From: Bacteroidota bacterium
Lineage (GTDB): Bacteria; Bacteroidota; Ignavibacteria; Palsa-1295
DNA length: 38,133 bases
Assembly (NCBI GenBank): GCA_021324685.1
Contig: JAJPIQ010000010.1
Span: forward strand, 1-38,133
Direction of reading: 5' to 3'
Made by a program: the position numbers and the translations under genes. Below are positions 1 to 38,133 of the stretch, one piece after another. Position 1 is the stretch's first letter, and every line of letters starts with the position of its first letter. Under the pieces are notes generated by a model that worked only from the letters and a program-made list of their open reading frames with translations, made no database searches and was not told where the DNA came from.

Positions 1-53
1 GATACCCGATGATTTCATTGCACCGATGAAAAGGAATACGAAGCAATTGCGCT

Positions 54-584
54 TCAGAACATATACCCCAATCCCGCTTTGAGGCCCCTGCGAATCGTGA
101 GCGCAAACGCAACATACATGTGACCGTTATCTATACCTGTGTACCGAAAATCGGGACCGATGTTCAAATAACTGTTCGTAACGCTGGTATAAGTTTTCCC
201 GTTTTGTGGTATATTCCAGCTTTCGTAGCTTTTCAATAATACAATACCGAGATAATACGCGCCATCGATTATGTACCCAGCGTGAAAACCCCAAAATTGT
301 TCGGTGGATGTTGGGTAGGGCCTGAGGATAGCGTCGGGACTGGGATCATAAATCATAACGAGCTCTGGACGGTAAGAGTACGTTCCATACTCCACTCCGA
401 AGTAAAAAGGGCGGAGTTGCAAGCCCCCTTCGATGCCCCAACCAGGATCGCCGTTCGTATCCAGGCTGCCGCTTGCTCCAAGGTAAGCACGAAAATTTTG
501 ACTTTCCTGGCAGTACGTTACTCCTGAGCGTGTTAACACGCTCAGAGATATTGCAATGAATAACATGTGCCGAACTTTCGTCAT
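54..584 (-). CDS. Small outer-membrane beta-barrel protein
   Basis: This 176-residue protein has an N-terminal hydrophobic signal peptide (about residues 5-25, ending near YCQES). The rest alternates hydrophobic and polar residues with many Tyr, Gly and Phe, and the chain ends in phenylalanine (GLGYMF), the usual C-terminal residue of an outer-membrane barrel. The length fits an 8-strand OmpA/OmpX-like barrel. No specific family is recognised. It starts 45 bases downstream of the ClpB C-half stop on the same strand, so the two may be co-transcribed. No clear Shine-Dalgarno sequence precedes the ATG. Its cargo or role cannot be told from sequence. Confidence 0.75.
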   Translation of the reverse strand: MTKVRHMLFIAISLSVLTRSGVTYCQESQNFRAYLGASGSLDTNGDPGWGIEGGLQLRPFYFGVEYGTYSYRPELVMIYDPSPDAILRPYPTSTEQFWGFHAGYIIDGAYYLGIVLLKSYESWNIPQNGKTYTSVTNSYLNIGPDFRYTGIDNGHMYVAFALTIRRGLKAGLGYMF

Positions 585-629
585 GATATCCGGCAGCCAA
601 TTAAGTTATAGTGAATTACGTTAAAATGC

Positions 630-1955
630 TCAGCCGATTTTTTCAAACGTATACTGCCCGCTTTCGGTGTGGTCCACCCGCACGGTATCTCCGGTCGCGA
701 TCTCGGCGCCCAGTAATTTGATCGATAGCGGATCGACGATCGCTTTTTGGATGACGCGCTTGAGCGGGCGGGCGCCATAAACGGGGTCGAAGCCGCTTTT
801 GGCGAGCCAGTCCCGGGCCTCATCGGTAACTTCCAGGTGGAGGCCATTTTTTTCGGACATTTCGATCACGCGCCTGAGCTGAATATCGACGATCTTCCGA
901 AGATCGCGTTCGGTGATCGGCTGAAACATGACGATCTCGTCGACGCGATTGAGGAACTCGGGCCGGATCGTCTTTCGAAGTTCGGCGAGCAGGAGCGAGC
1001 GGAGGTTCCCCATGATGCGATCGCGGTTCTCCTCGGTCATCTTTTGCATCTGTTCCGTAATGAGATGGGAACCGATGTTGGACGTCATAATAATGATCGT
1101 ATTCTTGAAATCGACCGTCCGGCCCTGCGAATCGGTGAGGCGGCCATCGTCGAGCACCTGCAGCAGGATGTTGAAGACGTCGGGATGCGCTTTTTCGATC
1201 TCGTCGAGCAAGACCACGCTATACGGCCGCCGGCGGACGGCTTCGGTCAACTGGCCGCCTTCTTCGTAGCCGACGTATCCCGGCGGCGCGCCGACGAGCC
1301 GCGAGACCGAAAACTTTTCCATATACTCGGACATATCGATGCGGACCATCGCGTGGTCGTCGTCGAACAGGAATTCGGCAAGCGAGCGCGCGAGTTCTGT
1401 TTTCCCCACGCCGGTCGAGCCGAGGAAAATAAAGCTCCCGATCGGCCGGTTGCGGTCCTGCATCCCCGCGCGCGAGCGGCGAATGGCATTGGCGACGGCG
1501 GTCACGGCTTCGTTTTGGCCAACGACGCGCTCGTGCAGCCGGTCTTCCATGCGAAGGAGTTTCTCGCGCTCGCTTTCGAGCATACGCGAGACCGGAATGC
1601 CCGTCCACTTTGCAACGACTTCGGCAATGTCCTCGGGGCCGACGACCTCCTTGAGCATTTGGCGGTCTTTCTGAAGTTTTTCGAGATCTTCCTGCTTTTT
1701 CTTAAGATCGTTTTCGATCTGTGGGATACGCCCATAGCGGATTTCCGCCACTTTGGCGAGATCGCCCTGCCGTTCGACCTGCTCGGCCTCGATGCGAAGC
1801 TGCTCGATCTCTTCGCGCTCGCCGCGAATCTCTTTGATCAGTTTTTTTTCGTGCTCCCAATGGGAACGGAGCTGTGTCCGCTTTTCCTGGAGGTCCGCTA
1901 ATTCTTTTTCGATCTCGGCCAGCCGGGCCGAGGTCGCCTGATTGACTGTCGCCAT
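630..1955 (-). CDS. clpB: ClpB disaggregase, C-terminal half (M domain plus NBD2) as a separate gene
   Basis: The 441 residues match the C-terminal half of ClpB. A coiled-coil M-domain segment spans about residues 8-100. It is followed by the conserved linker WTGIPVSRMLESEREKLL and a complete second AAA+ domain. That domain has Walker A GSTGVGKT (179-186, with Ser where Pro is usual), pore loop GYVG (226-229), Walker B ending in DE (251-252), sensor-1 TSN, arginine finger in RPEFLNR (332-338) and sensor-2 GARPLKR (394-400). Full ClpB is about 860 residues. The Clp_N repeats and NBD1 are absent here and are encoded at 29083-30402. The ATG is preceded by no Shine-Dalgarno sequence, and a terminator lies just upstream. 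The two halves probably assemble into one hexameric machine with DnaK, but that is inference. Confidence 0.93.
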   Translation of the reverse strand: MATVNQATSARLAEIEKELADLQEKRTQLRSHWEHEKKLIKEIRGEREEIEQLRIEAEQVERQGDLAKVAEIRYGRIPQIENDLKKKQEDLEKLQKDRQMLKEVVGPEDIAEVVAKWTGIPVSRMLESEREKLLRMEDRLHERVVGQNEAVTAVANAIRRSRAGMQDRNRPIGSFIFLGSTGVGKTELARSLAEFLFDDDHAMVRIDMSEYMEKFSVSRLVGAPPGYVGYEEGGQLTEAVRRRPYSVVLLDEIEKAHPDVFNILLQVLDDGRLTDSQGRTVDFKNTIIIMTSNIGSHLITEQMQKMTEENRDRIMGNLRSLLLAELRKTIRPEFLNRVDEIVMFQPITERDLRKIVDIQLRRVIEMSEKNGLHLEVTDEARDWLAKSGFDPVYGARPLKRVIQKAIVDPLSIKLLGAEIATGDTVRVDHTESGQYTFEKIG

Positions 1956-1973
1956 AGGAGGGTAAAAACAATT

Positions 1974-2009
1974 TTTGAAAAAAGAAAAGCCCCGAAAATC
2001 GGGGCTTTT
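1974..2009 (-). terminator. Rho-independent terminator after the large T9SS gene
   Basis: An 11-bp perfect stem (1985-1995 with 1999-2009, core GCCCCGA/TCGGGGC) has a 3-nt loop. On the minus strand it is followed by a U-rich tract (CTTTTCTTTTTT). It should end transcripts of the large surface-protein gene, and it sits only about 30 bases before the ClpB C-half start codon. Confidence 0.85.
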
Positions 2010-2036
2010 CGAAGATCATTTCGCCTCTCGGCACTA

Positions 2037-5000
2037 CTACTTCTGGATCACGATCATTCGGTCGTCCGAGTGCCCGGCGCTCGCAACGCGGAGGGAATAG
2101 GCGCCCGAAGGAAGGTCGCTGACATCGAGGTCCATCGACAGGGCGCCGGCGTTCATCGAGGTATTATGAGCAAAGGTCCGGACAACTTCTCCCAGCGCAT
2201 TATAGAGTTCCACGGTCATGGGAACGCCGTCGGCATGCACATCGAGATTCAGGTGCAGCGTATTCGCCGCCGGGTTCGGATGAACGTTTTGGATGCTGAA
2301 CGACACCTGCCCGGTATAGAGCATGAATCGGAGAATGTTGTTGCCGCAGAACTCCTGCGGAATGAATGTCGCCGGCACGGTATCGTGCAGCACATAGCAG
2401 AGGTCCTGTCCTGCCGAATTCTGGAACGTCACGTTCGAGATCACGAACGAGCTCGTCGTGTCCTTCGCGATCATGACTTCGAGTTGCAACTGGCCAAGAA
2501 TGCCGGTGGAATCGAACGGAACGTTCCCAGTCCTTGCCAGCACCAGGTGCAGCACCGCAGGATCCTTCGACTGATCGACCGTTGCACTCACGACCGTATA
2601 TCCCGGCGGATTGAGGACCGGCGTTGCAAGCGGATCGAAGAGATCGCGCTTAAAGCTAATGTCCATCGAGATCGTCTTGACGTCCGCCTCATCGGCAATC
2701 GGCAATGTCATCTGGATCGGAACCGTAAAGGTGTTACCGGTCGCGGCAATATACGGCCCCGAAGCTGGATTTTGCACGCTGAGTACGGTGTGCTCCTGGA
2801 GCCCGACGCCGGTGATTTCAACGGTGTCTTTCCACGGCGCAATACCGGCATTAGAAGCAGTATCGAACGTGAAGATCACGTACGCCTTCATGCCCTGCCT
2901 GGCGCTTGGCGTGTAAACGATCCCATATTTCGCTTGTTCGCCGCCATTCAGCGTTTGATCGATGGTGAGGGCATGGCTGCTATTTGCCGAGAACTCGAAG
3001 TCATTGCTCTCGCCCGGCGCCGTCGGATCGTCCACAATCTCTGCCGAAACGACTTTGACCGGAAGACTCGTCGCTTTCGCCAGAGCCGTTACACTGTCGG
3101 TGTTGTTCATGCAGATGTACGTCGGCACGAAATCATGTCCGAGCGCCGAAGCCGCGATCGTCGAGGACCCCATAGAAAGTGTGACGGAGCCGTATGCACA
3201 GTCCGTCATTCCTTTGATCCTGAGCAGTCCGCTATCGATGCCATTGCCGTGCATGAGCCCTTGCACGATCACGTTCGCACTCTTACCGGGCTGGATCGTA
3301 TCCCATTGCATGAGGGAACCTGGCTGCACGATCGAGAACGGTGTATCGACGGAGATCGACTCGATAATGAGCGGCGCATCGCCGGTATCGGTGACGACGA
3401 CCGTCTGCTGGCCGGTTGGGATGCCCGGCTGCGAAGTCCCAAAGTCGATCGCCGCGGTCGAAAGGTGGACCTGGGCGTGATAGACGTTGATATTCAAGAT
3501 GACTATCGGCCGAGTCGTCCCATCTTGACCGATAGCAACCAGGGTGTCAACACGGTCGGCCCAGCGCTCGCCCGGCAGGGTCCCATCCGGCTTAGTCAAA
3601 TCTGGCGTAAATTGAACGTCATTCCATTCGCTGTCGTCTTTTGGCGCGATGTCTACGGGCCCCGAAAGATAATCGGCAAGCCGTGGCGATTCAGCGACGA
3701 TTTTATATTCGTACGCGTCAGGACCGACGACTGCGGTCGAATCGACTAAGATATCGTCGGTACCAATATTCTGGAGAATGCACCGAAATGTTATGGAGCT
3801 ATCGCAGATTGTTTGCTTTTGAACGGTCGTTACGTTCCACTGCAACTCCGGTTTTTTGCCATGACCCAACAGGATACTGAAGTCTTTATTTATGTGTGTA
3901 AACGGTGCGGGAATATCCGAAGCCCACTGCATGGTGGTCGAGTCTTCGAGCGTGTCCTGCGTTGGCGTATAACAGAAATTAAGTTCCACACCCTGACCCG
4001 GATTTAAGACCAATGGAAGCTTCGTAGAATCCGGGAAGCTGAAGTTGGAGTTAAGAATATTATCTCGAACCCATTGAGTCGTAAGCGTAAATGGCGCCTG
4101 TCCCGAATTCCAGACACGAACATTAGAACATTTTGTAGTCCCAACAGTAACCGCACCGAAATCATGATCTTCCGCATTGATCGCTCCCACCTGCGTGGAA
4201 CCGACAAGGGGCGCGGAGGGCGACGGGCAATCGGTCTGTACGATCAGCGTATCGTTATAGACGTGAGCCGATGCCGCGGCGCTGAAGCAAAGCTGGAAGA
4301 CGATCGAGTCTCCGGGCGCAAGCTTCGCCGGCAATGCAGGCGATACATTCGAGACCTGGAAGCCCTGACTTCCGACTGCGAAATGATAGCTCGAAACATT
4401 ATAAGAGAGGCCACCGCTTGCATTCAGGTTCTTAAATACGAACCGAGTACACGTATCGACGCCGAGCGAAACATTCAGGAAGAAAGCAGAATCTTTTCCC
4501 GCCTGCGTCGAATAAAAGGCAAGTTTTGGCGCGGTGTAGTGAAGATAGATCAGCGTATCGTTCCCAGCCCCATTGACCGCCCATACCCACGCCCAGGCGT
4601 CCTGCAATGGATTTTCCACCTGGATTTGAACGGTTGTGTCGGTCGTTCCCGGAATAACGGTAAAGTCGGTCGGAATGAACTCGACATTGCTGCTGACATA
4701 GCCAGAGTCCGATCCCGGTTTGCGTTTTAAGACGCCGCTCGGATCGTTCAAGATATCGATCGTAGAAAGGCCGCGATCGAGCGGGTTCACGTCCTTAATA
4801 TGAACGTTCCATCCGTCGCAGAGCGTATCGGCAGATATCGTTGGTGAGAACGCGCCGTCGATGCCAAACGAAATTCCACAGGTCGAAGCATACGAGAAAT
4901 AATAATCGTCATCGTCATTATCTCCCAGATCGTAATCGGGATCCAGGCCAAGATCGCCATATTGGTAGAGCGCAAAGGCACTATCGCCGATGGCATAATA

Positions 5001-5249
5001 AGAACCCGGGAAAATTTCATACCGCTTTCCGACGAGTTCCGGATGGCCAGGAATCGTGTAGGCTTGTCCATCGGCCGGATAGCCCCCAAGATTGACGGGA
5101 CCGATCGCATTATGCCAGAGATTGATGTGGTTAAGCTGGTCGGAACGGGCGATGATATTGATGTATCGCTTTTTATGGACTTGTGACTTATCGTCCGGGA
5201 CTTGCCACATATAACTTGTCCGGCAGCGACTGAGCGGAATAATATTCAT
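2037..5249 (-). CDS. T9SS-sorted surface protein, C-terminal part (downstream of in-frame TAG)
   Basis: The 1070 residues lack a signal peptide and begin in the middle of a domain. They continue in frame the ORF at 5304-6446, from which they are separated only by a TAG and 18 sense codons (YQYRAQYSTSEPFTAPEQ). Visible parts are an acidic Asp-rich stretch (about 101-117), choice-of-anchor D/ASH-like beta domains (about 355-460 and 590-700), a cohesin-like beta domain (about 820-955) and a T9SS type-A sorting domain (about 985-1070, with HPNPAANTLHLNL and DLPSGAYSLRV). The gene ends in tandem TAG TAG codons. The ATG at 5249 is only the first Met after the break and need not be a real start. Either the gene is a nonsense-mutated pseudogene or the stop is a sequence error or is read through. 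Confidence 0.8.
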   Translation of the reverse strand: MNIIPLSRCRTSYMWQVPDDKSQVHKKRYINIIARSDQLNHINLWHNAIGPVNLGGYPADGQAYTIPGHPELVGKRYEIFPGSYYAIGDSAFALYQYGDLGLDPDYDLGDNDDDDYYFSYASTCGISFGIDGAFSPTISADTLCDGWNVHIKDVNPLDRGLSTIDILNDPSGVLKRKPGSDSGYVSSNVEFIPTDFTVIPGTTDTTVQIQVENPLQDAWAWVWAVNGAGNDTLIYLHYTAPKLAFYSTQAGKDSAFFLNVSLGVDTCTRFVFKNLNASGGLSYNVSSYHFAVGSQGFQVSNVSPALPAKLAPGDSIVFQLCFSAAASAHVYNDTLIVQTDCPSPSAPLVGSTQVGAINAEDHDFGAVTVGTTKCSNVRVWNSGQAPFTLTTQWVRDNILNSNFSFPDSTKLPLVLNPGQGVELNFCYTPTQDTLEDSTTMQWASDIPAPFTHINKDFSILLGHGKKPELQWNVTTVQKQTICDSSITFRCILQNIGTDDILVDSTAVVGPDAYEYKIVAESPRLADYLSGPVDIAPKDDSEWNDVQFTPDLTKPDGTLPGERWADRVDTLVAIGQDGTTRPIVILNINVYHAQVHLSTAAIDFGTSQPGIPTGQQTVVVTDTGDAPLIIESISVDTPFSIVQPGSLMQWDTIQPGKSANVIVQGLMHGNGIDSGLLRIKGMTDCAYGSVTLSMGSSTIAASALGHDFVPTYICMNNTDSVTALAKATSLPVKVVSAEIVDDPTAPGESNDFEFSANSSHALTIDQTLNGGEQAKYGIVYTPSARQGMKAYVIFTFDTASNAGIAPWKDTVEITGVGLQEHTVLSVQNPASGPYIAATGNTFTVPIQMTLPIADEADVKTISMDISFKRDLFDPLATPVLNPPGYTVVSATVDQSKDPAVLHLVLARTGNVPFDSTGILGQLQLEVMIAKDTTSSFVISNVTFQNSAGQDLCYVLHDTVPATFIPQEFCGNNILRFMLYTGQVSFSIQNVHPNPAANTLHLNLDVHADGVPMTVELYNALGEVVRTFAHNTSMNAGALSMDLDVSDLPSGAYSLRVASAGHSDDRMIVIQK

Positions 5250-5303
5250 TTGCTCAGGTGCCGTGAATGGTTCCGACGTTGAATATTGTGCGCGATATTG
5301 GTA

Positions 5304-5306
5304 CTA
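5304..5306 (-). other. In-frame TAG splitting one surface-protein gene
   Basis: The TAG codon is the stop of the 380-residue upstream ORF. The same frame stays open without interruption from 5303 down to 2040. The residues on either side (STKIMVE, then YQYRAQYST) read as one continuous beta-sandwich sequence. A single C-to-T change of a CAG glutamine codon would create it. Confidence 0.85.
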
Positions 5307-6446
5307 TTCGACCATGATCTTCGTCGAGCTGGTATCGCCGATGTTGATTCCGCTCTCGACATTGTCATACGTCATCGGCGGACACATGTACCGCCCAAAG
5401 GACTGTGTCTGAAGCCCAATGGGATCGTACGTCGTAAAGAGCGTAGTGCCTTTGGGGTCGAACATAAAGATCTTGAATTGCGAACCCTCCGAGGCATCGC
5501 CGGGATCGCCATTTGGCGACTCCTTGAACGGCATTGAAACATAATCTTTGTCGGTCCAGAAATCGACAGGGACCATTTGCTCGGCCGACATATTGCGCTG
5601 ATCGCCGCCTAACTGAGAAAAGGAGGTCTCGCCATTAAATGCTCCTTCGTTTCCGGCAATAACGGCGACCGGTTGGTCCGCGACGACGATGGAGCCCGAC
5701 ATATCATTATCCGGATCGTCGATCGTTGACTTGACGTAGTAGACCTCGCCACGGTTAAGATTGACACTAAAAGGGTTTGGCTGACCTGTTGCACCCTGAC
5801 CGCAATTGACGCCGACATGACCGCCGCGAGTAAGCCCGTTCGGGGTGATGGTTACGTTCGTATTGTCCTTAATGGCAATAATGCAAAATTCAGAACTCGA
5901 GGAGTCGGCAGTACAGGGAAAGTGATGGCTGTTGGCATGGCCCAGCGAAGGATTGGCCGGCATCGAAGCGACGACATACGTTTTGCCCAGGGCGCCGGTC
6001 TGCAGCGCCATATAAAGCGAACCCGAATTCGGGCCGGTCGAGTAATACGACACGCTGATCGGCCGGTCAGAACGAATATGGCATGTGGCATACTCGGGAG
6101 CTTCCCCATCGGGATTAAGGGGGACCCCGTTGGCATCGCGCGGGTTCATCATGCCCTGGTCGAGCGGGTATTGCCACCCCTCTTTCGCCTGAATATGTTG
6201 CGTCGGCCCCGTGACTTCCTTTCCGGTCTGATCGAAGTACGAGATGGTGACGTTACAGTCATAATATGAGCTGATCAGCGCATAAAATCCCTGAAACGGT
6301 TTGATGGCGGCGCACTTGATGCTCGGAACGATTTCGGCCAGGTAAAAATCGCGGCCGTCCGATGGAATTCCCTTTTGAGATTGAGCCAGTGCCGGTTCGA
6401 CGGAAAAAAACAACACACAGGCGAAAAGCAAATTTCGAAAGCGCAT
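5304..6446 (-). CDS. IgGFc-binding-type surface protein, N-terminal part
   Basis: This 380-residue ORF starts with a clear Sec signal peptide (MRFRNLLFACVLFFSVEPALAQ). It continues into a domain with the look of IgGFc-binding N-terminal modules (GRDFYLAEIVPS near the start, then repeated beta strands such as ISVSYYSTG and QPVAVIAGN). It ends at the TAG at 5304-5306 with no T9SS sorting domain. Its natural continuation, including the sorting domain, is the ORF at 2037-5249; together they would make a protein of about 1469 residues. As it stands, the product would be exported to the periplasm but lack the surface sorting signal. It is divergent from the propeller gene at 6691, with a 244-base region between them. 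Confidence 0.8.
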   Translation of the reverse strand: MRFRNLLFACVLFFSVEPALAQSQKGIPSDGRDFYLAEIVPSIKCAAIKPFQGFYALISSYYDCNVTISYFDQTGKEVTGPTQHIQAKEGWQYPLDQGMMNPRDANGVPLNPDGEAPEYATCHIRSDRPISVSYYSTGPNSGSLYMALQTGALGKTYVVASMPANPSLGHANSHHFPCTADSSSSEFCIIAIKDNTNVTITPNGLTRGGHVGVNCGQGATGQPNPFSVNLNRGEVYYVKSTIDDPDNDMSGSIVVADQPVAVIAGNEGAFNGETSFSQLGGDQRNMSAEQMVPVDFWTDKDYVSMPFKESPNGDPGDASEGSQFKIFMFDPKGTTLFTTYDPIGLQTQSFGRYMCPPMTYDNVESGINIGDTSSTKIMVE

Positions 6447-6690
6447 ACAGCAGATAGAACAAATGATAGTAAGCAGATCGAAGATCGTCGTCCTCGATAT
6501 TAAAAACGCGCGACGATTCCGCAGTTACAAAAAAATTTGTGAGCGCAACCAGTCGCAACGACGCAAAAGAAGCTTCAAAAACCGGCCTGCAGCAGAAGAA
6601 CGAGACCGTTTTGGAAGTCTAGTTGAACCTACTTGTTCTAAGAAAGATTTAATCGAATGATAAAAAATTTCGAAAACGGGTTCGTTCTAT

Positions 6691-8865
6691 ATGAAAACCA
6701 TGCGTTTTTTTCGAAGTCTTGTCCTGTTCCTTGCACTTCCGGCTTCGCTCTTTGCACAGCCCGGAGAAAGCTCTACACCATGGGTCGAAACAAACGGCCC
6801 TCCGGGCGGAGCCTGCCCGAGTGTTTGCGTTGATTCGACTAAGCGCCTTTTCATAGGCACGGAGGCAGCCGGAGCCTTCGAGAGTCCTAATGCAGGGAAT
6901 GTCTGGTATCCCCGCAATACAGGACTTACCACGTTTCATATGCGAGATCTCGAAGCCAGCCCGCGAGGGTATATTTTTGCGATCACCTACGATGCAGGGC
7001 TTTTTCGGTGGTACCGCGACGATAATCCGACCTGGGCCCTGATGGATACCACACTGACGTTCGGGGTGATCTCTTCCATGGCATGTTCGCCGAACGGAGA
7101 CCTCTTCATCGGCAGCTCACTATACGGTATTCTTCGATCGTCCGATAATGGCGTTTCATGGAGCAGAGCGGACACCGGCATCGATCCTCATATTAAAGAC
7201 TTCCCTATTCTTACCGCTTCGAACGGCGGCCTGATCGCACTCGGGCATTATTTGGACAGTACTCGTCACGACGTATATCGAATTTATCATTCCACCGACG
7301 ATGCCGCGCACTGGAGCATTCTCGCGCCGGCGCCGACGGGCGTGCAGCCTTCCGCGTTGCTCGTGTTAAGCGGCGGAACTATTTTTTATGGCGATCTTTC
7401 CGACCGGCTCTACCAAACGACGGACAATGGTGCCGACTGGAACCTGGTCTTTCACGATTCGATGGGCTCCGCTGTATACAATGTGGTTCAAAGCCCCGCC
7501 AACGGTCACCTTTTTCTTCGCACGAATTATGGGAATTTATTTCGTTCGATCGATTCCGGTAGCTCGTGGCAATGGGTGAGTACCGATACGATCGGCGGCA
7601 GCATTTATGCGACCGCCATCGATGCCAGCGGGACAATCTTCGTGGGAACCGATTTCGAAGGGATGCTCCGCTCGACCGACGACGGCGTCACCTTCGATCT
7701 TGTCGATTCGATGCTTACCGCCTCGTTCGTCTACGATGTCGCGGTCGACCGGACGAGTAATGTATACGGCGTCACCGAGGACCTGATTTATCGCTCGACC
7801 GATCGTGGCGAAACCTGGTCCAAACTCAATATTGAAATTGGCGAATCTCTTTTCGATCCCGCCTTCGCGATCGATAGCGCCAACGTCCTCTACATGGGAA
7901 ATAACGCTGGCGTGTGGGTTTCCAACAGTGCCGGACTTACCTGGAAGCACCCGGTAGGACCTCCGCAACAGCAAGCTTCTAATCAATGTTACCAGATCGC
8001 CGTTTCATCGGCCGGCAGTGCCCTCGCCGCGACGCAATACGGGATCGTTCGCTCGACCGATCATGGCATCTCGTGGGCGCTCGACACCCTCGGCATTGGG
8101 CTCTCGACGATGAAAGGGATCGTCATCGGAAAAGATGGCAACCTTTATTCCGAGGATGGTGTCGGTACGATCTATCGCTCCTCGGACGATGGTGAACTTT
8201 GGGCACCATTCCTTTCTAACAGCTCTGGCCTGACGGCCATCGAAACAGATGGAACGATGTTCCGAACGAGCCGTCCGGCTGTTTTTCGTTCCACCGATCA
8301 AGGGCTCTCCTGGCAGCAGATCTGGATCCCCGACTCGGTTCATCCTCGTTCGGTAAATCGGACCTATCTCGATTCGCATTCGGCGCTCTTCGCGGCGACG
8401 GATTCCGGTATCTACCGTTCCAGCGACCATGGAAATTCCTGGACGTCGGCAAGCGACGGACTCCAGGATCCCAGCGCTTCGCGGCTCAGTGCCGCGACCG
8501 ACCTTTGCGAGGACGCACGAGATGGAACCTATTACGCCGCTTCTCGAGGCCAGGGCGTATTTCGAAGCGTGGTCTCCAGTTCGGTTTCGAATTCCCTTCT
8601 CGCTCCTGCACTTGAAATTCGAAACTCCCCCAATCCTTTTAAAGACGTCACGATCGTTTCATTCCTGCTCCGTGAATCTTCCGAGGTACGACTCGAGCTT
8701 CGCAATACGGTCGGCACGCTTCTGTGGTCGCAAGAATTTCACGAGTTGAGCGCCGGCGAGCATCGAGTCCCGATCGTCCCGAGCCATCTGCCAGACGGGA
8801 ATTATCTCTGCACGGTTCGAACGAGCGAAGGAAGCGCCACCGTATGGATCGATAAATTGAATTAA
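6691..8865 (+). CDS. Secreted Asp-box beta-propeller protein with T9SS sorting domain
   Basis: The 724 residues begin with a signal peptide (MRFFRSLVLFLALPASLFAQ). About eleven Asp-box motifs of the form S-x-D-x-G-x-[ST]-W follow (for example RSSDNGVSW, RSTDRGETW, RSTDHGISW, RSSDHGNSW), as in sortilin/YCF48/BNR-type propellers. The last ~85 residues form a T9SS type-A sorting domain (NSPNPFKDVTIVSFLL then LPDGNYLCTVRT), so the protein should cross the outer membrane and be anchored or released. The start at 6691 has no Shine-Dalgarno sequence; a second ATG lies 9 bases on. Its binding target is unknown. Asp boxes are structural and do not by themselves imply sialidase activity. Confidence 0.88.
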   Translation: MKTMRFFRSLVLFLALPASLFAQPGESSTPWVETNGPPGGACPSVCVDSTKRLFIGTEAAGAFESPNAGNVWYPRNTGLTTFHMRDLEASPRGYIFAITYDAGLFRWYRDDNPTWALMDTTLTFGVISSMACSPNGDLFIGSSLYGILRSSDNGVSWSRADTGIDPHIKDFPILTASNGGLIALGHYLDSTRHDVYRIYHSTDDAAHWSILAPAPTGVQPSALLVLSGGTIFYGDLSDRLYQTTDNGADWNLVFHDSMGSAVYNVVQSPANGHLFLRTNYGNLFRSIDSGSSWQWVSTDTIGGSIYATAIDASGTIFVGTDFEGMLRSTDDGVTFDLVDSMLTASFVYDVAVDRTSNVYGVTEDLIYRSTDRGETWSKLNIEIGESLFDPAFAIDSANVLYMGNNAGVWVSNSAGLTWKHPVGPPQQQASNQCYQIAVSSAGSALAATQYGIVRSTDHGISWALDTLGIGLSTMKGIVIGKDGNLYSEDGVGTIYRSSDDGELWAPFLSNSSGLTAIETDGTMFRTSRPAVFRSTDQGLSWQQIWIPDSVHPRSVNRTYLDSHSALFAATDSGIYRSSDHGNSWTSASDGLQDPSASRLSAATDLCEDARDGTYYAASRGQGVFRSVVSSSVSNSLLAPALEIRNSPNPFKDVTIVSFLLRESSEVRLELRNTVGTLLWSQEFHELSAGEHRVPIVPSHLPDGNYLCTVRTSEGSATVWIDKLN

Positions 8866-8907
8866 GCGGAAGCGATAATTCAACGTCGGCTGTTCTTCCC
8901 AGCTATT

Positions 8908-9441
8908 ATGGACTTCGATTCGATGGTAGCGATCGTGGTGCGCAGTACGGTCGTGTATCTTGTTATCATTGCGGGCTTCCGCCTTGCGGGTAAACGGCAT
9001 ATTTCGCAGCTTTCACTGCTCGACTTTGCGCTCATTTTGCTTGTTTCCAATGCCGTCCAGAATGCAATGGTGGGCAACGATACTTCGCTTTTAGGGGGCA
9101 TCATTGCAGCGGCGACACTTATCCTTATTAATGTCATTCTCACGAAAATCCTGTTTCGCGACACGAAGCTGGGTCGCCTGATCACCGGCGAGCCGCGACT
9201 GCTGGTCCGCAACGGTCGCTATGTCACTTCGAACCTCGAGCGAGAATCGATCCGCCCGGAAGAGCTCGAAGAACAAATTCGTGAGCATGGATTTGCCGAT
9301 ATTTCCGAAGTGCGGACCGCGATCCTGGAACTCGACGGATCGATTTCGGTACTGCCCTATAATAAGGATGGACAGCACGTGGAGCGGCACATGCCGTTCG
9401 TCCGGCGGCGGCATCGAACGCGAAGAGGGTTGCAGCCATGA
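8908..9441 (+). CDS. DUF421/YetF-type membrane protein
   Basis: The 177-residue protein has three transmembrane segments (about residues 9-26, 34-52 and 60-78). A soluble domain follows with the family signature (RLITGEPRLLVRNGRY, then EELEEQIREHGFADISEVRTAILE and an ISVLPY segment). This matches the YetF/YdfS group of DUF421 proteins, which are inner-membrane proteins of unclear function sometimes linked to spore or stress physiology. The TGA overlaps the start of the ABC-F gene by 4 bases (ATGA), which implies translational coupling. The C-terminus ends in a short Arg-rich tail. Confidence 0.85.
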   Translation: MDFDSMVAIVVRSTVVYLVIIAGFRLAGKRHISQLSLLDFALILLVSNAVQNAMVGNDTSLLGGIIAAATLILINVILTKILFRDTKLGRLITGEPRLLVRNGRYVTSNLERESIRPEELEEQIREHGFADISEVRTAILELDGSISVLPYNKDGQHVERHMPFVRRRHRTRRGLQP

Positions 9442-11471
9442 TCGCCCTCGAGCACCTTTCGATGCAGTTCGGGGGGGAATTTTTATTTCGGGATGTCATG
9501 CTCACGATACGCCCGGGCGACCGGATGGGTCTGGTCGGGCCTAATGGCGCCGGCAAAACGACCCTCTTGCGTATCATCGCCGGCATCTACGAACCCGAAT
9601 CGGGATCGGTTAACACTCCGACCGGCTATCAGATCGGCTATCTTCCGCAAGAGCCAACGCTGGACCGCGACGCCCAGGCGCGTTCGCTTCTCGAGGAAGC
9701 GCTTCGGGCGCGCGAGGACCTGATCGAGATCGAAGAAGCCCTCGCAAAGACTCAGCGAGAAATGGAAGACCCGGCACAGGACCACACCAGTGCAGCGTAT
9801 CTTGAAATTGTAGAACGCTTTGGGGAACTTCATCATAAGTTCGAAGACCTGGGCGGCTTCGAACTCGAACGCCAGGCAAAAAAGATTTTGGTCGGACTTG
9901 GCTTCAAAGAATCCGATTTTCGCCGACCGCTTTCGGTCTTTTCCGGCGGATGGCAAATGCGGCTGTTGCTGGCGAAGCTCCTCATCGCCCGCAACGATGC
10001 GTTGCTCCTGGACGAACCGACCAACCACCTCGATCTGGAAAGCCTGCTCTGGCTCGAGCAATTCTTAAAGGGCTATGAGGGAACGATCGTTATGGTCTCC
10101 CACGATCGTTCTTTCCTCAATTTAGTCACGAACCGGACCGCCGAGATCGAGCATGCGCGCGTAGACGTTTATTCCGGCAATTACGAATATTACGAGCGGA
10201 CCAAAGCCGAGCGCGAAGCACAGCTGGTAGCGCAAGCCGCGAACCTCGATGCCCGTCGCAAAGAGCTCGAACATTTCGTGGAACGGTTCCGATACAAAGC
10301 GACGAAGGCCCGGCAGGCACAATCGCGCCTGAAGATGCTCGAGCGCATGGAACGGATCGAACTGGCCTCACACGGCAAAGCCGTCCATTTCAGCTTTCCA
10401 CACGCTTCACCCTCGGGACGGATGGTCTTCGAGATCGAGCACGGCGCGAAAAATTATGATGGTTCTCATATGGTGTTTTCGAACGTCGAACTTCGGATCG
10501 AGCGGGGGGATCGTGTCGCTTTTTTGGGCAAAAATGGCGAAGGCAAAACGACGATGGGAAAGATTCTTGCCGGCCAGGAACCCCTCACGGGAGGTTCCCT
10601 TACGCTCGGGCATAATGTGACGATCGGATATTATGCACAGCACCAGGCGGAGGCGCTAAAGCCAACGATCACGGTACTCGAAACCCTCGAGGAGGTCTCG
10701 CGCGCACAACTATTTCATACCGGCGAGGATGGCCCCTCGACGGGCTGGGGAAAATCGAAATCGGACACCACGCCGCGCTCTCAGGCCCAGCTCCGCACCC
10801 TTTTGGGAGCCTTTCTTTTTCGGGGCGACGATGTTTTCAAACCGGTGCGCGTCCTTTCGGGCGGAGAAAAATCACGCCTGGCCCTGGCAAAAATGCTGCT
10901 CGAACCCGTCAACACATTGATTCTGGATGAACCCACGAATCACCTCGATGTGCAATCCAAGGAAGTAGTAAAAGAAGCGCTCCTGCAGTTCGAAGGAACA
11001 ATTATTGTCATTTCGCACGACCGCGATTTTTTGGACGATCTCACGGACCGTGTCCTGACGTTTGGCGACGGTCGCGTCAAAGAATACCCTGGCCCGCTCG
11101 AAACGTATTTAGATGCATTACGCGCTTCGGAATTAGCGGGCCTGAAAACAAAGAAGAACGATCAGAAACTGCAGGCAAAGCAGGATCGCGGAAAAAACGA
11201 CGTCGAACGAAAGCGCGTCGAAGCCGAAGAGCGTAATAAAAAATTCCAGCGGGAAAAACCGTTGCGAACCAAGATCGAACAGATCGAAAAGAAGATCGAA
11301 GCTCTCGAAAAAGAAAAATTAGCGATCGAGGATGCCATGTTCGATCCCGGCTATTACACCGACTCGGAACGCGTGAAGAAAAATGCCGATCGGCTCGCCC
11401 AGATTAAGACCAGTCTGGACAACCTCATGTACGACTGGGCCACGAAGAGCGAAGCCCTGGCCCAGTTATAA
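9438..11471 (+). CDS. ABC-F family ATPase (ribosome-associated type)
   Basis: This 677-residue protein contains two ABC domains and no membrane segment. The first has Walker A GPNGAGKT (34-41), signature SGGWQ (169-173) and Walker B DEPTNHLD (192-199). A charged ABC-F linker (about 250-310) leads to the second, with GKNGEGKT (364-371), LSGGEKSR (473-480) and DEPTNHLD (497-504). A Lys/Glu-rich coiled coil (about 560-677) closes the chain, as in Uup/YdiF/YheS-type members. ABC-F proteins bind the ribosomal E site and affect translation elongation or rescue; some protect against antibiotics. Which subgroup this is cannot be settled by eye. It is translationally coupled to the DUF421 gene and meets a convergent gene 4 bases after its stop. 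Confidence 0.93.
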   Translation: MIALEHLSMQFGGEFLFRDVMLTIRPGDRMGLVGPNGAGKTTLLRIIAGIYEPESGSVNTPTGYQIGYLPQEPTLDRDAQARSLLEEALRAREDLIEIEEALAKTQREMEDPAQDHTSAAYLEIVERFGELHHKFEDLGGFELERQAKKILVGLGFKESDFRRPLSVFSGGWQMRLLLAKLLIARNDALLLDEPTNHLDLESLLWLEQFLKGYEGTIVMVSHDRSFLNLVTNRTAEIEHARVDVYSGNYEYYERTKAEREAQLVAQAANLDARRKELEHFVERFRYKATKARQAQSRLKMLERMERIELASHGKAVHFSFPHASPSGRMVFEIEHGAKNYDGSHMVFSNVELRIERGDRVAFLGKNGEGKTTMGKILAGQEPLTGGSLTLGHNVTIGYYAQHQAEALKPTITVLETLEEVSRAQLFHTGEDGPSTGWGKSKSDTTPRSQAQLRTLLGAFLFRGDDVFKPVRVLSGGEKSRLALAKMLLEPVNTLILDEPTNHLDVQSKEVVKEALLQFEGTIIVISHDRDFLDDLTDRVLTFGDGRVKEYPGPLETYLDALRASELAGLKTKKNDQKLQAKQDRGKNDVERKRVEAEERNKKFQREKPLRTKIEQIEKKIEALEKEKLAIEDAMFDPGYYTDSERVKKNADRLAQIKTSLDNLMYDWATKSEALAQL

Positions 11472-11475
11472 GGTC

Positions 11476-12795
11476 TTATTCGTCCACGGAAACTTTCAGG
11501 ACCGAACGACCGACGCGAGCGAAATAAATTCCGGGAGGTAGGGCTTCCTTCGTTAAGGTCGCCGTGCCGGCATTCGGAGCCAGGGGAATCGAGAAATATT
11601 CGCGGCCTAACAGATCGTAAATTTCGATGGTCTGTTCATGCGTCGACGGAGAGATGTGAAATAAGAGCGTGCTCCCAAGATCGTCGAGGGAAAACTGTTC
11701 CGCTGTTGGGAGCGATGCAACTCCGGCACCCGGATCGTGCGTCGTATCGGCCGGAAGGGAAGCGGTCAGCAGCATTCCGTTCGTAGGACCGCCCAGATTA
11801 TCGGCTTCTGCCGCACTATCGATACCAAACACGTAGGCCTTTGTATAACTCGGCATCGAACAAACGGCCGAACTTTCATTCAAAATATTGGGCGACGTCG
11901 TCGTGGAACTCCAGGTGATTCCATAATTCAAGGTCTCGAATACGACTGACTTCGATTCCGAAAATGCGAAGCCGCGTCGATGATAAAAACACGCGGAAAC
12001 GATATCGCCATACGAAATATCGTTCTTCTGGCTTTCGACCACGCGGGTCCATGTTTTCCCCGAATCCGAAGAACGCTGGATCCCCTCGTATCCGAGGATC
12101 CACGAATTATCGTCGTTCCAGTGAAGGAAATAATCGGTCGCGATATCGCTTGCAAACGCCGCGGCCATCTTCGGCGCACTTTCGAGGCCATCGAAGGTAT
12201 AGGCCAGTTGAGGGACCTGGCTATTATCGTCCACAAAGATAATTCCATCCATGGCCGTGTGAAAATCGAGGCTCCCGATCGTATTGGTGTTTGTGTACAC
12301 GGTCGTCCAATTCGATCCGCCGTCCGTCGTTTTCGCGACAAAGTATCCGGAACCGGAAGGAATTTTCGAGCCGGACGCATATCCCACACTCGCGGTGGGA
12401 AACGAAAGAAAATTGAAACTCTCCGACGAACTCGCCGTCGATTCGTTCCAGCTTGCGCCGGCATTGTGCGTCACGAGCAGCTTCGTGCCACTCGACGTTG
12501 CACAGGCCACAAACCCGTCGTTCGCGGTCGGCCAGCACATATTCGTCACTCCGGTAACGGTTCCAACGGCGGGAACGGGAAGCCCTGAAAAGCTTTGTCC
12601 GCCATTCATCGTTTTTACAATCGTCATGGTCGAACCGGTTTGTTCCAGCATATATCCGGTATCGTTCGACGTAAATACAATCGAGGGGACATCGGAGGTC
12701 AGGCTGCCGGCCACTTTTTGCCAGCTTGCCGTTTGGGCCAGAACCGGCACGGCCAGGAGCGACCACAGGGCGAGGACCGAAAAGAGAGGTTTCAT
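11476..12795 (-). CDS. Secreted YCF48-like propeller with T9SS sorting domain (copy 1)
   Basis: The 439 residues carry a signal peptide (MKPLFSVLALWSLLAVPVLAQ) and propeller repeats with Asp-box-like motifs (TMNGGQSFSG, VTHNAGASWNE, KTTDGGSNWTT, RSSDSGKTWTR). A short T9SS type-A tail ends the chain (TIEIYDLLGREYF, then LPPGIYFARVGRSVLKVSVDE). It is the downstream member of a tandem pair: the paralogue at 12813-14261 ends 17 bases before its start, has the same architecture, and shares near-identical positions such as TTDGG, SFPTxSVGYAS and the FARxG...KxSV-E ending. A gene duplication is likely. The function beyond secretion is unknown. Confidence 0.85.
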   Translation of the reverse strand: MKPLFSVLALWSLLAVPVLAQTASWQKVAGSLTSDVPSIVFTSNDTGYMLEQTGSTMTIVKTMNGGQSFSGLPVPAVGTVTGVTNMCWPTANDGFVACATSSGTKLLVTHNAGASWNESTASSSESFNFLSFPTASVGYASGSKIPSGSGYFVAKTTDGGSNWTTVYTNTNTIGSLDFHTAMDGIIFVDDNSQVPQLAYTFDGLESAPKMAAAFASDIATDYFLHWNDDNSWILGYEGIQRSSDSGKTWTRVVESQKNDISYGDIVSACFYHRRGFAFSESKSVVFETLNYGITWSSTTTSPNILNESSAVCSMPSYTKAYVFGIDSAAEADNLGGPTNGMLLTASLPADTTHDPGAGVASLPTAEQFSLDDLGSTLLFHISPSTHEQTIEIYDLLGREYFSIPLAPNAGTATLTKEALPPGIYFARVGRSVLKVSVDE

Positions 12796-12812
12796 ATTTG
12801 TATTCGCTTTTC

Positions 12813-14261
12813 CTATTCGCTGACGCTGAACTTTACGATCTCGGTTCCAAGCCGGGCAAAATAGTTGCCGGGCGTGAGGGTATGAAGTTCGAATGAGGCG
12901 GCAGAACTTCCAGGTGGAACTTCGATGGAAGCTCGTACGCGACCCATGACATCCATAATTTCAATGAGATGGGAAGAAGCGGACGTGCCCATTTGAAAAA
13001 TGGCCGAATGATCGTTTTCCGTCACCGTGAACGCCAAAGCACTCCCCCCTGAAGAATTCACGACGCTCCCACCGCTCTGCGTGGGCCGCGGAAATTCAAT
13101 TTTTTGGAGGACATCGCTCGATTGAAACGGATCGGCTGCCAGTAAATATGCCGTATAACGCGACGGCATGGAAGCAGCGATCGGCGTCACCGTGTCGGAC
13201 GCGCCTCCGGCTGTCGGTAACGTGGAAGGGGTCCAAGTTGCACCAAAATCGTTACTCTCAAAAACAATCTGACCAGCCTGGCGAAATACAAATCCTACCG
13301 TATCGTAGAATACGCCGACGGACGCCGGTCCGTTTACGGGATCGTATGCAAGCACTGATTTCCAGGTCTTGCCCGAATCCGTCGAACGATAGACGCTGTC
13401 GAGACCGGCGATCCAGGAGCTATCATTATTCCATTGCAGAAAATATGGGGTGGAGTCGGAAGGAGCGCGAATGATATGAAAGGATTTTCCCCCATCGGTC
13501 GTGTAACCGATATGGACCGATACCCCTTGCGCAAAAAACATTCCATTCTTTACATCTCGAAAATATAATTTCTTAAATGCGAGAGAATCGGATCCATACA
13601 GACTCGACCAACTCGCCCCTCCGTCTGTTGTTTTCGTGATAAAATTTTTCGATCCATCCCCTAAAGCCGTGGATGCATAACCGACCGTAGTGCTTGGAAA
13701 CGAAATGTAGTTGAAAAGCTTCGGACTGATAATTTTATAAGAGGGCGTGATCGTCGTATCCGGCGGAGTATGACTGTCATCAATAACCGTATCGGCTGGA
13801 ACAACGACCGTATCATTGTCTGTGGGATAATACTGGCTCCATGTAGTTCCTGCATCATGCGTTACCAGGACCGTCGGCTGCTGTGTGTGGCCGTAGGCGT
13901 CCGCATTGGTCACACCTGCCACGAAGCCAGTATTCTGCGCAGGCCACGCCATATCGCTGACGCTCCCGATCGCTTTATCGTGGCTATATGCCACATAGCT
14001 ATGGCCGTTGGTGTCGAGATGAAGCGTATCGATGGGGTTCGGAAATTTCAGGACCGTGAAATCGATCCCACTATCGCCAGTCCGCGTGATGTCTAAAGAA
14101 GCACCGAGAAAAAATCCTGTGTCTTCCGAGGACCAAGCCATCGTGGAATATTGCTCCGGGAATGGAGTGCTCTTTACGAGTTGCCAAACGCCGTACGTCT
14201 GTGCTGACACATTATGGACAAAAAGAAAGAAAAGAAGGCTGATTGCAGTGCGTTTCATCAT
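12813..14261 (-). CDS. Secreted YCF48-like propeller with T9SS sorting domain (copy 2)
   Basis: The 482-residue paralogue of the following gene starts with a signal peptide (ISLLFFLFVHNVSAQ). It has the same order of motifs: WSSEDTGFFLG, AWPAQNTGFVAG, VTHDAGTTWSQ, SFPSTTVGYAS, KTTDGGASWSS, RSTDSGKTWKS and FESNDFGATW. The C-terminal sorting domain reads LIEIMDVMGRVRASI and later LTPGNYFARLGTEIVKFSVSE. An extra Asp/Thr/Pro-rich insertion (about residues 150-170) is absent from its partner. It is probably the first gene of a two-gene transcript. Confidence 0.85.
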   Translation of the reverse strand: MMKRTAISLLFFLFVHNVSAQTYGVWQLVKSTPFPEQYSTMAWSSEDTGFFLGASLDITRTGDSGIDFTVLKFPNPIDTLHLDTNGHSYVAYSHDKAIGSVSDMAWPAQNTGFVAGVTNADAYGHTQQPTVLVTHDAGTTWSQYYPTDNDTVVVPADTVIDDSHTPPDTTITPSYKIISPKLFNYISFPSTTVGYASTALGDGSKNFITKTTDGGASWSSLYGSDSLAFKKLYFRDVKNGMFFAQGVSVHIGYTTDGGKSFHIIRAPSDSTPYFLQWNNDSSWIAGLDSVYRSTDSGKTWKSVLAYDPVNGPASVGVFYDTVGFVFRQAGQIVFESNDFGATWTPSTLPTAGGASDTVTPIAASMPSRYTAYLLAADPFQSSDVLQKIEFPRPTQSGGSVVNSSGGSALAFTVTENDHSAIFQMGTSASSHLIEIMDVMGRVRASIEVPPGSSAASFELHTLTPGNYFARLGTEIVKFSVSE

Positions 14262-14378
14262 AAATTAACGGCCAAAAATGAATGGTTCGAGGTCTTCGCG
14301 GCGGCACATTGCAGAAATTGCCTAAAGAACCCATGCGAAAATACGAAAATAAGTGCGTTCAGGGATGAATAAGCAGCC

Positions 14379-15443
14379 TCACCTCATTTTCTGCTTAAAT
14401 GCCTCGATTGTGGCAATAGCCGTTGGGTCCAGGCCCGAAAACAGTGCCATATACAGGCTCGTCCAATCGGCCAGTGCGATCAGGCTGAAAAGGCGCTCCA
14501 ACCGTGTTTCGCCTTCTGCCGAAATCTCGAATACATCGACCTGCTTGCTCCGAAAAATGTCGTGAATGGCTTCATATCGCCTCGAGATGCGCTCGTGTTC
14601 GTCGCTAGTCCGCAGAAGAACCACGGAAAAATGCTGTACGAGATCGATCGGATGCGACCAGCCTTCGAGTTCATTATGATTCATTTCCGGCAGGACATTC
14701 GAAAACGCAACGTGCTTCGCATTCTCGTGGATCTGGCCGCGCCACCGCAATGCGACCGCTTCGTAATCCTGTGGCGCATAAATCACGGGAATCCGGTGCA
14801 ACAAATCGCCCGCCTGTTTGAACGCGAGGTTCGAATCGTCCAGATGGTTTGGCCCGTAGCGTTCCGCCAGTTTTTCGAGCAGCGTAGCAGTCCGCTCGAT
14901 CTTCGCTTCCTCTCCCTGCGTGAGCCCGAGTTTTTCGAGCAGCAGCAGGATTGGAACGAAACTGAACGCAAGGGCCGCGCGCGGCTGCATCCCGGGCTTG
15001 CTCGAAAACAGAGGGAACCCCAATGCTGTTGCCCGCTCGGCAAGTGTGCCGCCCGTCGTGAGACACACGATTGGAATCTTCTTTGCGACCGCCTGCTCGA
15101 AGGACGAAAGCGTTTCTTCGGTATTACCGGAATAACTGCTTGCGATCACAAGCATCGTTTCATTGGCCCCTGCCGGAAGATCGTAACTGCGATTAACGAC
15201 AAAAGGAATGGGGAGCGAAGGAAGGTAGGCGCGCAATAAGTCCCCTCCGATGGCGGAGCCGCCCATGCCAAGCACGATAATTCCTTTCGGCGTGGCAAGT
15301 TGTTTCGCCCCTGCGCTCCACGCCTCGTTAAACATGCTTACAGCTTCTCGCAGGTGCTGGGCCATGCGAGCGATATGTACTGCCATGTCGTTCGTGTCGG
15401 CACGGCGAATATCTTCCGGGGTAATGCGGTGAGTAAAGCTCAT
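14379..15443 (-). CDS. Bifunctional phosphoglucose/phosphomannose isomerase
   Basis: The 354-residue protein contains two SIS-fold halves typical of the archaeal/bacterial PGI/PMI family. GMGGSAIGGDLL (59-70) and SSYSGNTEET (102-111) bind the sugar phosphate. The C-terminal half carries the family segments VLPEMNHNELEGW and FALxxxADWTSLYMAL-like sequence. Members interconvert glucose-6-P, fructose-6-P and mannose-6-P. The length is right for the family (about 310-360). It begins 8 bases after the DUF2723 gene stop, so the two form an operon. That would tie mannose or glucose phosphate supply to a glycosylation role of the membrane protein, which is inference. Confidence 0.9.
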   Translation of the reverse strand: MSFTHRITPEDIRRADTNDMAVHIARMAQHLREAVSMFNEAWSAGAKQLATPKGIIVLGMGGSAIGGDLLRAYLPSLPIPFVVNRSYDLPAGANETMLVIASSYSGNTEETLSSFEQAVAKKIPIVCLTTGGTLAERATALGFPLFSSKPGMQPRAALAFSFVPILLLLEKLGLTQGEEAKIERTATLLEKLAERYGPNHLDDSNLAFKQAGDLLHRIPVIYAPQDYEAVALRWRGQIHENAKHVAFSNVLPEMNHNELEGWSHPIDLVQHFSVVLLRTSDEHERISRRYEAIHDIFRSKQVDVFEISAEGETRLERLFSLIALADWTSLYMALFSGLDPTAIATIEAFKQKMR

Positions 15444-15451
15444 AGATCGTA

Positions 15452-17599
15452 TTAATGTAACTGGGCTTTCATCGCCCGGAGCTGTGTGAAATTTTCATTG
15501 GCGGCGTCGGCAATTTCGCGATCGCGGTCGGGAAGTGCATCGATATTCGCGTCGAGATCGGGTGTAAACAGAAGTGCCTTTCCCAGGAACGCGCGCGCCG
15601 TGCTCGTATCGTGGCGCGCAAGACAGGCACCGGCATAACGTTCGAGCGGGACCGCCTGCATCAGCCGCGCGTCGTCGGTATAATAATCTCGCCGCCGGTA
15701 ATTTTTATCGTCCCAAGTCTCGTTTGGCACCGTAGCCATATATACGGTATCGCGTGGCCATAGCCGATACGCCACGCCAGCAGGAACGATCTTCATCGTG
15801 GGGGCGAACAAGTCATCTCGCTGATCGACCATTTCCTGCGTAATAAAAATCGGACGATCGAGATTCTTTTCGATGAGTGCGGTTGTAAAACTCTGGTACG
15901 CCGGAGCAATGCCCGCTTCATTGAACGGACGGCCTTCGTCGAATGCTTTGAGCAGCGTCAGGAACGCTTCTTCTTCCGGCTTCACTCGAGCGAAAACATC
16001 GGGTGCCCGTTTTTCGAGTTCTGCGTAGTACCAGGGGCGGTCCCGCAGCATCGCTTTGTCGATCACCAGCACATCGGGTCGCACATGTTCCACAAGCTGA
16101 TAATAAAAGTCCCCGCTCACCCAGAAATCCCAAAGCGTAGAAAAGACGATGGCATGAGGCGGGAGGTTGCGCAGCATGTTCAGCGTAAAGTCCTGCACCA
16201 TGTAGTTCCCACTCTCGTCGTTCTCGGAACAATTATTCCAAATCTCAACCAAAATAAGGAGAAGCATCAGCCCTGCGATATTAGCGACAATGCGCCATTT
16301 AGGAAAAATCCAAGGTGCCCACCGGGAGAATAGTGGCGCTGTTCGATTAAATGCCAAAATACCGGCCCCGATCCACAATGCCATCGTAAGAAACGCCAGT
16401 AAAAAATAGGAATCGATATCGTGAATATCGTAATTGATCGAGTAAAAAAGGCATCCGAAAAAGAGGAGCAGTGTGAATGCGAGAATATGGGTCCTTCTAA
16501 TGCTCGCCGCATTGAGCATTTTCCAAAGTCCTAGCAAGGCAAGGAATGCACCGACAATGGTGAACTCTTTCGGAACCCTGCTCCAGAAATAGGCAAACTG
16601 TTTTGCGGCGGCGCCGCTGCCCGTGTACATCCACACCTGGAACTGTTTCGCCGTCACATGGCGAATGAGCGCCCCGAACGTGGCCGGATGTCCCCAGTCC
16701 ATTAGTGGATACTGCGCGGAACGAATAAGCATGAAACCATAGAGCAGCAGCGGTGCAATAAAAAATGGTCCAAGTCGCACAATTCGATTTCGTGCAAGTT
16801 TCGAAAATCTGTATCGTGCAAAGAACATATAGAGACACGCCGGCGCTAACAGGATGGTCGTCATGTGATTCGTAAAGCTGAGACCGAGGAGCAGCGCAAA
16901 AAGAATTCCATCCTTCTGGATCTTTTCGCTCTCTTCATTCCGAAGCATCCGCAAAAAGAAAAATAGCACCAACGGAACGAAAAACAGGTGCAGCGGATAG
17001 ACTTCGATCGAAGTCGATTGATTCCACCACGTTGCACTGAATGCGGCGGCAAGTCCCGTAGCGAACGCCGCAAGATTGGGAATAAATGGAATTTGCGCCT
17101 GGACCTGAGCAATTTCTCTCGAGGTTGCAATTCGGCCACCGACGGTATTCGGTGTGGAGGCGTCACGGCGCGAAGACGGCGCTGCTACAGCGTTACGTTG
17201 TTTTCCTTTTTTCTGTGGTTGTGCTTTGCCCTTGAGATTTTTCAGAACTGGCTTCTTGACGCGCTGCGGCATCCAGTTCTGGAACAGTTCCGAAGCCAGC
17301 AGGACCATGCCTCCGGCTCCGAGTGCGGTAAAAAATGCGGCCATCAGATTTAAGCGCACGATAATCGAACTCGCGATCGGCAGATGGGAAAAGACCCAGC
17401 CAATAAGCGTGAAGAGCGGATACCCCGTTGGGTGTGCAATACCGAGCGTGTAGCAGTCGGTCGCAAGTTCACCCGCATCGATCCAATCGACGCTCGGGGC
17501 AAGCGTCTGCAAATAAACGATAAAAGCAATCGCGGCGACCATTGCCGCGAGATAAATGGGACGAGAGAGAAGGCGTTCGAACATGAGGCTTTGAAACAA
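15452..17599 (-). CDS. DUF2723 multi-spanning membrane protein, glycosyltransferase-like
   Basis: The 715 residues begin with the DUF2723 signature (LQTLAPSVDWIDAGELATDCYTLGIAHPTGYPLF). The conserved acidic residue in DAGE and the HPTGYP motif resemble GT-C O-mannosyltransferases such as TMEM260. About ten to twelve transmembrane segments run to roughly residue 470. A soluble C-terminal region (about 475-715, starting ENDESGNYMVQDFTLNML) follows. A Lys/Gln/Arg-rich cytoplasmic insert sits at about 115-160. Bacterial homologues are often about 1000 residues, so this one has a short C-terminus. It is the first gene of a pair with PGI/PMI. Transfer of a lipid-linked sugar onto secreted proteins is plausible but not shown. 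Confidence 0.85.
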   Translation of the reverse strand: MFQSLMFERLLSRPIYLAAMVAAIAFIVYLQTLAPSVDWIDAGELATDCYTLGIAHPTGYPLFTLIGWVFSHLPIASSIIVRLNLMAAFFTALGAGGMVLLASELFQNWMPQRVKKPVLKNLKGKAQPQKKGKQRNAVAAPSSRRDASTPNTVGGRIATSREIAQVQAQIPFIPNLAAFATGLAAAFSATWWNQSTSIEVYPLHLFFVPLVLFFFLRMLRNEESEKIQKDGILFALLLGLSFTNHMTTILLAPACLYMFFARYRFSKLARNRIVRLGPFFIAPLLLYGFMLIRSAQYPLMDWGHPATFGALIRHVTAKQFQVWMYTGSGAAAKQFAYFWSRVPKEFTIVGAFLALLGLWKMLNAASIRRTHILAFTLLLFFGCLFYSINYDIHDIDSYFLLAFLTMALWIGAGILAFNRTAPLFSRWAPWIFPKWRIVANIAGLMLLLILVEIWNNCSENDESGNYMVQDFTLNMLRNLPPHAIVFSTLWDFWVSGDFYYQLVEHVRPDVLVIDKAMLRDRPWYYAELEKRAPDVFARVKPEEEAFLTLLKAFDEGRPFNEAGIAPAYQSFTTALIEKNLDRPIFITQEMVDQRDDLFAPTMKIVPAGVAYRLWPRDTVYMATVPNETWDDKNYRRRDYYTDDARLMQAVPLERYAGACLARHDTSTARAFLGKALLFTPDLDANIDALPDRDREIADAANENFTQLRAMKAQLH

Positions 17600-17687
17600 T
17601 GGGAATTTCTATTCCATGCCATCCGGGGGGTTACATTGCAGGCTCAAGGTGAAGATTCGACTTACGGTCTTCTAATCATTTCTGGAA

Positions 17688-18881
17688 TTACAGTTCCAGT
17701 CCCCTCACGGCCAGATATGCCTGCATCGCGGCGCCGGCTTTCATCGAAGATTCGTCGATCGTGAAGTGGTCGTTATGAATATCGGCCGTAATGCCCTGGG
17801 CTTCGTTCCGAATTCCGAGGCGATAAAATGTTCCGGGTACTTTTTCGAGATAATAGGCAAAATCTTCCGCACCCATAAGCCGCTCTGCCCGGAAGACGCT
17901 CTCTTCGCCGAAGAGTTCTCGTGCGCAGGCTTCGGCGAAGACCGTTTCGGCTTCATCGTTCACGAGCACGGGATATCCGAGGTCGATCTTGATCTCCGCT
18001 TCGGCGCGCGCCGAATAGCAAATGCCGTTCACGATCTCGTGAATGCGCTCATGGGCATAACGTCGCCATTCCTTCGACATCGCCCGTAAGGTCCCGACCA
18101 GCTTTACTTCGGGCGGAACGATATTCGGAGCAAATCCGCCGTGGACGCTGCAGATCGAGATCACGCCATGCGCAAAGGGATCCAAATTTCGCGAAACGAG
18201 GGTTTGCAGGGCAAGGATCACCTGTGCGCTCACGACAACCGGATCGATCGTGTGGTGCGGCCGCGCGCCGTGCCCCGCTTTGCCTTTGATCGTGATATAG
18301 AGTTCGTCGGCACTTGCCATCATTTCACCCGGACAAAATCCGACCGTCCCGGCGTCGGCTTGGGCAAGGACGTGCAAACCATACACTTTCGAAACGCCAT
18401 CGAGGGCCCCTTCTTCGATCATGTATGGCGCACCGCCCGGGTTCCGTTCTTCGCTTGGTTGAAACAAAAATCGCACTTCGCCCCGCAGTTCATTTTTTAG
18501 TTCCGAAAGGATCATCGCCGCGCCGAGTCCGATCGCCGTATGCGAATCGTGCCCGCACGCATGCATCTTGCCAGGATTTTTCGATGCAAACTCGAGCCCC
18601 GTCGCTTCCTGGATCGGCAGCGCGTCCATATCGCTTCGCAATGCGACCACCGAATCCCCGGCGGAACGAGAACCACGAAGAGATGCGACCACTCCGGTCT
18701 TCGCCACCCCCCGCTTCACCTCGAGCCCGAGTTTTTCCAGGGTTTCGGCGACGAGTGAACTCGTGGCATATTCCTCGAAGGCGAGTTCTGGATTCGCATG
18801 GATCGTCCGCCGGAGCCGTACCATTTCCGGATAGTACTTTTCGGCGAGCGCAGAGATCCTCTTCGTTACATCAGGCGACAT
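17688..18881 (-). CDS. M20-family amidohydrolase (N-acyl amino acid hydrolase type)
   Basis: The 397-residue sequence is a full-length M20D peptidase-like amidohydrolase (hippurate / indole-3-acetyl-amino acid hydrolase group). Metal-binding motifs are visible: MHACGHDSH (106-114), the catalytic or ligand Glu pair in EERNPGG (144-150), the HVLAQ segment around 174, and the conserved C-terminal AEDFAYYLEKVPG. The dimerisation lid (about 185-300) contains GKAGHGARPHHTIDPV. Members cleave N-acyl or N-aryl groups from amino acids or act on N-acetylated metabolites, and the substrate here is unknown. There is no signal peptide, so it is cytoplasmic. It appears to be transcribed alone. Confidence 0.92.
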   Translation of the reverse strand: MSPDVTKRISALAEKYYPEMVRLRRTIHANPELAFEEYATSSLVAETLEKLGLEVKRGVAKTGVVASLRGSRSAGDSVVALRSDMDALPIQEATGLEFASKNPGKMHACGHDSHTAIGLGAAMILSELKNELRGEVRFLFQPSEERNPGGAPYMIEEGALDGVSKVYGLHVLAQADAGTVGFCPGEMMASADELYITIKGKAGHGARPHHTIDPVVVSAQVILALQTLVSRNLDPFAHGVISICSVHGGFAPNIVPPEVKLVGTLRAMSKEWRRYAHERIHEIVNGICYSARAEAEIKIDLGYPVLVNDEAETVFAEACARELFGEESVFRAERLMGAEDFAYYLEKVPGTFYRLGIRNEAQGITADIHNDHFTIDESSMKAGAAMQAYLAVRGLEL

Positions 18882-19021
18882 ACTTCTATCTATTTTGCGT
18901 AGTCTTCATTGAACATGTTTCTTTGCCGGTTTCTATCCCTTTATGGATGAGTTTCTTCCGGCAGAGTTCTTGCTGCGCACCTGAACACTTTTTCACAATT
19001 ATTTTTCACAACTTTTACTTG

Positions 19022-19333
19022 ATGCGTATGCGTAAATTTTTTCAATGTTGTGCGATCGTCGCAGGGCTTGCCATTGCATGGCCCGCATTCTCGCAGGCTG
19101 GGATCGAAATCCACGTTCGGCCACCAAAACTAAAGATCGAAAAACGGACACCGGCTCCGGCCGAACACATGGTCTGGCAGCGCGGGTATTATACCTACGA
19201 TGCCACTGCAAATTCATACACCTGGCAGCCGGGTCAGTGGGTCGCGGCGCCCCATCCCCACGCCGTATGGGTTCCACCGACCTATGTGCACCATCACGAT
19301 CACTGGACGTACGTCGAAGGACACTGGAGATAG
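19022..19333 (+). CDS. Small secreted YXWQ-repeat protein (copy 1)
   Basis: This 103-residue product has a signal peptide (MRKFFQCCAIVAGLAIAWPAFSQA). A short mature domain is rich in Trp, Tyr, Pro and His, with the repeat pattern WQRGYYTYDATANSYTWQPG followed by HAVWVPPTYVHHHDHWTYVEGHW. This matches YXWQ/WxPGxW repeat proteins seen in many periplasmic small proteins of unknown function. A much longer frame is open upstream to about 18314, but it runs antisense to the amidohydrolase. The signal peptide marks the true start at 19022 or 19028. A second copy follows at 19603. The His-rich loop might bind metal, which is speculation. Confidence 0.8.
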   Translation: MRMRKFFQCCAIVAGLAIAWPAFSQAGIEIHVRPPKLKIEKRTPAPAEHMVWQRGYYTYDATANSYTWQPGQWVAAPHPHAVWVPPTYVHHHDHWTYVEGHWR

Positions 19334-19364
19334 ACCTTCGGCCATTCTCTTAAGAGACGTTAGA

Positions 19365-19407
19365 AAAGCAACCGAATCCCCCGTGAGGTGTGACCGGTTG
19401 CTTTTTT
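19365..19407 (+). terminator. Rho-independent terminator
   Basis: Stem AAAGCAACCG (19365-19374) pairs with CGGTTGCTTT (19395-19404) around a 20-nt loop and is followed by a run of T. It ends the first YXWQ gene transcript, so the second copy has its own promoter. Confidence 0.85.
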
Positions 19408-19540
19408 GTATAAAAATATTTTTCGTCATCCCGCCGCTCGACGCTTTGGAATACATTCTATTTAAGCCTAATGACACCTTCATGACTTTCGATTTACGAT
19501 TCCAATTGCGGCAAGCTAATTGTGCCTCTCTTCCATGCTC

Positions 19541-19581
19541 TTATCGAAAAGGACCATCGTCTTTATCGAAAAGAGTATAGT
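19541..19581 (+). promoter_or_regulatory. Direct repeats and -10-like box before the second YXWQ gene
   Basis: The 11-mer TTATCGAAAAG occurs at 19541-19551 and again at 19563-19573, a spacing of 22 bp or two helical turns. A -10-like TATAGT follows at 19576-19581, and the gene's GAGG ribosome site is at 19591-19594. The repeats cover where a regulator would sit on this promoter. Confidence 0.35.
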
Positions 19582-19602
19582 ATTAGAAAAGAGGATATTT
19601 CT

Positions 19603-19965
19603 ATGCGTAAACTTCTGAAAGTGCTCGCGCTGGGCGCGTTCTTAGCGCTTGCGACGCCGGCAGCCTATTCGCAGGTCGGAGTACGAATTCAACTCGCTCC
19701 CCCCGCGGCTCAGGTAGAAACGGTCCCGCCGTCTCCGGGTGGCGGCGCAATCTGGACACCGGGCTTCTATCAGTTCGACCCCGGTTCGCAGACCTATGTT
19801 TGGCAGAGCGGCACCTGGCAGGTACCGCCAAGCCGGCACATGGTCTGGCAGCCTTCGCATTACATCGAGCGTAGCGATGGCTCGTATGAATTCTTCTCGG
19901 GTCACTGGGCAACGAAACACCAGGCCCACGAGGAACGCGAGGCCGAGCTCCGCATGGAGCGGTAA
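19603..19965 (+). CDS. Small secreted YXWQ-repeat protein (copy 2)
   Basis: The 120 residues begin with a signal peptide (MRKLLKVLALGAFLALATPAAYSQ). The mature part parallels the first copy: VGVRIQLAPPAAQVE, WTPGFYQFDPGSQTYVWQSG, HMVWQPSHYIERSDGSYEFF and SGHW. It then adds a charged tail (HQAHEEREAELRMER) absent in copy 1. The start is fixed by the signal peptide and by a GAGG Shine-Dalgarno sequence about 8 bases before the ATG. An ORF extending upstream to 19522 is not needed. Terminators on both sides isolate it as a single-gene unit. The family is known only as small periplasmic or secreted proteins with Trp/Tyr repeats. Confidence 0.82.
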   Translation: MRKLLKVLALGAFLALATPAAYSQVGVRIQLAPPAAQVETVPPSPGGGAIWTPGFYQFDPGSQTYVWQSGTWQVPPSRHMVWQPSHYIERSDGSYEFFSGHWATKHQAHEEREAELRMER

Positions 19966-19989
19966 CTATTCTATCGCAGAATCTTTATA

Positions 19990-20018
19990 GCGCCCGTTCC
20001 CTTTGGACGGGCGCTTTT
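19990..20018 (+). terminator. Rho-independent terminator
   Basis: GCGCCCGT (19990-19997) pairs with ACGGGCGC (20007-20014) around a 9-nt loop and is followed by TTTT. It ends the second YXWQ gene. Confidence 0.85.
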
Positions 20019-20043
20019 GTATGGCGGGGTCGAATTTCGTGGC

Positions 20044-20713
20044 TCAGGGTGCCTCGGGTGGCTTACGATCGATCGGCTCCGGCCTTACATTATTCGCCGT
20101 CTCGAAAAGGCGAAGATATTGCTTGTCGTTCGTTTCGAGTGAAATCGTAGTTCCATCGGATTTATTTACTGCAATGTCGTCGGCAATAAGCTTTTTCACA
20201 TCAACTGTCGCAAAAAGGAGCGCAAGGCGATCGGCTTCTTTTCCGAAGAGCTCAAGAATTTTAGCGCGAAGATCTGCGAATGCAACTTGGAATTCCGCAT
20301 TCGGTACATAGAGTGCATACACCTACAAAGCAAACAGGATGAATGCAATTCCAATTCTTTAGATTATCGTATGTTTTGAGAAGCTTTTCTAAATCCTTCA
20401 TTTCGCCATTTTCAATCCCAGCTTCGATAAGTATTTTCTCCAATGCATCGCGTGAATGGCCCTCTTGCACCGGTTCTTCGGGCCGTGCTTTAAAAACCAG
20501 TACATTTCGCAAGTGCGGACAAATTCTGGAAACTCCACGACCCACATGGGACATATTAGCCGGGAAAATAAGCAGCCGTCGCCATTTCGGCAGCACCGAA
20601 CGAATAATCTCACCAGTGTTCGAATCGAAGATCGCAGTCTCACCGGCCCAGTTTGCGTTCCATTCTTTATTCAGATAAAGTATAGCCGTCCTGTCTTCCG
20701 GTGCTTGCCGAGA
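20044..20713 (-). pseudogene. Remnant of a 2OG-Fe(II) oxygenase fused to a DUF6817-like domain
   Basis: The frame from about 20713 down to 20323 reads as the C-terminal part of a prolyl-4-hydroxylase-type oxygenase: RTAILYLNKEWNANWAGET, then RLLIFPANMSHVGRGVSR with the distal iron-ligand His, then LRNVLVFK with the 2OG-binding Arg. A segment like the DUF6817 domain follows (LLKTYDNLKNW, PVCFVG). It continues in another frame from 20322 down to 20044 (LYVPNAEFQVAF, then FGKEADRLALLFATVD). The two halves need a frameshift near 20320. The N-terminal region with the HxD iron ligands is missing: the frame runs into the 3' end of the ankyrin gene. I call it a decayed 5'-truncated gene. The family assignment rests on remembered consensus patterns. 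Confidence 0.65.
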
Positions 20714-20715
20714 AT

Positions 20716-21537
20716 TTATTTTAAAAGTTCTTCAATTGGCTTGCACCCATTTTCAACCGCCACGTCGTACGGTCGACGTCGGAGATTATCCTCTGCATTC
20801 TTATCCGCCCCATGCTTAAGGAGCAAGCGTACTATTGTCGTATCACACTCGCGTGCAGCTATATGCAGGAAAGAGAGACCTGTATCTACATTAGAAGGCA
20901 CGTTCGCATTTGCCCCAGCCTTCAGGAGTGTATCGATGATACCCAAATCGGCTGCGAACCTTAAAAAATTGACGGTATCGAATCTAGTGTATGATCCTTC
21001 CTTCATTCTCAATTCTCTGCCTACATTTTCACGATTAAATATCGCGACACTTAAAGGCGTCTCTTGAGATCTAGCTGCTTTTAACGAAAAGTTCACATTT
21101 GCGCCGTTTCCTACCAAGAATGAAACTGCAAGTAAATTTTCCATTCGAACAGCATACATCAATGCCGTTTCGCCAGAACTATCCACAACATTGGCACTGA
21201 CACCATGCTCAAGTAAAAATTTTGCAGCTCTGAATTTGCTTAAGCTGACACACTCATGAAGCAACGATTCTCCTAATGGGGGAAGCAATGCATGTATATT
21301 AGCTCCGCTTCTAAGAAGAATTTGTAATGCTATTGAATCGTCCATCCCGATGCTGCAACTTAACGGAGTTACTCCTTCCGGTCCCACCGCATTCGGATTT
21401 TCTCCTCTTGTTAAGAGGCTTAGCATCAAACTATAATTCTTCGCAAGAATTGCCCTGTCAAGCTCTGACAAAGACTGAGAGCGCAAACAAGCGCACTGCA
21501 TACTCAAAAGAATGAATATTAAAATATTTTTATACAT
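20716..21537 (-). CDS. Secreted ankyrin-repeat protein
   Basis: The 273-residue protein begins with a hydrophobic leader (MYKNILIFILLSMQCACLRSQ). It may be a lipoprotein or signal-peptidase-I substrate, since the cysteines lie near the end of the hydrophobic core without an ideal lipobox. About six ankyrin repeats follow, with typical motifs EGVTPLSCSI, LLRSGANIHA, SGETALMYAV, LVGNGANVNF, TLLKAGANANVP, LSFLHIAA and LLLKHGADKNAED. Ankyrin repeats bind proteins; the partner is unknown. The gene is AT-richer than its surroundings and is flanked by an orphan ORF 3 bases upstream and an oxygenase remnant directly downstream. That suggests a recently acquired or rearranged patch. Confidence 0.85.
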   Translation of the reverse strand: MYKNILIFILLSMQCACLRSQSLSELDRAILAKNYSLMLSLLTRGENPNAVGPEGVTPLSCSIGMDDSIALQILLRSGANIHALLPPLGESLLHECVSLSKFRAAKFLLEHGVSANVVDSSGETALMYAVRMENLLAVSFLVGNGANVNFSLKAARSQETPLSVAIFNRENVGRELRMKEGSYTRFDTVNFLRFAADLGIIDTLLKAGANANVPSNVDTGLSFLHIAARECDTTIVRLLLKHGADKNAEDNLRRRPYDVAVENGCKPIEELLK

Positions 21538-21540
21538 AAA

Positions 21541-21972
21541 TTATAGGCCTCGTGCGACAAGCGATACAGGAATCGTTCCGGCAGCCGCGTTCTGGAAATC
21601 TCCGCTCGTCGCGGCACTGTCGCGCAGGGAGAGTTGGACATCAGCGGACGTTGAAGCACCGGCGACAGTTATGGAAAGATTGTTGACAAAGCGAGGATCG
21701 GCGCTAAGGAAGATGGTCTTTTGCACTGGGATTGCATAGTTCCCGTTCGGGACGACCATCGTGTGAAGTCCATTCCATGTCGTGGCATCGACGATCGACA
21801 GATAATCCTGTGAATTAGAGGCCGGAACATTCCCGGTTCCCGGCGTACGCTTGCAACGGATTTCACCCAAGTGCTCGACGAAAGCAAGTTGGAGCTTCTT
21901 AAAAATGATCCAGCGTGCACCGTACCCGAAGTTATCAAGTGAAGAGACACATTTCGTGTTCCTAAAAAACAA
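21541..21972 (-). CDS. Hypothetical ORF, possibly a gene fragment
   Basis: This 143-residue frame would need a TTG start at 21972. It has no signal peptide and no recognised family. The second half (from about residue 55) is rich in Ala, Ser, Thr and Val and reads like part of a beta-sandwich of a secreted or structural protein (GNYAIPVQKTIFLSADPRF, then NLSITVAGASTSADVQL). The first half is AT-rich and looks different. It ends 3 bases before the ankyrin gene on the same strand. It may be the 3' end of a larger gene whose beginning was lost, or a small real gene. Both start and function are uncertain. Confidence 0.4.
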   Translation of the reverse strand: MFFRNTKCVSSLDNFGYGARWIIFKKLQLAFVEHLGEIRCKRTPGTGNVPASNSQDYLSIVDATTWNGLHTMVVPNGNYAIPVQKTIFLSADPRFVNNLSITVAGASTSADVQLSLRDSAATSGDFQNAAAGTIPVSLVARGL

Positions 21973-22127
21973 ACTTACAAAATTCTTTTTTAAAAGTCAA
22001 GGGCTGCTCTTTAAATTTCTGTTATTTCCGAAAAAAGGGTGAATTTCTGGGCTCTATCTCCGATTAAGCTGCCATCATACAGCGCAAATATTTTCATGAA
22101 AAAATAAGTTAAAAGTTGAATAAGATT

Positions 22128-22170
22128 TATAATTAAACACGCGATATCCCGCATGCTTTTCTGGCATGCG
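22128..22170 (+). promoter_or_regulatory. TATAAT box and leader hairpin of the L,D-transpeptidase gene
   Basis: A perfect TATAAT lies at 22128-22133, with only a poor -35. A 7-bp stem CGCATGC (22150-22156) / GCATGCG (22164-22170) with a 7-nt loop falls in the predicted leader. The stem contains the upstream ATG at 22153, which favours the start at 22192. Confidence 0.35.
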
Positions 22171-22191
22171 AATACAAACTTACCCATGGAT

Positions 22192-22926
22192 ATGAAAACA
22201 AAATGGGAAAATTACCTGAAATATATTCTAATAGTATTGGCGGCCTGCTTGTGGGGAACATCGGTCACGGCGCAGGGCACTTCTGCCGATAAAAAAGCCG
22301 CTTCAGCTTCTTCCGTCAATGAGAAAACAGTCTGGGCGATCAACCGACTGTACCAGCTCCATTATTGGACGGGCAGAACGTATTCTTTAAAGGACGATGC
22401 GAACCGGCAAGCGATCGTTGCCTTCCAAAAAGTTACCGATCTCCCTCGCACGGGCCGGCTCGACGATTCGACCGTTGCCGCTCTCGAACGCGCGAGCGTT
22501 CCCGAAGCGCATGACAAGATGCATGCGCAACATCTCGAGGTCGATCTCGACCGGCAGGTGATGTTCGTCGTCGACCCGAACGACCAGGTGAACCGGGTCC
22601 TTTCGGTTTCGACCGGCAGTGGCGAGCGCTTCGACGATCCGGACAAAGGCGATGAATATGCGCGAACGCCACGCGGAACGTTCAGGATCGAAAGTAAAGT
22701 CGATGGCTGGAAGGAAAGTCCGTTGGGACTGATGTATGACCCGATGTATTTTTCTGGCGGCTATGCCGTGCATGGCGATAACAGCGTTCCCACGCATCCG
22801 GCAAGCCATGGTTGCGTGCGGATCCCGATGTTCGCCATCCAGGAAATGTTTCGAGTGACCGAAGTGGGAACTCCGGTCGTCGTCTACGGCGAAAACCCGA
22901 AACCGAAGCACGAGCGCCGGGCGTAA
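22192..22926 (+). CDS. L,D-transpeptidase (YkuD) with peptidoglycan-binding region
   Basis: From the ATG at 22192 the protein has 244 residues. It contains a signal peptide or anchor (about 8-27), a PG_binding_1-like helical domain (about 45-100, with AIVAFQKVTDLPRTGRLDDSTVAAL) and a YkuD catalytic domain (about 112-235). The active-site motif is present: His194 in AVHGDNSVP and Cys208 in SHGCVRIP. Such enzymes make 3-3 cross-links in peptidoglycan or attach proteins to it. The ORF is open to an ATG at 22153, but that codon lies in a leader hairpin, and the signal peptide fits 22192 better. It is transcribed toward the receiver gene with a short 18-base gap. Confidence 0.92.
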   Translation: MKTKWENYLKYILIVLAACLWGTSVTAQGTSADKKAASASSVNEKTVWAINRLYQLHYWTGRTYSLKDDANRQAIVAFQKVTDLPRTGRLDDSTVAALERASVPEAHDKMHAQHLEVDLDRQVMFVVDPNDQVNRVLSVSTGSGERFDDPDKGDEYARTPRGTFRIESKVDGWKESPLGLMYDPMYFSGGYAVHGDNSVPTHPASHGCVRIPMFAIQEMFRVTEVGTPVVVYGENPKPKHERRA

Positions 22927-22944
22927 GTGCCGGCGCGGGCAATT

Positions 22945-23427
22945 TTACGAAAAATATCTCGGCTGCGGTGGCTGGCGTAATGCGTGCTGGATGACGTGGT
23001 CCATCTCGGTAATCGCGTATGCCTTGGGCAGGACCGTCGTGGCACCGGCAAGCGTCGCATTCTCTTCTACCTCCGTGGTCCCTGGCCCGCCGATGAGAAC
23101 GATAACGCTTTGGGGCATCGCTGTATGGAGCCGTTCCACCGCGTGAATGGCCCGCTCGCCGGCAAGGTCGTAATCGACGATGATGATCTGTGGAACTTCT
23201 TCCCAGGCGAGTGCCAGGGCATCTCGGAGGGTCGAGGATGAAAAAACTTCGTAACCATTTTGAGTAAAATGCCGGGCAAGGAATGCTCGGATCTCGTCGA
23301 AGTCCTCGAGAATGAGCATCGTGCATTGCGGCCTCTCAATGTGACGGCCGCGCGGCTTCCGGGATACCATCCGATGCGCCGGGTCGGTGAGAACTCCATT
23401 CGAATGGGGATGCGTATCGTCGGCCAT
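22945..23427 (-). CDS. Stand-alone response-regulator receiver domain
   Basis: The receiver domain runs from TMLILEDFDEIRAFLARHF (acidic pocket E-D) through IIIVDYDLAGERA (phospho-acceptor Asp) to VLIGGPGTT and the conserved Lys in TVLPKAYAITEM. It ends soon after the domain with no output domain. An unusual N-terminal extension of about 36 residues (HPHSNGVLTDPAHRM..., no family) precedes it. The start is uncertain: ATG 23427 is given, ATG 23466 and TTG 23478 are in frame upstream, and the Met at about 23319 would give a bare receiver. No histidine kinase is nearby. It could act as a phosphate sink or signal by protein contact. Confidence 0.8.
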   Translation of the reverse strand: MADDTHPHSNGVLTDPAHRMVSRKPRGRHIERPQCTMLILEDFDEIRAFLARHFTQNGYEVFSSSTLRDALALAWEEVPQIIIVDYDLAGERAIHAVERLHTAMPQSVIVLIGGPGTTEVEENATLAGATTVLPKAYAITEMDHVIQHALRQPPQPRYFS

Positions 23428-23478
23428 ACCTAAATAAAAATTTTCGAGTTCCTGGTGCAGGTGCATAACGATCGTCAA

Positions 23479-24037
23479 TATTACGGTTTGCTATGCTTTG
23501 CATGTGCCATTGTTTCCGTATGGGCGAAAAACGTCGAAATTAAGGTAAAGGAGCGAAATCGTCCTAAGCGGTAGGCAAAATTCTTTCCTGGAGAGAAAAA
23601 GAGTTAACGGTTAGGAATCGCTATTCCGAAAAATTCCCATCGAAAAGCCAGTAAAGTTTCTGTACGCGTTCGTAAAAAATTCACGCGGTTTCATAAGACT
23701 ACTTTACAATTTCATACAATGATATTTCAGAACCTCCGAAATTCAGCGCTTCCCATGCTTGGAATACGGTTTGGCTTCCGGGCCTTCTCGAAAAAAATTC
23801 TTTCGAAGCAACGTGGCCAAAACATCGAGCTTTTTACGCAATTGCAATAGTGCTGCCGCAAGCCAGTTTTTTCTAACCAAAAGCGCCCAGACCGTAAAAT
23901 TTCTTTACGGTAAAAATCGTAAAAAAATCTTACGAAACGTCCAGAAACTTATCGAAAATATGCGAAAAACGACAGTTTTTAACGCTGGAATGCATATGGC
24001 CTTATTGCCGAGTGTCACGAAAAAAGACCGATTCGAA
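23479..24037 (+). other. Long non-coding region upstream of the yceI genes
   Basis: About 560 bases lie between the receiver gene and the first yceI start. A plus-strand frame is open from 23759, but its translation has no family features and no signal peptide until 24038, so I do not treat it as coding. The region is AT-rich and contains repeated CGTAA/TTACG words, including two palindromes listed separately. Confidence 0.5.
23891..23934 (+). promoter_or_regulatory. Two adjacent CGTAA/TTACG palindromes, operator-like
   Basis: ACCGTAAA (23891-23898) and TTTACGGT (23904-23911) form a perfect 8-bp inverted repeat with a 5-nt spacer. CGTAA (23918-23922) and TTACG (23930-23934) form a second with a 7-nt spacer. 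They share the CGTAA core, which suggests a dimeric regulator bound twice upstream of yceI. Confidence 0.4.
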
Positions 24038-24667
24038 ATGCGTACTTTCCTTCTTCCGATCCTGCTTCTGGCAGCCCTGATTTTGGGGACAGCCTGCGGC
24101 TTTGCGAAGACGATTCCGGTCGCAACCGCCGATTCCCATGTCACGGAAGCAGGGTATCGAATGAGTGCTTCAAAAGCCGTCGTGATGAACCTTTCGGGGA
24201 CCACCCCGATCAGCGAGTGGAATATGACGGCCCATGGCATTCAAGGGACCGCCGAAATTTCACTTTCCAATGGAACCGAGCTTACCGCAATCGATGGACT
24301 CACATTCGATCTGCCGGTCCATAACCTCAAGGGGGAGCATGAAGCGATGGACGAACATGCCTACGCGGCGCTCAAAGCAGACGAATACAAGGACATCGTC
24401 TTTCAGCTCGTCTCGGCAACGATCGTTCCCTGCGGAACCCATTGCTATCGTGTGATGGCAACGGGAACACTTACGGTTGCCGGCGTAACCCGGACCGTTA
24501 CCCTGAGCATGCAATCGAAAGTCAATGCCGATGGGACGGTCGTCTTTACCGGCTCACAAGCTTTACGAATGTCAGACTACAACGTCGAGCGGCCGTCGCT
24601 TCTCTTCGGAGCGATCCGCGCACGCGATGAAATGACCCTAACCTACACATTGATTTTTACTAAATAA
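24038..24667 (+). CDS. YceI-family periplasmic protein (copy 1)
   Basis: From the ATG at 24038 the protein has 209 residues. The signal peptide (MRTFLLPILLLAALILGTACGFA) contains a cysteine, but the -3 residue is not ideal for a lipobox. The YceI beta-barrel fold follows: ISEWNMTAHGIQG, LTFDLPVHNLKGEHEAMDEHAYAALKADEYKDIVFQL, GTLTVAGVTRTVTL and ALRMSDYNVERPSLLFGAIRARDEMTLTYTLIF. YceI proteins bind long lipid-like molecules such as polyprenoids. The 5-base gap to a second yceI and the 46-base gap to a porin indicate an operon. Upstream in-frame Met codons (23960 and 24035) exist, but the leader fits 24038. Paired palindromes lie 104-147 bases upstream. Confidence 0.87.
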   Translation: MRTFLLPILLLAALILGTACGFAKTIPVATADSHVTEAGYRMSASKAVVMNLSGTTPISEWNMTAHGIQGTAEISLSNGTELTAIDGLTFDLPVHNLKGEHEAMDEHAYAALKADEYKDIVFQLVSATIVPCGTHCYRVMATGTLTVAGVTRTVTLSMQSKVNADGTVVFTGSQALRMSDYNVERPSLLFGAIRARDEMTLTYTLIFTK

Positions 24668-24672
24668 TCGAC

Positions 24673-25284
24673 ATGAAAACACTTCACAATTCAACCCGCT
24701 TTGCGAGGATCGCAGCGATGCCCCTCGCGATTGTTCTCACGCTGGGGCTGGTCGCAGCGACCATTGCCCAGGCGCCTTATCGCGTCGGTGGCACGCCGAC
24801 CATGACCCTGTACGGCACGTCGACCATGCACGATTGGACGATGACCGCCCATTCCTTCACCGCGAATGGGGAATTTACGGTCTCGCCGGACAATCAGCTT
24901 TCGACTATTAATTCGCTCACGGTCGTATTGCCCGTCAGGAATCTTAAAAGCGACCACGACGGCATGAACGACAACGCCTACGACGCGCTGCATGCCGACA
25001 AGTACAAAGACATTACGTTCCGAATGACGTCGGCGGAGATTACCGCTGCCGGCGGGAACAAATATACGATCGTCGCGCACGGTAACTTAACCATTTCCGG
25101 GGTAACGAAACCCGTAATCCTGAATGCCAATGGCGTCCTGAACGCCGATGGCTCCCTTTCGGTAAGCGGCTCCGTGGCGCTTACGCTTTCGCAGTTCAAC
25201 ATCGAACGTCCGAGCTTTATGCTGGGCGCCATGAAGGTCGGCGATGCGTTGCGGCTCAACTACTCACTCATCTTTGTCAAATAA
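24673..25284 (+). CDS. YceI-family periplasmic protein (copy 2)
   Basis: The 203-residue paralogue of the preceding gene has a signal peptide (AAMPLAIVLTLGLVAATIAQ) and the same fold motifs: STMHDWTMTAHSFTANGEF, VVLPVRNLKSDHDGMNDNAYDALHADKYKDITFRM, GNLTISGVTKPVIL and LSQFNIERPSFMLGAMKVGDALRLNYSLIF. Identity to copy 1 is high in the NLKxxHxxMxxxAYxALxADxYKDI block, so a tandem duplication is likely. Copy 1 differs by a Cys pair (PCGTHC) that copy 2 lacks. The substrate is unknown, but polyisoprenoid or lipid binding is known for the family. Confidence 0.9.
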   Translation: MKTLHNSTRFARIAAMPLAIVLTLGLVAATIAQAPYRVGGTPTMTLYGTSTMHDWTMTAHSFTANGEFTVSPDNQLSTINSLTVVLPVRNLKSDHDGMNDNAYDALHADKYKDITFRMTSAEITAAGGNKYTIVAHGNLTISGVTKPVILNANGVLNADGSLSVSGSVALTLSQFNIERPSFMLGAMKVGDALRLNYSLIFVK

Positions 25285-25330
25285 GAAGACAAATCGCTCC
25301 TAGTTCTTATACACTTAAACAACCAACGTT

Positions 25331-26794
25331 ATGAAACAGACTGTAAGAGTTCTTATCCTTCTCTGCCTCGGCGCGATTGTCGCGAAGGCCCAGACCCTGC
25401 CCCTGCAATTCTGGCGCCCCTATGACGAACGTGGTGTGAATATGTTCGAAACGACGAAAACCGACACCACGCCGTTCACCGGCATCCATGTCAACGTCGG
25501 AGGCGCATTCGCGCAGCACTATCAAACGCTTCGCACTTCGAATTACGTCACGAATTCCGACGGCTCCTGGATTATCCCACCGACACTCAATCCTTCGGAG
25601 GGCGCACTCACGGCGGTCGATACGCAAAACCATCTTACGAAGCTCACCAATGGGTTCAATCTCGCGATGGCCGATATGTTCTTGGACGCGCAAGTTGCCG
25701 ATGGCATTCGCATCAACGTCACCGTGTATCTTTCAACCCGCCATCATGAAGATTGCTGGGTAAAGAATGGTTACCTCCAAATGGACAAGGCGACCTTTTT
25801 GCACAGCGACCTTATCAACGATCTCTTCAAGTATTTGACGGTGAAGGTCGGTCAGCTCGAAGTCGATTATGGCGATGCGCATTTCTATCGCGCCGACGGT
25901 GGCAACGAAATGTACAACCCGTTTATTGAAAACAATATCATGGACGAATTCGCGACCGAGATCGGCGGCGAAGTGTACTTCCATGACCCCAGCGGTTTCT
26001 TTGCAATGGTCGGCGTAACCGATGGCATGCTGAACCCGTCGGTCCAGGCGGCCCAGGTGATCGATTCGCTTACCGCCGACACGAATCGGTACAATCCAGC
26101 CTATCATTTCAAACTTGGGTTCGATAAGCAAATTAATCCAGACCTTCGCGTTCGACTGACTGGTTCGTACTATACCGAAAGCAGCACCGGGTCGAGTACG
26201 CTTTTTGGCGGAGATCGCGCCGGGTCGAATTACGTGACCGATATGGTTACCAAGGCAACCCTTGCAGCGGCCAGCTCCGGCGATGCGAACGAAGTGTTTA
26301 CAGACGGACGCTATAATCCAGGCTTCAGCGAAGCGGTGAGTACCTTTATGATCAATCCGTTTATCAAGTTCATGGGCTTCGAACTTTTTGGAACCTATGA
26401 AAGTGCGAATGGTCGTAAAATCTTTGAAACGACGACTCGCAATGCCACGCAGTTGGCCGGCCAACTCCTCTATCGCTTCGGCGATCAGGATCAATTCTGG
26501 GTCGGCGGTCGCTACAATACACTCAAGGCCGAATGGACGCCATCGAGTGCTGCAAACCTGGTAGCGATCAAAACGCAATACGGTTCGGACCCGAAGGTCA
26601 CGATCAACCGACTTGCATTCTCGGCTGGATGGTTCATGACACAAAACGTTATGATGAAACTCGAGTATGTCTCCCAGGAATACAATGACTACCCGGGTTC
26701 TTCCACCCTCGCGGCCTCGAAAGCGCTGCCGGTTAACGTGCTTACCGATGGCAAATTCGACGGTCTAATCGTCGAAGCGTCGGTCGGATTCTAA
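25331..26794 (+). CDS. Outer-membrane porin-like beta-barrel protein
   Basis: The 487 residues have a signal peptide (MKQTVRVLILLCLGAIVAKAQ) and a long beta-barrel sequence with porin features: FNLAMADMFLDAQVADGIRINV, YLTVKVGQLEVDYGDAHFYRAD, GGEVYFHDPSGFFAMVGVTDGM, and the C-terminal strand FDGLIVEASVGF ending in Phe. It resembles phosphate-selective OprO/OprP or DcaP-like porins, especially in the KVGQxxxDYGDxHFYR segment, but the assignment is by eye. It is the last gene after two yceI genes and is followed by a strong terminator, so the three form one transcription unit. Co-function in uptake of a hydrophobic or anionic solute is possible. Confidence 0.8.
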   Translation: MKQTVRVLILLCLGAIVAKAQTLPLQFWRPYDERGVNMFETTKTDTTPFTGIHVNVGGAFAQHYQTLRTSNYVTNSDGSWIIPPTLNPSEGALTAVDTQNHLTKLTNGFNLAMADMFLDAQVADGIRINVTVYLSTRHHEDCWVKNGYLQMDKATFLHSDLINDLFKYLTVKVGQLEVDYGDAHFYRADGGNEMYNPFIENNIMDEFATEIGGEVYFHDPSGFFAMVGVTDGMLNPSVQAAQVIDSLTADTNRYNPAYHFKLGFDKQINPDLRVRLTGSYYTESSTGSSTLFGGDRAGSNYVTDMVTKATLAAASSGDANEVFTDGRYNPGFSEAVSTFMINPFIKFMGFELFGTYESANGRKIFETTTRNATQLAGQLLYRFGDQDQFWVGGRYNTLKAEWTPSSAANLVAIKTQYGSDPKVTINRLAFSAGWFMTQNVMMKLEYVSQEYNDYPGSSTLAASKALPVNVLTDGKFDGLIVEASVGF

Positions 26795-26818
26795 GATCCT
26801 TTACGATCTAACGGCGCT

Positions 26819-26856
26819 AAAGCTTCCGGAGCATCCGCTCCGGAAGCTTTCTTTTG
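26819..26856 (+). terminator. Strong Rho-independent terminator
   Basis: A 14-bp perfect stem (AAAGCTTCCGGAGC with GCTCCGGAAGCTTT, 26819-26832 and 26837-26850) has a 4-nt loop and is followed by CTTTTGTT. It ends the yceI-yceI-porin unit. Confidence 0.9.
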
Positions 26857-26941
26857 TTATGAATTTCTTACACGAGTACGCTCGGGTGTCTGTAATTGGA
26901 ACATATTTCGCAGGTCTCGTGACAAACTTTGGGAGACCATT

Positions 26942-27583
26942 ATGAAATCTAAATACAACGTTCCATTTTCTGCACGCCAATCGTTCCTTGTCGCCGGACT
27001 GGGTGCGGCGCTTATACTTTTGGCATCGTGCAGCACAACCACACGGACGACCTATTCTCCGTATGGGACCTCAACCGCTTACACCATCACCCCGCCATCG
27101 TGGGCACCGACGTCCGAAAACCTGACGAACGTTCGGTACTATTACATTCCGGACTGCGATGCCTATTACGATGCCTCGACTCAGCAATATTATTCGCTCA
27201 GCAATGGAAGCTGGATCTCGACGAGTTCGATTCCTTCTTCGTGCTCGGGAACGGACCTTTCCAATGCGTATACTGTACTGCTGAACTCGAGTGTTTCGCA
27301 ACCATGGATCAACAATGCGTTTTATCAGGCGAATTATCCGCCGCAATCGTACGACGCATACGGGAACATTGTGTTAACGAATCATTTGATTCCCGATCTG
27401 AACATCGGATATTCCGTGACTCCACGTGCCTTCAATGAGAATACGAACAGCGTGGTTTTCATAGAGCGTTCGCCCGCCGGGAATAGCTATGTGATCCGCG
27501 ATGTACCGATGACCTCGATCTCGACGTACATGCCGGCTTCTACGCACATTTATTATTACGGCGGCGGAATACCGTCGCGGTAA
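26942..27583 (+). CDS. Tyr/Ser-rich lipoprotein of unknown function
   Basis: The 213 residues start with a lipoprotein signal peptide (SFLVAGLGAALILLASC; lipobox LASC, lipidated Cys at about residue 29). A Thr/Ser-rich linker and a Tyr-rich domain follow, with RYYYIPDCDAYYDASTQQYYSLSNGSW. That module is common in small periplasmic or outer-membrane proteins of this phylum. The C-terminus is YMPASTHIYYYGGG. The ATG is preceded by GGGAGA at a reasonable distance. It is a single-gene unit between two terminators. No enzymatic motif is seen. Confidence 0.8.
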   Translation: MKSKYNVPFSARQSFLVAGLGAALILLASCSTTTRTTYSPYGTSTAYTITPPSWAPTSENLTNVRYYYIPDCDAYYDASTQQYYSLSNGSWISTSSIPSSCSGTDLSNAYTVLLNSSVSQPWINNAFYQANYPPQSYDAYGNIVLTNHLIPDLNIGYSVTPRAFNENTNSVVFIERSPAGNSYVIRDVPMTSISTYMPASTHIYYYGGGIPSR

Positions 27584-27604
27584 TGAAGTCAGCACCATAG
27601 AAAC

Positions 27605-28366
27605 TTAAAACGAGGGCAGGCGTTCGTCTGCCCTTTTCGTTCGTACAATCACCGCGAGCATTCGTCCCGAACGTTTTCCATCGCGCCGGTACGAATGAAG
27701 GCGCTCATCCGATATCGTGCAGAGCGGCGAAACTTCGATCTGCTCGTTCGGAATTCCGGCGAAACGCAACTGATCGAAATTCGCACCCTTGACATCGAGC
27801 AGGAATTTCCCTCCCTGCAGCGCAACGAGATGCTTCTCTTCGAAGAGCGTAGCGACTTCAAGACCCACTTCATATTTCTCTTTGGAAGCGGATGCGCCAA
27901 TAAATGCATAGATCTTTTTCGGGTCCGCGCCGGCCTCCAACATTTTTCGTACGGCCGTTAAAGCGATCATTTGTTCTGTTCCGCGCCAGCCGGCATGAAC
28001 AGCAGCGATTAACCTTGCTTTCGACTCATAAAGAAGGATCGGAGTACAATCGGCAACGGTAACGCCGAGCAGCACATTGGGTTCGGCAGTGATCAGCGCA
28101 TCGTTCTCTTTCACCATGCCTTCATCTCCGGAAACCATGGTGACGTTCGGAGAGTGGACCTGGTTCTGATAGACCGCCTTCGTTCCTTTTGGAACCCCGA
28201 TCGCTTCAAAGAACAGACTACGGTTTCGTTCTACATTCTTCGACTCGTCGCCGACATGACTGCTCAGGTTCATGCCAAAGGGATGTGGAGAAACGCCCCC
28301 CATCCGCGTCGATTGCGCGGCGATGATCTCGGGAAAGCGATCGAAGATCGTCGGTCGTATAATCAT
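27605..28366 (-). CDS. pgeF: PgeF/YfiH laccase-domain protein, peptidoglycan editing factor
   Basis: The 253 residues match the YfiH/PgeF (Cu-oxidase_4, DUF152) family, usually about 240-260 residues. The three metal ligands are visible as His71 in NQVHSPN, Cys107 in ADCTPILLY and His124 in VHAGWRG. N-terminal STRMGGVSPHPFGMNLSSHVGD is also typical. In E. coli the protein removes wrongly incorporated amino acids from peptidoglycan precursors; related proteins act on purine nucleosides. It overlaps the upstream HAD gene by 4 bases, so the order clpB N-half, HAD, pgeF is one operon. Confidence 0.9.
   Translation of the reverse strand: MIIRPTIFDRFPEIIAAQSTRMGGVSPHPFGMNLSSHVGDESKNVERNRSLFFEAIGVPKGTKAVYQNQVHSPNVTMVSGDEGMVKENDALITAEPNVLLGVTVADCTPILLYESKARLIAAVHAGWRGTEQMIALTAVRKMLEAGADPKKIYAFIGASASKEKYEVGLEVATLFEEKHLVALQGGKFLLDVKGANFDQLRFAGIPNEQIEVSPLCTISDERLHSYRRDGKRSGRMLAVIVRTKRADERLPSF
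27612..27637 (+). terminator. Rho-independent terminator overlapping the pgeF 3' end
   Basis: GGGCAG (27614-27619) pairs with CTGCCC (27628-27633) around an 8-nt loop and is followed by TTTT. It serves the plus-strand lipoprotein gene and lies inside the last codons of the convergent pgeF gene. Confidence 0.7.
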
Positions 28367-29070
28367 TCTATCGAAATCAATTCCTTTCTTCTTCGATGTG
28401 CTTGTTCACGCCGGTATTTGGGACGCGTGTGTAAATACGTTTTAAGGATCGACTGCACCTCGAAAAAATCCTCGAACGGATGGTGTGGAATTCCAAGTTC
28501 TCCGCACTGCCGCTTCAGGTCGCGGCACGCAAACACCACGTCGGCCATCATGGCCGGGCACCAATCGGAATATCCATCCCCGATATAAACGAGGGTATCG
28601 CTTTCCTCGCTGCTCGTCAGGAGTGCGGCACATTTGCACGCTGCGCATCGATCGCAACCTTCTCGCTGATGGTGAAAATCGTACGCTAAGGTTCCATCGT
28701 TCGCCGGTTCGATCGCATTGGTCCAGACCGGAAGGTATTCCAGATTATATTTTCGAAATATCTCGCGGATATAACAGGAAAACCCATCGCTTGTCACGCA
28801 TAGCTCGATCCCATTGGAGTTGCAAAAGTCCGCAAATTCCACGAAACCCGGTTTCAGATTTTGTGAACCGGAAATTCGTGTAATATCCTCAACAGAAATT
28901 CCTGTTACGCTTTCGCAGGCGATCCGAAGGCACGCTGCCGCATTTTTTGCGCCAGCATCGAAATCTTTCCAGACCTGAAAGGCGATTTCTGTTCCAAATC
29001 GAGCGAGGATTTGCGAACCAACGTCTTTTGTCGTGATAGTCTCGTCGAAATCGCAATAAACTTTGTACAC
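28363..29070 (-). CDS. HAD-superfamily phosphatase, MtnX-like
   Basis: The 235 residues contain HAD motif I CDFDETIT (Asp7 and Asp9), motif II around CVTSDGFS and motif IV YIGDGYSDWCP. The overall pattern matches the HAD-IB MtnX/phosphoserine-phosphatase-like group. MtnX acts in the methionine salvage pathway, but no other mtn gene is nearby, so the substrate is open. A Cys cluster (CDRCAACKC) in the middle could bind metal. The GTG start at 29070 is 12 bases after the clpB N-half stop, and the 3' end overlaps pgeF by 4 bases. Translational coupling in this operon is likely. Confidence 0.85.
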   Translation of the reverse strand: MYKVYCDFDETITTKDVGSQILARFGTEIAFQVWKDFDAGAKNAAACLRIACESVTGISVEDITRISGSQNLKPGFVEFADFCNSNGIELCVTSDGFSCYIREIFRKYNLEYLPVWTNAIEPANDGTLAYDFHHQREGCDRCAACKCAALLTSSEESDTLVYIGDGYSDWCPAMMADVVFACRDLKRQCGELGIPHHPFEDFFEVQSILKTYLHTRPKYRREQAHRRRKELISIE

Positions 29071-29082
29071 GATTCGCTGAAT

Positions 29083-30402
29083 TTAGACCGCGGCTTGCTC
29101 GCGCTTCAATGCTTCGCGTTCGATTTCGAGTTGGCGAATACGCCGCTCGATCTGGTCGAGTTCTGCCGGCATCGAGTCGATTTCAATACGGAGCTTGCTC
29201 GCAGCTTCATCGACCAGGTCGATTGCTTTATCCGGCAGAAATCGATCGGCAATGTACCGGTCGGAAAGTTGCGCGGCAGCAATTAGGGCCGCATCGCGGA
29301 TCCGAACCCCATGGTGCAACTCATATTTTTCCTGAAGTCCCCGTAAAATAGAGATCGTATCCTCTACGCTCGGCTCACCGACGAACACCGGTTGAAACCG
29401 CCGTTCGAGCGCCGCATCCTTCTCGATATGTTTGCGGTATTCGTCGAGCGTGGTCGCACCGATGGTATGAAGTTCCCCGCGCGCCAGTGCCGGCTTTAGG
29501 ATGTTGGCGGCGTCCATCGCCCCCTGCGTCGCACCGGCACCGATCAGCGTATGCAGCTCATCGATAAACAGAATGATTTCCCCGGCCGATTCGGCCACTT
29601 CTTTCACAATGGCTTTTAAGCGCTCCTCGAACTGGCCGCGATAACTCGTTCCCGCAACCAGCGTTCCCATGTCGAGCGCAACGATTCGCTTACTCTTGAG
29701 CCCTTCCGGCACATCGCCTGCCGCGATTCGGTTGGCAATCCCTTCCACGATCGCGGTCTTTCCGACGCCGGGATCCCCAATGAGAACGGGATTATTTTTT
29801 GTGCGCCGAGAGAGGACCTGCATCACGCGGCGAATTTCGTCTTCGCGGCCGATCACGGGATCGAGTTTGCCTTTCCGCGCGAGGTCGGTAAGATCGCGAC
29901 CGTACTTTTCGAGCGATTGGTACCGTTCTTCGGCGTTCGGGTCGGTGACGCGTTGACTTCCCCGAACAGATCGGAGTGCGGCAAGCACGCCATTTTTCGT
30001 CACTCCATGATCTTTTAAAAGCTGCGTTGATGGCGTGTTTCCATCGAGCAGTGCAAGCAGCAAATGCTCGGTCGAAACGTATTCATCTTTAAGCGATTCG
30101 GCTTCATTTCGGGCAACGTCGAAGAGCCTGTTCAAATTATTGGATGCGAATTGATTTGCTCCGGTAGCCCCGGTTACTTTCGGAAGCTTTTCGAGTGCGC
30201 CGGTCACGCGAATACGTAATTGATCGATATTGACTCCTATTTTTCGGAGCACCGAGGTCGCGACGCCTTCGGGGTCCTGGATCAGCGCGGCGAGCAAATG
30301 TTCGGGCTCGACCTGGTTATTGCCGTAGTTTGACGCGATTTCGACCGCGGACTGCAGCGCTTCCTGCGATTTGACCGTTAGTTTGTTTGGATTGATTGCC
30401 AT
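29083..30402 (-). CDS. clpB: ClpB disaggregase, N-terminal half (Clp_N plus NBD1) as a separate gene
   Basis: The 439 residues are the N-terminal half of ClpB: two Clp_N repeats (about 1-150, starting [19 protein letters not shown]) and the first AAA+ domain. That domain has Walker A GDPGVGKT (209-216), Walker B LFIDE (278-282), substrate-loop GTSYRG and arginine-finger region LERRF (332-336). A short start of the M domain ends at [12 protein letters not shown] just before the stop. Intact ClpB would continue with the coiled coil and NBD2, which are encoded at 630-1955. The split lies at the end of M-domain helix 1, so each product has one complete AAA+ ring domain. It is the first gene of an operon with the HAD phosphatase and pgeF. 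No Shine-Dalgarno sequence is evident. Confidence 0.94.
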
Positions 30403-30426
30403 AGGTCAGGCGTTGTTTTTAAAATT

Positions 30427-32136
30427 TTGTACTCGATATTATCTTATACGTCATTGGGAGTAGGATCGCTTCCCCGGAGTGGGTCAAATCTGAAGTTGCA
30501 ATCCGCTCTCGAATTGCAAGGGGTCGCATCTTCACCGCCATCCCCTGCGTGCCGGTTGGCATTTCTCGTCCTCTCGTTCCTTGTCATCCTTTTTCCGTTT
30601 CACTCGCTTCGTTCCCAAATTCCGGTCACGATTCACGCAGATATTCTCACCGATACGACCATCGAGGGTCAGCCTGCCGAACAATTGACCGGCCATGTGC
30701 AGTTCGTGCAGGGTGCGTTGTATGGTTCGTCCGATGAGGCTGTTCGATATTTGCAGGAGCACCGACTGGAAATGAGGGGTCATGTCGAAATTCATCAGGA
30801 CACCCTTGCACTGTATGCGCCGCATGTGACGTACAACGAAGTCACTGGCGTTGGGCATGCCGACGGAGGCGTTCGAATGTTCGATCGCGACCAGGAGCTT
30901 ACTGCCCAGCAAGGCGATTACGACGTGCAGAATCAGGTCGCCCATTTTTCTCATCACGTCACGGTGACACAGGGAAAGAACACCAGTGTTTCCGATTCCT
31001 TGACCTATTATCGTTCCACCGAGACTTCGATCCTTCTCGGACACGCCTCCATTACGAGCGATTCGGGAACGCTTGCCGCCGATACGATCACCTACGTTCG
31101 TGCCCTGGGTGAGACCATGGCACAAGGGAATGTTTATTTGGCGAACGATTCGCTTCGTTTACATTCCGATTGGTTTTACAATTCCGATATTCGCGGCGAA
31201 ATGAATGCGCGCGGTCACGTCCATGTCGAAGATATTCAAAACAATACCACCGTCTTCGGCGATACGCTCGCCCGGTTTTCGGTCACGCGAATGACGCTCG
31301 TACCCGGGCATCCGCTGCTGCTCTATGTTGACAGTTCGCAGGTGCGAGACAGCTCCGGCACAGTGAATACGGTGTTCGATACCATGTTCGTCCATGCCGA
31401 TACCATGAAAATGTACCAGGGCGATTCGGCCCGATTTATTGCGATCGATAGTGTCCGCTTATTTCGCTCTAATTTTAGTTTGACGGGCGGTGAACTCGTG
31501 TATGACGAACCCCATGACCTGATGACCGTATTTCACGCTCCACGCCAACACCTGTGGAACGATTCCACTGAGATCGATGCCGATAGTATCGCGATGCGCA
31601 TGAAAGACCGGCATATCCACCGCATATATTCCCTCGGGCACTCGTTTGCAACGAGCCCGATGACCGAATTCCCGAATTCCGGTCGTGTCGATCAATTAGA
31701 AGGCGATAATATGGTGCTCCTCGTCGAGCACGATACGGCACGACAGCTATACGATTGCGGGAGTGCGCTTTCGATTTATTTTCTGCTGAGCGATGGAAAG
31801 CCGGACGGTATCAATCGGGCCTCCGGCGATACGATCCGTATGGATTTTCAGGACCGCAAAGTCGTTCGCATCGCTGTTATTTCGGGAGCAGAGGGAGAAT
31901 ATTTTCCGGAGCGTTTTGTAGACGGTCGTGCCGCGGCGTTCCGGCTTTCGGCCTATGAGCGGCACGATACCCTACGTCCTCATCGCGAAGAATTTGTCCT
32001 GCCATGGGAACTTACCTCAATCGCCGGAACGAACGCTGCCGAAACGCCGAAACCATCTCCCACTCCTTCGACGCCGAATGCATCGTCCGAAACGCCCGGG
32101 CAGCATCATGGCGCGAAACGGGAATCGGCAAAATGA
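30427..32136 (+). CDS. OstA/LptA-like lipopolysaccharide transport protein
   Basis: The 569-residue frame has a hydrophobic segment ([21 protein letters not shown]) followed by repeats of the OstA/LptA beta-jellyroll (for example [81 protein letters not shown]). Such proteins bridge lipopolysaccharide from the inner to the outer membrane. LptB follows 34 bases after its stop, which supports the role. The C-terminal tail (about 535-569) is Pro/Ser/Thr-rich. The start is uncertain: only TTG codons are in frame before the hydrophobic segment (30427, 30454, 30553). It is divergent from the clpB N-half. Confidence 0.85.
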
Positions 32137-32170
32137 AACATCCATTTCTCCTGTTCGTCAGGTTCGACAG

Positions 32171-32920
32171 ATGAAAAAACTTCATTCGGAACACCTCAAA
32201 AAAATCTACGGCAAGCGGACGGTCGTAAAAGATTCGAGCGTTTCCGTTACACCCGGCGAGATCGTCGGCCTTCTCGGGCCGAACGGCGCCGGCAAGACAA
32301 CGACGTTCTACATGATCACCGGCCTGATCAAGCCGGACGGAGGAAAAGTCTTTTTGGATGGCGAGGACGTTACCCCGCTGCCGATGTATGCGCGTGCCCG
32401 CAAAGGAATAGGATATCTGCCGCAGGAAGCTTCGATCTTTCGAAAAATGACGGTGGAAGAAAACCTTATGGCCGTGCTTGAACTCCTTCCGATCTCGAAG
32501 AAAGAACGGCTGGAACGGACCGAGGGATTGATGGAGGAATTAAATATCGCCCATATTCGAAAATCGTATGGATATATGCTTTCGGGAGGCGAACGCCGCC
32601 GTTGCGAAATTGCACGATCGCTGGCAACGAAACCGGCGTATATGCTGCTCGATGAGCCCTTTGCCGGAATCGATCCCATTACCGTGGAAGAGATCATGCA
32701 GATCGTCCTTCGTCTCAAGGAACGCGGGATTGGCATCCTTATTACCGATCATAATGTGCATGAAACGCTCTCGATCACCGATCGCGCCTACATCCTGATC
32801 GACGGAACGATTTATCGCGCGGGCAGCGCGGAAGAACTCGCAAATGACGAAGAAATTCGCCGGCTCTATTTAGGGGAAATGTTCAAACTCGAACGGTATC
32901 GTCAGGTCGAAGCGCAATAG
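32171..32920 (+). CDS. lptB: LptB, ATPase of the lipopolysaccharide exporter
   Basis: The 249 residues carry Walker A GPNGAGKT (36-43), the LptB-type [18 protein letters not shown] segment, signature LSGGERRR (137-144) and Walker [12 protein letters not shown] (160-169). The H-loop follows in [10 protein letters not shown], characteristic of LptB (the usual spelling is DHNVxETL). It powers LptFG, which are not in the window. The start is chosen at 32171, where homology begins. The frame is open upstream to 31928, but that part overlaps the OstA gene in another frame and has no family features. Its stop abuts the convergent permease stop with no gap. Confidence 0.93.
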
Positions 32921-33682
32921 TTAGGTTATGACTCGTTTATACAGGACCGATCCGAGCGCCAGCAATCCCATACTACAAAGGAACAGGACCAGGAAATCGA
33001 GGCTTAATCCAAACGGGCCCGGAATTCCCGTCATCAGTTCTCGAAGCGCGTCGATCATATAAGAAAGCGGATTTACCTTAGAAATGGCCTGCAGCCATGG
33101 CGGCATGAGGGCGAGTGGATAAATAGCGTTGCTTGCAAAAAAGAGTGGCATCGTCATCAGCTGGCCGACGCCCATAAAACGTTCCCTTGTCTTCACGAGA
33201 CAAGCAATAATGAGTGAGAAGGTCGAGAATACGACCGATCCCAGAATCACCATGAGCAATACTCCCAGTAAGGCGAACGGCGACCCATTCATCTGCACTC
33301 CCAGCAGCAGCGCAAGAAGATAGACGATCGCTGCCAGTGGAATGCAGCGGACGCCCGCGGAAAGCGCTTTGCCGAGGACCAGGGCGGCACGCGGTGTTGG
33401 TGTGGCAAGGAACTTATGCGTAAGGCCCAGATCTCGTTCCCAAATGATGGCGATCCCATAAAAAATAGAAACGAACAGCGTGCTTTGCGCTAAAATACCG
33501 GGCGACATAAAGTCGAGATAATTAACGGCCCCTGTGATCCGTATTCGAACGAAGACCTGACCGAAAACCAAAAGCCATAACGCCGGTTGAACGGCTCGCG
33601 TCAGAATTTCCGTCGGATCGCGAAAAATCTTAATAATCTCAAATTCGGCGATCACAAATGTTTTTTGAAAGAATCGAATCAT
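32921..33682 (-). CDS. ABC-2 type transporter permease
   Basis: The 253-residue protein has about six transmembrane segments and the features of ABC-2 permeases of the DrrB type: FRDPTEILTRAVQPALWLLVFGQVF at the start, a central GVRCIPLAAIVYLLALLLGV, and FASNAIYPLALMPPWLQAISKVNPLSYMIDALREL near the C-terminus. It pairs with the ATPase ending 3 bases upstream to form an exporter. The substrate (drug, lipid or polysaccharide) cannot be told. The gene meets lptB tail to tail with no intergenic base. Confidence 0.9.
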   Translation of the reverse strand: MIRFFQKTFVIAEFEIIKIFRDPTEILTRAVQPALWLLVFGQVFVRIRITGAVNYLDFMSPGILAQSTLFVSIFYGIAIIWERDLGLTHKFLATPTPRAALVLGKALSAGVRCIPLAAIVYLLALLLGVQMNGSPFALLGVLLMVILGSVVFSTFSLIIACLVKTRERFMGVGQLMTMPLFFASNAIYPLALMPPWLQAISKVNPLSYMIDALRELMTGIPGPFGLSLDFLVLFLCSMGLLALGSVLYKRVIT

Positions 33683-33685
33683 ACT

Positions 33686-34510
33686 TTATCCGATCCGAGC
33701 GGCCATATTCCGCGTCTGTTTGATGGTGCGATACGTCGAGCGGGTGTCGGCATCGAGGGATTCTGTGGCATAATGGATAAAGACATCCTCCAGCGTCGCA
33801 TTCGGATCCCCTAACGAATTTTTAAGTTCCTGCGGCGTTCCGACGACCGATAGTTTGCCCCGCGAGAGAAACGCTACGCGATCGCAGAGTTCATCGGCTT
33901 CCTCCATGAGATGCGTTGTAAGGAGGATCGTTGTCCCAAACGTTTTTTGGAGTTCCACAATATGTTCCCATACAAGGTTCCGTGCAATAGGATCGAGCCC
34001 GACCGTAGGTTCGTCCAGAAAGAGCAGTGCCGGACGGTGCATCATGGATTGTGCAATCTCGAGCCGCCGGATCATTCCGCCTGAATAGTCATGTACCGAC
34101 TTGTGAGCCGCTTCCGTAAGGCCCATGAATTCGAGCGATTCTGCGATTCGCGTTTTACGTTCGACCCGAGGCAGCCCATAAAGTTTGGCAAAGAGCAGAA
34201 GATTCTCGTAGCCCGTAAGCGTTCCATCCACAGAAATCAGTTGAGGGACATATCCGATTGAAGCTCGAACGTTTGACGGGTCATGCGTAATGCTAAAACC
34301 TGCGATCGTGGCATCGCCCGAAGTAGCCGGAAGGAGAGTGGTCAACATCTTAATGGCCGTGGTTTTGCCTGCGCCATTCGGACCGAGTAACGCAAAAATC
34401 TCTCCCGCCGCAACAGCGATATTTAAATGATCGACGGCTACGAACTCACCGTATTTTCGAGTAAGATCGTGCGTTTCGAGAATCGGCTTGCCAACGATCG
34501 CGTTTTGCAT
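33686..34510 (-). CDS. ABC transporter ATPase, DrrA-like
   Basis: From the ATG at 34510 the protein has 274 residues: Walker A GPNGAGKT (43-50), YSGGMIRRLEIAQSMMHRP, Walker B LLFLDEPTVGLDP and TTHLMEEADELCDRVAFL, as in DrrA/CcmA-type exporters. The frame is open to a GTG at 34531, but that codon lies inside the terminator stem of the upstream gene, so 34510 is preferred. It is followed by its permease partner after 3 bases. The terminator leaves little room for a promoter before the start. Confidence 0.92.
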   Translation of the reverse strand: MQNAIVGKPILETHDLTRKYGEFVAVDHLNIAVAAGEIFALLGPNGAGKTTAIKMLTTLLPATSGDATIAGFSITHDPSNVRASIGYVPQLISVDGTLTGYENLLLFAKLYGLPRVERKTRIAESLEFMGLTEAAHKSVHDYSGGMIRRLEIAQSMMHRPALLFLDEPTVGLDPIARNLVWEHIVELQKTFGTTILLTTHLMEEADELCDRVAFLSRGKLSVVGTPQELKNSLGDPNATLEDVFIHYATESLDADTRSTYRTIKQTRNMAARIG

Positions 34511-34517
34511 TGCAGGT

Positions 34518-34552
34518 AAAAAAAATGCCACTCAACGGAACATCGAGTGGCA
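34518..34552 (-). terminator. Rho-independent terminator after the barrel gene
   Basis: TGCCACTC (34526-34533) pairs with GAGTGGCA (34545-34552) around an 11-nt loop. On the minus strand it is followed by eight T. It ends the beta-barrel gene just before the ABC ATPase start. Confidence 0.85.
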
Positions 34553-34574
34553 GAGAAAGAGACCCCGGATCGCG

Positions 34575-35261
34575 TTATCTGCTCGCTGCAATCGGAGGCA
34601 CCGGTGTCGGCAACAGGTCGAATAAATAGGTGAATCCTGCCTCCGCTGTTGCCAACGGGCCGTTGTTCTTCGTCTGATCCGTTCCGTGGAACCATGTGCT
34701 GTTTAGATTTCGCGAAAATGAGTACGAGCCCTCGACCATGAAGTCCAGTGTGCCCAGATCGCTCCTAAAGAGTTCAACCAGGCCGCCGATCCTTCCTTCA
34801 AATAAGGAATTGACATCGCCGACACCTACCTTCGGAGCGATCGCTCCATTGCTTGCGGTCGTGCTTACGGCAATGGGTAAGCCTAATCCCACGCCGATCA
34901 GGAACCCGCCAAAACGCAGTTCGGGCCGCAGGGAAATATATCCGAAGGAGTAATCGACTCCTACGCTCGAATTCGCCTGGTTGTGAAAATTGACCGTGCG
35001 GGCATCGTACGCGATGCCAAGATCGAACCCAACGTTCCTGGTATAGGTGAAGTCAAATAATGCACCCGGTGCACATGCGAAACCAGGAGATGTTTTAGTA
35101 CCATTTAACACATCGCCGGCATTCACTGCTGCTCCGGCCGTAAAAAGAGGGCCGAGTTTCATCGCCATAAGTCCATCCTGGACGGTTCCGAAATTCGATT
35201 GCGCGCGCACGGACAATACAGAACTAAGAATCAAGAATATGGGAACTATAAACGTTTTCAT
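34575..35261 (-). CDS. Outer-membrane beta-barrel protein
   Basis: From the ATG at 35261 there are 228 residues with a signal peptide (MKTFIVPIFLILSSVLSVRAQ). The barrel-like sequence has alternating polar and hydrophobic strands (FDFTYTRNVGFDLGIAYDARTV, DYSFGYISLRPELRFGGFLIGVGLGLPI, FMVEGSYSFSRNL). It resembles OmpA-like or outer-membrane beta-barrel family 2 proteins. It ends in a short Pro-rich tail rather than Phe. The ribosome site AAGGAG lies 7 bases before the ATG. A second in-frame ATG at 35279 is preceded by a near-identical GCAGGAGTGAAAG, so a small duplication created two start regions in a row. Confidence 0.8.
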   Translation of the reverse strand: MKTFIVPIFLILSSVLSVRAQSNFGTVQDGLMAMKLGPLFTAGAAVNAGDVLNGTKTSPGFACAPGALFDFTYTRNVGFDLGIAYDARTVNFHNQANSSVGVDYSFGYISLRPELRFGGFLIGVGLGLPIAVSTTASNGAIAPKVGVGDVNSLFEGRIGGLVELFRSDLGTLDFMVEGSYSFSRNLNSTWFHGTDQTKNNGPLATAEAGFTYLFDLLPTPVPPIAASR

Positions 35262-35335
35262 CTTTAACTCCTTTTTCATCTTTCACTCCTGCGAATAAAA
35301 TTTACTCCTACGAATCCTGCAAATGAAAATCACTC

Positions 35336-35374
35336 AAAAAGACAGTAGCCGTGGCCGTTTCCGCGGCTACTGTT
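35336..35374 (-). terminator. Rho-independent terminator after the BON-domain gene
   Basis: ACAGTAGCCGTGG (35342-35354) pairs with CCGCGGCTACTGT (35361-35373), 13 bp with one G-U, around a 6-nt loop. On the minus strand a TTTTT tract follows. It ends the BON-domain gene. Confidence 0.8.
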
Positions 35375-35398
35375 GGAATAGAGCGCTACGCTCCTTTT

Positions 35399-36058
35399 TT
35401 AGAAGACCTCCTCTACCGTCAATTGGTCGTTCACTTTAGCTACTCCGGGCGCAGCCCATGCGGCGCTTTCGGCATCGTCGCGTTCTGCCCATGAGTGAAC
35501 TGTTCCCTTTAACGTTACAAGGCTGCCGTTCACATCGACCGAAATATTGCTCGCATCGACGGTTGCCGAGCGCTGGAACGCCTGCTGGATCTTGTCCTTA
35601 ATATCGATCGGTTTCAAAACCGGCTTTACCGTGACGAAATTCGTTACGCCTTTAACGCCCATGATGTCTTCGACCTCACGGCGTGCTTCGTCTTTCTGGA
35701 ACTGCCATTCGACGTCCCCTTCCAGTTTTACCCAGCCATTTTCGACGCTGACCGTGATGCGGTCGTCGGGAATAGCAGTGCACCATTTGAGAGCATCGGC
35801 CGCCGCCTGTGCGATCTCGGTGTCCGTCCGCACATTGTTCCCATCGAGTTTGATTTGAAGTTCCTCGGCGAGCGCACGCACGCCATTCACACCCTTGGCC
35901 GCACGTTCGGCCGCTAACTTCCCGGGATAACTATCGACTCGTCCCGTGAGGGTAACGACGCCATGGTCCACCGTCACGCCAATTTCCGCTTTGTTCAATA
36001 ACGGTTCCCATTTTAGCGCGTCCATGACGTCGCGCTGCAGTTGTTGGTTCGATTTCAT
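35399..36058 (-). CDS. Triple BON-domain protein (OsmY-like)
   Basis: The 219 residues contain three BON domains (about 5-72, 77-148 and 150-217). Each has the pattern of a helix, a strand ending in GxVxLxGxV, and a conserved Gly. Examples are ITVSVENGWVKLEGDVEWQFQKDEARREVE and ISVDVNGSLVTLKGTVHSWAERDDAESAAWAAPGVAKVNDQL. BON domains bind membranes or phospholipid and occur in osmotic-stress proteins such as OsmY. There is no signal peptide, so unlike OsmY it is predicted to be cytoplasmic. It is divergent from the hsp20 gene across a 274-base intergenic region, which fits a shared stress response. Confidence 0.9.
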   Translation of the reverse strand: MKSNQQLQRDVMDALKWEPLLNKAEIGVTVDHGVVTLTGRVDSYPGKLAAERAAKGVNGVRALAEELQIKLDGNNVRTDTEIAQAAADALKWCTAIPDDRITVSVENGWVKLEGDVEWQFQKDEARREVEDIMGVKGVTNFVTVKPVLKPIDIKDKIQQAFQRSATVDASNISVDVNGSLVTLKGTVHSWAERDDAESAAWAAPGVAKVNDQLTVEEVF

Positions 36059-36162
36059 ACTGTATGTAGTTTAATGTTGGTCAAGTATGCTTAGCGCTTT
36101 GGCAAGAAATGAACCATTTGCCCATTTCGCTTCCCCCGCGCGATATCGGTGAATAATAGGAT

Positions 36163-36192
36163 TTGACGCCTTCTGAATACTAAAAATATTTA
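36163..36192 (+). promoter_or_regulatory. Possible sigma-70-like promoter of hsp20
   Basis: TTGACG at 36163-36168 and TATTTA at 36187-36192 are separated by 18 bases, with a poor -10. It would give a leader of about 135 bases before the hsp20 start. No CIRCE repeat is seen in this intergenic region. Confidence 0.25.
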
Positions 36193-36332
36193 CTCGGAAC
36201 GTCAATAATTCTTATGGAAACAAACGCATCCCTGCTGATTCTTTGCCCCATTCAATCCGTTTTTCAGATTCCTGCTCCGTGGCATGGACTTCGCCCATCC
36301 GATGAAACAAAGACAGACAGGAGCAAGCAATA

Positions 36333-36839
36333 ATGGCACTTATTCAATGGGGGCGATCCCCTTTCGATCCAATAGAACGCGTCCTTTTAAGAGCGATGCG
36401 GCGGCCCGCTAGTTTAGACGAGCTGGATATACCGAGTGTCGATATGACGGAGGATAAAGAAAATTTTTATATCATCTCCGAACTACCTGGCATGTCGGAA
36501 GACGATGTAAAAGTGACCGTGGACGCCGATCTCTTAACGATCAGCGGGAACAAAGAGCGAAAGAAAGACACGAAGGTCCTCCGATATCATCGGGCCGAAC
36601 GAAACTATGGTGAGTTCGTACGGTGCTTTACGATACCGGCGAACGTCAACGCCAATGCGATAACAGGAACGTTCCGAAACGGCCTTCTGGAACTCACGCT
36701 CCCGAAGACCACGGTCAACATCCCGGCACCGCGAGAGATCATGCTGAACAAGGCGCAGGCGATGCCCACTGCTCCCATGCAGCGAATCGCCGAGCCAATC
36801 GGGCAACTTAAATCCGAAAAGAAAGCAGTCCTCGCGTAA
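36333..36839 (+). CDS. hsp20: Small heat-shock protein Hsp20
   Basis: The 168 residues have an alpha-crystallin domain (about 34-130): VDMTEDKENFYIISELPGMSEDDVKVTVDADLLTISGNKERKK at the start and NANAITGTFRNGLLELTLPK at the end. The C-terminal extension contains VNIPAPREIML, a place where an I-x-I-like anchor would sit. Hsp20 proteins hold unfolded proteins in oligomers for refolding by DnaK and ClpB. An AGGAG lies about 9 bases before the ATG. It probably heads the cluster of two tiny genes downstream, separated by a hairpin without a U tract. Confidence 0.93.
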   Translation: MALIQWGRSPFDPIERVLLRAMRRPASLDELDIPSVDMTEDKENFYIISELPGMSEDDVKVTVDADLLTISGNKERKKDTKVLRYHRAERNYGEFVRCFTIPANVNANAITGTFRNGLLELTLPKTTVNIPAPREIMLNKAQAMPTAPMQRIAEPIGQLKSEKKAVLA

Positions 36840-36859
36840 TTGCACGGGCAAAAGAAGCG

Positions 36860-36892
36860 GCCCAGCCACTTCAGAAGACGGGGTGGCTGGGC
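36860..36892 (+). other. Perfect 10-bp hairpin between hsp20 and the tiny genes
   Basis: GCCCAGCCAC (36860-36869) pairs perfectly with GTGGCTGGGC (36883-36892) around a 13-nt loop. No T run follows on either strand, so it is unlikely to be a classic terminator. It may mark an mRNA end or processing point that separates hsp20 from the next genes. Confidence 0.5.
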
Positions 36893-36923
36893 AATGGGAA
36901 GGATCTTGAATAGGAGAAACGCA

Positions 36924-37127
36924 ATGAAACCCATCGAGATGAACGATCGTGAACTTCTCGAATTACTCCGAGAGAATGAAGAGGAACGAAAGCGCCCAGA
37001 AATTCCGGGGAGTATTGAATTTCACTATCGCCATCATCCAAATTTGATGCGAATGACTCGCCTTCGATCCAACCGACGGGGCGAGAGCGTTTCGAAGGGA
37101 GATTCGCAGTTTCTATCGATGCCATGA
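36924..37127 (+). CDS. Small charged protein of unknown function (67 aa)
   Basis: This 67-residue product is highly charged. The first half is acidic and helical (DRELLELLRENEEERKRPE), and the second half is basic (HYRHHPNLMRMTRLRSNRR). There is no signal peptide or membrane segment. The ATG has a good Shine-Dalgarno sequence (TAGGAG, 7 bases upstream). Its stop overlaps the start of a 37-residue membrane-protein gene by ATGA, so the two are coupled. No family is recognised. The position after hsp20 suggests a stress-related role only by context. Confidence 0.65.
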   Translation: MKPIEMNDRELLELLRENEEERKRPEIPGSIEFHYRHHPNLMRMTRLRSNRRGESVSKGDSQFLSMP

Positions 37128-37237
37128 TCGACTTTATGCTGATCGCGCTCTCCATTCTCTGGGGCACATTCCTGGGATGGTGTACGGAACACTTCCGGCG
37201 ATGGTCAGCGGAACGGCATCGAACCGTTTTTAAATAA
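37124..37237 (+). CDS. 37-residue single-span membrane miniprotein
   Basis: The 37 codons start at the ATG that overlaps the TGA of the 67-residue gene (ATGA). The sequence has one predicted transmembrane helix (MIDFMLIALSILWGTFLGWC) followed by a basic, Arg-rich tail (TEHFRRWSAERHRTVFK). That layout fits an inner-membrane miniprotein with the C-terminal end in the cytoplasm. Translation is likely coupled to the upstream gene, since no separate ribosome site is needed. It has no known homologue that I can name. Confidence 0.55.
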   Translation: MIDFMLIALSILWGTFLGWCTEHFRRWSAERHRTVFK

Positions 37238-37253
37238 TTTCCAAATATAAAAA

Positions 37254-37332
37254 TATAATTATTCTCATTATCGGACGGCGAATGACGGTGGAAGTTTTGA
37301 AAGTACGAAATTTTTGAAGTCATCCGCCGTCC
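37254..37332 (+). promoter_or_regulatory. TATAAT box and long leader hairpin of the cupin gene
   Basis: A perfect TATAAT lies at 37254-37259. Immediately downstream, GGACGGCGAATGAC (37273-37286) pairs with GTCATCCGCCGTCC (37319-37332) at 13 of 14 positions around a 32-nt AT-rich loop. The predicted 5' end of the cupin mRNA would be this hairpin, and it finishes 15 bases before the start codon. Confidence 0.45.
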
Positions 37333-37347
37333 ATTGGAAAATCGAAT

Positions 37348-37866
37348 ATGAGTTATCTTACGAACATCTTTTACGATACGACGGAAAACCAGAATTTCCG
37401 AACGGTCCTGTTCACAGGAATGCACTCGCAGCTCGTCGTGATGTCGATTCCGCCTTCGGGCGAGATCGGTATGGAAACGCATGACGCCGTCGAACAGACC
37501 TTATTCTTTTTGAGCGGCACTGGCATGGCCCTCCTGAACGGCGAGAGGAAGGAGGTCCACCCGGGCGATGCCTTGGTTATCGCGCCGGGAACCGAGCACA
37601 ATGTGCTAAACACGGGCACAGTGCCGCTCAAACTTTTTACCGTCTATGCGCCGCCCAATCATCTCGACGGCCGGGTGCATGCAACGAAAGCCGATGCCGA
37701 CTCCGATCGCGAAGATGAAGCATTCGGCAGCGATCGCAGCATAACGAGCAGCCGATCAGAGTTTGTACCGGATTTCATACCCACATGGGAACCGCGTCCG
37801 GAACCCGCCAATCCGCTCGAACATCCCGATGGACCCGCAATTTCGATCTATGCACATGAAATTTAA
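37348..37866 (+). CDS. Cupin-domain protein
   Basis: The 172 residues contain a cupin_2 barrel (about 25-105): ETHDAVEQTLFFLSGTGMALLNGERKEVHPGDALVIAPGTEHNVLNTGTVPLKLFTVYAPP. The metal ligands of motif 1 appear as His45 and Glu49 and the motif 2 His as His83 (in GTEHN), so metal binding is likely. The tail (about 110-172) is acidic and Pro-rich with no family match. No substrate can be inferred. The start is close to a leader hairpin, and the next gene begins 28 bases after its stop. Confidence 0.88.
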   Translation: MSYLTNIFYDTTENQNFRTVLFTGMHSQLVVMSIPPSGEIGMETHDAVEQTLFFLSGTGMALLNGERKEVHPGDALVIAPGTEHNVLNTGTVPLKLFTVYAPPNHLDGRVHATKADADSDREDEAFGSDRSITSSRSEFVPDFIPTWEPRPEPANPLEHPDGPAISIYAHEI

Positions 37867-37893
37867 AAAACGTAAGGAAGGAAGGGACGAGAA

Positions 37894-38133
37894 ATGGGAA
37901 AAACGGCTCCGCATCGAACCAACATTTTGAGAGGGGACCGAAGGGATAAACACCCTGAAAAGAAAAACCTCGAAAAGAAAAGAGCGCAAACGACCCTGGT
38001 AGAAACGTATACAAGCTTGCCGCCCGCGCTCGATGTCGCAGCCCTTGCCCAACTGTATAATTCGCCGCCTGTCTCCCACTTCGATCATATGGAATTGCTC
38101 GAACAAGCTCGGCGGTCGCTTGCGAAATACGAA
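37894..38133 (+). CDS. Unknown gene, cut by the window end (5' part)
   Basis: An ATG at 37894 is preceded by GGAAGG-type purine sequence and opens an 80-codon frame that runs past the window end with no stop. The first part is very basic (many Lys and Arg), followed by a segment with hydrophobic and acidic residues (LDVAALAQLYNS, then HMELLEQARRSLAKYE) that looks helical. No family is recognised from this fragment. It starts 28 bases after the cupin stop and could be co-transcribed. Confidence 0.45.
   Translation, partial: MGKTAPHRTNILRGDRRDKHPEKKNLEKKRAQTTLVETYTSLPPALDVAALAQLYNSPPVSHFDHMELLEQARRSLAKYE

Follow-up and report, generated by a model that had tools for sequence, protein, structure and literature searches.

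Two tiny overlapping open reading frames follow the hsp20 gene in the window (the whole stretch of DNA analysed, 38,133 nucleotides), which raises the question whether they are true genes and, if so, what they could do between a small heat-shock protein and a cupin. Their coordinates, their frames and their ATGA overlap were found as given in the preliminary description, and so was the good ribosome site assigned there to the first frame. The genes and signals around them are the following.

35399..36058, reverse strand: divergent gene for a three-BON-domain protein (BON, three stretches, E 2.9e-46)
36333..36839, forward strand: hsp20, alpha-crystallin family small heat-shock protein (Pfam HSP20, E 1.3e-20), first gene of the block
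36912..36916, forward strand: AGGAG, ribosome-binding site of ORF1, 7 nt before the ATG, read from the sequence
36924..37127, forward strand: ORF1, 67 aa, with an acidic N-terminal half and a conserved basic core (residues 27-54)
37124..37127, forward strand: ATGA overlap of the ORF1 stop and the ORF2 start, identical in genus-mate G006
37124..37237, forward strand: ORF2, 37 aa, with a single predicted transmembrane helix, in which S10, G14, G18 and W19 are invariant, and an Arg-rich tail behind it
37273..37332, forward strand: imperfect inverted repeat (hairpin) in the gap between ORF2 and cupin, with 14-nt arms (37273-37286 and 37319-37332) and a 32-nt spacer
37348..37866, forward strand: gene for a cupin-domain protein (Pfam Cupin_2, E 8e-15), downstream anchor of the block

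A translated search with ORF1 resulted in a match in G006 (E 1.1e-10, 49% identity over 45 residues). Among 100 related genomes, including the own one, this was the sole match below E 1e-3 outside the own genome. In G006, ORF1 sits between hsp20 and cupin, which were both located by independent searches. With 79 aa and an SD-like AGGTGA, it shares an ATGA overlap with a second ORF of 69 aa, whose product starts with a predicted membrane helix. The stop of this second ORF is in turn joined to the cupin start in an ATGA, so that ORF1, ORF2 and cupin form one overlapping string in G006. The ATGA overlap between ORF1 and ORF2 is present in both species and, as read from the sequence, no ribosome site (SD) of its own was seen before ORF2 in either of them, as expected for a coupled pair.

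When the window was compared with G006, 29, 23 and 40 differences were counted at codon positions 1, 2 and 3 of the 67 ORF1 codons. For the whole ORF1 pS was 0.77 and pN 0.37, and for its core (residues 27-54) pS was 0.76 and pN 0.14; no dS is given because the synonymous sites of ORF1 are saturated. For ORF2, pS and pN were 0.70 and 0.41 over 33 codons. Permutation tests of the frame used protein-made alignments and lean towards the frame; therefore, the coding claim was rested on the translated searches, synteny and pS/pN. In two ORF1 and three ORF2 sequences, which are few for tests of selection, the frames are conserved with an excess of synonymous changes. An unconserved frame with equal rates, which the preliminary description had named as the pattern speaking against its genes, was not observed in the two sequences compared. 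That both frames are spurious and merely part of a spacer is thus very improbable: the lack of a family match and the presence of just two to three members would agree with it, but the translated match of E 1.1e-10 at a syntenic place, the synonymous excess and the conserved ATGA overlap all argue against it. It is well supported by these sequence comparisons that ORF1 and ORF2 are true protein-coding genes and not chance frames. The expectation that the same pair would lie beside hsp20 in related genomes held for G006 but for no further genome, and the pair is therefore regarded as lineage-restricted.

ORF1 gave no match in Pfam, PHROG, NCBIfam, PADLOC or PDB. No convincing relative beyond G006 was identified in 100 relatives, 395 phylum genomes and 391 class genomes, and none was found in viral contigs and plasmids. 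In a search of genome contigs, the sole relative was located on JAKAIL010000010.1 (32338 bases), which was taken as the G006 contig. Weak matches in nine of the 100 relatives (E 0.012 to 0.089, six of the nine with in-frame stops) were collectively taken as noise, as were five in the 395 phylum genomes (E 5.8e-4 to 0.0084, three of the five with in-frame stops). With respect to a role of the pair in defence or phage biology, no PADLOC or PHROG match was better than E 0.2. The AlphaFold2 model of ORF1 (pLDDT 62) was too poor for use.

For ORF2, a profile made from the two proteins identified a third member in G001 (G001:C1:500228-500326, E 7.1e-6 in 13 family genomes; next match 0.065), in a frame with an ATG start and 82 residues. 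When the three-member profile was run against 391 class genomes, the members were recovered with E values of 1.6e-18 or lower, and no further match was below E 0.0036; the other matches, in 20 genomes, were weak (E 0.0036 to 0.046). ORF2 was not found in viral contigs, nor in plasmids when the G001 relative was used as query. In a composition-matched shuffle test, the scores of G001 ORF2 with the window copy (G000) and with G006 were reached by 0 of 5000 shuffles, and the score between G000 and G006 by 61 of 5000, i.e., it was modestly above the shuffles. The residues M1, D3, F4, I7, S10, G14, G18 and W19 are common to all three proteins. ORF2 of the window contains a single hydrophobic segment, and the maximal 19-residue Kyte-Doolittle means of the three members (1.73 for the window copy, then 1.92 and 1.85) fit a single-pass helix. 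The invariant SxxxGxxxGW helix, as seen in the aligned sequences, suggests helix packing.

This N-terminal helix is common to the ORF2 relatives, while their tails differ in length and sequence, and the similarity of the G006 and G001 tails is at chance level (525 of 5000 shuffles reach their score). The 37-residue ORF with one helix and an Arg-rich tail described earlier is present in the window, but its length is not kept, since the other two members are 69 and 82 residues long. Window ORF2 might be a truncated remnant of such a longer coupled gene, with only ORF1 being functional. In line with this, the frame is broken after the ORF2 stop (the profile match runs through four stops) and 110 nt separate ORF2 from cupin. 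However, the helix, which is the sole conserved part, is intact in the window, and the longer tails of G006 (69 aa) and G001 (82 aa) are not alike beyond chance; a remnant is considered unlikely.

The neighborhood of the pair was compared across the genus. hsp20 is followed by cupin in six of the seven genus genomes, own included. In four of these six (G001, G002, G003, and G005) the slot between both genes is occupied by a two-domain universal stress protein (USP; Pfam Usp) of 284-323 codons, and in the window (G000) and G006 by the ORF1-ORF2 pair. The earlier proposal of a stress module is supported by this arrangement. A divergent gene similar to that of the window precedes hsp20 in G006, G002, and G001. 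In G000 and G006, the only USP-like match lies elsewhere in the genome, with a score similar to that of the second USP in the other genomes. No remnant of a lost USP was detected in the window gap (tblastx against the slot USP genes, best E 0.16) and neither ORF1 nor ORF2 had a match in Pfam, the Usp domain included. The pair resembles the two-domain USPs of four genus-mates in its position between hsp20 and cupin, but the gap has no sequence similarity to the USP genes.

In G004, no match at E 1e-3 was obtained for the window Hsp20, the window cupin or the G002 USP. The G004 genome is 98% complete with 7% contamination, and in five of the six other genus genomes three Hsp20 matches each were found. 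G000, G004, and G006 group together in a permease tree (support 0.83) and G000 and G006 in the hsp20 tree (0.999); in the cupin tree G000 and G006 are unpaired. Judged from these trees and the gene order, the simplest story would be that the pair took the place of the USP once, in the common ancestor of G000, G004, and G006, and that the block was later lost in G004, for which the cupin tree is of no help. A swap of a small-protein pair for a USP in the hsp20 block opens the question whether both do the same job.

Other small genes were also noted in this region. In G006, a 115-aa hydrophobic ORF (L038:3067-3414), without significant family match and without counterpart in the window, lies between hsp20 and ORF1. 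Downstream of cupin, a short conserved ORF is present in G001, G002, G003, and G005, and is begun at the end of the window; in G001 a baeRF-family gene is also located downstream of cupin.

The third ORF2 gene has different neighbors. It is located inside extra DNA between two ABC-2 permease genes (Pfam).

G001:C1:499869-500466 (L061, L107): insertion of ~0.6 kb, single-copy, carrying the third ORF2 relative

TAATGC is found at both ends of this extra DNA, and its sequence occurs once, in G001 only, among the 7 genomes. The ABC-2 permease matches are 9, 15, 21, and 38 nt apart in G002, G000, G003, and G005, respectively, without ORF2 between them, and 253 nt apart in G004. The ~250 nt at the G004 permease junction (L103, G004:C38) include a palindrome-like repeat (TCATCCTGAGCGGAG ... 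CTCCGCTCAGAATGACA), and therefore this junction seems open to insertions. ORF1 was not found in G001 in the class-genome search. Since the G001 relative of ORF2 is without an ORF1 partner, ORF1 and ORF2 are separable. One could speculate, with little probability, that ORF2 represents a membrane stress peptide of mobile and modular nature, set into differing operons of the genus: together with ORF1 it would have replaced the USP in the hsp20 block, and alone, with TAATGC as a possible target duplication, it would have been inserted between ABC-2 permease genes in another species. If true, mobile ORF2 would tune whichever membrane or stress system adjoins its landing site.

For the earlier suggestion that such small genes regulate membrane proteases or transporters, the position of the third ORF2 gene between two permease genes is the sole hint. 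It also bears on the possibility, which is real but doubtful, that ORF2 assists or regulates, as a subunit, one particular larger membrane protein (a transporter, a protease or a respiratory complex), with ORF1 as a cytosolic adaptor. AcrZ and MgrB are one-helix small proteins of this kind, which act on AcrB and PhoQ. Like them, ORF2 is a single-pass small protein able to pack on a larger membrane protein, for which the conserved GxxxG helices are suited, but its sequence matches none of the families searched. Moreover, the other two ORF2 genes adjoin no transporter gene, and the ABC-2 permease pair lacks ORF2 in G000, G002, G003, and G005, where its genes are 9-38 nt apart. A toxin-antitoxin-like pair, in which ORF2 would be a membrane-depolarising peptide restrained by ORF1, was also considered. 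A short, basic one-helix peptide encoded next to another small gene, the glycine-zipper-like helix of ORF2, and a patchy distribution, with the third ORF2 gene in an insertion specific to G001, are compatible with such a system. It is nevertheless rather improbable, as the G001 copy occurs alone (i.e., the partner is not obligate), the family searches gave no match for ORF1, and no RNA family match above threshold was obtained at the locus.

The reading preferred here, which is put forward tentatively, is that the pair may represent lineage-specific, stress-linked and translationally coupled small proteins, of which ORF2, by analogy, might act in the membrane somewhat as YohP. As described in the report on YohP of E. 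coli (PMC12719787), this is a 27-aa stress-induced membrane peptide with one helix, mainly in N-out/C-in orientation, which dimerises by a glycine motif, lowers the membrane potential and gives stress protection. YohP and ORF2 have in common one helix, the N-out/C-in orientation (predicted for ORF2), a glycine motif in the helix, and a likely stress context. This is a likeness of kind, without a claim of sequence relation or membership, and ORF2 differs from YohP in that its gene lies in an hsp20 block and is probably coupled to another small gene.

The proposed mechanism would operate as follows. Because ORF2 is without a ribosome site of its own, it would be made mainly by ribosomes finishing ORF1, which would result in a fixed proportion of both proteins. 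With an Asp before the helix and an Arg-rich stretch after it, ORF2 is predicted to cross the inner membrane once, with the N-terminus out and the Arg-rich tail inside. Through its SxxxGxxxGW face it may pack against itself or against a larger membrane protein, and ORF1 would be its soluble, partly basic partner. Under stress, the pair would be produced with hsp20 and could adjust the membrane (fluidity, potential or transporter activity) while Hsp20 holds misfolded proteins. The pair adds two small-protein families that are new to all libraries searched and show evidence of selection.

The gaps flanking the pair measure 84 nt before ORF1 and 110 nt after ORF2. The first of these contains a hairpin.

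36860..36892, forward strand: hairpin with a 13-bp stem and a 7-nt loop, no T tract (dG -28.7, z -3.9 versus dinucleotide shuffles)

With an 84-nt gap containing a hairpin and a 110-nt gap, separate transcription of the pair is possible. Sigma-70-like promoters in the region numbered 2, compared with 1.9 expected. The inverted repeat in the second gap (37273-37332), viewed as a dispersed element, has no second exact copy within the window. The hairpin after hsp20 has the lowest energy among 33 gene ends surveyed in the window, and five of six genomes have a strong local hairpin at this position, with z between -2.9 and -6.2 (the window and the gaps after hsp20 in L038, L039, L041, and L042). 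In the G003 gap, the local hairpin was not significant (z -0.9) and a longer-range stem was seen. The stem sequences vary between species. T-rich tails are present on several other gene-end hairpins of the window, e.g., those with 3' ends at 26794, 34575, and 35399. Since the hairpin after hsp20 has no T tract, it probably serves operon processing or mRNA protection rather than termination, and would keep the hsp20 mRNA more abundant than that of the downstream small genes. Similar stem-loops are carried by selectively processed operons, according to PMC8219983. These selective RNA processing and stabilisation operons, described in Clostridium, likewise have a stable stem-loop inside the operon, 3' of the selected gene. 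No Rfam family match at the locus reached its gathering score; Antizyme_FSE, with 24.8 bits versus 40 needed, was sub-threshold for the hairpin after hsp20 and was taken as chance.

Elsewhere in the window, ClpB was found as two separate ORFs (29083-30402 and 630-1955), both on the reverse strand and ~27 kb apart. On the ClpB model TIGR03346 (853 positions), the first ORF covers positions 1-429 and the second positions 430-848. Both ORFs have a start and a stop of their own, and the longest common word of the junction stretches is ≤ 8 nt. The arrangement resembles a split ClpB disaggregase or the result of a rearrangement.
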